Of a DNA stretch of 32,942 bases, positions 1 to 32,942 are shown one piece after another; within the stretch, counting starts at the first letter, position 1, and every line of letters begins with the position of its first letter. Made by a program: the position numbers and the translations under genes. The notes beneath the pieces were generated by a model. The model was not told where the DNA came from. It made no database searches and saw only the letters and a list, made by a program, of their open reading frames with translations. The stretch covers positions 4,371,197 through 4,404,138 of the forward strand of contig CP070673.1 of the NCBI GenBank assembly GCA_020351915.1, read 5' to 3'. The DNA is from Deltaproteobacteria bacterium. GTDB taxonomy: Bacteria; Desulfobacterota; DSM-4660; Desulfatiglandales; B25-G16.

Positions 1-1
1 T

Positions 2-2011
2 GAAAGAGAACTCCAAAAAAGGGGTGTGCACACGGTATACGATCTCTTATATCTCCTTCCCCGTTCATATCAGGACCGCAGAAGATTTGTCTCCATTCAT
101 GAGATCAGGTCCGGTGAGAGCGCCCTCATCAAGGGCAGAATACTCAAACTCAAGACACTCAGACTCAAATACCGGACGGTCCTTGAAATACTCATAGGGA
201 GTGAAAATGGTTTCATATCCGCCAGATGGATGGGAGCACCGCAGTACCTCTTCAGGTTTAAAAGGGGAGAGGATATTATCCTCTATGGTCAATTCCGCCA
301 ATTAGGAAACGTACTGGTGACCTATCACCCTGAGATCATAGAAAAGGGAGATCATCAGGAAACAGGCAGACTCGTGCCGGTCTATCCTGAAGTCGAGGGA
401 ATATCACAGCGAAGGATGAGGCGGGTTCTCATGGACACGATAACCCAATTTACCCAAGACCTTAGAGATCCGCTGCCTGCTGGTATAAGGGAGGCAAGAG
501 GGCTTCTCCGTTTGGATGAGGCATTCAGGGAGGCACACTTCCCAATTGGATCGAGACCTCATGACCCGCGTACCCAAAGAGCTCCAGCACTGAGAAGGCT
601 CATATTTGATGAGTTTTTCATGCTTCAGCTCGCCTTGGCACTCAAGAGAAACCAGGTATCTCAACAGAGAGGAATAGCCTTCAAAAAACAAGAGGTGGAA
701 GAGCTGGATCGCTTTCTCCCTTTTGAGCTCACCGGATCGCAAATCAGGGTAATTCGTGAGATTGTAGAGGACATGAGCCGGCCAGTTCCCATGAACAGAC
801 TGCTTCAGGGTGATGTGGGCTGCGGCAAGACCGTAGTTGCACTTATCGCTGCGCGGATGGCCGTGAGGAATGGCTATCAAGTTGCATTCATGGCACCTAC
901 CCAGATTCTTGCTGAACAGCACTATTTCAGCACCTTCGAGCTCATCGAAAGATTGAATCTTACACCAGCATTGCTCACCAGCGGGATGGGCGCCCGAGCG
1001 GATGAGGTGAGGGATCTGGTCCAACAGGGGAAGGTGGACATCCTTATCGGCACCCATGCCCTCATTCAAGAAAGTGTGAAATTCCACTGCCTGGGCCTTG
1101 TGATTATCGACGAGCAACACAGATTCGGCGTAGCACAGAGGGCTCTGCTCAAGCAGAAGGGCGTAAGTCCGGATCTGCTTACCATGACCGCTACCCCTAT
1201 CCCGCGTACCCTGGGCCTCACCCTGTACGGAGATCTCGACATATCCGTGATAGATGAGCTGCCCGTGGGGAGAAAACCAATTCAGACAACGCTCTTCCAT
1301 GAAAAGGATCGCGGTAAGGTCTATGCAATCCTGAGACAGGAGATAAACAAGGGAAGGCAGGCCTATATGGTCTATCCCCTCATCGAGGAGTCAGAAAAGA
1401 TGGATCTTAATGCTGCCACACAGATGGCAGAGAAGCTCAGGAGTGTGTTCCCTGAATTCCGAATAGCTTTGATCCATGGCAGAATGCCCCTGGACCAGAG
1501 AGAGGCGATAATGGAGGAATTCAAAGAAGGGGCCATACACATCCTGGTTTCAACCACGGTTATCGAGGTAGGTATAGATATCCGCAATGCCACCCTTATG
1601 ATTATTGAGAACGCCGAGAGGTTTGGCCTCTCACAGATCCATCAGCTCAGAGGCAGGGTGGGAAGAAGTTCTTACCCTTCACAGTGTGTGCTCGTAAGCT
1701 CGCACCGCAGACTCGGCGATGCGGGGAAAAGGCTCAGAATTATAGAGAAAACCACTGATGGATTCAGGATTGCCGAGGAAGACCTCGCCATAAGGGGGCC
1801 AGGAGAGTTTCTGGGCGTCAAGCAGTCAGGATTCTACCAGTTCAGAGCAGGCAACATCATGAGGGATGCACGGATACTTACCCAGGCACGGCAAGAGGCA
1901 TTCAAGCTGGTTGAGATACGGCCTGAGCTTGCCCATCAAACCTTTCACCTTCTCACGCACTTGTTCAGACGTGGAAACCAGGGGGAGGATGAATTTGTAG
2001 ACGTGTTGTGA
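2..2011 (+). CDS. recG: ATP-dependent DNA helicase RecG (5' end outside window)
   Basis: RecG is the monomeric superfamily 2 helicase that remodels stalled replication forks and Holliday junctions. The reading frame is open to the left edge. The first in-frame start-like codon, GTG at 26, is not the true start, because the residues before it already match the N-terminal RecG segment leading into DLLYLLPRSYQDRR. An OB-fold wedge region follows. Counting from GTG26, Walker A GDVGCGKT is at 262-269, the DEQH box at 362-365 and the TATPIPRT motif at about 388-395, with the helicase C domain after it. The C-terminal DLAIRGPGEFLG block is the typical RecG ending. About 670 codons are visible against a usual 690-800, so a modest N-terminal part is missing. 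It converges on the peptidase-like gene 63 bp downstream. Identity is secure; only the start is unseen. Confidence 0.97.
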   Translation, partial: ERELQKRGVHTVYDLLYLLPRSYQDRRRFVSIHEIRSGESALIKGRILKLKTLRLKYRTVLEILIGSENGFISARWMGAPQYLFRFKRGEDIILYGQFRQLGNVLVTYHPEIIEKGDHQETGRLVPVYPEVEGISQRRMRRVLMDTITQFTQDLRDPLPAGIREARGLLRLDEAFREAHFPIGSRPHDPRTQRAPALRRLIFDEFFMLQLALALKRNQVSQQRGIAFKKQEVEELDRFLPFELTGSQIRVIREIVEDMSRPVPMNRLLQGDVGCGKTVVALIAARMAVRNGYQVAFMAPTQILAEQHYFSTFELIERLNLTPALLTSGMGARADEVRDLVQQGKVDILIGTHALIQESVKFHCLGLVIIDEQHRFGVAQRALLKQKGVSPDLLTMTATPIPRTLGLTLYGDLDISVIDELPVGRKPIQTTLFHEKDRGKVYAILRQEINKGRQAYMVYPLIEESEKMDLNAATQMAEKLRSVFPEFRIALIHGRMPLDQREAIMEEFKEGAIHILVSTTVIEVGIDIRNATLMIIENAERFGLSQIHQLRGRVGRSSYPSQCVLVSSHRRLGDAGKRLRIIEKTTDGFRIAEEDLAIRGPGEFLGVKQSGFYQFRAGNIMRDARILTQARQEAFKLVEIRPELAHQTFHLLTHLFRRGNQGEDEFVDVL

Positions 2012-2074
2012 GGTTCCCGACAGCTCCCACAAACATACACCTATTCTGGCTCGTCAAACTCCCTATCGCAACTC

Positions 2075-3031
2075 TCAATCAGCCCGTAAGTCATCATCTT
2101 CCCTCTGCCATTGCTCAAATATCTGCCTCTTTGCCTTCCTCTTTCTCACGTATCCAAGGATAAAAACAATGGTGACTAAAAACCACAGGGTTGTGGTGCT
2201 GGTAATGATAGGGATCCAGCTGAACCGCAATTTCAGATAGTCTTTCCACCGCTCCTCGAGCTCATCCCGCCGGAAGCTGTAGACCCTTACCAAGACTTCT
2301 TCCAAGCCTGTGCCGCTACCATATTCCCTGATAAATTGATGAAACTTATCTTTTCCGTACTTGCTCATCAAAAAGGACACAAGGTAGAAACTCTGCACGT
2401 AGGCCAGCTCTGCTCTGGTCACCTCATGGGGAAAGCGATCAGTTATCTCAGAGAGGGGGATCAGGGAGTCAGTGAGTACTGCCCGAGTGATGGCGGAAAC
2501 CCGGGAGAAGTTCCACTCCCTGGATTCGTACATGGCCAACCCCTCATCCAACCAGCGGGGAACCTCTTCCCTCCCCTCAAATGCTCTCCCCACAGCAATG
2601 TGGGTGAGTTCGTGCCTAAAAACTTTCTCTAAATCGATATGCCCCCTTTTGATAGCCCTGGGAGATTTTAGGATTATCAGGTTCAGGCTCGGGTAAGCGA
2701 CCCCTGCTGACCACGAAGGCACCCATCCTCCCGGTTGAATTTCTTGATACTTCCTGGGTGACGGGGCAATATAGACCTGCGTTAGCCCCTTGAAATCAAA
2801 GCCAAGGTCCTCCACTATTTCCCTTCTCATTCCCTCAGCCCGATCAATTAAGGATCCCGCCAATCTTTCATCGCCGGCATGAAAGTAAAAGGCAAAATGA
2901 GAGGTGGTGGTCCGCTTAAAATCCGAAGCAGAGCTCACCAAGGGGATAAAAAGGCATATGACAATTGTGGCAATCGAGAATTTAGCCTTCATTAACACGA
3001 TAAGCGACATCACAGGATGTTCCGAACTCAA
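2075..3031 (-). CDS. peptidase MA-like (gluzincin) membrane-anchored protein
   Basis: Putative extracytoplasmic zinc metallopeptidase-like protein. An N-terminal hydrophobic segment (about residues 14-36, ending SSAS) looks like a signal peptide or anchor. The HELTH motif at 140-144 and downstream WLDEGLA with Glu163 form the HExxH...E arrangement of gluzincins of the peptidase MA-like family. A single hydrophobic helix at about 272-296 is followed by a basic KRKAKR tail, so the catalytic domain should lie outside the cytoplasm with a short cytoplasmic tail. The start used is TTG at 3031, which has GGAAGG six bases upstream. ATG codons at 3010 and 2992 are alternatives, and the latter gives a more compact signal sequence. 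The substrate cannot be deduced. It stands alone between recG and the ABC transporter terminator. Confidence 0.75.
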   Translation of the reverse strand: MSSEHPVMSLIVLMKAKFSIATIVICLFIPLVSSASDFKRTTTSHFAFYFHAGDERLAGSLIDRAEGMRREIVEDLGFDFKGLTQVYIAPSPRKYQEIQPGGWVPSWSAGVAYPSLNLIILKSPRAIKRGHIDLEKVFRHELTHIAVGRAFEGREEVPRWLDEGLAMYESREWNFSRVSAITRAVLTDSLIPLSEITDRFPHEVTRAELAYVQSFYLVSFLMSKYGKDKFHQFIREYGSGTGLEEVLVRVYSFRRDELEERWKDYLKLRFSWIPIITSTTTLWFLVTIVFILGYVRKRKAKRQIFEQWQREDDDLRAD

Positions 3032-3083
3032 ACCTTGCCTTCCGCCAGCGCTTGCCAGTGATTATTTTCTGCGCAGATAAGAC

Positions 3084-3107
3084 AAAAATCCCGTCATGAT
3101 GCCGGGA
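3084..3107 (-). terminator. Rho-independent terminator of the amino-acid ABC transporter operon
   Basis: On the minus strand a short TCCCG/CGGGA stem with a nine-base loop is followed directly by TTTTT. It lies 44 bp after the ABC ATPase stop codon, where the operon should end. The stem is only 5 bp, so the terminator may be weak. Confidence 0.6.
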
Positions 3108-3150
3108 CCATTGCATTCTGGAAATAGAACAAAGAGAGGTTTTCTGAAGA

Positions 3151-3888
3151 TCAAAGGATCTGGCTCAGGAATAGTTTGGTTCTCTCGTGAACAGGGTTGG
3201 TAAAGAAGTGTTCAGCCGTTCCTTCCTCCACGATCTGGCCCTCGTCCATAAACACGACCCGGTCTGAAACCTCCCGGGCAAACCCCATTTCGTGGGTGAC
3301 CACGACCATGGTCATACCCTCCTTGGCAAGGGTTTTCATAACATCCAAAACCTCACCAATCATTTCAGGGTCCAGCGCTGATGTCGCCTCATCAAACATC
3401 ATGATTTTCGGGTGCATTGCCAGGGCCCGGGCAATGGCAACCCGCTGCTGCTGCCCGCCCGAAAGCTGAGAAGGATAGACATTTTCTTTTTCCAGAATCC
3501 CCACCTTACGGAGAAGACCCCGGGAGAGTTCAGTCGCCTCTTCCTTATCTCTTTTCCGTACAACTATCTGAGCCAAAGTTACATTCTCAAGCACGGTCTT
3601 ATGGGGGAATAGGTTAAAAAGCTGAAAAACCATGCCGATTTCTTCTCGGATCTCGTTAATGTTTACGCTCTTGTCATAGATGTTAACGCCATCGATAAGG
3701 ATTTCACCGCTATCTATCTCGTCAAGTCGATTCAAGCACCTCAAAAACGTGCTCTTCCCAGACCCACTGGGGCCAATGATGACCACCACCTCTCCCTTCT
3801 TGATATCGGTTGAAAAGTCGACGAGGGCCTTCACCTCCCTGCGATCAGGAGTCTTGAATGTCTTGCAAACGTTACGAGCCTCAATCAC
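3151..3888 (-). CDS. polar amino acid ABC transporter, ATP-binding protein (GlnQ/HisP type)
   Basis: Cytoplasmic ATPase subunit that drives uptake of a polar amino acid. From a GTG start it is 245 residues, normal for the GlnQ/HisP/ArtP family. Visible motifs are Walker [10 protein letters not shown] (39-47), the Q-loop region [10 protein letters not shown], signature LSGGQ (142-146), Walker B MMFDE with D166-E167, and the H-loop [12 protein letters not shown] at 3888 is chosen because AAAGGAGG sits 10 bases upstream; the longer TTG start at 3897 leaves only one base between that site and the codon. The start lies inside the end of the permease gene, so translation is probably coupled. It is the last gene of the order binding protein, permease, ATPase. 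The exact amino acid is not readable from sequence. Confidence 0.93.
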
Positions 3889-4678
3889 TGATGGCAAGCC
3901 TCCTTTCGATGTATTGGGTCGCCATGGAGAGGGTGAACGTCATCACCAGGTACAGGAACGCGACGGTAAAGTATATCTCGAAGGCGTGATAGGTTCTCGC
4001 TACCGCTTGCTGTCCCTGAAACATGAGATCCGCCAGGGCGATAACCGAAACCAGGGAAGAATCCTTTACCAAAGAGATGAACTGGCCGGCCAAGGGAGGA
4101 ATGATGCGCTTGAAGGCCTGGGGGAGAATGATATGGCGCATGGCCTCGGCGTATGACATGCCAAGGGAGCGAGACGCCTCCATCTGACCCTTATGAATCG
4201 ATTGGATCCCTGCCCGGACGATTTCACCCACGTAGGCTCCTGCAAAGATTGACAGAGCGGCTGTGCCAGCCGCAAATGCAGAAAGCCTAAGCATAGATCC
4301 CACAAAGAAATAGATGATATAGATCTGAACAAGGAGCGGCGTGTTTCTGATGACCTCCACATAAGCCAGCGAGAGCCCCTTTGTCACCGGCTCATGGGAG
4401 AGCCTGGCAATGCCTACAATCGTTCCGATGATGATGGCGAAAAAGATTGAAGCAATAGAGATCTTTAATGTCAACACGAAGCCGATCATCAGAATGCCCA
4501 TCCTGAGCCTCGGCGCTGCGTCTTCAGCGGATTTTGCACCATAGTATACCAGCATCTCGGGGATCTTCTCCCAGTGCCAGATGTAGGTGATTCCCCTCGT
4601 CGCGAAGAAGTAATAGCTAGTTCCCAGGATGATGGCCAGAATGAGCAGGGTGATCAATGATCTCTTGTTAAAGGTCAA
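3881..4678 (-). CDS. polar amino acid ABC transporter, permease (HisM/GlnP type)
   Basis: Inner-membrane permease of a polar amino acid uptake system. At 265 residues it has an N-terminal transmembrane segment and about four further hydrophobic helices, plus the cytoplasmic EAA loop ([20 protein letters not shown]) that docks onto the ATPase. The sequence [17 protein letters not shown] is characteristic of the HisMQ/GlnP family. The start is TTG at 4678, supported by GGGAGG six bases upstream. Only one permease gene is present, so the channel is presumably a homodimer. The gene overlaps the ATPase gene downstream and is separated from the binding-protein gene by a 62-bp spacer containing a stable stem-loop. 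Confidence 0.93.
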
Positions 4679-4704
4679 ACCGAGCCTCCCTCATTCGGAC
4701 GAGA

Positions 4705-4728
4705 GGGGAATGCGATTCCGCATCCCCC
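4705..4728 (-). promoter_or_regulatory. intercistronic stem-loop between binding-protein and permease genes
   Basis: On the transcribed minus strand GGGGGATGCG and CGCATTCCCC pair over 10 bp with one G-U pair and a four-base loop. No U-run follows. Such structures in ABC operons commonly protect the 3' end of the binding-protein message or partly stop polymerase, giving excess binding protein; that role is inferred here. Confidence 0.55.
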
Positions 4729-4740
4729 GTCCCGTTCCTG

Positions 4741-5589
4741 TTATTGTTTCTGTTTCCCGGCCATTTCTATTATGTACTCTACGAACCATTTCTCTTTGAG
4801 TTGATCCCAGCGACCATCACCGCGAACCTGTGCCAGAAAGTTATTGAGCCAGTTAAGAAAGTCCGGGTCCCCCTTACGAATGGCCCATGCCAGCGGTTCG
4901 TAAGTGAGGGGCTCGTAGATCCCCACGGTTTTGTCCCTATACATGGCCGCAAAAACCCGGACCTGTGGCTCATCATAGATGAAGGCGTCGGCGAGACCGT
5001 TGGCCACCTGAAGGGCTCCCTCGGCCTCCATCTTGAACAGTCGCAGGGTCGCCTTTGGCAGCAGCCTTTCGGCGGTAAATGCGCCCGTCACGCCCAGTTT
5101 GCTGGTGACAATCACACCCTTCTTGTTGAGATCATGGTAGCTTTTGTATTTGTCCCTGTCCTTTCTCTGAATCAGCAGGCACTGGCCGATGTAGTAGTAA
5201 GGATCGCAAAAGTTGATCTTGAGATTTCGGCTTTGAAGAACCGTCATCCCGGACATGATGATGTCAAACTTGTGGGTCATCAGGGCAGGGATAATCCCTT
5301 CCCAGGCCGTATTGATCAGCTTGACCTTTTTTTCTCCACCTTCACCGAAAATGGCCTTTCCCATTTCATAGGCCATATCAACGTCGAAGCCAACAATATT
5401 CCCCTTCTCATCCTGCATTTCAAAGGGCTGATAACCTGCCTCCAGGCCGACCAGAAGCTGGCCGCGCTTCAGGATTTCTTCAAGAGCTGATGCCTTCGCG
5501 GCATCTTCTGTGGTGAAGGCCATTGCAGAGCCGAGGCAAAACGATCCAACAAATATCACACTTAAAAGTACGAACAGTAACTTTTTCAT
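4741..5589 (-). CDS. amino acid ABC transporter, periplasmic substrate-binding protein (family 3)
   Basis: Extracytoplasmic binding protein of the polar amino acid transporter, 282 residues, the usual size. It begins with a classical signal peptide (MKKLLF, a hydrophobic core, then SAMA at about 21-24); Cys18 does not sit in a lipobox, so it is probably a soluble periplasmic protein. The mature domain opens with LLVGLEAGYQPFEMQDEKG and GFDVDMAYEMGKAI, the family 3 solute-binding signature, and later has the hinge-region motif FCDPYYYIGQ. ATG at 5589 is preceded by GGAGAGGAG. It is the first gene of the operon, with a candidate promoter about 220 bp upstream. The ligand is not predictable with confidence; a polar amino acid is expected. 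Confidence 0.93.
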   Translation of the reverse strand: MKKLLFVLLSVIFVGSFCLGSAMAFTTEDAAKASALEEILKRGQLLVGLEAGYQPFEMQDEKGNIVGFDVDMAYEMGKAIFGEGGEKKVKLINTAWEGIIPALMTHKFDIIMSGMTVLQSRNLKINFCDPYYYIGQCLLIQRKDRDKYKSYHDLNKKGVIVTSKLGVTGAFTAERLLPKATLRLFKMEAEGALQVANGLADAFIYDEPQVRVFAAMYRDKTVGIYEPLTYEPLAWAIRKGDPDFLNWLNNFLAQVRGDGRWDQLKEKWFVEYIIEMAGKQKQ

Positions 5590-5809
5590 CTTAGACTCCT
5601 CTCCTTAATGTGAATGAAAGACAAGCGAGAAACTATGGGCTTAATATTGCCCTATTTTAACAAATATCTTTCAGTGTCACCTCCTTTCTCTCTTCATTTT
5701 AACTCCGATAAGCAATAGTCCTCTCCTCCCCTATTCCCGTACCAGTCAGTCTTTCCCATACCTCTTGTAAAGGAAAGATCACCTTTATCTTGAATAATAA
5801 CTTTTGAAC

Positions 5810-5837
5810 TTTACAAACTATTTTCCAATAATGTCAA
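5810..5837 (-). promoter_or_regulatory. candidate sigma-70 promoter for the amino-acid ABC operon
   Basis: On the minus strand a perfect TTGACA (5832-5837) is followed after 16 bp by TGTAAA (5810-5815), in AT-rich DNA. A transcript from here would have a leader of about 215 nt before the binding-protein ATG. The -10 box is only a 4/6 match. Confidence 0.4.
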
Positions 5838-5856
5838 CAAGTTTATTAAATTGGAA

Positions 5857-6741
5857 TCATCGCTCCTTTCTCCCCTTTCTCGATGAAATGATAATAGCAA
5901 GAAAGATGAGAACTATCCCAATGCCTTGAAAAGTCTTTATCGTTTCACGAAAAATGATATAGGCCAGGATGGAGGCTCCAACGGGTTCCCCTAAAATGGT
6001 GATAGCGACCATACTGGTTTTCAAGTGTTTCAGTGCCCAATTAATGGCTGTATGGCCAATGAGCTGGGGAACAACGGCAAGGGAGAGCCATGTAACGGTA
6101 CGAGCTTGCCTTGTATCCAGCAAAGGGTATTCCCCATGAGACAGAGGCGATCAATAGAAAACACGCCGAGAACGTGTAAACCATGGAGGTATACGACAAC
6201 ACATCCATCTCCTCCCTTAATTTCGACACAACCATGAGGTAGCCGCTGGTCATGATGGCACCCAGGAGGGCAAGCACATCTCCCAAGAGGAATGATGGGT
6301 TCTTATTGAAAGGCCTTGGAGGCCACTATCACCGATTGCCAGAATAACGCTTCCAGAAAAAGAAAGGATAATACCGAGGATAAGCTCAGGGGGCTGTTTT
6401 TCTCTGAACAAGAGATAGGAAAAGAGTCCCACAAAAATGGGGTTTGTCGTAACAAGGCCTACACTGCTTGCCACAGAGGTGAATTTCGGGGAGCTTATCC
6501 AAAATGAAAAATGGAGAGATAAGAAGAAACCTCCCAGCACGCCAATAAGAAGCTGTCTCTTGCTAAATGAAGCAAATCGTATCCCTCTCCCTTTTGCGAT
6601 AGTTAGTAAGATGATCGAGGAGATTGTAAGCCCGTAGGTAGCAATCATAATGGAGGGCGCATCATCCCAAAATCACATGAAAATAGAGGCAAAGGAAATG
6701 GCGACGATACCAACAGACATGCATGCAAATATTCTAACCAA
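5857..6741 (-). pseudogene. disrupted EamA/DMT-family transporter
   Basis: Remnant of a drug/metabolite transporter superfamily permease (two EamA domains, about ten helices). A TTG start at 6741 with GGGAGG six bases upstream opens a frame whose residues resemble the EamA N-terminus (GIVAISFASIF), but codon 23 is TGA (6673-6675), just before DDAPSIMIATYGL. The frame then runs to about 6295, where the protein continues in a second frame from NPSFLLGDVLALLGAIMTSG. It shifts again near 6110-6125 into a third frame carrying TVTWLSLAVVPQLIGHTAIN and the last helices, with stop at 5857. Joined, the pieces cover a full-length transporter of about 290 residues. Three independent lesions argue for a true pseudogene, although draft-assembly error could explain the two single-base shifts. 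Confidence 0.85.
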
Positions 6742-6920
6742 GCGCTGCCTCCCTTCTCATTTTTACGTACATTCCGGCTTCTGTTGAAACCATGGCGAGC
6801 AAGATAGAAAAAGTGCCGCAAAATGTGGTGGTTAGCTCCAAACTTATCATACCTGGAAACAAGGGATATTCCTGGCTGGTGAGAACTTCTGTTCAACAGG
6901 GCGCGGATATCTTTATGGGG

Positions 6921-8699
6921 TTAAGGTACGAGCAAACCCAACGTTTTCCCATCCCTAAGGTCAACGAGCCCTTCTTCACAGATCCTCAAAAAGGGTATGG
7001 CCGGGGTTGTTAGGGTAAGAAGGGTCAGCAAGGGATCGTCAAATGGAAAGCCCAGGTCCTGCATAGTTCTCCTTACTTCTTCCACCCTTTGTGCGATCGT
7101 GGGTATTGGTATATCAGACATGATCCCAAATATCGGCAAGGGGATTTCTGCCAGGATTTGCCCTTTGACACACACAGCAACTCCTCCCTGGAAGGCATAA
7201 ATTCGGTTCACGGCACCCGCCATATCCTCACCATTTTCACCCACAACAATGATATCCGATATATCCCAGGCAGCACTGCATGCAATTGCCCCTGCCCTTA
7301 AGCGAAACCCCTTGATAAGTCCCACAAAAGTCTTCCCGGGAACATGCCTCCGGTCAATGGCAGCTACCTTCAAAATGTCTTTTCTGACATCTGATCTGAT
7401 CTCACCCTGAATAACCGGCACAGACAGTATAAGTTCTTTGGTCACCAAATCCGTAACCTGGTCTATGACCCTGACACTCACATGGGTTGCCTCTTTTTCC
7501 ACGGGTAGAGAAAAATCGGCTGGCTCAAATTTTCGTGAGAGGTGAATGCTGTTCAGGCTCTGATCGGAAAAGGTATGTCTTCTTGCAGATACCAGAAGAT
7601 CCCCTTGCTTGGCAATAATCTTTCCCTTACTGATTACGTATTCGGCCTTAATGGTTTTGAGGTCGGGAATAATGACTATGTCAGCATATTTCCCCGGCGC
7701 AATCCCACCAATTATACCATCCAAGAAAAAATACTCTGCAACATTGATAGTGGCCATCTGGATAGCATGTATTGGATCAAAACCGCAATCAATGGCCTTC
7801 CGAACAACAAATTCCATATATCCCTTCCTCAGCAAATCCTCTGGTCCTATACCATCAGTAACCAAAATGAGCCTTCTGAGGTCAACCCCGGAATCCTTGA
7901 TTCTGGATATAGAATCAAGATCGCTTCGTATGCTTCCCTCCCTTATCATGACATGCATGCCCAGTCTTAATCGCTCAAGAACCTCTTCAGCATTTATCGG
8001 CTCATGGCAGGAGGATATACCAGAGGCTATATACGCCATAAGTTTCTCACCCTTTGCCCCTGCAGAATGCCCCTCTAATCTTTTGCCACTATCAAGAGTT
8101 TCCTTGAAAATTGGAAGATATTCTTCTGGTTCCTGTATCACCGTCTGCCAATAAGACTCGCCCAGCCCTAAAATATCATCTCTGGTAAGTAGTTTTTTGA
8201 GCACCCCTTTTGGGATACCTCGTGCCCTTTTACTTATGGAAACCATTGAGGGAACGGTACCAAAGATCTTGATAGGTTGATCACTGAGAGACGCCAGAAA
8301 ATCAACTACACCTTTGTAACCTACCGTGTAGAAAGGCTCCATGATCTCAGTGATAATTGTTGTTGTGCCACCAGCCATGGCATAGCGAAGAAACTCGCTT
8401 GCACTATAGAGCCACACAAGATGGGTATGGCCGTCAATAAGCCCTGGAATAATGGTTTTCCCTGTTGCGTCAATCACGTGAGTGTGGGGGCCGATCGTAT
8501 CTTCTGGATCATTTCCTACAGAAGCAATCCACTCCCCTTTTATGGTCACCGAATAATCCTCTAACAATTCACCGGTATATACATTCAGGATAGTTGCATT
8601 GATAAGAGCCAGATCAGCCTTTTCCTTACCGAGGGTAACGTTCATTAATTCCCTTGTTTTCTCTATGCCTCCTGTTGAGAGTATCCCATGCCTTCCCAT
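6921..8699 (-). CDS. adenine deaminase-family amidohydrolase (substrate uncertain)
   Basis: Metal-dependent amidohydrolase of the adenine deaminase (Ade) family; the classical reaction is adenine to hypoxanthine plus ammonia. It is 592 residues from ATG 8699, which has AAGGAG nine bases upstream; the TTG at 8756 lacks such support. Expected ligand positions are present: DGHTH (H91, H93), LGE (E181), EGHSAG (H211), SSCHEP (H232) and VTD (D282). The C-terminal Ade domain is clear (DIIVVGENGEDMA, EIPLPIFGIMS). It departs from typical Ade where DPHEIANV is expected (here EIMEPFYTV at about 118), where LGEVMN is expected (here LGESYW), and where TDD is expected (here TDG). Two other catabolic transcription units follow, so a purine or N-heterocycle substrate fits, but adenine itself is not assured. 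Confidence 0.8.
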   Translation of the reverse strand: MGRHGILSTGGIEKTRELMNVTLGKEKADLALINATILNVYTGELLEDYSVTIKGEWIASVGNDPEDTIGPHTHVIDATGKTIIPGLIDGHTHLVWLYSASEFLRYAMAGGTTTIITEIMEPFYTVGYKGVVDFLASLSDQPIKIFGTVPSMVSISKRARGIPKGVLKKLLTRDDILGLGESYWQTVIQEPEEYLPIFKETLDSGKRLEGHSAGAKGEKLMAYIASGISSCHEPINAEEVLERLRLGMHVMIREGSIRSDLDSISRIKDSGVDLRRLILVTDGIGPEDLLRKGYMEFVVRKAIDCGFDPIHAIQMATINVAEYFFLDGIIGGIAPGKYADIVIIPDLKTIKAEYVISKGKIIAKQGDLLVSARRHTFSDQSLNSIHLSRKFEPADFSLPVEKEATHVSVRVIDQVTDLVTKELILSVPVIQGEIRSDVRKDILKVAAIDRRHVPGKTFVGLIKGFRLRAGAIACSAAWDISDIIVVGENGEDMAGAVNRIYAFQGGVAVCVKGQILAEIPLPIFGIMSDIPIPTIAQRVEEVRRTMQDLGFPFDDPLLTLLTLTTPAIPFLRICEEGLVDLRDGKTLGLLVP

Positions 8700-8837
8700 A
8701 GTAGAAATCTCCTTAACTCCTGACAAACCTCTAGCACTCAGTCCGTCTTGGCTCAACCGTCAGCACGCCTTAAGAACAACGCATTGGCTAAGATCGTTTG
8801 TTTTGGATAAGAATGGCCCACGCTATTTAAGGTCTCA

Positions 8838-8907
8838 TAAACCCTCAATTATCAAGGCAGGCTGTCATTTTTCAACGCCAGCCCGATGCCTTTTTGCTGA
8901 GGGTTTA
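8838..8907. promoter_or_regulatory. nested hairpin in the deaminase/aldolase divergent spacer
   Basis: A perfect 10-bp inverted repeat (TAAACCCTCA 8838-8847, TGAGGGTTTA 8898-8907) encloses a second paired block, AAGGCA with TGCCTT and GGCTG with CAGCC, separated by a three-base bulge. On the plus strand a T6 run follows shortly after (GCTATTTTTT), as in a terminator, but no plus-strand gene lies upstream. On the minus strand it would lie about 140-210 nt upstream of the deaminase start. It matches no riboswitch I recognise. The rest of the 8700-9149 spacer shows no gene. Confidence 0.55.
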
Positions 8908-9149
8908 GCTATTTTTTAACAATTTAGCAACCCCTATTTTGAAAAAAAGTATCGGCCCGCTTAACGCAAGCTGCCATATTATTTCCAAGCAAGTCAGCGA
9001 GTCAAGAGGAAAGAAATATTGACCAATTCCAAATCTCTTGCCTTTTTGTCATTTTCATCCCTCTTGACTCCTAGCCACTTCATTTCTATAATCATCGCGG
9101 ACACCGTTTCTTTATGCGAATCCAGCCACTTTGAAAGGAGGGCTATCTT

Positions 9150-9878
9150 ATGGATGTCTCGATAGACCATCTCAAAAAAGCGCTCTGTGATGGGGGTAAG
9201 ATCCTTTCCTACAAGGGGCTTAACGAGAGCTTCGGGCATATTTCTGCCAGAATCCCGGACCAGGAAAAGATCCTTATAACCACAAGGGATGCCCTTGCTT
9301 TCCTTGAACCACACCAGATAGAGGAGGTCGATTTCGAAGGCAATAAGCTGACGAAAAACTCACCTGGCGGTGCACCGAATGAGTTGTTTTTGCATGTTGA
9401 AGCCTACAAGGCACGGCCCGATGTCATGGCCATCGCACGAACACAGAGTCAGTGGTGCGAGGTGTTCGGAATTCGGATGGAGACAGTAAAGCCAGTCCAT
9501 GACTTTGGGGCTATCTTGATGGACGAGACAGCCTTGCTCGATGAGCCGCTGCTCGGAGACGTAGATCATGTAGGCAAGCAAATGGTCAAAGAACTTGGCG
9601 ATAAGAATGCCATCTTGCTCAGAGGCAACGGCAATGTAGTCACTGGCCGGAGCGTTGAAGAGGCTGTGGTCAGGGCAGTGTTCCTCGATGAGTCAGCGCG
9701 CTTACAGTATCAAGCCCGAAGTTTGGGCGAAGGTGCAGTCCGTTACTTTACTCGCCAAGAAGTGGCAACTCACGGGTTGGCGCTATCGAGGCCAGATCGA
9801 ATTCAGAGAGCTTGGCAAAACTGGCTCAAGCTGGCAATCTTTAATTTGCGTTTGGCTCCGCCAAGTGCACTTGGATGA
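9150..9878 (+). CDS. class II aldolase/adducin-family protein, atypical metal site
   Basis: Member of the class II aldolase/adducin fold, 242 residues. ATG 9150 has AAAGGAGGG eight bases upstream. The fold is visible in LNESFGHISARIP (24-36), ILITTRDAL, PNELFLHVEAYKARPDV (76-92), VHDFGAILMDE and LLRGNGNVVTG (157-166). Active enzymes carry HTH after the RPDV segment and a further His later, which bind zinc. Here the HTH position reads R97-T98-Q99 and the GHG position reads G-N160-G; only H117 is clearly kept. Related proteins with RTH and GNG may exist, so Q99 is the most unusual residue. It may be inactive, bind metal differently, or catalyse another reaction. It lies alone on the plus strand between the deaminase and molybdenum hydroxylase genes. 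Confidence 0.8.
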   Translation: MDVSIDHLKKALCDGGKILSYKGLNESFGHISARIPDQEKILITTRDALAFLEPHQIEEVDFEGNKLTKNSPGGAPNELFLHVEAYKARPDVMAIARTQSQWCEVFGIRMETVKPVHDFGAILMDETALLDEPLLGDVDHVGKQMVKELGDKNAILLRGNGNVVTGRSVEEAVVRAVFLDESARLQYQARSLGEGAVRYFTRQEVATHGLALSRPDRIQRAWQNWLKLAIFNLRLAPPSALG

Positions 9879-10184
9879 TGGTCTGCGATCTATCTGGTAG
9901 GGCAAAAAGTATTTCGGGCTATCTGCCTGACAATAAGAAGCTCCCGTGGTCCTCACAGAGCCTCTGCTTCCAGGCTACCCTCTGTGCGAATAAGAAGGGC
10001 TTCATCGTTCACGGAGACCAGGCTAGCATCCGTCATAATGCAAAGAAATCCGAACGAATAGGTGCATGACTCTGAACTGGAGCTGGCTGCAGAGGGATGT
10101 TTGCCTATTCCCAATTATCTACATCTGGAATCATTATCTTCATGCTATACAACAGCTGAAATTACAACAAAGTGTATTTTCTCC
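9879..10184. other. gene-free spacer between convergent genes
   Basis: This 306-bp stretch between the aldolase-like gene (+) and the molybdenum hydroxylase large subunit (-) holds no frame with recognisable protein similarity, no convincing ribosome binding site and no clear terminator. I see nothing in it that can be named. Confidence 0.5.
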
Positions 10185-12548
10185 TCAGTTTCCACCACTT
10201 TCCAGGGCTTCAAGTACTTTTTCTGGAGTTAAAGGCAAACTGTAAATTCTGGCACCAATTGCATCAGCTACTGCGTTGGCAATCGCCGCGATCACCGCAG
10301 CACGAGCGCACTCCCCAACCTCCTTACCACCGAATGGGCCTTTGGGCTCAAAACTGTCTGTAGGCACATGAACAAACTCCGGTGTCTCATAAACACTCGC
10401 TATCTTATAGTCGTCAAAAGAGGGGTTCATAACCCGGCCCTCCTTAGTCACAACTTCCTCAAAGAGGGCATCGCCCACTCCCATGATCGCTTGACTCAAT
10501 AACTGCCCATGAACATTTTTCGGGTTTATTGGTTGACCACAATCATCAGCTATAGTTACCTTGAGAACGTTTACCTTACCCGTATCTGGGTTCACGTTTA
10601 CCTCGGCTACCGCCACAGTGAATCCATAGGCGTTGGTAAAACGTGCCCCTCCCTTTGACAGGCTGGGGTAAAATTCCACTTCTGGCACCGGCTTAACATG
10701 CCCTTTACCAACAACCGGATCTCCATTATGGCTCTGGATGCTATGCCTTACAACGTCTGCATAGGAGACTTCTATTTCCGGAGCTCTCATGACACTAATC
10801 CGCCCGCTGCTCACTCGCAGGTTATCAACATTTTCTTCCAACATCTCGGAAGCAACTACCAATAACTGCTGTTTGGCATCAGCAGCGGCACGCCTTACAG
10901 CTTCCCCCGAACAATATACACCGGCACTGAGAAAGCCACCGATATCTGGAGGGCACAGTTCCGTATCACCAGCAACCAAAATTATATCATCTAATGTTAG
11001 CCCCAGCTCCTCAGCAGCTATCTGAGACAAAACAGTACTGCATCCTTGCCCAAACTCCGACTGACCGGAGTATAACGTGGCGGTACCATCTAAATTCAGC
11101 TTCACTATGGCAGAACTAGAAAAGGGATAGTACATAGAGCCGCTAAACATAGCCGCTAGCCCCATACCGATACCTCGATAATTGCTTCTGCCTCTGCCGC
11201 GTTTTTCTTTCCATTTGGTCGCCTTAACGGCTCTTTCGATACCAGTGGTCAAACCGCAACTGTCAAGCCTATCTCCGTTGGGCAACACTTCGCCCGTCTT
11301 TCTAACATTTTTTAATCGAAGTTCGGCCGGGTCTATTCCTAAATGCTCTGCGATCATGTCCAGCTGCTGTTCAGCGGCAAAGCTCATCTGAGGACTCCCA
11401 TGTCCCCGCTTAGGCATACAGACGGGTTTATTAGTATAGGCGCCTACCCCCTCGTGCTTCCAATTAGGGATTCTGTACAGCGGAATGCGGAAGGTGTGAG
11501 CAAGAAGCATAACCACTGGCGAACTACCGCGGTAAGCGCCAGGATCATTAATCAGCTTGACGTGCTGGGCCACAATAGTTCCGTCTTTCTTTACCCCTGT
11601 TTTTAGATCAATAATAAAGCGGTGGCTTAAGCGGCAATTGGTAAATACTTCGTGACGCGACGTTACTATCTTTACTGGCCTGCCCGTTTTTCTCGATAAA
11701 TAGGCAGCTAGGAAATCATGGGAAAACAATTCAATTTTACCTCCGAAAGAACCACCGGTGAAGCAGGTGTGGATTCTAACCTTGCTCACCGGAATTCCCA
11801 GGGTTTTTGACAACCAATACTGCTTTACCGCCAAACTCATATGGCTAATCCATACGTCCAGCTTGCCCGCATTGGAATCATAGCTGGCCGCTACCACGTG
11901 GGGCTCTATGGCTGCATGAGCTGTGGCGGGAAGAACGAATCTATCCTCCCGAACATAATCAGAGCCAGCAAACCCTTTATCGATGTCCCCATAGGCCATT
12001 GAAACGGTAGTACATATATTATTCACCGCTTTGAATGGCCTCGCAGGCTTATTCACCCCCCAGTCCTCCCAGGCGCAGGTCGTTGTAGGGACAATCTCGT
12101 CGTGCACCTTGGGAGCGCCGTCTTTCAGAGCCTCCTCGGGGTCGAAAACAGCGGGAATCGGCTCATACTCCACCTCTATACGTTCCAGCGCCTCCGCAGC
12201 GGTAATCTCATCAACAGCAGCCACGGCAGCCACCTCGTCACCTACGTAGCGCACCTTTTCGATAGCTAAGGGGTACTGATCGGCGGGATACCTTGGCGTA
12301 TCAACGAAGGCGAAGCGAATCGGTCCGATCTCTTTACCAGTAATTACGGCTTTTACTCCAGGTAAGGCCTCTGCTTTACTCGTGTCGATCTTGACGATTC
12401 TAGCATGAGGATGAGGACTTCTGAGAATTTTGCCATGTAACATATTGGCCAGCATCATGTCGGCGGCAAACTTCCCTTCACCAGTAACCTTTACCTTTCC
12501 GTCTACCCTCGGAAGGGGTTTGCCGACTACAGAATAACCTGCGATCAT
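10185..12548 (-). CDS. xanthine dehydrogenase-family molybdopterin-binding subunit
   Basis: Large catalytic subunit (787 residues) of a molybdenum hydroxylase, which inserts water-derived oxygen at a carbon of a heterocycle, aldehyde or aromatic thioester. It opens with the family signature PLPRVDGKVKVTGEGKFAAD. Further motifs are GGSFGGK (265-271), RGHGSPQ (381-387), GQSEFGQG (495-502) and the catalytic Glu746 in GGKEVGE. In bovine xanthine oxidase the FGGK motif is followed by Glu802, which binds purine; here that place is Ile272, while the partner Arg880 corresponds to Arg381. It lacks the AYxCSFR loop of CO dehydrogenase. It overlaps the iron-sulfur subunit gene by 4 bp (ATGA) and ends the medium-small-large operon. 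The class is certain; the substrate could be a purine, another heterocycle, or an aromatic CoA ester. Confidence 0.93.
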   Translation of the reverse strand: MIAGYSVVGKPLPRVDGKVKVTGEGKFAADMMLANMLHGKILRSPHPHARIVKIDTSKAEALPGVKAVITGKEIGPIRFAFVDTPRYPADQYPLAIEKVRYVGDEVAAVAAVDEITAAEALERIEVEYEPIPAVFDPEEALKDGAPKVHDEIVPTTTCAWEDWGVNKPARPFKAVNNICTTVSMAYGDIDKGFAGSDYVREDRFVLPATAHAAIEPHVVAASYDSNAGKLDVWISHMSLAVKQYWLSKTLGIPVSKVRIHTCFTGGSFGGKIELFSHDFLAAYLSRKTGRPVKIVTSRHEVFTNCRLSHRFIIDLKTGVKKDGTIVAQHVKLINDPGAYRGSSPVVMLLAHTFRIPLYRIPNWKHEGVGAYTNKPVCMPKRGHGSPQMSFAAEQQLDMIAEHLGIDPAELRLKNVRKTGEVLPNGDRLDSCGLTTGIERAVKATKWKEKRGRGRSNYRGIGMGLAAMFSGSMYYPFSSSAIVKLNLDGTATLYSGQSEFGQGCSTVLSQIAAEELGLTLDDIILVAGDTELCPPDIGGFLSAGVYCSGEAVRRAAADAKQQLLVVASEMLEENVDNLRVSSGRISVMRAPEIEVSYADVVRHSIQSHNGDPVVGKGHVKPVPEVEFYPSLSKGGARFTNAYGFTVAVAEVNVNPDTGKVNVLKVTIADDCGQPINPKNVHGQLLSQAIMGVGDALFEEVVTKEGRVMNPSFDDYKIASVYETPEFVHVPTDSFEPKGPFGGKEVGECARAAVIAAIANAVADAIGARIYSLPLTPEKVLEALESGGN

Positions 12549-13027
12549 TTTTCCTCCTTCTGGCTACGCGCTGCGGCAAGTATAGCTTCAACAATACTAG
12601 TATATCCAGTACACCGACAGAGGTTACCCGATATAGCTTCCTTTACCTCCTCTTCTGTTGGGTTCGGATTTTTGTCGAACAGAGCTTTCGCTACAAGGAT
12701 CAACCCTGGTGTACAAAAACCACACTGCAGGGCACCGTGGTCTATGAATGCCTGTTGCAGAACATGAAGATCGCCATCTTTGGCCAGACCCTCAATGGTA
12801 AGGATAAACTTGTCCTGAGCTTCCATTGCCAGGAGAAGACAGGACACAACCGGTTTACCATCCATAAGGACTGTACAGCTACCACAGTTGCCGATGGAAC
12901 AGCCGTTTTTCGTTCCGGTGAGTCCCAGGACATCCCTGAGGACCTCCAGAAGCGTCATTCTCGGTTCCACAGCCACTTCATATGATTCTCCATTTACGTT
13001 TAATGCGATAAGTTGTTTCATAGCCAT
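12545..13027 (-). CDS. xanthine dehydrogenase-family (2Fe-2S) iron-sulfur subunit
   Basis: Small electron-transfer subunit carrying two [2Fe-2S] clusters that pass electrons from the molybdenum centre to FAD. The 160-residue length is standard. The plant-ferredoxin-like cluster is bound by C43, C48, C51 and C63 (NGCSIGNCGSC). The helical C-terminal cluster is bound by C102, C105, C137 and C139 (QCGFC and NLCRC). ATG at 13027 and a second in-frame ATG two codons later are both possible; the AAGG upstream is better spaced for the second (13021). It starts 18 bp after the FAD subunit stop and overlaps the large-subunit start by 4 bp, so all three are co-translated. No twin-arginine signal is present, so the complex should be cytoplasmic. 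Confidence 0.96.
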   Translation of the reverse strand: MAMKQLIALNVNGESYEVAVEPRMTLLEVLRDVLGLTGTKNGCSIGNCGSCTVLMDGKPVVSCLLLAMEAQDKFILTIEGLAKDGDLHVLQQAFIDHGALQCGFCTPGLILVAKALFDKNPNPTEEEVKEAISGNLCRCTGYTSIVEAILAAARSQKEEK

Positions 13028-13045
13028 TACCTTTCCGAATACGGA

Positions 13046-13936
13046 CTATTTGACATTTTGCCAGGCCTCATTTACCGCTCGCTTAACCAGCACCGAGGTC
13101 ATGCGTCTCCGGTAATCAGCCCGAGACCGGGGAATGGTTTCTTCAGCAGCTACCTGAGCTGCCTGTTCTACAAGCTTTTCTTCGATTTTATTGCCCCGAA
13201 GCACCTCCTCGGCCCGCCTCGCTCTCATGGGAGTGGGAGCTACTGAAGTCAGCCCTATCTTTATATCGTCACATATCTCGCCGGAGGAATGCGCTACTAT
13301 TAAAACTGCAACTCCGACCAAAGTTTCATCAACTTCGGTTCCTTTGGGAACCCACTGCCAGGAACCCGCACTTTGCGTTGGTGGCGGTGGTACTTGGATT
13401 TCAGTAAGCAATTCGTCATCTTTAGCCACAGATTGGAAAGGGCCCTCAAAAAACTCATCGATAGGAACCACCCTTTCTCCAGGGCTGCTCACGAGCTTGA
13501 GCCTGGCCCCCAGGACAAGCAGTGCGGGAATTGTATCCTGTGACGGGCCTGCTTGGCAGATATTGCCGACCAGAGTACCCATATTTCGTACTTGTGGGGT
13601 ACCCACCTTTCTGCACGCTGTCGCCAGGACCTCGAACGTATTCTTGACAACAGGGGAACTGGCTATGGATTGAAGAGTAGCTCGGGCTCCAATCTTTAGT
13701 CCATTTTCATGGTCATACCTTATGTAGTCCAGTTCAGGAATGGCCCTAATGCTAATCAAATGGCTTGGGCTTTCATTCCTTTTCTTCATCGAAACCAATA
13801 AATCAGTGCCCCCTGCCAAGACCTTCGCATTACCCTTATTTTGAGAAAGCAGAGCACAGGCTTCCTCCAGTGTTCTGGGTGCTGAATACTCAAATCTTGG
13901 TAGAAGGAGTAGATAACCTATGTTTGATTTACCCAT
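13046..13936 (-). CDS. xanthine dehydrogenase-family FAD-binding subunit
   Basis: Medium FAD-binding subunit of the molybdenum hydroxylase, 296 residues, which receives electrons from the iron-sulfur subunit and hands them to an acceptor. It shows the FAD-binding motifs AGGTDLL (41-47) and RNMGTLVGNICQAGPSQD (117-134), and a C-terminal CO-dehydrogenase flavoprotein domain. It lacks the extra [4Fe-4S] loop cysteines that mark the 4-hydroxybenzoyl-CoA reductase beta subunit, which weakens that assignment. ATG 13936 has AGAGGG six bases upstream. It is the first gene of a three-gene operon in FAD, FeS, Mo order, the cox order. A candidate promoter with a perfect TTGACA lies about 100 bp upstream. 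Confidence 0.93.
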   Translation of the reverse strand: MGKSNIGYLLLLPRFEYSAPRTLEEACALLSQNKGNAKVLAGGTDLLVSMKKRNESPSHLISIRAIPELDYIRYDHENGLKIGARATLQSIASSPVVKNTFEVLATACRKVGTPQVRNMGTLVGNICQAGPSQDTIPALLVLGARLKLVSSPGERVVPIDEFFEGPFQSVAKDDELLTEIQVPPPPTQSAGSWQWVPKGTEVDETLVGVAVLIVAHSSGEICDDIKIGLTSVAPTPMRARRAEEVLRGNKIEEKLVEQAAQVAAEETIPRSRADYRRRMTSVLVKRAVNEAWQNVK

Positions 13937-14009
13937 TGCTGACCCTCTTTTGTTTAATGCCTATTTGATGTTGGATTCAGGTTGGATCCCAGATACCCTT
14001 TTTTTAGCA

Positions 14010-14038
14010 TATGTAATATCCTGTTTCTGAATTGTCAA
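14010..14038 (-). promoter_or_regulatory. candidate promoter for the molybdenum hydroxylase operon
   Basis: On the minus strand a perfect -35 TTGACA (14033-14038) is followed after 17 bp by TACATA (14010-14015), a poor -10 match. It is correctly placed about 75 bp upstream of the FAD-subunit start, in the divergent spacer shared with the DinG-type helicase gene. Confidence 0.35.
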
Positions 14039-14065
14039 TCCAAGAACGCGAAGAAGAAATAACGG

Positions 14066-14093
14066 TTGACTAACTCGAAATAGTGTTTGTAAG
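14066..14093 (+). promoter_or_regulatory. candidate promoter for the DinG-type helicase gene
   Basis: TTGACT (14066-14071) is followed after 16 bp by TGTAAG (14088-14093). If used, transcription would begin near 14100, after the GTG at 14083, which supports the internal CTG at 14137 as the real translation start. The -10 box is weak. Confidence 0.3.
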
Positions 14094-16374
14094 GTCAAGA
14101 AGTCAGAAAAAGTATGATGGTAAAAGGAGGGCAAGTCTGGATGCATTATCATCGAGCTTTGGTGTACTGAGAAAGTCCTTTCCTGATTATGAGGACCGCC
14201 CACAGCAGCGGGAAATGGCAGGTGAAATCCTACGGTGCCTTACGGGTAGAAAGAATCTCCTTATAGAGGCAGGCACCGGGGTTGGCAAGTCATTTGCGTA
14301 CCTTATCCCGGCAATCCTGTCACATGAGAAGACCATTGTATCCACTGCTTCCCTGGCACTTCAGGATCAACTGGTGAGCAAGGATCTCGTTTTTCTTCAA
14401 AAGGAACTGCATCAGGAATTCTCATTCGGTATCCTCAAGGGAAAAAACAACTATCTTTGTCTGAAGAGGGAAAGGGAGTTTGCTGAGATAAGTAAAGCCT
14501 ATGTCAGATTTCAGAAATGGTTGTCTGAAACCAGGACCGGTGAAAAAGATGAGCTTCCATTCATTCCTGAGTTTTGGCCAAAGGTCGGTGGTGATTCACA
14601 AGACTGTAACGGCAGAACGTGCCCCTTCTACGATCACTGTTTCTACTACCGACACTATAGACATCTGTTCAAAAAGGATATCCTGGTAGTCAACCACCAC
14701 CTCCTCATCTATGACCTCCTTTCGGATTTTAATGTCTTGCCCTTTCATAAACAATTGATCATCGATGAAGCTTCTGAGATTGAAGGTGTCATGTGCCATG
14801 TTCTGGGCAGCACCCTCAGTTATCCAAGGGTGGCATGGCTCTTCTATAGATTGAAGGGGTTGAAAATAATCGTTGATCCCCTTTTTCCAAAGGTAGAATC
14901 ATTTTTTAGAGGAATGGATATACCATCTCAGACGATTTTTCCAATCACTGCTCCCATCATAGAAAAACTGCAAGGTTTAAAGAAGACTCTCGCCTTGAAT
15001 AAGGTAGTTTCAACACTGGAAAAACAGAAAAAGTCTGTGTCTGATGATGAGCTTTGGGACAGGGTGGAAACAACCATAGGTTATGTAAAGTCACTTACCA
15101 CAGATATAAATGATTTTATAGAGCAGAGTGATACGGACAGAGTCTACTATGCAGCAGGAAACAACGGCGCGCTGGAGTTGAAAAGCAGTCTTATAGAATG
15201 CCATAACTCCTTTAAAGACCTGATAAGCAAGTATGACAGTGTGATCATGACATCAGCTACGTTGACAACAGGAGGAGATTTTGTTTTCTTGAAAAACAGG
15301 TTAGACATCGAAGACTTTAAGGAAAGGATAATTGGTTCACCCTTTGACTACAGAACACAGGCCTTCCTCTATGTTGATAACGACCTGCCGCTGCCTGACA
15401 AAGGAAACAATGAGCTGTTTCAGCAAGAGAGCCTTAAGGTAATAGAGGGGCTTATCAATGCATCCCGTGGCAGGGCACTCGTGCTGTTTACCTCTTACAA
15501 ACATCTCCATTTTGTGTCAAGAAATATCAAGATACACTACCCTTTCAAGTCCCAGGGCGACATGCCTCCTCCGAGACTGATTCAGTGGTTCAAAGATACT
15601 GCTCATTCCGTGCTTCTGGCAACTGCTACTTTCTGGCAGGGAATTGACATAAAAGGGGAAAAGCTCAGTCTGGTGGTTATTGCAAAGCTCCCTTTCAGTT
15701 CACCAGGAGATCCGGTATACCAGGAAAGATGCAGGAGGCTCGGACACAGGTGGTTCAACGACCTCGCACTCCCCTCAGCCATCTTGGTATTGAGGCAGGG
15801 GTTTGGACGGCTCATTAGAGGGCGTAACGAATATGGTGTAGTTGCCATTCTCGACACCCGACTTATTACCCGTTCATATGGCAAGACCATCGTCTCCTCT
15901 CTGCCAGAGATGAGTATTGTCCATACTATTGAAGATGTGAAACGTTTTTTTGACTCCATTCCCTCCACAGCATACAAGAAAAAGACAAAGGCTGCTAAAC
16001 CAACCCGCATGAAGAGGGTAGGGTCTCAAGATGCCAAGGGCATCTCTATAGTTGTGGCCCTTGGCAAATCAAATGATCCCGCGGTGATCTCCGAAATAAT
16101 AGAGTTTACCAGGAGTTCAAATGGTAATGAACGTAGGTTGGCGGCTTCTGCCTTAGGAAAACTTGCCAAGTTTAAACCTGAAATCTATAAAGCTGTGGAG
16201 CCATTGGAAGGGTTATTGGAGGATGAGAAACCCCAGGTCAGGCAGTACGCTCTAAAGGCCCTGGATAGGATAGGCGCAGTGAATAAAGAACTCATTGAAC
16301 GTATCATAAAGAAACCTTATGAGAAGGACTACAATATTTCCAAAGCAAAAAGGTTACTCAAAAAGGCAAAATGA
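14083..16374 (+). CDS. dinG: DinG/XPD-type ATP-dependent helicase with C-terminal HEAT-like extension
   Basis: Superfamily 2 Fe-S helicase of the DinG/XPD type, 5'-3' unwinding, involved in resolving R-loops and repair intermediates. Numbering from GTG 14083: SFPDYEDRPQQREMA (32-46) is the usual DinG entry, Walker A EAGTGVGKS is at 62-70, the four iron-sulfur cysteines are C126, C175, C180 and C186, VNHHLL is at 203-208 and the DEAH-box equivalent reads DEAS (228-231). SATLTT and RQGFGRLIRG follow. From about residue 648 to 763 a helical, HEAT-repeat-like tail is added that ordinary DinG lacks. GTG 14083 has no ribosome binding site, whereas CTG at 14137 has AAAAGGAGGG just upstream, so the true protein may be 745 residues. 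It is divergent from the molybdenum hydroxylase operon. Confidence 0.9.
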   Translation: MFVRSRSQKKYDGKRRASLDALSSSFGVLRKSFPDYEDRPQQREMAGEILRCLTGRKNLLIEAGTGVGKSFAYLIPAILSHEKTIVSTASLALQDQLVSKDLVFLQKELHQEFSFGILKGKNNYLCLKREREFAEISKAYVRFQKWLSETRTGEKDELPFIPEFWPKVGGDSQDCNGRTCPFYDHCFYYRHYRHLFKKDILVVNHHLLIYDLLSDFNVLPFHKQLIIDEASEIEGVMCHVLGSTLSYPRVAWLFYRLKGLKIIVDPLFPKVESFFRGMDIPSQTIFPITAPIIEKLQGLKKTLALNKVVSTLEKQKKSVSDDELWDRVETTIGYVKSLTTDINDFIEQSDTDRVYYAAGNNGALELKSSLIECHNSFKDLISKYDSVIMTSATLTTGGDFVFLKNRLDIEDFKERIIGSPFDYRTQAFLYVDNDLPLPDKGNNELFQQESLKVIEGLINASRGRALVLFTSYKHLHFVSRNIKIHYPFKSQGDMPPPRLIQWFKDTAHSVLLATATFWQGIDIKGEKLSLVVIAKLPFSSPGDPVYQERCRRLGHRWFNDLALPSAILVLRQGFGRLIRGRNEYGVVAILDTRLITRSYGKTIVSSLPEMSIVHTIEDVKRFFDSIPSTAYKKKTKAAKPTRMKRVGSQDAKGISIVVALGKSNDPAVISEIIEFTRSSNGNERRLAASALGKLAKFKPEIYKAVEPLEGLLEDEKPQVRQYALKALDRIGAVNKELIERIIKKPYEKDYNISKAKRLLKKAK

Positions 16375-16414
16375 GATAGAAGAAATTGATCCAGTTGTCC
16401 CTGTCTTGCCACAG

Positions 16415-16452
16415 AAGAGGCGTGTATTTCGGTAAGGAAATACACGCCTCTT
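16415..16452. terminator. perfect 16-bp hairpin between convergent dinG and folD
   Basis: The arms AAGAGGCGTGTATTTC and GAAATACACGCCTCTT are perfectly complementary around a six-base loop (GGTAAG). It lies 41 bp after the helicase stop and 11 bp after the folD stop, so it probably ends both transcripts. Neither strand has a good U-run, so it may act through Rho or RNA protection. Confidence 0.65.
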
Positions 16453-16462
16453 ACATGCTGCC

Positions 16463-17371
16463 CTAAGCAATCCCAAGGCGAAATTTAAGGGAATTAAGGG
16501 TGTTTTTCATGAGCATGGTAATGGTCATAGGTCCCACACCACCAGGCACAGGGGTAATGTAGCCGGCAATCTCCACTGCCTTATCAAAGTCAACATCACC
16601 TTTAAGGATCGCGATCTTCTTGCCAGTCTTCTCGCTGATCTTCTCGCCAACTCTGTTTACACCAACGTCGATAACGCACGCCCCTGGCTTGATCCATTCG
16701 GGTTTAACGAGACCAGGGACACCAGCGGCAACTATCAGGATATCGGCCCGTTTGCAATGAAACGCCAGGTCTTTTGTCCTGGTATGGGCTACTGTCACGG
16801 TGGCATTAGCACCTGGGGCCTTTTGGAGTAATATGTTGGCAATGGGTTTTCCTACAATGTTAGACCTACCGACAACCACAACCTCAGCACCCTCTATGTC
16901 CACACCAGACCTGATAATTAGCTCCTGGATGCCAGCAGGGGTGCAGGGGAGAAATTTTACCTCACCCCCACCTATCATCAATCTCCCGACATTTACCGGA
17001 TGAAAACCATCAACATCTTTGTCCGGATCAATGGCGTTGAGAATCTTCTTTTCATCAATATGCTTGGGTAAGGGGAGTTGAACAAGGATACCATGAATGG
17101 AGTCATCTTTATTGTATTTGTCTATCAAGCCAAGCAGAGCCTCTTCAGAAATATCGTCAGGTTGGTTGTCCTGCACCTCTTTGTATCCCAGATCGTGGGC
17201 TGTTTTGATTTTCGAGGTAACATAGGAAATCGATGCGGGGTTTTCCCCGACAAGAATCGTTACAAGGCCAGGGACAGCGCCATGCTCTGCCTTGATCTTG
17301 TCAACCTCTGCCTTGAGCTCTTTCAAGATCTCATCCCTGATTTCCGTTCCTTTTACTAGTTTGGCACTCAT
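16463..17371 (-). CDS. folD: bifunctional methylenetetrahydrofolate dehydrogenase/cyclohydrolase FolD
   Basis: Cytoplasmic enzyme that interconverts 5,10-methylene-, methenyl- and 10-formyl-tetrahydrofolate with NADP, feeding purine synthesis and one-carbon or acetyl-CoA pathways. It is 302 residues, slightly above the usual 280-300. Catalytic Tyr50 and Lys54 are in SYVTSK (49-54), folate-binding QLPLP is at 98-102, DKDVDGFHP at 118-126, and the NAD(P) Rossmann motif VVGRSNIVGKP follows. The C-terminal PVPGGVGPMTITML block is complete. ATG 17371 has AAAGGAG six bases upstream. It is monocistronic here, ending at the shared hairpin with dinG. Confidence 0.97.
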   Translation of the reverse strand: MSAKLVKGTEIRDEILKELKAEVDKIKAEHGAVPGLVTILVGENPASISYVTSKIKTAHDLGYKEVQDNQPDDISEEALLGLIDKYNKDDSIHGILVQLPLPKHIDEKKILNAIDPDKDVDGFHPVNVGRLMIGGGEVKFLPCTPAGIQELIIRSGVDIEGAEVVVVGRSNIVGKPIANILLQKAPGANATVTVAHTRTKDLAFHCKRADILIVAAGVPGLVKPEWIKPGACVIDVGVNRVGEKISEKTGKKIAILKGDVDFDKAVEIAGYITPVPGGVGPMTITMLMKNTLNSLKFRLGIA

Positions 17372-17500
17372 GGTTAATCTCCTTTCTTTGTTTGGAATAA
17401 ACCCTTTAAAAACCTTCTCTAATATGCAAAATCGATTTGACTAGCTCGATACCATAACTGGATTTAAATATCAAATCCTAAAACTAGAAAACATAACTAT

Positions 17501-17794
17501 TCAGCCACAGATTCACACAGATGAACGCAGATAGGTTTAAATACAAAAAAATAACAAATATTATTTTTAGAGTTTTGTTACTTGAAGACTCGCTCACCTC
17601 CCCGCCTGCCGCTTGCCCGCCGGAAGTATGGCGGATAAATCGGGCAGGGCCTGAGTCCCGCAGAGCGGGACGATGGCGGGCAGGTAAAAATTATTGAAGC
17701 TGGCTTATTATTGAATTTTGGCATAAAATCATAATTCAAAAGACTTGTATATTATAAAAAAAATCAGTGATAATCAGCGTAAATCCGTGGCTGA
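17501..17794. repeat. MITE-like element with imperfect terminal inverted repeats and nested GC-rich palindrome
   Basis: The spacer 17372-18045 (674 bp) contains no gene. Within it, the 32 bases starting TCAGCCACAGATTCACAC at 17501 match the reverse complement of the 32 bases ending at 17794 at 24 positions, with the outermost eight identical (TCAGCCAC). No transposase is encoded. Inside, at about 17605-17685, sits a GC-rich block with a perfect hairpin GTCCCGC-AGA-GCGGGAC (17655-17671) flanked by near-inverted TTGCCCGCC and GGCGGGCAG, quite unlike its AT-rich surroundings, as if one repeat had landed in another. The remaining spacer shows nothing nameable. Confidence 0.55.
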
Positions 17795-18045
17795 TTAGTA
17801 ACAAAAAATTATCCTTTACCCCTACTCCAATATAACCTTCTTGACCCAATACTCCATCTAGGATAATTTCAAGGAGGTCAGTTGTTCGCTGTCAGTTGTG
17901 GGTGGCATCTCTACACACTTAGCACGTTATTACTAATTACGAGATGTGGGATATGCGGCGCAAATCCCCTATCGCGGTATGAAACCCGGACAACTCGACA
18001 AACACAGAAGCCACGGACAAAGGACAACAACTAGATTGCCGTCTT

Positions 18046-18780
18046 ATGGAAAAAGATATTACTGAATTAAAGGAAATCATGACCACCTCTAATAGAGTAA
18101 CCGTGCTTACCGGGGCAGGTATCTCTGCTGAAAGCGGGGTCCCCACCTTCAGAGGCGCTGATGGCATATGGCGGAACCACCAGGTTACCGATGTCGCTAC
18201 ACCGCAAGCATTTGCTAGGGATCCGGAACTGGTGTGGGAATTCTATAACTGGAGAAGGAACCTTCTGAGTAAGGTTACCTTTAATGACGGTCACAAGGCC
18301 CTGGTAAAATTAGAAAATCATGTTCGTGACTTTACGCTCATCACCCAGAATGTTGATGGCCTCCACAGGGAAGCTGGGAGCAAGCGCTTGCTTGAGATTC
18401 ATGGTAATCTATGGGATGTCAAGTGCACCCAATGCGGCCTGCTTACCCTGGATCGGTCTCAGGATATGGGCCGACTGCCTAAATGTACCAAGTGCGAAGG
18501 ACTCCTCAGACCAAATGTTGTCTGGTTCGGCGAATCCCTCGATCCTGATATTTTAGGCAAGGCCTTCGACGCAGCCCGAAATTGTGAGGTCATGCTCATT
18601 GTTGGAACATCTGGCATTGTTCAGCCAGCAGCCTCTCTTTCTCTTCATGCCAAGCAAGGGGGGGCTGTAGTTGCTGAGATCAATCTGGAGAAAACGCCTC
18701 AATCAGGACATATGGATTTTGTCTTAACCGGTAAAGCCGGAGAGATCCTGCCAATGCTGGTCGAGGGCCTAGTCCACTGA
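18046..18780 (+). CDS. cobB: NAD-dependent protein deacylase, class III sirtuin (CobB/SIRT5-like)
   Basis: Cytoplasmic NAD-dependent lysine deacylase, 244 residues, a full sirtuin domain. Visible are LTGAGISAESGVPTFRG (21-37), QNVD (101-104), the catalytic His119 in IHGN, and a zinc site with C127/C130 and C147/C150. Tyr67 and Arg70 in YNWR form the YxxR pair which, in SIRT5 and bacterial class III enzymes, binds acidic acyl groups, so desuccinylase or demalonylase activity is predicted alongside deacetylation. ATG 18046 lacks a good ribosome binding site. An inner ATG at 18079 has AAAGGA upstream but would remove the first helix, so the longer form is kept. It is preceded by the repeat-bearing spacer and followed by a 314-bp spacer before the SAM hydrolase gene. 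Confidence 0.93.
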   Translation: MEKDITELKEIMTTSNRVTVLTGAGISAESGVPTFRGADGIWRNHQVTDVATPQAFARDPELVWEFYNWRRNLLSKVTFNDGHKALVKLENHVRDFTLITQNVDGLHREAGSKRLLEIHGNLWDVKCTQCGLLTLDRSQDMGRLPKCTKCEGLLRPNVVWFGESLDPDILGKAFDAARNCEVMLIVGTSGIVQPAASLSLHAKQGGAVVAEINLEKTPQSGHMDFVLTGKAGEILPMLVEGLVH

Positions 18781-19094
18781 CTTAAAAGTTCTGCTATTGA
18801 TTTTGGCAATCTAGCATGTCTACGAATCGCGATAACCTTAATAAAAATCCGAAATCCTAAACAATATCAAAACCCAAATGTTCCGAATTCTAAACAAAAG
18901 CGCATCGGCACCACGGTTTTTCGTTGGGCATTCTTTTTTCTCTCACAGGACATAAAGATTTGCTCTGCGGGCTCTGTGAACTCGAGCGATCTCCCGCACC
19001 TTACTGCGGTAGAGAGCGGGTGAGAGAAACCCGTGAGTGTCTAAGGTTAGAATAGGTAATCTTGTTTACGAATTACGAAGCAAGGTACTAAGTT
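18781..19094. other. gene-free spacer between sirtuin and SAM hydrolase genes
   Basis: This 314-bp spacer has no coding frame of note. Its first half is AT-rich with degenerate AAATCC/TAAAC phrases. Its second half holds a small CGGGT/ACCCG hairpin near 19017-19033. AAGG nine bases before 19095 is the likely ribosome binding site of the next gene. Confidence 0.4.
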
Positions 19095-19913
19095 ATGGAA
19101 AGACCTTCAGGAATTATTACCATAACCACTGACTTTGGTGAAAGGGACCCCTATGTGGCAATGATGAAGGGGGTCATCCTTTCCATTAATCCAGGTGCGC
19201 GGATAGTGGACATAACCCACCAGGTACCGGCTGGTTCAATTCGAGAGGGGGGTTCAATCATCAAGGAGACCTACCAATACTTTCCCTCGGGAACCGTCCA
19301 TCTGGCAGTGATTGATCCGGGCGTCGGCGGCAAAAGAAGGCCCATCGCTGCGCTGGCCGACAACCATTTCTTTGTCGGTCCCGATAACGGCCTCTTCTGG
19401 CCAATAATAGAAACACAGGAACACAGCGAGGTTATTCATCTTAGTGATAAGATGTACTGGATGCGGGAAATCAGCCCCACGTTTCACGGAAAAGACATCT
19501 TTGCCCCGGTTGCCTCCCATCTGTCAAAGGGAGTAGATCCCTTTCTCTTGGGTGAAAAAATCGACAATCCAACCACGATAGCTGTTCCGCTTCCCCGCAA
19601 AGAGAACAGTGATCTGGTTGGCGAGATCATACGGGCGGATCACTTCGGCAATCTCGTTACCAATATCAGCAGGGAAGAGATCAGTGAATTTCTTGCATCG
19701 AGAGGTTGTGTTATTAAGATTGGGAGTTTGGTTTTGAAGAAAATCAGCACCACCTATGGTGACGTACCAGAAGGTGAGCCGCTTGCACTGATAGGTAGTT
19801 CTAACTTACTGGAGATAGCCATTAACAGGGGTGATGCGGCACATGATCTCGGTGAGAAATGTAAGATAGGTACAAAGGTAACTATACGATTCGCAAATTC
19901 TGCAACTAATTAA
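19095..19913 (+). CDS. SAM hydrolase / S-adenosyl-L-methionine hydroxide adenosyltransferase (DUF62)
   Basis: Member of the DUF62 family, related to fluorinase and chlorinase, which hydrolyses S-adenosylmethionine to adenosine and methionine. At 272 residues it is typical. Motifs in order are ITTDFGERDPYVAMMKG (10-26), AVIDPGVGG (71-79), VGPDNGLFW (94-102), SPTFHGKDIFAPVA and ADHFGNLVTN. The last matches the hydroxide-using branch rather than halogenases, which carry specific substitutions and an extra loop near the halide site. ATG 19095 follows AAGG by nine bases. It converges on the nucleotide-sugar dehydrogenase gene across a 158-bp spacer with an inverted repeat. The physiological purpose of SAM hydrolysis by this family is unsettled. 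Confidence 0.93.
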   Translation: MERPSGIITITTDFGERDPYVAMMKGVILSINPGARIVDITHQVPAGSIREGGSIIKETYQYFPSGTVHLAVIDPGVGGKRRPIAALADNHFFVGPDNGLFWPIIETQEHSEVIHLSDKMYWMREISPTFHGKDIFAPVASHLSKGVDPFLLGEKIDNPTTIAVPLPRKENSDLVGEIIRADHFGNLVTNISREEISEFLASRGCVIKIGSLVLKKISTTYGDVPEGEPLALIGSSNLLEIAINRGDAAHDLGEKCKIGTKVTIRFANSATN

Positions 19914-19962
19914 AATCACAGATCTTTTACTGGTAATTGATTTATGCCATCCGCATGGAATG

Positions 19963-20034
19963 ATGGAATAATGGGCAACAAAAGCGGAAAAGGTCGCATT
20001 TGTGGTTTTTCTTCCTCTAGACCCATGATTCCAT
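19963..20034. repeat. imperfect inverted repeat between convergent genes
   Basis: ATGGAATAATGGG (19963-19975) pairs with CCCATGATTCCAT (20022-20034) at 12 of 13 positions around a 46-base spacer. Looser similarity continues outward. It sits between the SAM hydrolase stop and the dehydrogenase stop, so it may act as a bidirectional transcript end or be a decayed mobile repeat. Confidence 0.45.
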
Positions 20035-20071
20035 TACTCCAATGTTCCAATTGGGGCGAAGCCCCTAACTC

Positions 20072-21703
20072 CTATGCCTTCCTGACCCTTTCCTTTATCC
20101 GTTGTATATGCCCTCTGCCTAAACCCTTGACCTCGCAGCCCAACTCAAAGAACCGTTCTATTTTTCTATCATCCAGAATACCAAAACAGTCTACCACTGC
20201 CAGGGGCTCACCTCCCATAGTGACAATATCATCTGGGTTGAGTTGGAGATATTCCTGGTGCCTGACAGCCAGAACAACTGCATCAGAACCTTTCAGGGCC
20301 TCGGCCAGGGTTGGAAAAATCCTCAGGTCTTTGAGATGTTCCTGGTTTCTGAAAAACCGTGAGCGACTCTCCCCAACTGCCGGATATGTGTCCTGGCTTT
20401 CAAATTCCCACCAGTGCTCCACATAGGGATCATGGACCTTTGTTTCTGCGCCCATCTCGGTGAGCTTCCTCACAATCAGCTCCGAGCCGCTATATCTGGT
20501 ATCTCCAACGTCCTCCCTGTAGGACGCTCCTAGGATTGTTATCTGAGAGGCGGCAACAATTTTGCCCATGTTCCGGAGGGCATCCCTCACCAACTGAGCA
20601 GCGTGGAGTGCCCTGGTATCATTGATATCTATGGCCTTAGGGGTGATGGTGAATATGTCGGTTTCAAAACCGAGCAGGTGCTTGTAAGCCCAAAGTCCGA
20701 GGCCACCATCCTTTGGGAGACAGTACCCACCAATGCCCGGCCCAGGGAATATAATATTGCTGTGCGTGGGCCTCACCTTAATGGCATTGATAACCTTAAT
20801 CAGATCAATTCCGTTAGTTTCGGCAAAAAGGCTCCACTCATCTAAAAAGGCAAGGAGTGTAGCCCTATAGCTATTCTCTACAATCTTACATGCCTCGCTC
20901 TCAATAGGTCTCTCGAGAACCGTTAGTGGATAGTTTTCAACATCGATAACCTCGTTCAAGAACCTGACTACCTTATCCTCACTCTGTTTATTGATACCAC
21001 TACAGACCCGCCAAAAATTGCGAATGGATTTTACATAATCTCGCCCCGGCATCACCCGCTCAAAAGAGTGGGCGATAAGAGGTTCGCCTTCAATTCCTCT
21101 CTTTTTGAAACCCATCTTGATGATGGGATAGGCGATATACTCGGTTGTTCCTGGAGGCACCGTTGTCTCGATCAGGACAAGACACGTGGGTTCAATGAGG
21201 GTACCGATGATCTTGAAACTTTCCTCAAGAGCGCCTATTTCAGCGTGGCCACTATGAAGATTTCCGAGCTCTTCTTTTATGAAATCGCACTGGACATCAA
21301 GCACCAGAACGTCTGCCAACTTTAAGGCATCGTATGAATAGGTAGCTGTTAAGGTTTTTTTCTCTCTAACGCCGCGCTCTATTAATTGTTGCACAGTCGG
21401 ATCTTCAGCACTCACCGGGGAAATCCCCTTATTAAATAAGGGAATCTTCCAAAAGCTTCGGGTACTTGGTCTCTGCATGCCGATCACGAATTTATTAGGC
21501 TCTCCTGTGTCTTTATCCGCACTATCTGCCACAACTGCCGCCATAACCGCGCCAACAAAGCCGAGGCCCATAACAACAACTATTTCCCTTCCCTTTTCCC
21601 TCTCTCTTTTTGTGATTTCAGAGAGTCTCTTATATTCGCTCTCGTAGTCATCTTGCTGGGGGAGGGCAAATTTCTCTCCGTCTGGACTAATTGAATACTC
21701 CAC
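20072..21703 (-). CDS. nucleotide-sugar (UDP-glucose/UDP-ManNAc type) dehydrogenase, long form
   Basis: NAD-dependent four-electron dehydrogenase family that oxidises the C6 hydroxyl of a UDP-sugar to a carboxylate. The Rossmann motif VMGLGFVGAVMAA is at 44-56 and the catalytic Cys328 lies in GPGIGGYCLPKDGG. A central ESEACKIVENSYRATLLAFLDEW helix and a C-terminal UDP-binding domain (ASYREDVGDTRYSGSELIV) are clear. GTG 21703 has AAAGGGG five bases upstream. At 543 residues it is about 100 longer than usual: roughly 40 residues precede the Rossmann fold and there are further insertions in the first and last domains. No glycosyltransferase or epimerase genes are nearby, so the sugar substrate is unknown. 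Family membership is firm. Confidence 0.88.
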   Translation of the reverse strand: MEYSISPDGEKFALPQQDDYESEYKRLSEITKREREKGREIVVVMGLGFVGAVMAAVVADSADKDTGEPNKFVIGMQRPSTRSFWKIPLFNKGISPVSAEDPTVQQLIERGVREKKTLTATYSYDALKLADVLVLDVQCDFIKEELGNLHSGHAEIGALEESFKIIGTLIEPTCLVLIETTVPPGTTEYIAYPIIKMGFKKRGIEGEPLIAHSFERVMPGRDYVKSIRNFWRVCSGINKQSEDKVVRFLNEVIDVENYPLTVLERPIESEACKIVENSYRATLLAFLDEWSLFAETNGIDLIKVINAIKVRPTHSNIIFPGPGIGGYCLPKDGGLGLWAYKHLLGFETDIFTITPKAIDINDTRALHAAQLVRDALRNMGKIVAASQITILGASYREDVGDTRYSGSELIVRKLTEMGAETKVHDPYVEHWWEFESQDTYPAVGESRSRFFRNQEHLKDLRIFPTLAEALKGSDAVVLAVRHQEYLQLNPDDIVTMGGEPLAVVDCFGILDDRKIERFFELGCEVKGLGRGHIQRIKERVRKA

Positions 21704-21969
21704 GATAACCCCTTTGTCTTTAGATTCAACCGATCACAGGGTGATCATATTTACTAGGCAAATACCAGGGAAGAATTACATAAAACTCAAATTCCAAAAC
21801 CCAAATGCCAAATCAAACCCAAATGGCTAAATGGCAAAATCTTCTTTGAAGTGATTTGACCTTGGGACTTTGACATTCATTTGAAATTTGGGCTTTGACA
21901 TTTGACATGAATAATTGACCTCTATACCCCACTGCTCTGTAACCTATTACATTGTAAGCCTTTTCGCAA

Positions 21970-22659
21970 TTATTCAACTTGCCCTATTTTCCGTATCAGC
22001 TCTTTGGTGACCTCTTCAACGCTCCCTCTTCCATCCACTTCAACAACAGCTGGAATACCGTCCCTCTTTGACAAGTCCTTGAAGTATTCTACTGCAGCGC
22101 GAGTGCCGCTTTTAGTATCGTAGTAAATACCATGTCTCTGATCAATTGCCGTCTCGTCCTGGTCATCATCCCGTTTCCTCAATTCCCCACCACATACCCT
22201 GCACCTATCGCTATCTGGTTTGATGGCCTCAATATTGATGTTGTTCGGATGATTGTTGTCGTTCACACAGAGCCTCCGGCCCATGATCCTCTTTTTTGCA
22301 ATTTCGCGCTCCAGGATGATTTCAATGAGTACATCTGCCCTGATACCCTCCTTGGCCAGGGCCTCATTCAGCCTGACAGCCTGGTTAAGATTTCGTGGAA
22401 ACCCATCCAAAAGCCAGCCTGACGCGCAATCTTCCTCTTTAAGCCGATTAAGAACCATGGGAATGGTTATATCGTCAGGCACCAGTTCTCCCTTATCTAT
22501 GTAAACCTTGGCCTTGTTCCCGAGTTCCGTTCCCTTTGATATATTCTCCCTAAATATGGCTCCTGTTTCAATATGGGGTACGCCATATTTTTCTTTTATG
22601 ATTGCTCCCTGAGTTCCCTTTCCGCTCCCGTTCGGTCCAAAAAAAAGCACGTTCATCAT
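21970..22659 (-). CDS. adk: adenylate kinase
   Basis: Cytoplasmic enzyme converting ATP plus AMP to two ADP. It is 229 residues with P-loop GPNGSGKGTQ (8-17), AMP-binding segment ETGAIFRENI (31-40), DGFPRN (85-90) and a long LID starting GRRLC. The LID metal site appears as C131, D134, C153 and C156, so one of the four cysteines of zinc-type adenylate kinases is replaced by Asp; the LID is also stretched by about eight residues. The usual GD in the AMP site reads GA (33-34). Its ATG follows directly on the thioesterase TAA with a GGGGGGAG ribosome binding site inside that gene, so the two are translationally coupled. A second, ribosomal-operon adk elsewhere in the genome is possible. Confidence 0.92.
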   Translation of the reverse strand: MMNVLFFGPNGSGKGTQGAIIKEKYGVPHIETGAIFRENISKGTELGNKAKVYIDKGELVPDDITIPMVLNRLKEEDCASGWLLDGFPRNLNQAVRLNEALAKEGIRADVLIEIILEREIAKKRIMGRRLCVNDNNHPNNINIEAIKPDSDRCRVCGGELRKRDDDQDETAIDQRHGIYYDTKSGTRAAVEYFKDLSKRDGIPAVVEVDGRGSVEEVTKELIRKIGQVE

Positions 22660-23058
22660 TTAGTCTCCCCCCAATATACTAAGCAGAAAATCAGGAAACC
22701 GCACTATCCGGTCATTTCTATCTAAACAGGCATGGATTGTATAGCCCTGGACGATTATGTCCTCCTCTCTGCATATGGTATAATCAAACCTGCTGCTAGC
22801 CCTTTTTACGAAACCAATCACAGTCTCAATGGTTAACAGATCGTCATACCGAGCGGGTCTAGTGTACTTCACGTATGCTTCGGTTGTGGGTAAAAAGAAT
22901 CCTTTGTCCTCAACTTCCCTGTATGTTAAGCCCTGCTCCCGTAACAACTCTGTTCTCCCGATCTCAAAGAGCCTGAGGTAGTTTGAGTAGTAAACTATGG
23001 CCATTGAGTCGCAGTCACCATAGATAACCCTGTAATAGGTGACATTCTTCTTTTTCAT
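22660..23058 (-). CDS. acyl-CoA thioesterase, YbgC/4-hydroxybenzoyl-CoA thioesterase family
   Basis: Small hot-dog-fold thioesterase of 132 residues that hydrolyses an acyl-CoA or aroyl-CoA thioester. The family motif appears as VIYGDCDSMAIVYYSNYLRLFE (11-32), with Asp17 at the position of the catalytic aspartate and the Y-x-x-Y-L-R-x-F-E helix behind it. The second half contains the usual KYTRPARYDDLLTIET strand. ATG 23058 is preceded by AAGGGAG five bases upstream. It abuts adk with no spacer and lies 97 bp after the phosphoglycerate-mutase-like gene. YbgC homologues often pair with tol-pal genes, which are not seen here. The natural substrate is open. Confidence 0.9.
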   Translation of the reverse strand: MKKKNVTYYRVIYGDCDSMAIVYYSNYLRLFEIGRTELLREQGLTYREVEDKGFFLPTTEAYVKYTRPARYDDLLTIETVIGFVKRASSRFDYTICREEDIIVQGYTIHACLDRNDRIVRFPDFLLSILGGD

Positions 23059-23155
23059 TCAGCTCCCTTTTTATAAGTCTTGCCAATTCAGCCTTTAACG
23101 CTTACTGGGTCTCGATAACCATGACTCGGATCAGGCAGTGGGAAACACGGAAGCA

Positions 23156-24379
23156 TCACGCTTCAAAAAAGAACGCTTTTACCAACTCATGACCGCTCTC
23201 AAACATAAGTCCGCTCTCCTTTGCCGATGGTTCTGTAAATGGACGGCCTGCCGGTACTGACGCAATCTCATTTTTACTCGCCCAAGCGAAAGGAGTCGGC
23301 TCACCGGTATGGGTCCTTTTTGTAATGGGTGTTAGATGGTCACTAACGACCATAATCCGGTAATCCTCAAAAACCTTTAACCCCTCAACAATAATCCCCA
23401 CCACCTTCTGATCAAAATTTTCAATGGCCTGTATCTTCTCTTCGTAGTCACCATGGTGGCTCGCCTCGTCGGGTGCTTCCACATGAACAAAGATGAAATC
23501 AAGGCTCGCAAGTCCTTTCAGTGCCGCTTCGGCCTTGCCTTGGTAGTTGGTATTCAGGTAACCAGTTGCCCCCTTTACATGGATGGGGACAAACCCAGCA
23601 TAAACACCTATGCCCTTCAGTAGATCCACAGCGGAGATGATACCACCGCTCAGACTGTATCTGTCGCTAAATAGGGGTAGCTTTGGTGCCTTTCCCTGTC
23701 CCCATAACCAGATGGAGTTGGCCTCCCCTAAGCCCGCTCGCCTTCGCTCCACGTTGATCGGGTGCTCTTTCAGAATCTCCCATGAACGCCGAATCAGTTT
23801 AGGCACAGGGTTGTTTGAGGAGTTATTTAGGTAAGGGGCCATGCATTGTCCAAGGACATTGTGGGGCGGAATGGTGACGGCATTCTCAGGGCCATTTTCC
23901 CATAAAAGGAGATGTCGGTAGGCCACACCTGGGTAGAGCTCAATCCCGGGAAGTTGGAACTCCTTCTTTAAATCCTCGACGATCTGTACCGCCTCTTCTG
24001 TGGAAATATCTCCGGCACTATGGCTCATCATAACAATTTCACCATCCCCTCGCCAATTCAGGCTGACCAGATTCATTCTAAAAGCCACCTGGTTTGGTCT
24101 CAAGGCGATGCCCATGCTGGCAGCCTCCAGAGGAGCGCGTCCGGTATGGTATTTTCGGGGATCGTATCCCAAAAGAGAGAGATTGGCTATATCGCTGCCT
24201 GGTTCCATACCCTCTGGTATGGTTCTTACTAGGCCGACCCCGCAGGCGGCTATACGAGCCATATGGGGTGTCTCTGCTACCTCTAGAGGTGTTTTCCCAC
24301 CGAGTTCTTTCAGGGGGTAATCGGCCATCCCGTCACCAACCAGAAGGACATATTTTTTTGCTTTATAATCTCTCGCCAT
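23156..24379 (-). CDS. ApgM-family phosphoglycerate mutase-like protein, proposed homoserine kinase
   Basis: Alkaline-phosphatase-superfamily protein of 407 residues, of the archaeal-type cofactor-independent phosphoglycerate mutase family. Metal-binding LLVGDGMADYP (about 12-22) opens the protein; the nucleophile is Ser62 in PGSDIANLSLLGYDP; C-terminal metal ligands lie in HVEAPDEASHHGD and VVSDHLTP. ATG 24379 is chosen because AAGGGA lies seven bases upstream; the ATG at 24397 lacks a site. A subfamily of these proteins encoded beside threonine-pathway genes has been annotated as a proposed homoserine kinase replacing ThrB. Here homoserine dehydrogenase lies immediately upstream in the same direction (92 bp), so homoserine phosphorylation is the better guess, with phosphoglycerate mutase as alternative. 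Confidence 0.85.
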   Translation of the reverse strand: MARDYKAKKYVLLVGDGMADYPLKELGGKTPLEVAETPHMARIAACGVGLVRTIPEGMEPGSDIANLSLLGYDPRKYHTGRAPLEAASMGIALRPNQVAFRMNLVSLNWRGDGEIVMMSHSAGDISTEEAVQIVEDLKKEFQLPGIELYPGVAYRHLLLWENGPENAVTIPPHNVLGQCMAPYLNNSSNNPVPKLIRRSWEILKEHPINVERRRAGLGEANSIWLWGQGKAPKLPLFSDRYSLSGGIISAVDLLKGIGVYAGFVPIHVKGATGYLNTNYQGKAEAALKGLASLDFIFVHVEAPDEASHHGDYEEKIQAIENFDQKVVGIIVEGLKVFEDYRIMVVSDHLTPITKRTHTGEPTPFAWASKNEIASVPAGRPFTEPSAKESGLMFESGHELVKAFFFEA

Positions 24380-24471
24380 AAGGATATCCCTTGTCATTTG
24401 TCACTAGCCATTTGTCAGTTAGAACTCGATTTCTTCAATCGGCAATTGGCAATCGAAATTTGAAAATTCCT

Positions 24472-25785
24472 TCAGATACCTGTCTTTCTTTCCACCCTAA
24501 AGAGGACCGTCTTTTCAGTTACTACGTCCAGCTTATCGATGATCTCAAGGGATTTTCTGACATCCCTCTCCTTTGCCTCGTGGGTGAGCATTACTACAGG
24601 CACAGACCCATGTGCCTCTCTCGCTTTTTGAATAACGGAGGCGATGCTGATATTGTTGGCACCCAGAACTCCAGATATCTTAGAGAGTACCCCAGGTCTG
24701 TCTACTGCTGAAAATCGAAAATAATAATCAGTACTTACCTGATCCATAGGTCTCAGAGATAGCTCTGTAGCGGGAGAGCGCGCAAAAGAGAGCGGTGAAA
24801 CCCGCCGTGAAATGCCTTTTACTTGATTTCTGGCTATATCCATTATATCAGACACAACGGCACTGCCTGTGGGTCTCTTACCGGCACCAAGCCCGTAGAA
24901 GAGGGTAGGCCCGACAAAATCACCTTCGATATACACGGCATTATAAGCCTCATTAACGTTTGCCAGGATATGATCCAGGGGAACAAAGGCTGGGTGCAAT
25001 CTGGCCTCGATCTGTCCATCCACCTTTCTTGCAATTGCCAATAATTTCACGCAATAGCCAAACTCACCGGCGAACCTTATATCCTCAGGAGAGATCTTGT
25101 CGATCCCTTCCTTATAAACATCCTCATATCTACAAGGGTAGCCAAAGACAAGAGAGACCATTATAGTCAGTTTATGGGCAGCATCGCTTCCATCGATATC
25201 CAGACTGGGATCTGCTTCTGCATAGCCCAGCCTCTGTGCTAGTGACAGTGCCTCATCAAAGGAAAGTCCTTCCTCCGCCATCCTGGTCAGAATATAGTTT
25301 GACGTTCCATTCAAAATAGCCAGTACTGCCTCAATCTGGTTTGCAGCCAGGCCCTCTCTCAAGGCCCTAATGATAGGGATACCTCCGGCTACGCTCGCCT
25401 CAAAGGCAATGTCAACCCCGCACCGTTCGGCTGCCTCAAACAATTGCTTGCCATATTGGGCAATGAGCGCCTTATTCGCCGTAACCACGTGTTTACCTCT
25501 CTCCATGGCCATTGAGATAAATTCCATGGCCTGATCACAGCCCCCAATCAGTTCAACAACTACATCTATCTCCGGATCATCGATTATCTCCATTGCATCA
25601 GCAGTAAGCAAGGCGGGATCTACCTCTACTCCGCGATCAGAATGAATATCCAGATCTGCGATCTTCTTTAATACAATCGCCGCACCAACCCTATCCTCTA
25701 TCAATTCCTGGTTATGAACCAGGACCTCCACCATACCAGCCCCCACTGTTCCGAAGCCAATCAAGCCGACCTTTACCTGAGGCAT
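24472..25785 (-). CDS. hom: homoserine dehydrogenase with C-terminal ACT domain
   Basis: NAD(P)-dependent reduction of aspartate semialdehyde to homoserine, the branch point to threonine and methionine. It is 437 residues, standard for the ACT-bearing form. The Rossmann motif GLIGFGTVGAG is at 7-17. The catalytic domain shows ASVAGGIPIIRAL, AILNGTSNYIL and GYAEADPSLDIDGSDAAHKL. The last 80 residues form an ACT domain (FRFSAVDRPGVLSKISGVLG), which usually gives feedback inhibition by threonine. ATG 25785 has GGGGAG nine bases upstream. It starts 14 bp after the aminotransferase gene and precedes the ApgM-like gene, making a compact threonine-pathway cluster. Confidence 0.96.
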   Translation of the reverse strand: MPQVKVGLIGFGTVGAGMVEVLVHNQELIEDRVGAAIVLKKIADLDIHSDRGVEVDPALLTADAMEIIDDPEIDVVVELIGGCDQAMEFISMAMERGKHVVTANKALIAQYGKQLFEAAERCGVDIAFEASVAGGIPIIRALREGLAANQIEAVLAILNGTSNYILTRMAEEGLSFDEALSLAQRLGYAEADPSLDIDGSDAAHKLTIMVSLVFGYPCRYEDVYKEGIDKISPEDIRFAGEFGYCVKLLAIARKVDGQIEARLHPAFVPLDHILANVNEAYNAVYIEGDFVGPTLFYGLGAGKRPTGSAVVSDIMDIARNQVKGISRRVSPLSFARSPATELSLRPMDQVSTDYYFRFSAVDRPGVLSKISGVLGANNISIASVIQKAREAHGSVPVVMLTHEAKERDVRKSLEIIDKLDVVTEKTVLFRVERKTGI

Positions 25786-25799
25786 CGCTTTTTTCTCCC

Positions 25800-26966
25800 C
25801 TATAGAACCTTCCTAATCCCTCTCACTGCCTGGTTAATCCTATGGTTGTTTTCGACCAATGCGAAACGGACATATCCCTCACCATATTGTCCAAAACCTA
25901 TGCCTGGCGAAACAGCTACCCTACCCTCTTTTACCAGCAATTTTGAAAACTCGACAGAGCCCATCTTTGAAAAACTCTCGGGTATTTTTGCCCACACGAA
26001 CATGGTACCTTTCGGTTTCTCTATGTTCCAGCCGATCCTTTCCAAGCCACTGATCAAGGTATCCCGCCTCTGCTGGTAAACCTCTACTATCTCACTCACA
26101 CAGTCATAAGATCCTGTTAAGGCAATAATAGCAGCAATCTGTATGGGCTGGAAAATACCATAATCCAAATAGCTCTTTATCCTCCTCAGGGCGGCCACTA
26201 TTTCCCTGTTGCCAACGCAAAAACCTACGCGCCAGCCAGGCATGGAGAAACTCTTGGTGAGAGAATAAAACTCCACGCCTATCTCCTTGGCCCCTGGCAC
26301 CTGGAGAAAACTTGGGGGCTTGTACCCATCAAAGGTCAGATCCGCATAGGCAAAGTCATGAATGACCATCATCTCATGGTCTTTGCAGAACTCCACTATC
26401 TTGTTGAAAAAGCCTATGTCCACAACACCAGTAGTCGGATTATGGGGATAAGAGATGATCAACATCTTTGGTCTCGGCCAGGTCTGCTTTGTGGCTGTCA
26501 AGAGATCTTCAAAAAAATCTCTATCAGTCCCAATCGGTATCCCTCTCAGGTCACCTCCTGCAATAACCACTGAATAGGGATGAATGGGATACGTAGGGTC
26601 AGGGGCAAACACGACATCACCGGGGCATATGGTGGCTAAAACCAGATGGGAGATCCCTTCTTTTGCCCCAATCGTCACAATAGCCTCCTCCTCCGGGTCT
26701 ATCTCAACCCCAAAACGAACCCTATACCAATCAGAGATGGCGTACCGGAGTCTGGTGATACCCCTCGAGGCAGAGTATCTGTGGTTCTTGCTCTTCTGCA
26801 CTGCCTCAATCAGCTTGTCTACGATATGTTTGGGTGTGGGCAAATCGGGGTTGCCCATTCCTAAATCAATTATATCTTCACCCTTTCGTCTCGCCTCCGT
26901 CTTCAACTCATCAACGGTAGCGAAGACATAGGGTGGTAACCGGTCGATCCTTGGGAATGTACGCAT
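25800..26966 (-). CDS. alaC: PLP-dependent aminotransferase, AlaC type (glutamate-pyruvate)
   Basis: Fold-type I aminotransferase (388 residues) closely resembling AlaC, which interconverts alanine and 2-oxoglutarate with pyruvate and glutamate. The N-terminal [16 protein letters not shown] and [17 protein letters not shown] are AlaC-like. [17 protein letters not shown] and the PLP-binding lysine in [16 protein letters not shown] (Lys238) are all present. ATG 26966 is used because a run of eight G residues lies eight bases upstream as a ribosome binding site; the TTG at 26984 begins inside that run. It leads the cluster with hom 14 bp downstream, so an aspartate-family role (for example LL-diaminopimelate or aspartate transamination) is an alternative to alanine synthesis. 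Confidence 0.88.
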
Positions 26967-27112
26967 TCTTTGTGCCCCCCCCAATAATAGAGTATAAGGA
27001 GTATGTTCATACTACACAACACGGCGAGTAGTCAAAATTTTCTTTTCTCTGACCTCCATTCCCCAAGACATCTCCACAGATTCTCATATCTTCAGAAAAC
27101 AAAAAGGTAGGC

Positions 27113-27249
27113 GTTCAAAGGTTCATCTATAAAGGCTCAGAGGTTCAAGGTTCCGGGTTACTGAAGGTTAAGAAAAAAAAGCAACCCTGAATTTCGATTT
27201 CATCGGGAAACCCCTGAACCTCTGAATCCTGAACCCTGAACCCGTGAAC
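27113..27249. repeat. TGAACC-rich imperfect inverted repeat
   Basis: The left arm (27113-27159) holds repeated GTTCA and AGGTTC words and the right arm (27209-27249) holds TGAACC and CTGAAC words in opposite sense, for example CTCAGAGGTTCA against TGAACCTCTGA. Around 50 bases separate the arms. It lies in the 603-bp spacer between the divergent aminotransferase and purM genes. It resembles decaying intergenic repeats; no gene is encoded. Confidence 0.5.
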
Positions 27250-27415
27250 GGTTACACAAAAAGATAGAGGTTGCATCTACTCAAAAGATCAGTTAGCAGA
27301 AAGGTGGCCTTGCCACTGAGCAACCTTAAGGTCTCTCTGCTCGCTCTCGCGCCTTGCACACTGTCATAACGGCAATCCTTGTGCGTTCCTTAAGCGCCTT
27401 CTCAGTTGCTTTTTT

Positions 27416-27455
27416 GTTCCTAGAGATAGGAACGCCCCAATGGAGTGGGCATTGG
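27416..27455 (+). promoter_or_regulatory. tandem hairpins upstream of purM
   Basis: GTTCCTA and TAGGAAC form a perfect 7-bp stem capped by a GAGA (GNRA) tetraloop (27416-27433), preceded by a T6 run. A second stem, CCAATG with CATTGG (27437-27455), follows almost at once. They lie upstream of the candidate purM promoter, so they could be the end of a separate small transcript or a structural site. No known RNA family was recognised. Confidence 0.4.
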
Positions 27456-27459
27456 CGGC

Positions 27460-27498
27460 TTGTTTTGGCGGAGAAATATATGCTATACTAATTAGTAT
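27460..27498 (+). promoter_or_regulatory. candidate purM promoter overlapping a 14-bp palindrome
   Basis: TTGTTT (27460-27465) and TATACT (27484-27489) are 18 bp apart and about 80 bp before the purM ATG. The -10 box overlaps ATACTAATTAGTAT (27485-27498), a perfect 14-bp palindrome, a typical operator position for a dimeric repressor. The regulator is unknown. Confidence 0.45.
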
Positions 27499-27569
27499 CA
27501 TCTATCTCTCACACAAGCCCTGATTCTACAGAACAATACCCGCTCCAGGGTTCATGGAAGGAAGAAGTT

Positions 27570-28625
27570 ATGGCAGACCGAAAAAGTAAAGATAGATACG
27601 CAGAGGCAGGCGTCGACATAGATGCTGCTAAAAGATTTATTGATAGTATAAAACCAATCGTCAGCACCACCTTTAAGTCGAATGTTATGAGCGATCTAGG
27701 CAGCTATGCCGCTCTTTACTCTCTGGGTTTAGGGAATATTAACAAACCTGTTCTCGTCTCTTCGACTGATGGAGTAGGAACAAAGCTCAAGATAGCCTTT
27801 ATGCTCAATAAACATGATACGGTAGGAATAGATCTGGTAGCCATGTGCGTCAATGATATTATCGTACAAGGTGCAATCCCGCTCTTTTTTCTAGATTACC
27901 TTTCAATGGGCAAGCTCAATCACGACACAGCTGTCGAGATAATACGGGGTATCAGTAAGGGCTGTGAGGAGGCAAAGTGTTCCCTTATCGGTGGGGAGAC
28001 AGCAGAGATGCCGGGATTTTATCCCCAAGATGCATACGATCTTGCCGGGTTTATTGTGGGGTTAGTAGATGCTGATGAGATTATTGACGGCAGTGACATA
28101 GCTATTGGACACCAACTCATCGGATTAGCCTCCAGTGGGCTTCACAGCAATGGCTACTCCCTGGTTAGAAGGATATTTTTTGACGGACTCAAGATGTCTG
28201 TAGATGACTATATTGATGAATTCAGCCGGACCGTTGGGGAAGAATTACTTGAGCCAACACGGATCTACGTGGATACCATAACCCCCCTCATTAGGAATTT
28301 TCACGTATCCGGCATCTCCCACATAACTGGTGGCGGGATTACCGAAAACCTCCCTAGGGTACTCCCTGCCCACTGCGCGGCGATAATTAGTCGATCCTCC
28401 TGGACGCCGCAGCCCATCTTCCATTTCATCCAGAAGGCTGGAAATATCAGCGAGGAAGAGATGATGAGAACCTTTAATAATGGTATCGGGATGATAATCA
28501 TCGTCGCCGAACAGGATGTTCAGGATCTTATGAATCAGATTATGGCGACGGGTGAAAAGGCTTTTCAGATAGGATGGATAGAGGAGAGGGATCCCGGGGG
28601 TTCTGCACTGAAGTTCATTGATTGA
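27570..28625 (+). CDS. purM: phosphoribosylformylglycinamidine cyclo-ligase (AIR synthetase)
   Basis: Fifth step of de novo purine synthesis: ATP-dependent ring closure of FGAM to aminoimidazole ribotide, in the cytoplasm. It is 351 residues, full length. Motifs are YAEAGVDIDAA (10-20), the nucleotide-binding VSSTDGVGTKLKIA (63-76), AMCVNDIIVQGAIPLFFLDY (91-110), LIGGETAEMPGFY (139-151) and SSGLHSNGYSLVR. The C-terminal half has HITGGGITENLPRVLP and FNNGIGMIIIV. ATG 27570 follows GGAAGGAAG with good spacing. It is followed 11 bp later by the DUF523 gene and probably shares its transcript. A palindrome overlaps its likely promoter. Confidence 0.97.
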   Translation: MADRKSKDRYAEAGVDIDAAKRFIDSIKPIVSTTFKSNVMSDLGSYAALYSLGLGNINKPVLVSSTDGVGTKLKIAFMLNKHDTVGIDLVAMCVNDIIVQGAIPLFFLDYLSMGKLNHDTAVEIIRGISKGCEEAKCSLIGGETAEMPGFYPQDAYDLAGFIVGLVDADEIIDGSDIAIGHQLIGLASSGLHSNGYSLVRRIFFDGLKMSVDDYIDEFSRTVGEELLEPTRIYVDTITPLIRNFHVSGISHITGGGITENLPRVLPAHCAAIISRSSWTPQPIFHFIQKAGNISEEEMMRTFNNGIGMIIIVAEQDVQDLMNQIMATGEKAFQIGWIEERDPGGSALKFID

Positions 28626-28636
28626 GGTTGTAACCT

Positions 28637-29110
28637 TTGCCCGCTCTGATAAGCAGCTGCCTCCTCGGCATTCGGTGCCGCTATGACGGTGGTCACAGCC
28701 GGGTTGATGAGATTGTTAGTAAGGCGCGCGAAATACACCTCATCCCTGTTTGCCCTGAACAGTTAGGTGGTTTACCCACACCCCGTGCACCATCCAACAT
28801 TGTTAACGGTGACGGTAAGAGCGTCCTTTCCAAACACGCCCGGGTAATAAACTCTTTAGGTGAAGATGTAACACAGGCCTTTCTGAAGGGGGCTCGGGAC
28901 ACCCTTAATCTAGCAACGATGACGTGGGCCACAAAGGCACTCTTGAAACATAAAAGCCCCTCGTGCGGGCTTGCTACCCCTTATTGCGAGACAGATTCTG
29001 GATATGGCGTTGGTGTAACAGCAGCCCTCCTTCTCAGCGCTGGTATCGAAGTAATTGAAATGAATCCAGATGAAATAGAAACGGATTTTATTAGAAACCT
29101 CGGACTCTAA
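28637..29110 (+). CDS. DUF523 family protein
   Basis: Small cysteine-rich protein (157 residues) of the DUF523 family, whose biochemical role I cannot assign. The hallmark blocks are all visible: CLLGIRCRYDGGHS with C8 and C14, PVCPEQLGGLPTPR (38-50) with C39, and LKHKSPSCG with C110. Conserved cysteines in such short motifs suggest metal or Fe-S binding, but this is inference. The start is TTG 28637 with GAGG about nine bases upstream, 11 bp beyond the purM stop, so it is probably co-transcribed with purM. The protein is complete, ending with an acidic C-terminal segment. Confidence 0.88.
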   Translation: MPALISSCLLGIRCRYDGGHSRVDEIVSKAREIHLIPVCPEQLGGLPTPRAPSNIVNGDGKSVLSKHARVINSLGEDVTQAFLKGARDTLNLATMTWATKALLKHKSPSCGLATPYCETDSGYGVGVTAALLLSAGIEVIEMNPDEIETDFIRNLGL

Positions 29111-29295
29111 TAACGTATTCAATCACCTAACGTTGTCCACAGTTTTCTCGCTTCAGAGAGACACCGTGAGCGTTCCATAGGTATCACCAAATCAGGCCAA
29201 ACTAGAAAACATCTCACTCCCAGCTCTGCGTGCTCAAGCGACCCTGAGCCAAGTCGTAGGGGACCGGGCGAGAGATATTTGCAATCAATTTCTCA

Positions 29296-29583
29296 CTATC
29301 CATGAAGATAGGCCCTGGCGATCGTCTTTTCTTCCAACAGGGCATCGATTTTCCCCTGAATCTCTCGTCGCTCAGGATTATCCTCCCAAGCCTTCCAGTC
29401 TTCAACGCTGTTCCAGGTGCTTATCACCATAAATTCATCCGGATCACTAATCCCCTTCAGTGTTTCACCGGAGATATATCCCCTTTGGGCAATGGCCTTT
29501 GTCCGCAGGTCCAGTAAAAGTGGCAGCAAATCCTTCTGTCTACCCCTTGTCACCTTTCTTGTAATGATAACCTTAGTCGCCAC
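29296..29583 (-). CDS. antibiotic biosynthesis monooxygenase (ABM) domain protein
   Basis: Small single-domain protein of 95 residues with the ferredoxin-like dimeric alpha-beta barrel fold of the ABM/heme-degrading group. The pattern is an initial KVIITRKVTRG strand, a long helix (KDLLPLLLDLRTKAI), GYISGETL, and the EFMVISTWNSVEDWKAWEDN block that is the best family signature. GTG 29583 is preferred because GAGGAGG lies six bases upstream; the ATG at 29598 begins within that site. It stands alone between DUF523 and the repeat-rich spacer. The family covers quinol monooxygenases, heme oxygenases and signalling proteins, and the sequence alone does not choose among them. Confidence 0.8.
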   Translation of the reverse strand: MATKVIITRKVTRGRQKDLLPLLLDLRTKAIAQRGYISGETLKGISDPDEFMVISTWNSVEDWKAWEDNPERREIQGKIDALLEEKTIARAYLHG

Positions 29584-29810
29584 GTTACACCTCCTCATTT
29601 AAAAGATTCGCCTTTAGAACGCCTTTGCCTTTACATTACTCCTGCCACAGGAATTTATCAACAAAGATTTCTACCCTTCCCCTGCTACCCTCATTCAAAA
29701 GGCCTTTGGTACAATATATCTTGCAAGGAAAAAATCCTTCAAAAGGGTGTTATTGTTATAGAGAATGATTACTATTGAAAAACTCACAAAAAGTGTTTTG
29801 TGAACGAGAT

Positions 29811-29930
29811 TGAGCGTTTTGGGACAGAAGCGCTCGAGATGTTCAGCGCTGAGAAATGCTAACTGTTTGAGGGCATTATACCGAGTTTTAGCATTTTAGC
29901 TGAATATCTTAAGTGCGCCCAAAATGCTCA
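29811..29930 (+). repeat. 120-nt nested palindrome containing copy A of the CTGTTTGA/GAGTT motif
   Basis: The outer arms TGAGCGTTTTGGG (29811-29823) and CCCAAAATGCTCA (29918-29930) pair at 12 of 13 positions, and AGATGTTCAGC is matched by GCTGAATATCT further in. At the core (29854-29896) AAATGCTAA and TTAGCATTT form a perfect 9-bp stem around CTGTTTGA (29863-29870), a small inner hairpin, and GAGTT (29883-29887). The same internal loop recurs at 32884-32927 with an unrelated stem. It lies about 330 bp upstream of ahbC. The 29584-30017 stretch holds no gene. Confidence 0.6.
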
Positions 29931-30017
29931 CGGATAGAGCAAAATCGATTTTTTGCGAATGCATTGCTATTAAACCCACAAACTTCTTGACAGGCATAAA
30001 AAGGCAAGGGAATATAG

Positions 30018-30192
30018 CCCTACAACGACACTTTGTCATTCCTTCGCTTCGCTCGAGGACGGGTCTGAGGAGCGAAGCGACGAGGAATCTAGATTTTATT
30101 TCTAGTATCTGCCCACAAATCGTAGATTCTTCGCTCTCCCGCCTGGGCGGGATCCCTCAGAATGACTTCTCAACAAAAGTGTCGTTGTAGGG
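30018..30192. repeat. 175-bp element with perfect 17-bp terminal inverted repeats
   Basis: CCCTACAACGACACTTT (30018-30034) and its exact reverse complement (30176-30192) bound a non-coding 175-bp segment. Internally there are further inverted sequences of the GTCATTC...GAATGAC kind and GAGCGAAGCG/CGCTTCGCTC. No clear target-site duplication is visible and no transposase is encoded, so it looks like a MITE mobilised in trans. Its right edge is 38 bp from the ahbC start codon and contains TTGTAG, 16 bp before TATATA. Confidence 0.7.
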
Positions 30193-30230
30193 TTAAGATC
30201 TTACTTTATATAGACAGCTAGAGAGAAGAT

Positions 30231-31415
30231 ATGATCGGTATTTCAAAACTGTACTGTGGAACAATAGAGCCGTCTGATCCCATCAGATACGGCAGGCATT
30301 CAAAGGATCTACCTTCCCACCTGCTACAATTTTCCTTTGATAAGAAACCGGTAGTCGTTTGGAATATCACCAGGGCATGTAATCTAAACTGCATCCACTG
30401 CTATGCCAAGGCTGTTCACCGAACCAACAATGGAGAACTAACTACAGAACAAGGCATCAATCTCATTGATGATCTGGCCGCCTTTGGAGTTCCGGTTCTC
30501 CTCTTCTCCGGAGGCGAACCATTGCTGAGGCCTGATCTGGTTGAGCTGGGCCGGTATGCTGTGGATAAAGGCATGCGGGCAGTTATCTCTACAAACGGCA
30601 CCCTCATCAACAAACAAGTGGCCATAAAACTAAAAGATGCTGGCATCTCCTATGTTGGTATCAGCCTTGATGGATTGGAAATGGTGAATGACCGTTTTAG
30701 AAGGATGAAGGGTGCCTTTCGCCTGGCCTTTGATGGAATAAAGAACTGCCAGAATGGAGCACTCAAGGCAGGACTCCGCTTCACCATAAATAGGCTGAAT
30801 ATCGATCAGATACCGGGCATCTTTGATCTCGTGGAGGAAATGAACATTGAGCGGGTGTGCTTTTACCATCTCGTCTATTCTGGGAGGGGATCAGATCTGA
30901 TCGATCAGGGCCTCTCGCACGATGAGACCAGGCAGGTAGTAGACCTCATCATAGACAGGACTATGGACATGCACACCAGGGGATTAAAGAAGGAGGTGCT
31001 CACCGTAGACAATCATGCCGATGGCGCCTATCTGTACCTGAGGATGCTCAGGGAACATAATCCCCGCGCGCCTGAGGCCTTGGAGCTTCTCAAGATGAAC
31101 GGGGGAAACAGCTCAGGTGAAGGGATCGCCTGCATAAGCTGGGATGGTCAGGTGTACGCCGATCAATTCTGGCGCCAGCACTCCTTTGGCAATATTCTTT
31201 CAAGGCCCTTTAGTGAAACATGGTCTGACGTCTCCAATCCTTTGATGGCTCAACTCAAGGATAAAAAGAGGTATGTCACAGGAAGATGTGCCCGGTGCAG
31301 GTGGCTTGAAATATGCGGTGGGAACTTCCGCGCCAGGGCTGAGGCTGTAACCGCAGATATATGGGGGGAAGACCCTGCCTGTTATCTGACCGATGAAGAG
31401 ACAGGGGGAGCCTAA
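30231..31415 (+). CDS. ahbC: 12,18-didecarboxysiroheme deacetylase AhbC (radical SAM/SPASM)
   Basis: Radical SAM enzyme of the alternative heme pathway of sulfate reducers and methanogens; it removes the two acetate side chains of 12,18-didecarboxysiroheme to give Fe-coproporphyrin III. It is 394 residues. The N-terminus MIGISKLYCGTIEPSD is characteristic of AhbC. The radical SAM cluster is bound by C50, C54 and C57 (RACNLNCIHC). LLFSGGEPLLRPDL and VISTNGT follow. The C-terminal SPASM region has ACISWDGQVYADQFW, CARCRWLEICGG and DPACYL cysteines for the auxiliary cluster. ATG 30231 is preceded by GAGAAG. Its end overlaps or abuts the resB start, tying heme synthesis to cytochrome c assembly. 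The nearest alternatives are NirJ and AhbD, which differ at the N-terminus. Confidence 0.88.
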   Translation: MIGISKLYCGTIEPSDPIRYGRHSKDLPSHLLQFSFDKKPVVVWNITRACNLNCIHCYAKAVHRTNNGELTTEQGINLIDDLAAFGVPVLLFSGGEPLLRPDLVELGRYAVDKGMRAVISTNGTLINKQVAIKLKDAGISYVGISLDGLEMVNDRFRRMKGAFRLAFDGIKNCQNGALKAGLRFTINRLNIDQIPGIFDLVEEMNIERVCFYHLVYSGRGSDLIDQGLSHDETRQVVDLIIDRTMDMHTRGLKKEVLTVDNHADGAYLYLRMLREHNPRAPEALELLKMNGGNSSGEGIACISWDGQVYADQFWRQHSFGNILSRPFSETWSDVSNPLMAQLKDKKRYVTGRCARCRWLEICGGNFRARAEAVTADIWGEDPACYLTDEETGGA

Positions 31416-32823
31416 GGTTTTCTTGCACATGAAAAAAACAATCCTATCCTTTCTTTCTTCGCTGAAACTGACAATCGTCCTCCTCATTGTCATCGCTGCT
31501 CTGTCTATTCTGGGCACTGTTATTCCTCAACAGTATGGAGCGGGCGAGTCGTTTACTCGTATGAGTCCCGGGTTGGTTAAAACCTTTCGCTCCCTTCAGC
31601 TCTTAGATCTGTACCACTCTGTCTGGTTCATTATCCTGATGTGCCTCCTGTCTCTGAATCTGATAGTCTGTTCTCTAAAGAGATTTCCCACTTCATGGAA
31701 ACTCTTCACGGCAACACCTTCCCTTAATAGGACTAAGCCCTTTGAAGATCTCTCATCTGACAACATCGTGATGATTGAAGGGGAACGGAGCGGAATTACC
31801 AGCAGGGTGGAACGTCTTCTCATGAAAAGATACAAACGGTTCAGAAGGAAGGACACAGATACGGCTACCACCTTTTATGGAGAGAAAGAGGCTTACTCCC
31901 ATTTCGGGGTGTATATTGTTCACGCCAGCATCCTAATAATCATTGCAGGCGCAATCATAGGCTCCCTGTGGGGCTTTGAGGGCTTCGTAAATCTTGCTGA
32001 AGGGGAATTCACTGATACGGTTTATGTGGGACGGCAAAAGAGTCTAAAAAAGTTAGATTATACTGTTCGGTGTGATAAGTTTTCTATCGCTTACTACGAT
32101 AACGGAATGCCCAAAGAATATCGGTCAGATCTTAGCTTTCTTGAAAATAATGCCGTTATTTTTCAAGGACCCCTCCTTGTCAACCATCCCGTAACCGTAA
32201 AGCGTATCAAGTTCTATCAGGCAAGCTATGGATCTATTCCTGGTGGCCGAGTACACATAACCATTACCAGAGGAAACGACAAAGGAACAACCTTAACACT
32301 CAACCTGAAGGATTCATTCTATCTGAAAGAAAACGGAGCAAAGGTGACGGTACAAAGGATAGAAGAGAATTTTATGTCCATGGGGCCGGCTGTGCTTTTG
32401 AGTATTCACTCTTCCGAAGCGAACATGCAGCTCTGGGTGTTTAAAGATATTGAAAAAATGAAGCGAGCTATCCCCAACCTCTTACAAAAGGTTCCAAAAT
32501 TTAATCCTGGTCTTTTCAAACCATACTATTTTGAACTTAACAGTATCGCACAGACTTATTATACTGGTCTCCAAGTGAGCTATGATCCAGGTATCTCTAC
32601 AGTAGCAATTGGCGCCTTTTTTATTGTAATCGGCTTTTTCCTCGCCTTCTTTTCATCTCATAAAAGGCTATGGGTGCGTGTGGATGAGCAGGAGGGGAAA
32701 ACCAGAATAGTGATAAGTGCCCAGAGCAATAAAGATCCTGTTGGTCTGGAGCGGGAAAGGGAGTATCTTCTCAGGCACTTTAAGAAGGGCTCAGAGCTTG
32801 ACAGGCTGTTGCCCAAACCGTAA
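31393..32823 (+). CDS. resB: cytochrome c biogenesis protein ResB (Ccs1)
   Basis: Membrane component of the system II cytochrome c maturation machinery, which with ResC/CcsA exports heme and attaches it to apocytochromes outside the membrane. Up to 476 residues. Helices lie at about 26-44 (TIVLLIVIAALSILGTVIP), 75-94, 171-195 (HFGVYIVHASILIIIAGAII) and 401-421, with a large extracytoplasmic domain between helices three and four. The H-F-G-V-Y-x-x-H-A-S motif at the third helix is the ResB hallmark. The first ATG (31393) overlaps ahbC by 23 bp; the ATG at 31429, or the TTG at 31423 with AAGG five bases upstream, may be the real start. The partner ResC is expected just past the right edge. Confidence 0.93.
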   Translation: MKRQGEPKVFLHMKKTILSFLSSLKLTIVLLIVIAALSILGTVIPQQYGAGESFTRMSPGLVKTFRSLQLLDLYHSVWFIILMCLLSLNLIVCSLKRFPTSWKLFTATPSLNRTKPFEDLSSDNIVMIEGERSGITSRVERLLMKRYKRFRRKDTDTATTFYGEKEAYSHFGVYIVHASILIIIAGAIIGSLWGFEGFVNLAEGEFTDTVYVGRQKSLKKLDYTVRCDKFSIAYYDNGMPKEYRSDLSFLENNAVIFQGPLLVNHPVTVKRIKFYQASYGSIPGGRVHITITRGNDKGTTLTLNLKDSFYLKENGAKVTVQRIEENFMSMGPAVLLSIHSSEANMQLWVFKDIEKMKRAIPNLLQKVPKFNPGLFKPYYFELNSIAQTYYTGLQVSYDPGISTVAIGAFFIVIGFFLAFFSSHKRLWVRVDEQEGKTRIVISAQSNKDPVGLEREREYLLRHFKKGSELDRLLPKP

Positions 32824-32883
32824 TCCCCTTGATCGGTCATTAAAACGTTTTTTGTCAACAAATCTTGGCGAAGCGGAAGATAA

Positions 32884-32927
32884 GCGATGTCAACTGTTTG
32901 AGCCCTAAAGGCGAGTTTTGACATCGC
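32884..32927 (+). repeat. copy B of the CTGTTTGA/GAGTT stem-internal-loop motif
   Basis: GCGATGTCAA and TTGACATCGC form a perfect 10-bp outer stem. Inside, CTGTTTGA (32894-32901) and GAGTT (32913-32917) face each other, and GCC-CTAAA-GGC forms the inner hairpin. It begins 61 bp after the resB stop. The two conserved strands are the same as in the copy at 29854-29896, whereas both stems differ in sequence. Confidence 0.6.
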
Positions 32928-32942
32928 CTGGAGAGAGCCTTA

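Follow-up and report, generated by a model that had tools for sequence, protein, structure and literature searches.

The window, that is, the whole stretch of 32,942 nucleotides analyzed here, carries a gene cluster transcribed on the minus strand in the order aminotransferase, hom, apgM, thioesterase-like gene and adenylate-kinase-family gene (Table 1), with 14 bp between the aminotransferase gene and hom and 74 bp between hom and apgM. An earlier note described an ApgM-type gene directly after hom on the same strand, an aminotransferase gene before hom and no GHMP-type thrB in the window; the open reading frames and profile matches bear out the coordinates and description of the pair, the aminotransferase gene lies where it was placed, and no GHMP-type thrB was found in the window. 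Hom passes NF004976 (548.6 bits, cut-off 205). The aminotransferase falls below all 25 NCBIfam cut-offs shown, the nearest being NF006033 "alanine transaminase" (628.3 vs 647), and it is also near LL-diaminopimelate aminotransferase models, again below their cut-offs. Its gene is retained upstream of hom in several loci of the class and of the named set, while the thioesterase-like gene is common to ThrH-bearing and ApgM-bearing relatives.

Table 1. Features of the hom-apgM cluster in the window.
Feature	Coordinates	Strand	Basis
Aminotransferase class I/II, 394 aa	25800..26984	-	ORF list, Pfam/NCBIfam profiles
hom, homoserine dehydrogenase with C-terminal ACT domain, 437 aa	24472..25785	-	ORF and profile matches
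apgM, ApgM-family protein of 413 aa; matches TIGR02535 "proposed homoserine kinase"; candidate phosphoryl donor:homoserine phosphotransferase	23156..24397	-	
Exchanged segment, without similarity to congeners (thrH there)	23035..24470	-	Flanks 94-96% identical in G011/G013
4HBT thioesterase-like protein, 132 aa; bounds the slot on the right	22660..23058	-	
Adenylate kinase family protein, 229 aa; belongs to the conserved cluster, on its downstream side	21970..22659	-	

The ApgM protein matches TIGR02535 across profile positions 2-395 of 397 (489.6 bits, cut-off 446.3) and also passes NF003242, "cofactor-independent phosphoglycerate mutase" (499.3, cut-off 426). As it lies above both cut-offs, NCBIfam itself supplies two names for it, and the two models appear to cover the same protein group. 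Its Pfam domains are PF10143, PF01676 and PF01663 only; it does not score as a GHMP fold (TIGR00191), nor is it ThrH (HAD fold, TIGR02137), for which its own genome gave 0 matches at E 1e-10. The best structural match of the predicted model (pLDDT 91.8, pTM 0.87) is the archaeal phosphoglycerate mutase 2zkt (E 5e-33; TM 0.78/0.84 to 2zkt_B), and alignment with 2zkt reveals an intact catalytic set, consisting of S68, corresponding to the serine nucleophile of the superfamily, and D22, D310, H314, D353, H354 and H363, corresponding to its metal ligands.

Residues were compared between 108 TIGR02535-type proteins (1 + 28 + 79; left out were L040, the own copy, L041, with a stop in its extended frame, and one of 80 named loci) and 13 other ApgM-family proteins (11 class paralogues, 2zkt and 3kd8). 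In the TIGR02535-type proteins the metal ligands and the nucleophilic serine are conserved (S68 in 107/108), and a recurring set of positions separates them from the others: 307 is E in 108/108 vs K in 13/13; W232, present in all 108, is R or Q in the others; Y160 (107/108) is N or H in most of them; H162 (105/108) is mostly A or G; and P177 (102/108) is D in 13/13. The archaeal motif DRRAGR reads SHSAGD in the window protein, so that the Arg/Lys positions of the archaeal enzymes (DRRAGR, K302, R226), which are likely substrate contacts, are not retained (SHSAGD, E307, W232). The change from Lys to Glu at E307, which lies three residues away from a metal ligand, may serve to recognize an amino group.

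The source assembly (5.09 Mb, one listed contig) contains 100-N spacers, with 26 gaps in a 200 kb sample of ten 20-kb stretches and ~660 by extrapolation, and is therefore made up of several hundred joined pieces; no N occurs within the window. No GHMP-type thrB was found in the whole gapped assembly, its two GHMP matches being ispE and a sugar-/mevalonate-kinase-like protein (19.6 bits on TIGR00191, cut-off 168). gpmI was likewise not found in this assembly, where the metalloenzyme superfamily matches are the window ApgM and a sulfatase-like protein only, and one of five histidine phosphatase superfamily matches is a clear gpmA (dPGM; TIGR01258 396 bits, cut-off 81.7) located 8 kb before the window. 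The earlier note held that a standard thrB and the lack of any other phosphoglycerate mutase would undo its reading; the assembly has yielded no GHMP thrB and carries a separate gpmA. For thrC, to which the note also pointed, the picture is divided: no match over the cut-off was found in the own gapped assembly (best 59 bits vs 167), the two best matches being dehydratase- and ammonia-lyase-like on our reading of their sequences, whereas all four congeners carry thrC over the cut-off. Because the congeners have thrC and the assembly is gapped, the absence is uninformative and we do not accept it as a real loss.

Across the 85 genomes of the class, TIGR02535 is over the cut-off in 55 and matches at E 0.001 or better in 68; many of the weak matches lie in frames of ~550 aa and therefore seem gpmI-like. 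GHMP thrB is over the cut-off in two of these genomes, thrC in 69, and ThrH is present in eight (seven over the cut-off plus one contig-end piece), all in the family. At 30/30 class loci, the best from the 55/85 genomes with a TIGR02535 match over the cut-off and with our own included, hom lies directly upstream of apgM on the same strand, a conserved arrangement that is thus not due to chance. In 80 named TIGR02535 loci taken from a genome scan, the gene is accompanied on its strand by hom and/or thrC in 59 cases (within 400 bp in 42), neither is nearby in 21, and GHMP thrB occurs in one. At L185 (Sporotomaculum syntrophicum), the TIGR02535 gene (520 bits) lies in a unidirectional run with hom, GHMP thrB (281.5 bits) and an aspartokinase-like ORF; thrB also co-occurs with TIGR02535 in G045, and with ThrH in G007.

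In the phylum (237 genomes), TIGR02535 is found in 198 (192 over the cut-off), thrC over the cut-off in 220 and ThrH in 12. Only one of the 12 ThrH genomes (G174) also has TIGR02535, against ~10 expected (p 7e-9, relatedness ignored). ThrH lies directly after hom in eight of the 12, none of which has TIGR02535; in the other four, hom was not found within 1.5 kb of ThrH. The TIGR02535 family, the argument from gene context and the complementary distribution with thrB have already been published (PMC7311316; PMC9026213), the homoserine kinase hypothesis itself is old (TIGR02535; ThrB2 in PMC9026213), and GapMind counted 29 of 148 prototrophs without a confident ThrB, 15 of these with TIGR02535 (PMC7311316). 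With its TIGR02535 match, adjacent hom and no GHMP thrB found, the present locus can be added, as the earlier note proposed, to the cases behind the name "proposed homoserine kinase".

New relative to this published argument is that relatives carry ThrH in the same slot, and that the exchange is gene-precise. ThrH occupies the slot held here by ApgM in the other four members of the genus and in additional genomes of the family. In G011, G012, G013, G004, G017 and both copies of G007, hom and the thioesterase gene flank an ORF of ~200 aa, and in G014 a ThrH ORF directly follows hom, with no thioesterase match found behind it; all eight slot ORFs tested pass NF010109 and TIGR02137 (bifunctional phosphoserine phosphatase/homoserine phosphotransferase ThrH). 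Seven relatives without ApgM accordingly carry thrH in the slot behind hom (two copies in G007), and G005 can be added as an eighth, since a 39-aa ThrH fragment immediately follows its hom where the contig ends.

At the DNA level, the window is 95.6% identical to G013 as far as position 24471, one base past the hom stop, and 95.7% identical again from 23034, which is 24 bases into the thioesterase gene; the corresponding values for G011 are 94.4 and 94.0%. From 24470 down to 23035 the window has no DNA match at all to G011/G013. G012 is 93.5% identical before the exchanged segment and 85.6% after it, and G014 matches on the hom side only. ApgM and ThrH have thus been exchanged in situ, gene for gene. 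Slots could be read in 13 genomes of the family, and they are mutually exclusive in content: five hold ApgM (G000, the own genome, G001, G006, G009 and G016), eight hold ThrH (G004, G005, G007, G011-G014 and G017) and none holds both (Fisher p 0.0008), the entries for G005 and G006 being genes truncated at contig ends, and with G002, G008 and G010 (no hom found) and G003 and G015 (hom at the contig edge) left out.

An assembly artefact was considered, as the own assembly consists of pieces joined by 100-N spacers, and was rejected: the window has no such spacer, and G009 and G016 show the order hom-apgM-thioesterase in assemblies of their own. Foreign contamination as the source of the gene is not favored either, as the own ApgM falls within the family clade and the own hom is 97% identical to that of a congener. 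On a tree of 23 hom proteins, in which the genus (own ApgM plus four ThrH) is one clade (100/100), the slot content needs at least four changes, three of them forced by the starred branches (ThrH group). A single clade unites the eight ThrH sequences of the family (100/99), which led us to reject many ThrH gains in the family, and another unites the four family ApgM compared (97/93); a single entry into the family is therefore sufficient for each gene. The slot nevertheless changed content repeatedly on the hom tree. We tentatively take this history to reflect either recombination at the slot among family members or long polymorphism.

ThrH makes O-phosphohomoserine from phosphoserine and was reported to have no ATP-dependent kinase activity (PMC1079889 on Singh 2004), and a similar Geobacter HAD gene between two threonine genes has been proposed as ThrH (PMC2700814). 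When unrelated proteins substitute for each other at one position between two given genes and hardly ever occur in one genome, the simplest view is that they do the same job, and the exchange is strong indirect evidence that ThrH in the relatives and ApgM here both phosphorylate homoserine. There is therefore good support for placing the window ApgM in the homoserine-phosphorylation slot, and the exchange is a stronger argument for it than the gene context used in the earlier note. The note's non-orthologous homoserine kinase is partly supported, as regards this role; the word "kinase" is doubtful. Since both the metal/serine catalytic set and the replacement by ThrH in relatives favor transfer from a donor other than ATP, "phosphotransferase" is the likelier term for the predicted activity. 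Collectively, the data indicate that the window apgM probably encodes an enzyme making O-phospho-L-homoserine, a metal-dependent phosphotransferase of the alkaline phosphatase superfamily that replaces ThrB.

We infer the reaction, the donor and the recognition of the amino acid by residues such as E307 as follows. Two metal ions at D22, D310, H314, D353, H354 and H363 would activate S68, a small phosphorylated metabolite would donate its phosphate to S68 and the spent donor would depart, after which homoserine, delivered by the neighboring Hom, would take over the phosphate from S68 through its hydroxyl group. Candidate donors are PEP, which the TIGRFAM curators considered (PMC7311316), and phosphoserine, in parallel to ThrH; the amino-acid head of homoserine is the same as that of serine. 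It is conceivable, though on balance rather unlikely, that the TIGR02535 protein is specifically a phosphoserine:homoserine phosphotransferase convergent with ThrH, in which phosphoserine would charge S68, serine would leave and homoserine would enter a pocket read by E307. Several observations run counter to the homoserine phosphotransferase reading and deserve listing together: the failed rescue by BT2402 (see below), the operon of L185, the genomes G045, G007 and G174, the 21 of 80 loci without hom or thrC, the missing own thrC and the NF003242 name.

That name, the fold common to the archaeal phosphoglycerate mutases 2zkt and 3kd8 and the retention of all metal and nucleophile residues would also be expected of an ordinary cofactor-independent phosphoglycerate mutase that adjoins hom by chance. 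Such an enzyme would, however, duplicate the gpmA already in the genome, it would have to be replaced in situ by ThrH in congeners, and the likely substrate positions differ from those of the archaeal enzymes; we have therefore set this aside as the main reading and consider it improbable. A role in threonine synthesis that does not act on homoserine, whether accessory or regulatory, or in removing or recycling phosphorylated intermediates while another kinase performs the phosphorylation, seems equally improbable to us. It would fit the finding that BT2402 of Bacteroides thetaiotaomicron is needed in the absence of threonine yet gave no rescue of an E. coli thrB mutant (PMC7311316), as well as the co-occurrence of thrB and TIGR02535 in one operon in L185, but it sits poorly with a reciprocal exchange involving ThrH, an established maker of O-phosphohomoserine, and with the 83/85 class genomes in which no GHMP thrB was seen. 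The least probable reading of all is an L-threonine kinase of corrinoid synthesis, the role put forward for Dehre_1608 (CbiU), a TIGR02535 protein of a corrinoid operon (PMC4285132), given that the window locus is a hom locus and not such an operon and that relatives replace the gene with ThrH and not with a threonine kinase, even though threonine and homoserine are isomers that one pocket may accept alike.

If the homoserine phosphotransferase reading is correct, it bears on threonine synthesis in bacteria without ThrB, which is still a gap. The only direct test of the family that we encountered is the attempted rescue of the E. coli thrB mutant with BT2402, which failed (personal communication in PMC7311316), while BT2402 mutants require threonine (PMC7311316). 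A gene-precise swap with ThrH between flanks that are 94-96% identical is nearly a complementation experiment performed by nature: it hints at the reaction and at candidate donors, supplies closely matched gene pairs and argues against the phosphoglycerate mutase name still used by NCBIfam. Should phosphoserine prove to be the donor, threonine synthesis would be tied to that of serine in most of the phylum, and a missing donor would explain the failed rescue in E. coli. No earlier report of the ApgM/ThrH exchange was found in the literature searched, which consisted of abstracts and passages and covered few subscription papers.

Compared with known systems, the window ApgM has the fold and the metal/serine catalytic set of the archaeal ApgM phosphoglycerate mutases (2zkt, 3kd8, 3idd), and differs from them in having E307, W232, H162, P177 and SHSAGD in place of K302, R226, A150, D167 and DRRAGR. 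With GHMP ThrB, which was not found in its own genome, it would have the product O-phosphohomoserine in common; GHMP homoserine kinases have a different fold and are ATP-dependent. DvMF_0971 of Desulfovibrio vulgaris, a shikimate-kinase-like homoserine kinase, is another non-orthologous ThrB from the former Deltaproteobacteria (PMC5764234) and belongs to a different family. Dehre_1608 (CbiU) is of the TIGR02535 family like the window ApgM, and differs in its corrinoid operon and proposed substrate (PMC4285132). The closest counterpart in family terms is TIGR02535/ThrB2 (BT2402): the window ApgM is likewise over the cut-off, with the link to hom and/or thrC (here hom) and no GHMP thrB found; it differs in its neighbors, aminotransferase-hom-apgM-thioesterase-adk without thrC, and in the ThrH that close relatives carry in the same slot. 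ThrH of Pseudomonas aeruginosa is an unrelated HAD-type protein of ~200 aa, against 413 aa for the window ApgM, and uses Asp chemistry; what the two would share is the slot after hom in congeners, the proposed product and a phospho-enzyme route.

In the tree, four of the phylum's ThrH genes (loci L199, L201, L202 and L203) branch together, apart from the others (support 98/96), and none of them has hom alongside. One of the four genomes (G174, locus L202) also carries a TIGR02535 protein, so the ThrH proteins of this group may act as phosphoserine phosphatase only.

In the congener G012, which has thrH after hom, the thioesterase gene 3' of thrH is just 76% identical to its counterpart in the window, while the genes neighbouring it (L079) are 91-96% identical, a step in identity that possibly marks a second recombination edge. 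In the relative G007, the aminotransferase-hom-thrH-thioesterase-adk cluster is present twice on one contig (G007:C1; L083 and L084), the copies having diverged and one aminotransferase being partial; this genome also has a GHMP thrB, adjoining acetolactate-synthase-like genes (L093).

In the 200 kb sampled from the assembly that holds the window, listed as a single contig (G000:C1), 100-N spacers recur at intervals of about 8 kb (e.g., L212-L221). The assembly resembles a concatenation of pieces, and little weight can be put on absence calls made in it. The domain fusion encoded ~12 kb after the window is an odd combination.

Features in and near the window and in other genomes
Feature	Location	Remark
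Adenine deaminase-like gene	window 6921-8756	accompanies molybdenum hydroxylase operon
Molybdenum hydroxylase operon, xanthine dehydrogenase type	window 10185-13936	three subunits
Sir2 family gene	window 18046-18780	adjoins next entry
SAM hydroxide adenosyltransferase family protein	window 19095-19910	adjoins Sir2 family gene
707-aa ORF, arylsulfatase-like and CysD/CysH-like (PAPS reductase/sulfate adenylyltransferase) domains	L004:859-2982	own assembly (G000)
Thioesterase gene	L079:5479-5865	G012
hom, GHMP thrB, aspartokinase-like ORF and TIGR02535 protein	L185:1489-6197	Sporotomaculum syntrophicum; single gene run

In Sporotomaculum syntrophicum the GHMP thrB and the TIGR02535 protein share one gene run with hom, and thus both candidate homoserine-phosphorylating enzymes adjoin.

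Follow-up and report, generated by a model that had tools for sequence, protein, structure and literature searches.

Two short hairpins in the window (the whole stretch of DNA analysed, 32,942 nt) are copies of a structured module that occurs across bacterial phyla with covarying stems, and that has multiplied within elements with different ends, one of which was inserted here recently. The arms of this module, hereafter the tip, differ by family yet always pair, and its carriers have ends unrelated to one another. Together these features point to a so far undescribed folded-DNA signal with a putative partner. We give roughly even odds to the reading that the tip acts as folded DNA, forming a hairpin or cruciform head in the middle of several unrelated MITE-like elements, and is read by a putative widespread protein. 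Dispersed palindromes are usually lineage-specific; the tip spans many phyla on elements with unrelated ends. That its loops are conserved across phyla and its stems are not implies a common partner, apparently unnamed so far. Identifying this partner would help to explain the success of such elements, and would place a further natural signal of folded DNA alongside attC and REP.

Two hairpins and their parent elements

The features in the window are as follows.

29854..29896, forward strand: copy A tip (9-bp stem / CTGTTTGA / inner hairpin / GAGTT / stem)
32884..32927, forward strand: copy B tip (10-bp stem / CTGTTTGA / GCC CTAAA GGC / GAGTT / stem)
29775..29964, forward strand: family A element, a MITE-like palindrome of ~190 bp, a repeated unit in congeners
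32802..32942, forward strand: family B element, truncated by the window end after 141 of its ~196 bp, terminal repeat CAGGCTGTTGCC
32798..32801, no strand: TTGA, the 4-bp target duplication on the left side of element B (its right counterpart falls in a masked stretch past the window end)

Both copies lie where the first-pass annotation had placed them, and on the same strand. Their CTGTTTGA and GAGTT strands are the same, while the outer and inner stems differ yet pair, and both copies fold. The two-part pattern matches twice in the window (0.05 matches expected), and none of 100 shuffled windows held two matches. Folding is weak for copy A alone (z = -1.1) compared with copy B alone (z = -3.3), and the larger palindrome enclosing copy A reaches -53.1 kcal/mol (z = -5.1). 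The annotation was right that copy A sits within a palindrome, but not about its size of 120 nt, as the element measures ~190 bp (29775-29964). Copy B is likewise the tip of a large palindrome, of ~196 bp from about 32802, that extends beyond the window end.

Selection on a folded single strand, and not recent duplication, had been proposed from these two copies, with a search for further copies as the check. Many were found, in the genome itself and beyond, with covarying stems, and the structural inference stands. The suggestion that the copies are dispersed mobile repeats was likewise borne out, each being a member of a family amplified in the genome. The annotation also had them flanking ahbC-resB. 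The gene names hold (TIGR04546 match above cut-off for ahbC; PF05140 match for ResB), but the flanking is incidental: three congeners (G001, G002 and G004) have an empty site where copy B stands, and copy A, common to the window and G003, is absent from G004.

Copy B is a recent insertion, because homology to the three congeners with empty sites stops at window positions 32793-32796 and then continues directly into the next gene. The insertion of element B took over the end of resB (32798-32823), whose stop (32821-32823) and last residues, LDRLLPKP, are supplied by the insertion; resB of relatives ends at about the same point, overlapping the start of the next gene.

Families A and B both have a MITE-like appearance: each has terminal inverted repeats, unrelated to those of the other, and a target duplication, and the copy B site is empty in relatives. 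Family A, with at least eight matches in its own genome and many copies in congeners, has imperfect terminal inverted repeats with degenerate ends of the type TGAYRMACTCGYAAAAAGT and a ~4-bp target duplication (flanks of L081-L085), and its ends and stems are unrelated to those of family B. Family B has at least 40 full-length matches in its own genome (136 candidates at first look; 38 copies aligned), with CAGGCTGTTGCC...GGCAACAGCCTG as terminal inverted repeats and a 4-bp target duplication at exactly that offset (70% identity over 34 copies). In the same genome, CTGTTTGA-N4-34-GAGTT returned 46 matches, and the reversed control pattern 4. G002 and G003 also carry a family B insertion near the site matching window 29604-29611, showing that the family is active within the genus.

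Between copy A and ahbC there is a third palindromic element, at 30013-30196 and with ends CCCTACAACGACAC / GTGTCGTTGTAGGG; it has many congener copies and is without the CTGTYTGAG tip.

Architecture, covariation and spread of the tip

The consensus tip comprises a lower stem, an asymmetric loop (GTTAA, GCCC or GATCA type on the 5' side; A or nothing on the 3' side), a 9-10 bp stem, the strands CTGTYTGA (5') and GAGTT (3'), and a small inner hairpin. The stem is 9 or 10 bp long in 46 of 65 distinct instances, and its sequence is not shared. Among 37 diverse tips, 97.7% of cells were paired vs 55.7% after shuffling, values inflated in absolute terms by the choice of tips that pair (six or more contiguous pairs, or nine of ten) and read with the closing G-C/C-G pairs that the pattern used on genome contigs itself imposed. 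The same set showed 194 double changes vs 52 in shuffles and a covariation score of 1.090 vs 0.213 +/- 0.023, while slid controls, with the partner moved one column, were 32-47% paired. Outer stems of at least five contiguous pairs were present in 84/136 cellular matches, and of at least six in 81/136 unselected cellular matches. The same scan of viral contigs returned sequence matches with a stem in 1/80; almost all being stemless, these behave as chance matches should. Phages searched with the Variovorax composite showed no similarity to it. By eye, the GTTAA strand of Haemophilus copies lies on the opposite side of the stem with its 5'-3' sense kept, which fits a folded strand and not a duplex site.

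Within the phylum, CTGTYTGAG-N4-12-CGAGTT was found in 82/395 genomes, with most copies in G348 (216), 131 in G382 and 43 in G196; the reversed control pattern returned none in these three. Among the matches listed, the tip occurs in named genomes of about eight or more bacterial phyla. Paired-stem instances among these matches come from Desulfobacterota, Beta- and Gammaproteobacteria (Variovorax, Zoogloea and Rodentibacter) and Acidithiobacillus; from Bacteroidota (Flavobacterium, Flammeovirga, Parabacteroides and Elizabethkingia); from Bacillota (Clostridium, Anaerococcus and Lachnospiraceae); and from Leptotrichia and MAGs of Nitrospirales, Parcubacteria and Gastranaerophilales.

At least four carriers with unrelated ends bear the tip, namely families A and B and one element each in G196 and G348. 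The G196 carrier is ~230 bp long, with ends CTCAACTTTCGACTTTCAT and 7-8-bp target duplications; short elements in this genome have the same ends without the hairpin, and 357 end-like matches were counted. The G348 carrier has ends GTAACTATTCAGCC and 8-bp target duplications. Many G348 copies (L488, L489 and L498-L507) are chimeric: a different hairpin repeat takes the place of the left arm as far as the CATTAGCATTGCAA stem, a pattern that suggests recombination at the tip's foot. With four unrelated end types among the carriers, movement seems due to ordinary transposases acting on the ends, the tip being a portable module.

In G196, four near-identical left halves of the element (L404-L407) lie within 1.4 kb (C1:889288-890651) and differ on the right-hand side of the tip stem; this cluster may be a local array or an assembly artefact. 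In Haemophilus, Variovorax and Parabacteroides, the hairpin often occurs in inverted pairs, joined to a second palindrome of the TTACTTTT...AAAAGTAA type that is itself a conserved module in these three genera. Examples of the hairpin with this palindrome are:

L465:1940-2420, Parabacteroides
L147:1560-2170, Variovorax
L191:2720-3190, Haemophilus

Folded form and competing explanations

The 730 stem cells of 73 distinct instances hold 667 Watson-Crick, 20 G.T and 14 A.C pairs, the G.T pairs mostly at the two stem ends; the G.U wobble expected of covarying RNA helices is thus nearly lacking from the tip stems in this set. Within family B, wobble shows a weak excess (38 G.T vs 28 A.C kinds of change). 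The inner loops of 119 distinct instances include 72 triloops, and 48 of these are GNA loops with C-G closing; the tetraloops are GNNA, mostly not GNRA. In N4 promoters, hairpin extrusion in supercoiled duplex DNA needs C-G closing and a loop with 5' G and 3' A (PMC4496689), and a stable mini-hairpin with two base pairs melts at 76.5 C (PMC10527192). The stability of the inner loop rests on this literature because ViennaRNA, with RNA or DNA parameters, predicts no structure for isolated 7-mers. We take the published two-base-pair hairpin to be d(GCGAAGC). The N4 virion RNA polymerase promoter hairpins and d(GCGAAGC) resemble the tip in their C-G closed three-base loop, G first and A last (PMC4496689, PMC10527192), but the likeness is limited to the inner 2-bp hairpin, the remaining architecture being different.

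The copies are intergenic, and no preferred orientation relative to neighbouring genes was detected in 138 of them. In G196, a closed genome with clear skew, the motif strand lies opposite the leading strand in 31/43 copies (one-sided p = 0.003), a moderate bias (72%) judged in this one genome, the skew of the window's own genome being irregular and copies in Anaerococcus, Bacteroides, Parabacteroides and Haemophilus too few to enter the test. Gene orientation in G196 is not biased. The scarcity of G.T, the C(GNA)G loops, the lack of a gene-orientation preference and the strand bias in G196 favour a folded-DNA signal over RNA, and we infer that DNA rather than RNA is the folded form. The rarity of G.T could also stem from template-switch correction of palindromes, which would be compatible with RNA.

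The folded-DNA reading would work as follows. The head presents one conserved asymmetric loop (CTGTYTGA / GAGTT), a stable mini-hairpin and a 9-10 bp free-sequence stem, with a second asymmetric loop, often GTTAA-like / A, beneath the stem. The tip may nucleate extrusion or fold-back of the palindrome, probably while replication leaves the strand single, and a putative widespread protein would bind the two loops one helical turn apart. Candidate benefits are improved transposition, a site for priming or processing, and shielding from nucleases. More tentatively, the tip could be a bacteria-wide recognition module that unrelated MITEs acquired independently or exchanged, that serves elements moved by different transposases and that a putative widespread host protein reads.

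Three other explanations were weighed against these. The first-pass annotation had offered a small structured RNA or 3'-end element, and we find it rather doubtful that the tip is a trans- or cis-acting RNA spreading within mobile repeats, its loops serving as internal-loop motifs for an RNA-binding protein. Conserved internal loops, fixed spacing and covarying helices are typical of structured RNAs, and both copies and their larger palindromes fold as RNA; however, the stem is almost without G.U, the inner loops are mostly triloops with few of GNRA type, and the 138 copies show no preference of gene orientation or position, so that a 3'-end or gene-linked element finds no support either. Neither the window nor 16 loci from other phyla gave a match to Rfam 15 covariance models at gathering score; at a permissive threshold (E <= 10) the matches were at chance level only. 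An explanation that we regard as unlikely holds the tip to be functionless now, an old MITE core inherited and recombined among MITE families, with template-switching keeping the palindromes perfect. It would account for the near-perfect Watson-Crick arms in all families and for the swapped left arms of the G348 chimeras, but arm correction would erase asymmetric loops, yet CTGTYTGA/GAGTT and the lower loop persist, and from Desulfobacterota to Bacteroidota and Bacillota the loops were kept while every stem letter changed.

Distinctly unlikely, in our view, is a REP-like site whose single-strand transposase (HUH/Y1 or similar) would mobilise the hairpin itself, in the manner of REP-RAYT systems; REP-like sites of a dedicated nuclease or transposase had been suggested for the two copies. 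High-copy intergenic hairpins would fit such a site, as would the inverted pairs in Haemophilus, Variovorax and Parabacteroides and the Y1-transposase match in 14/14 motif-bearing genomes searched, four of which have exactly one. Against this, GTAG within 14 nt 5' of the stem is near-absent (4/65 distinct instances), no motif copies lie within ~1.5 kb of any of 30 Y1-transposase loci in the 14 motif-bearing genomes, and over 395 genomes Y1 genes are common whether or not the motif is present. Furthermore, the examined elements end in terminal inverted repeats, and their direct target duplications fit DDE transposases. A RAYT link was dropped, supported neither by Y1_Tnp copy number (395 genomes) nor by linkage (14 genomes).

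Relation to known systems

Like REP/REPtrons (TnpA_REP/RAYT), the tip forms many short intergenic palindromes per genome, with an imperfect hairpin and sometimes in inverted pairs. It differs from them in having no GTAG tag and no linkage to a Y1 transposase gene, and in placing a 9-10 bp free-sequence stem between conserved loops within larger inverted-repeat elements. The carriers resemble MITEs such as ERIC, Correia and Chunjie: they measure 150-240 bp, end in terminal inverted repeats with target duplications of 4 or 7-8 bp, lie between genes, are amplified within a genus and have empty sites in relatives. They differ in that a central hairpin head is common to MITEs with unrelated ends and across phyla. 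The parts of a MITE review that we consulted (PMC10969869) give no account of a hairpin head common to unrelated MITEs.

The tip copies are single or paired intergenic elements. Integron attC sites are read in their folded, single-stranded DNA form, through extrahelical features that are conserved while the rest of the sequence is free. On the folded-DNA reading the tip is alike in each of these respects, but it has no cassette arrays, has other conserved letters and carries its conserved loop beside the apex.

The annotation had recognised no named family. Rfam 15 gave no match, and no open-access paper was found to print the sequence. Searches of such papers for the motif and the adjacent TACTTTT hairpin as sequence strings returned nothing relevant, subscription literature being outside their scope, and a topic search at the level of titles and abstracts returned nothing describing the tip module. 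It is possible that the tip has already been described under another name, for example in subscription literature.

Finally, CTGTTTGAGCGAAGCGAGTTT translates to L-F-E-R-S-E-F, and a Haemophilus copy yields LFERSEF within a listed ORF. A recurring LFERSEF-like peptide string would thus be explained by spurious gene calls that draw the peptide from tip repeats.
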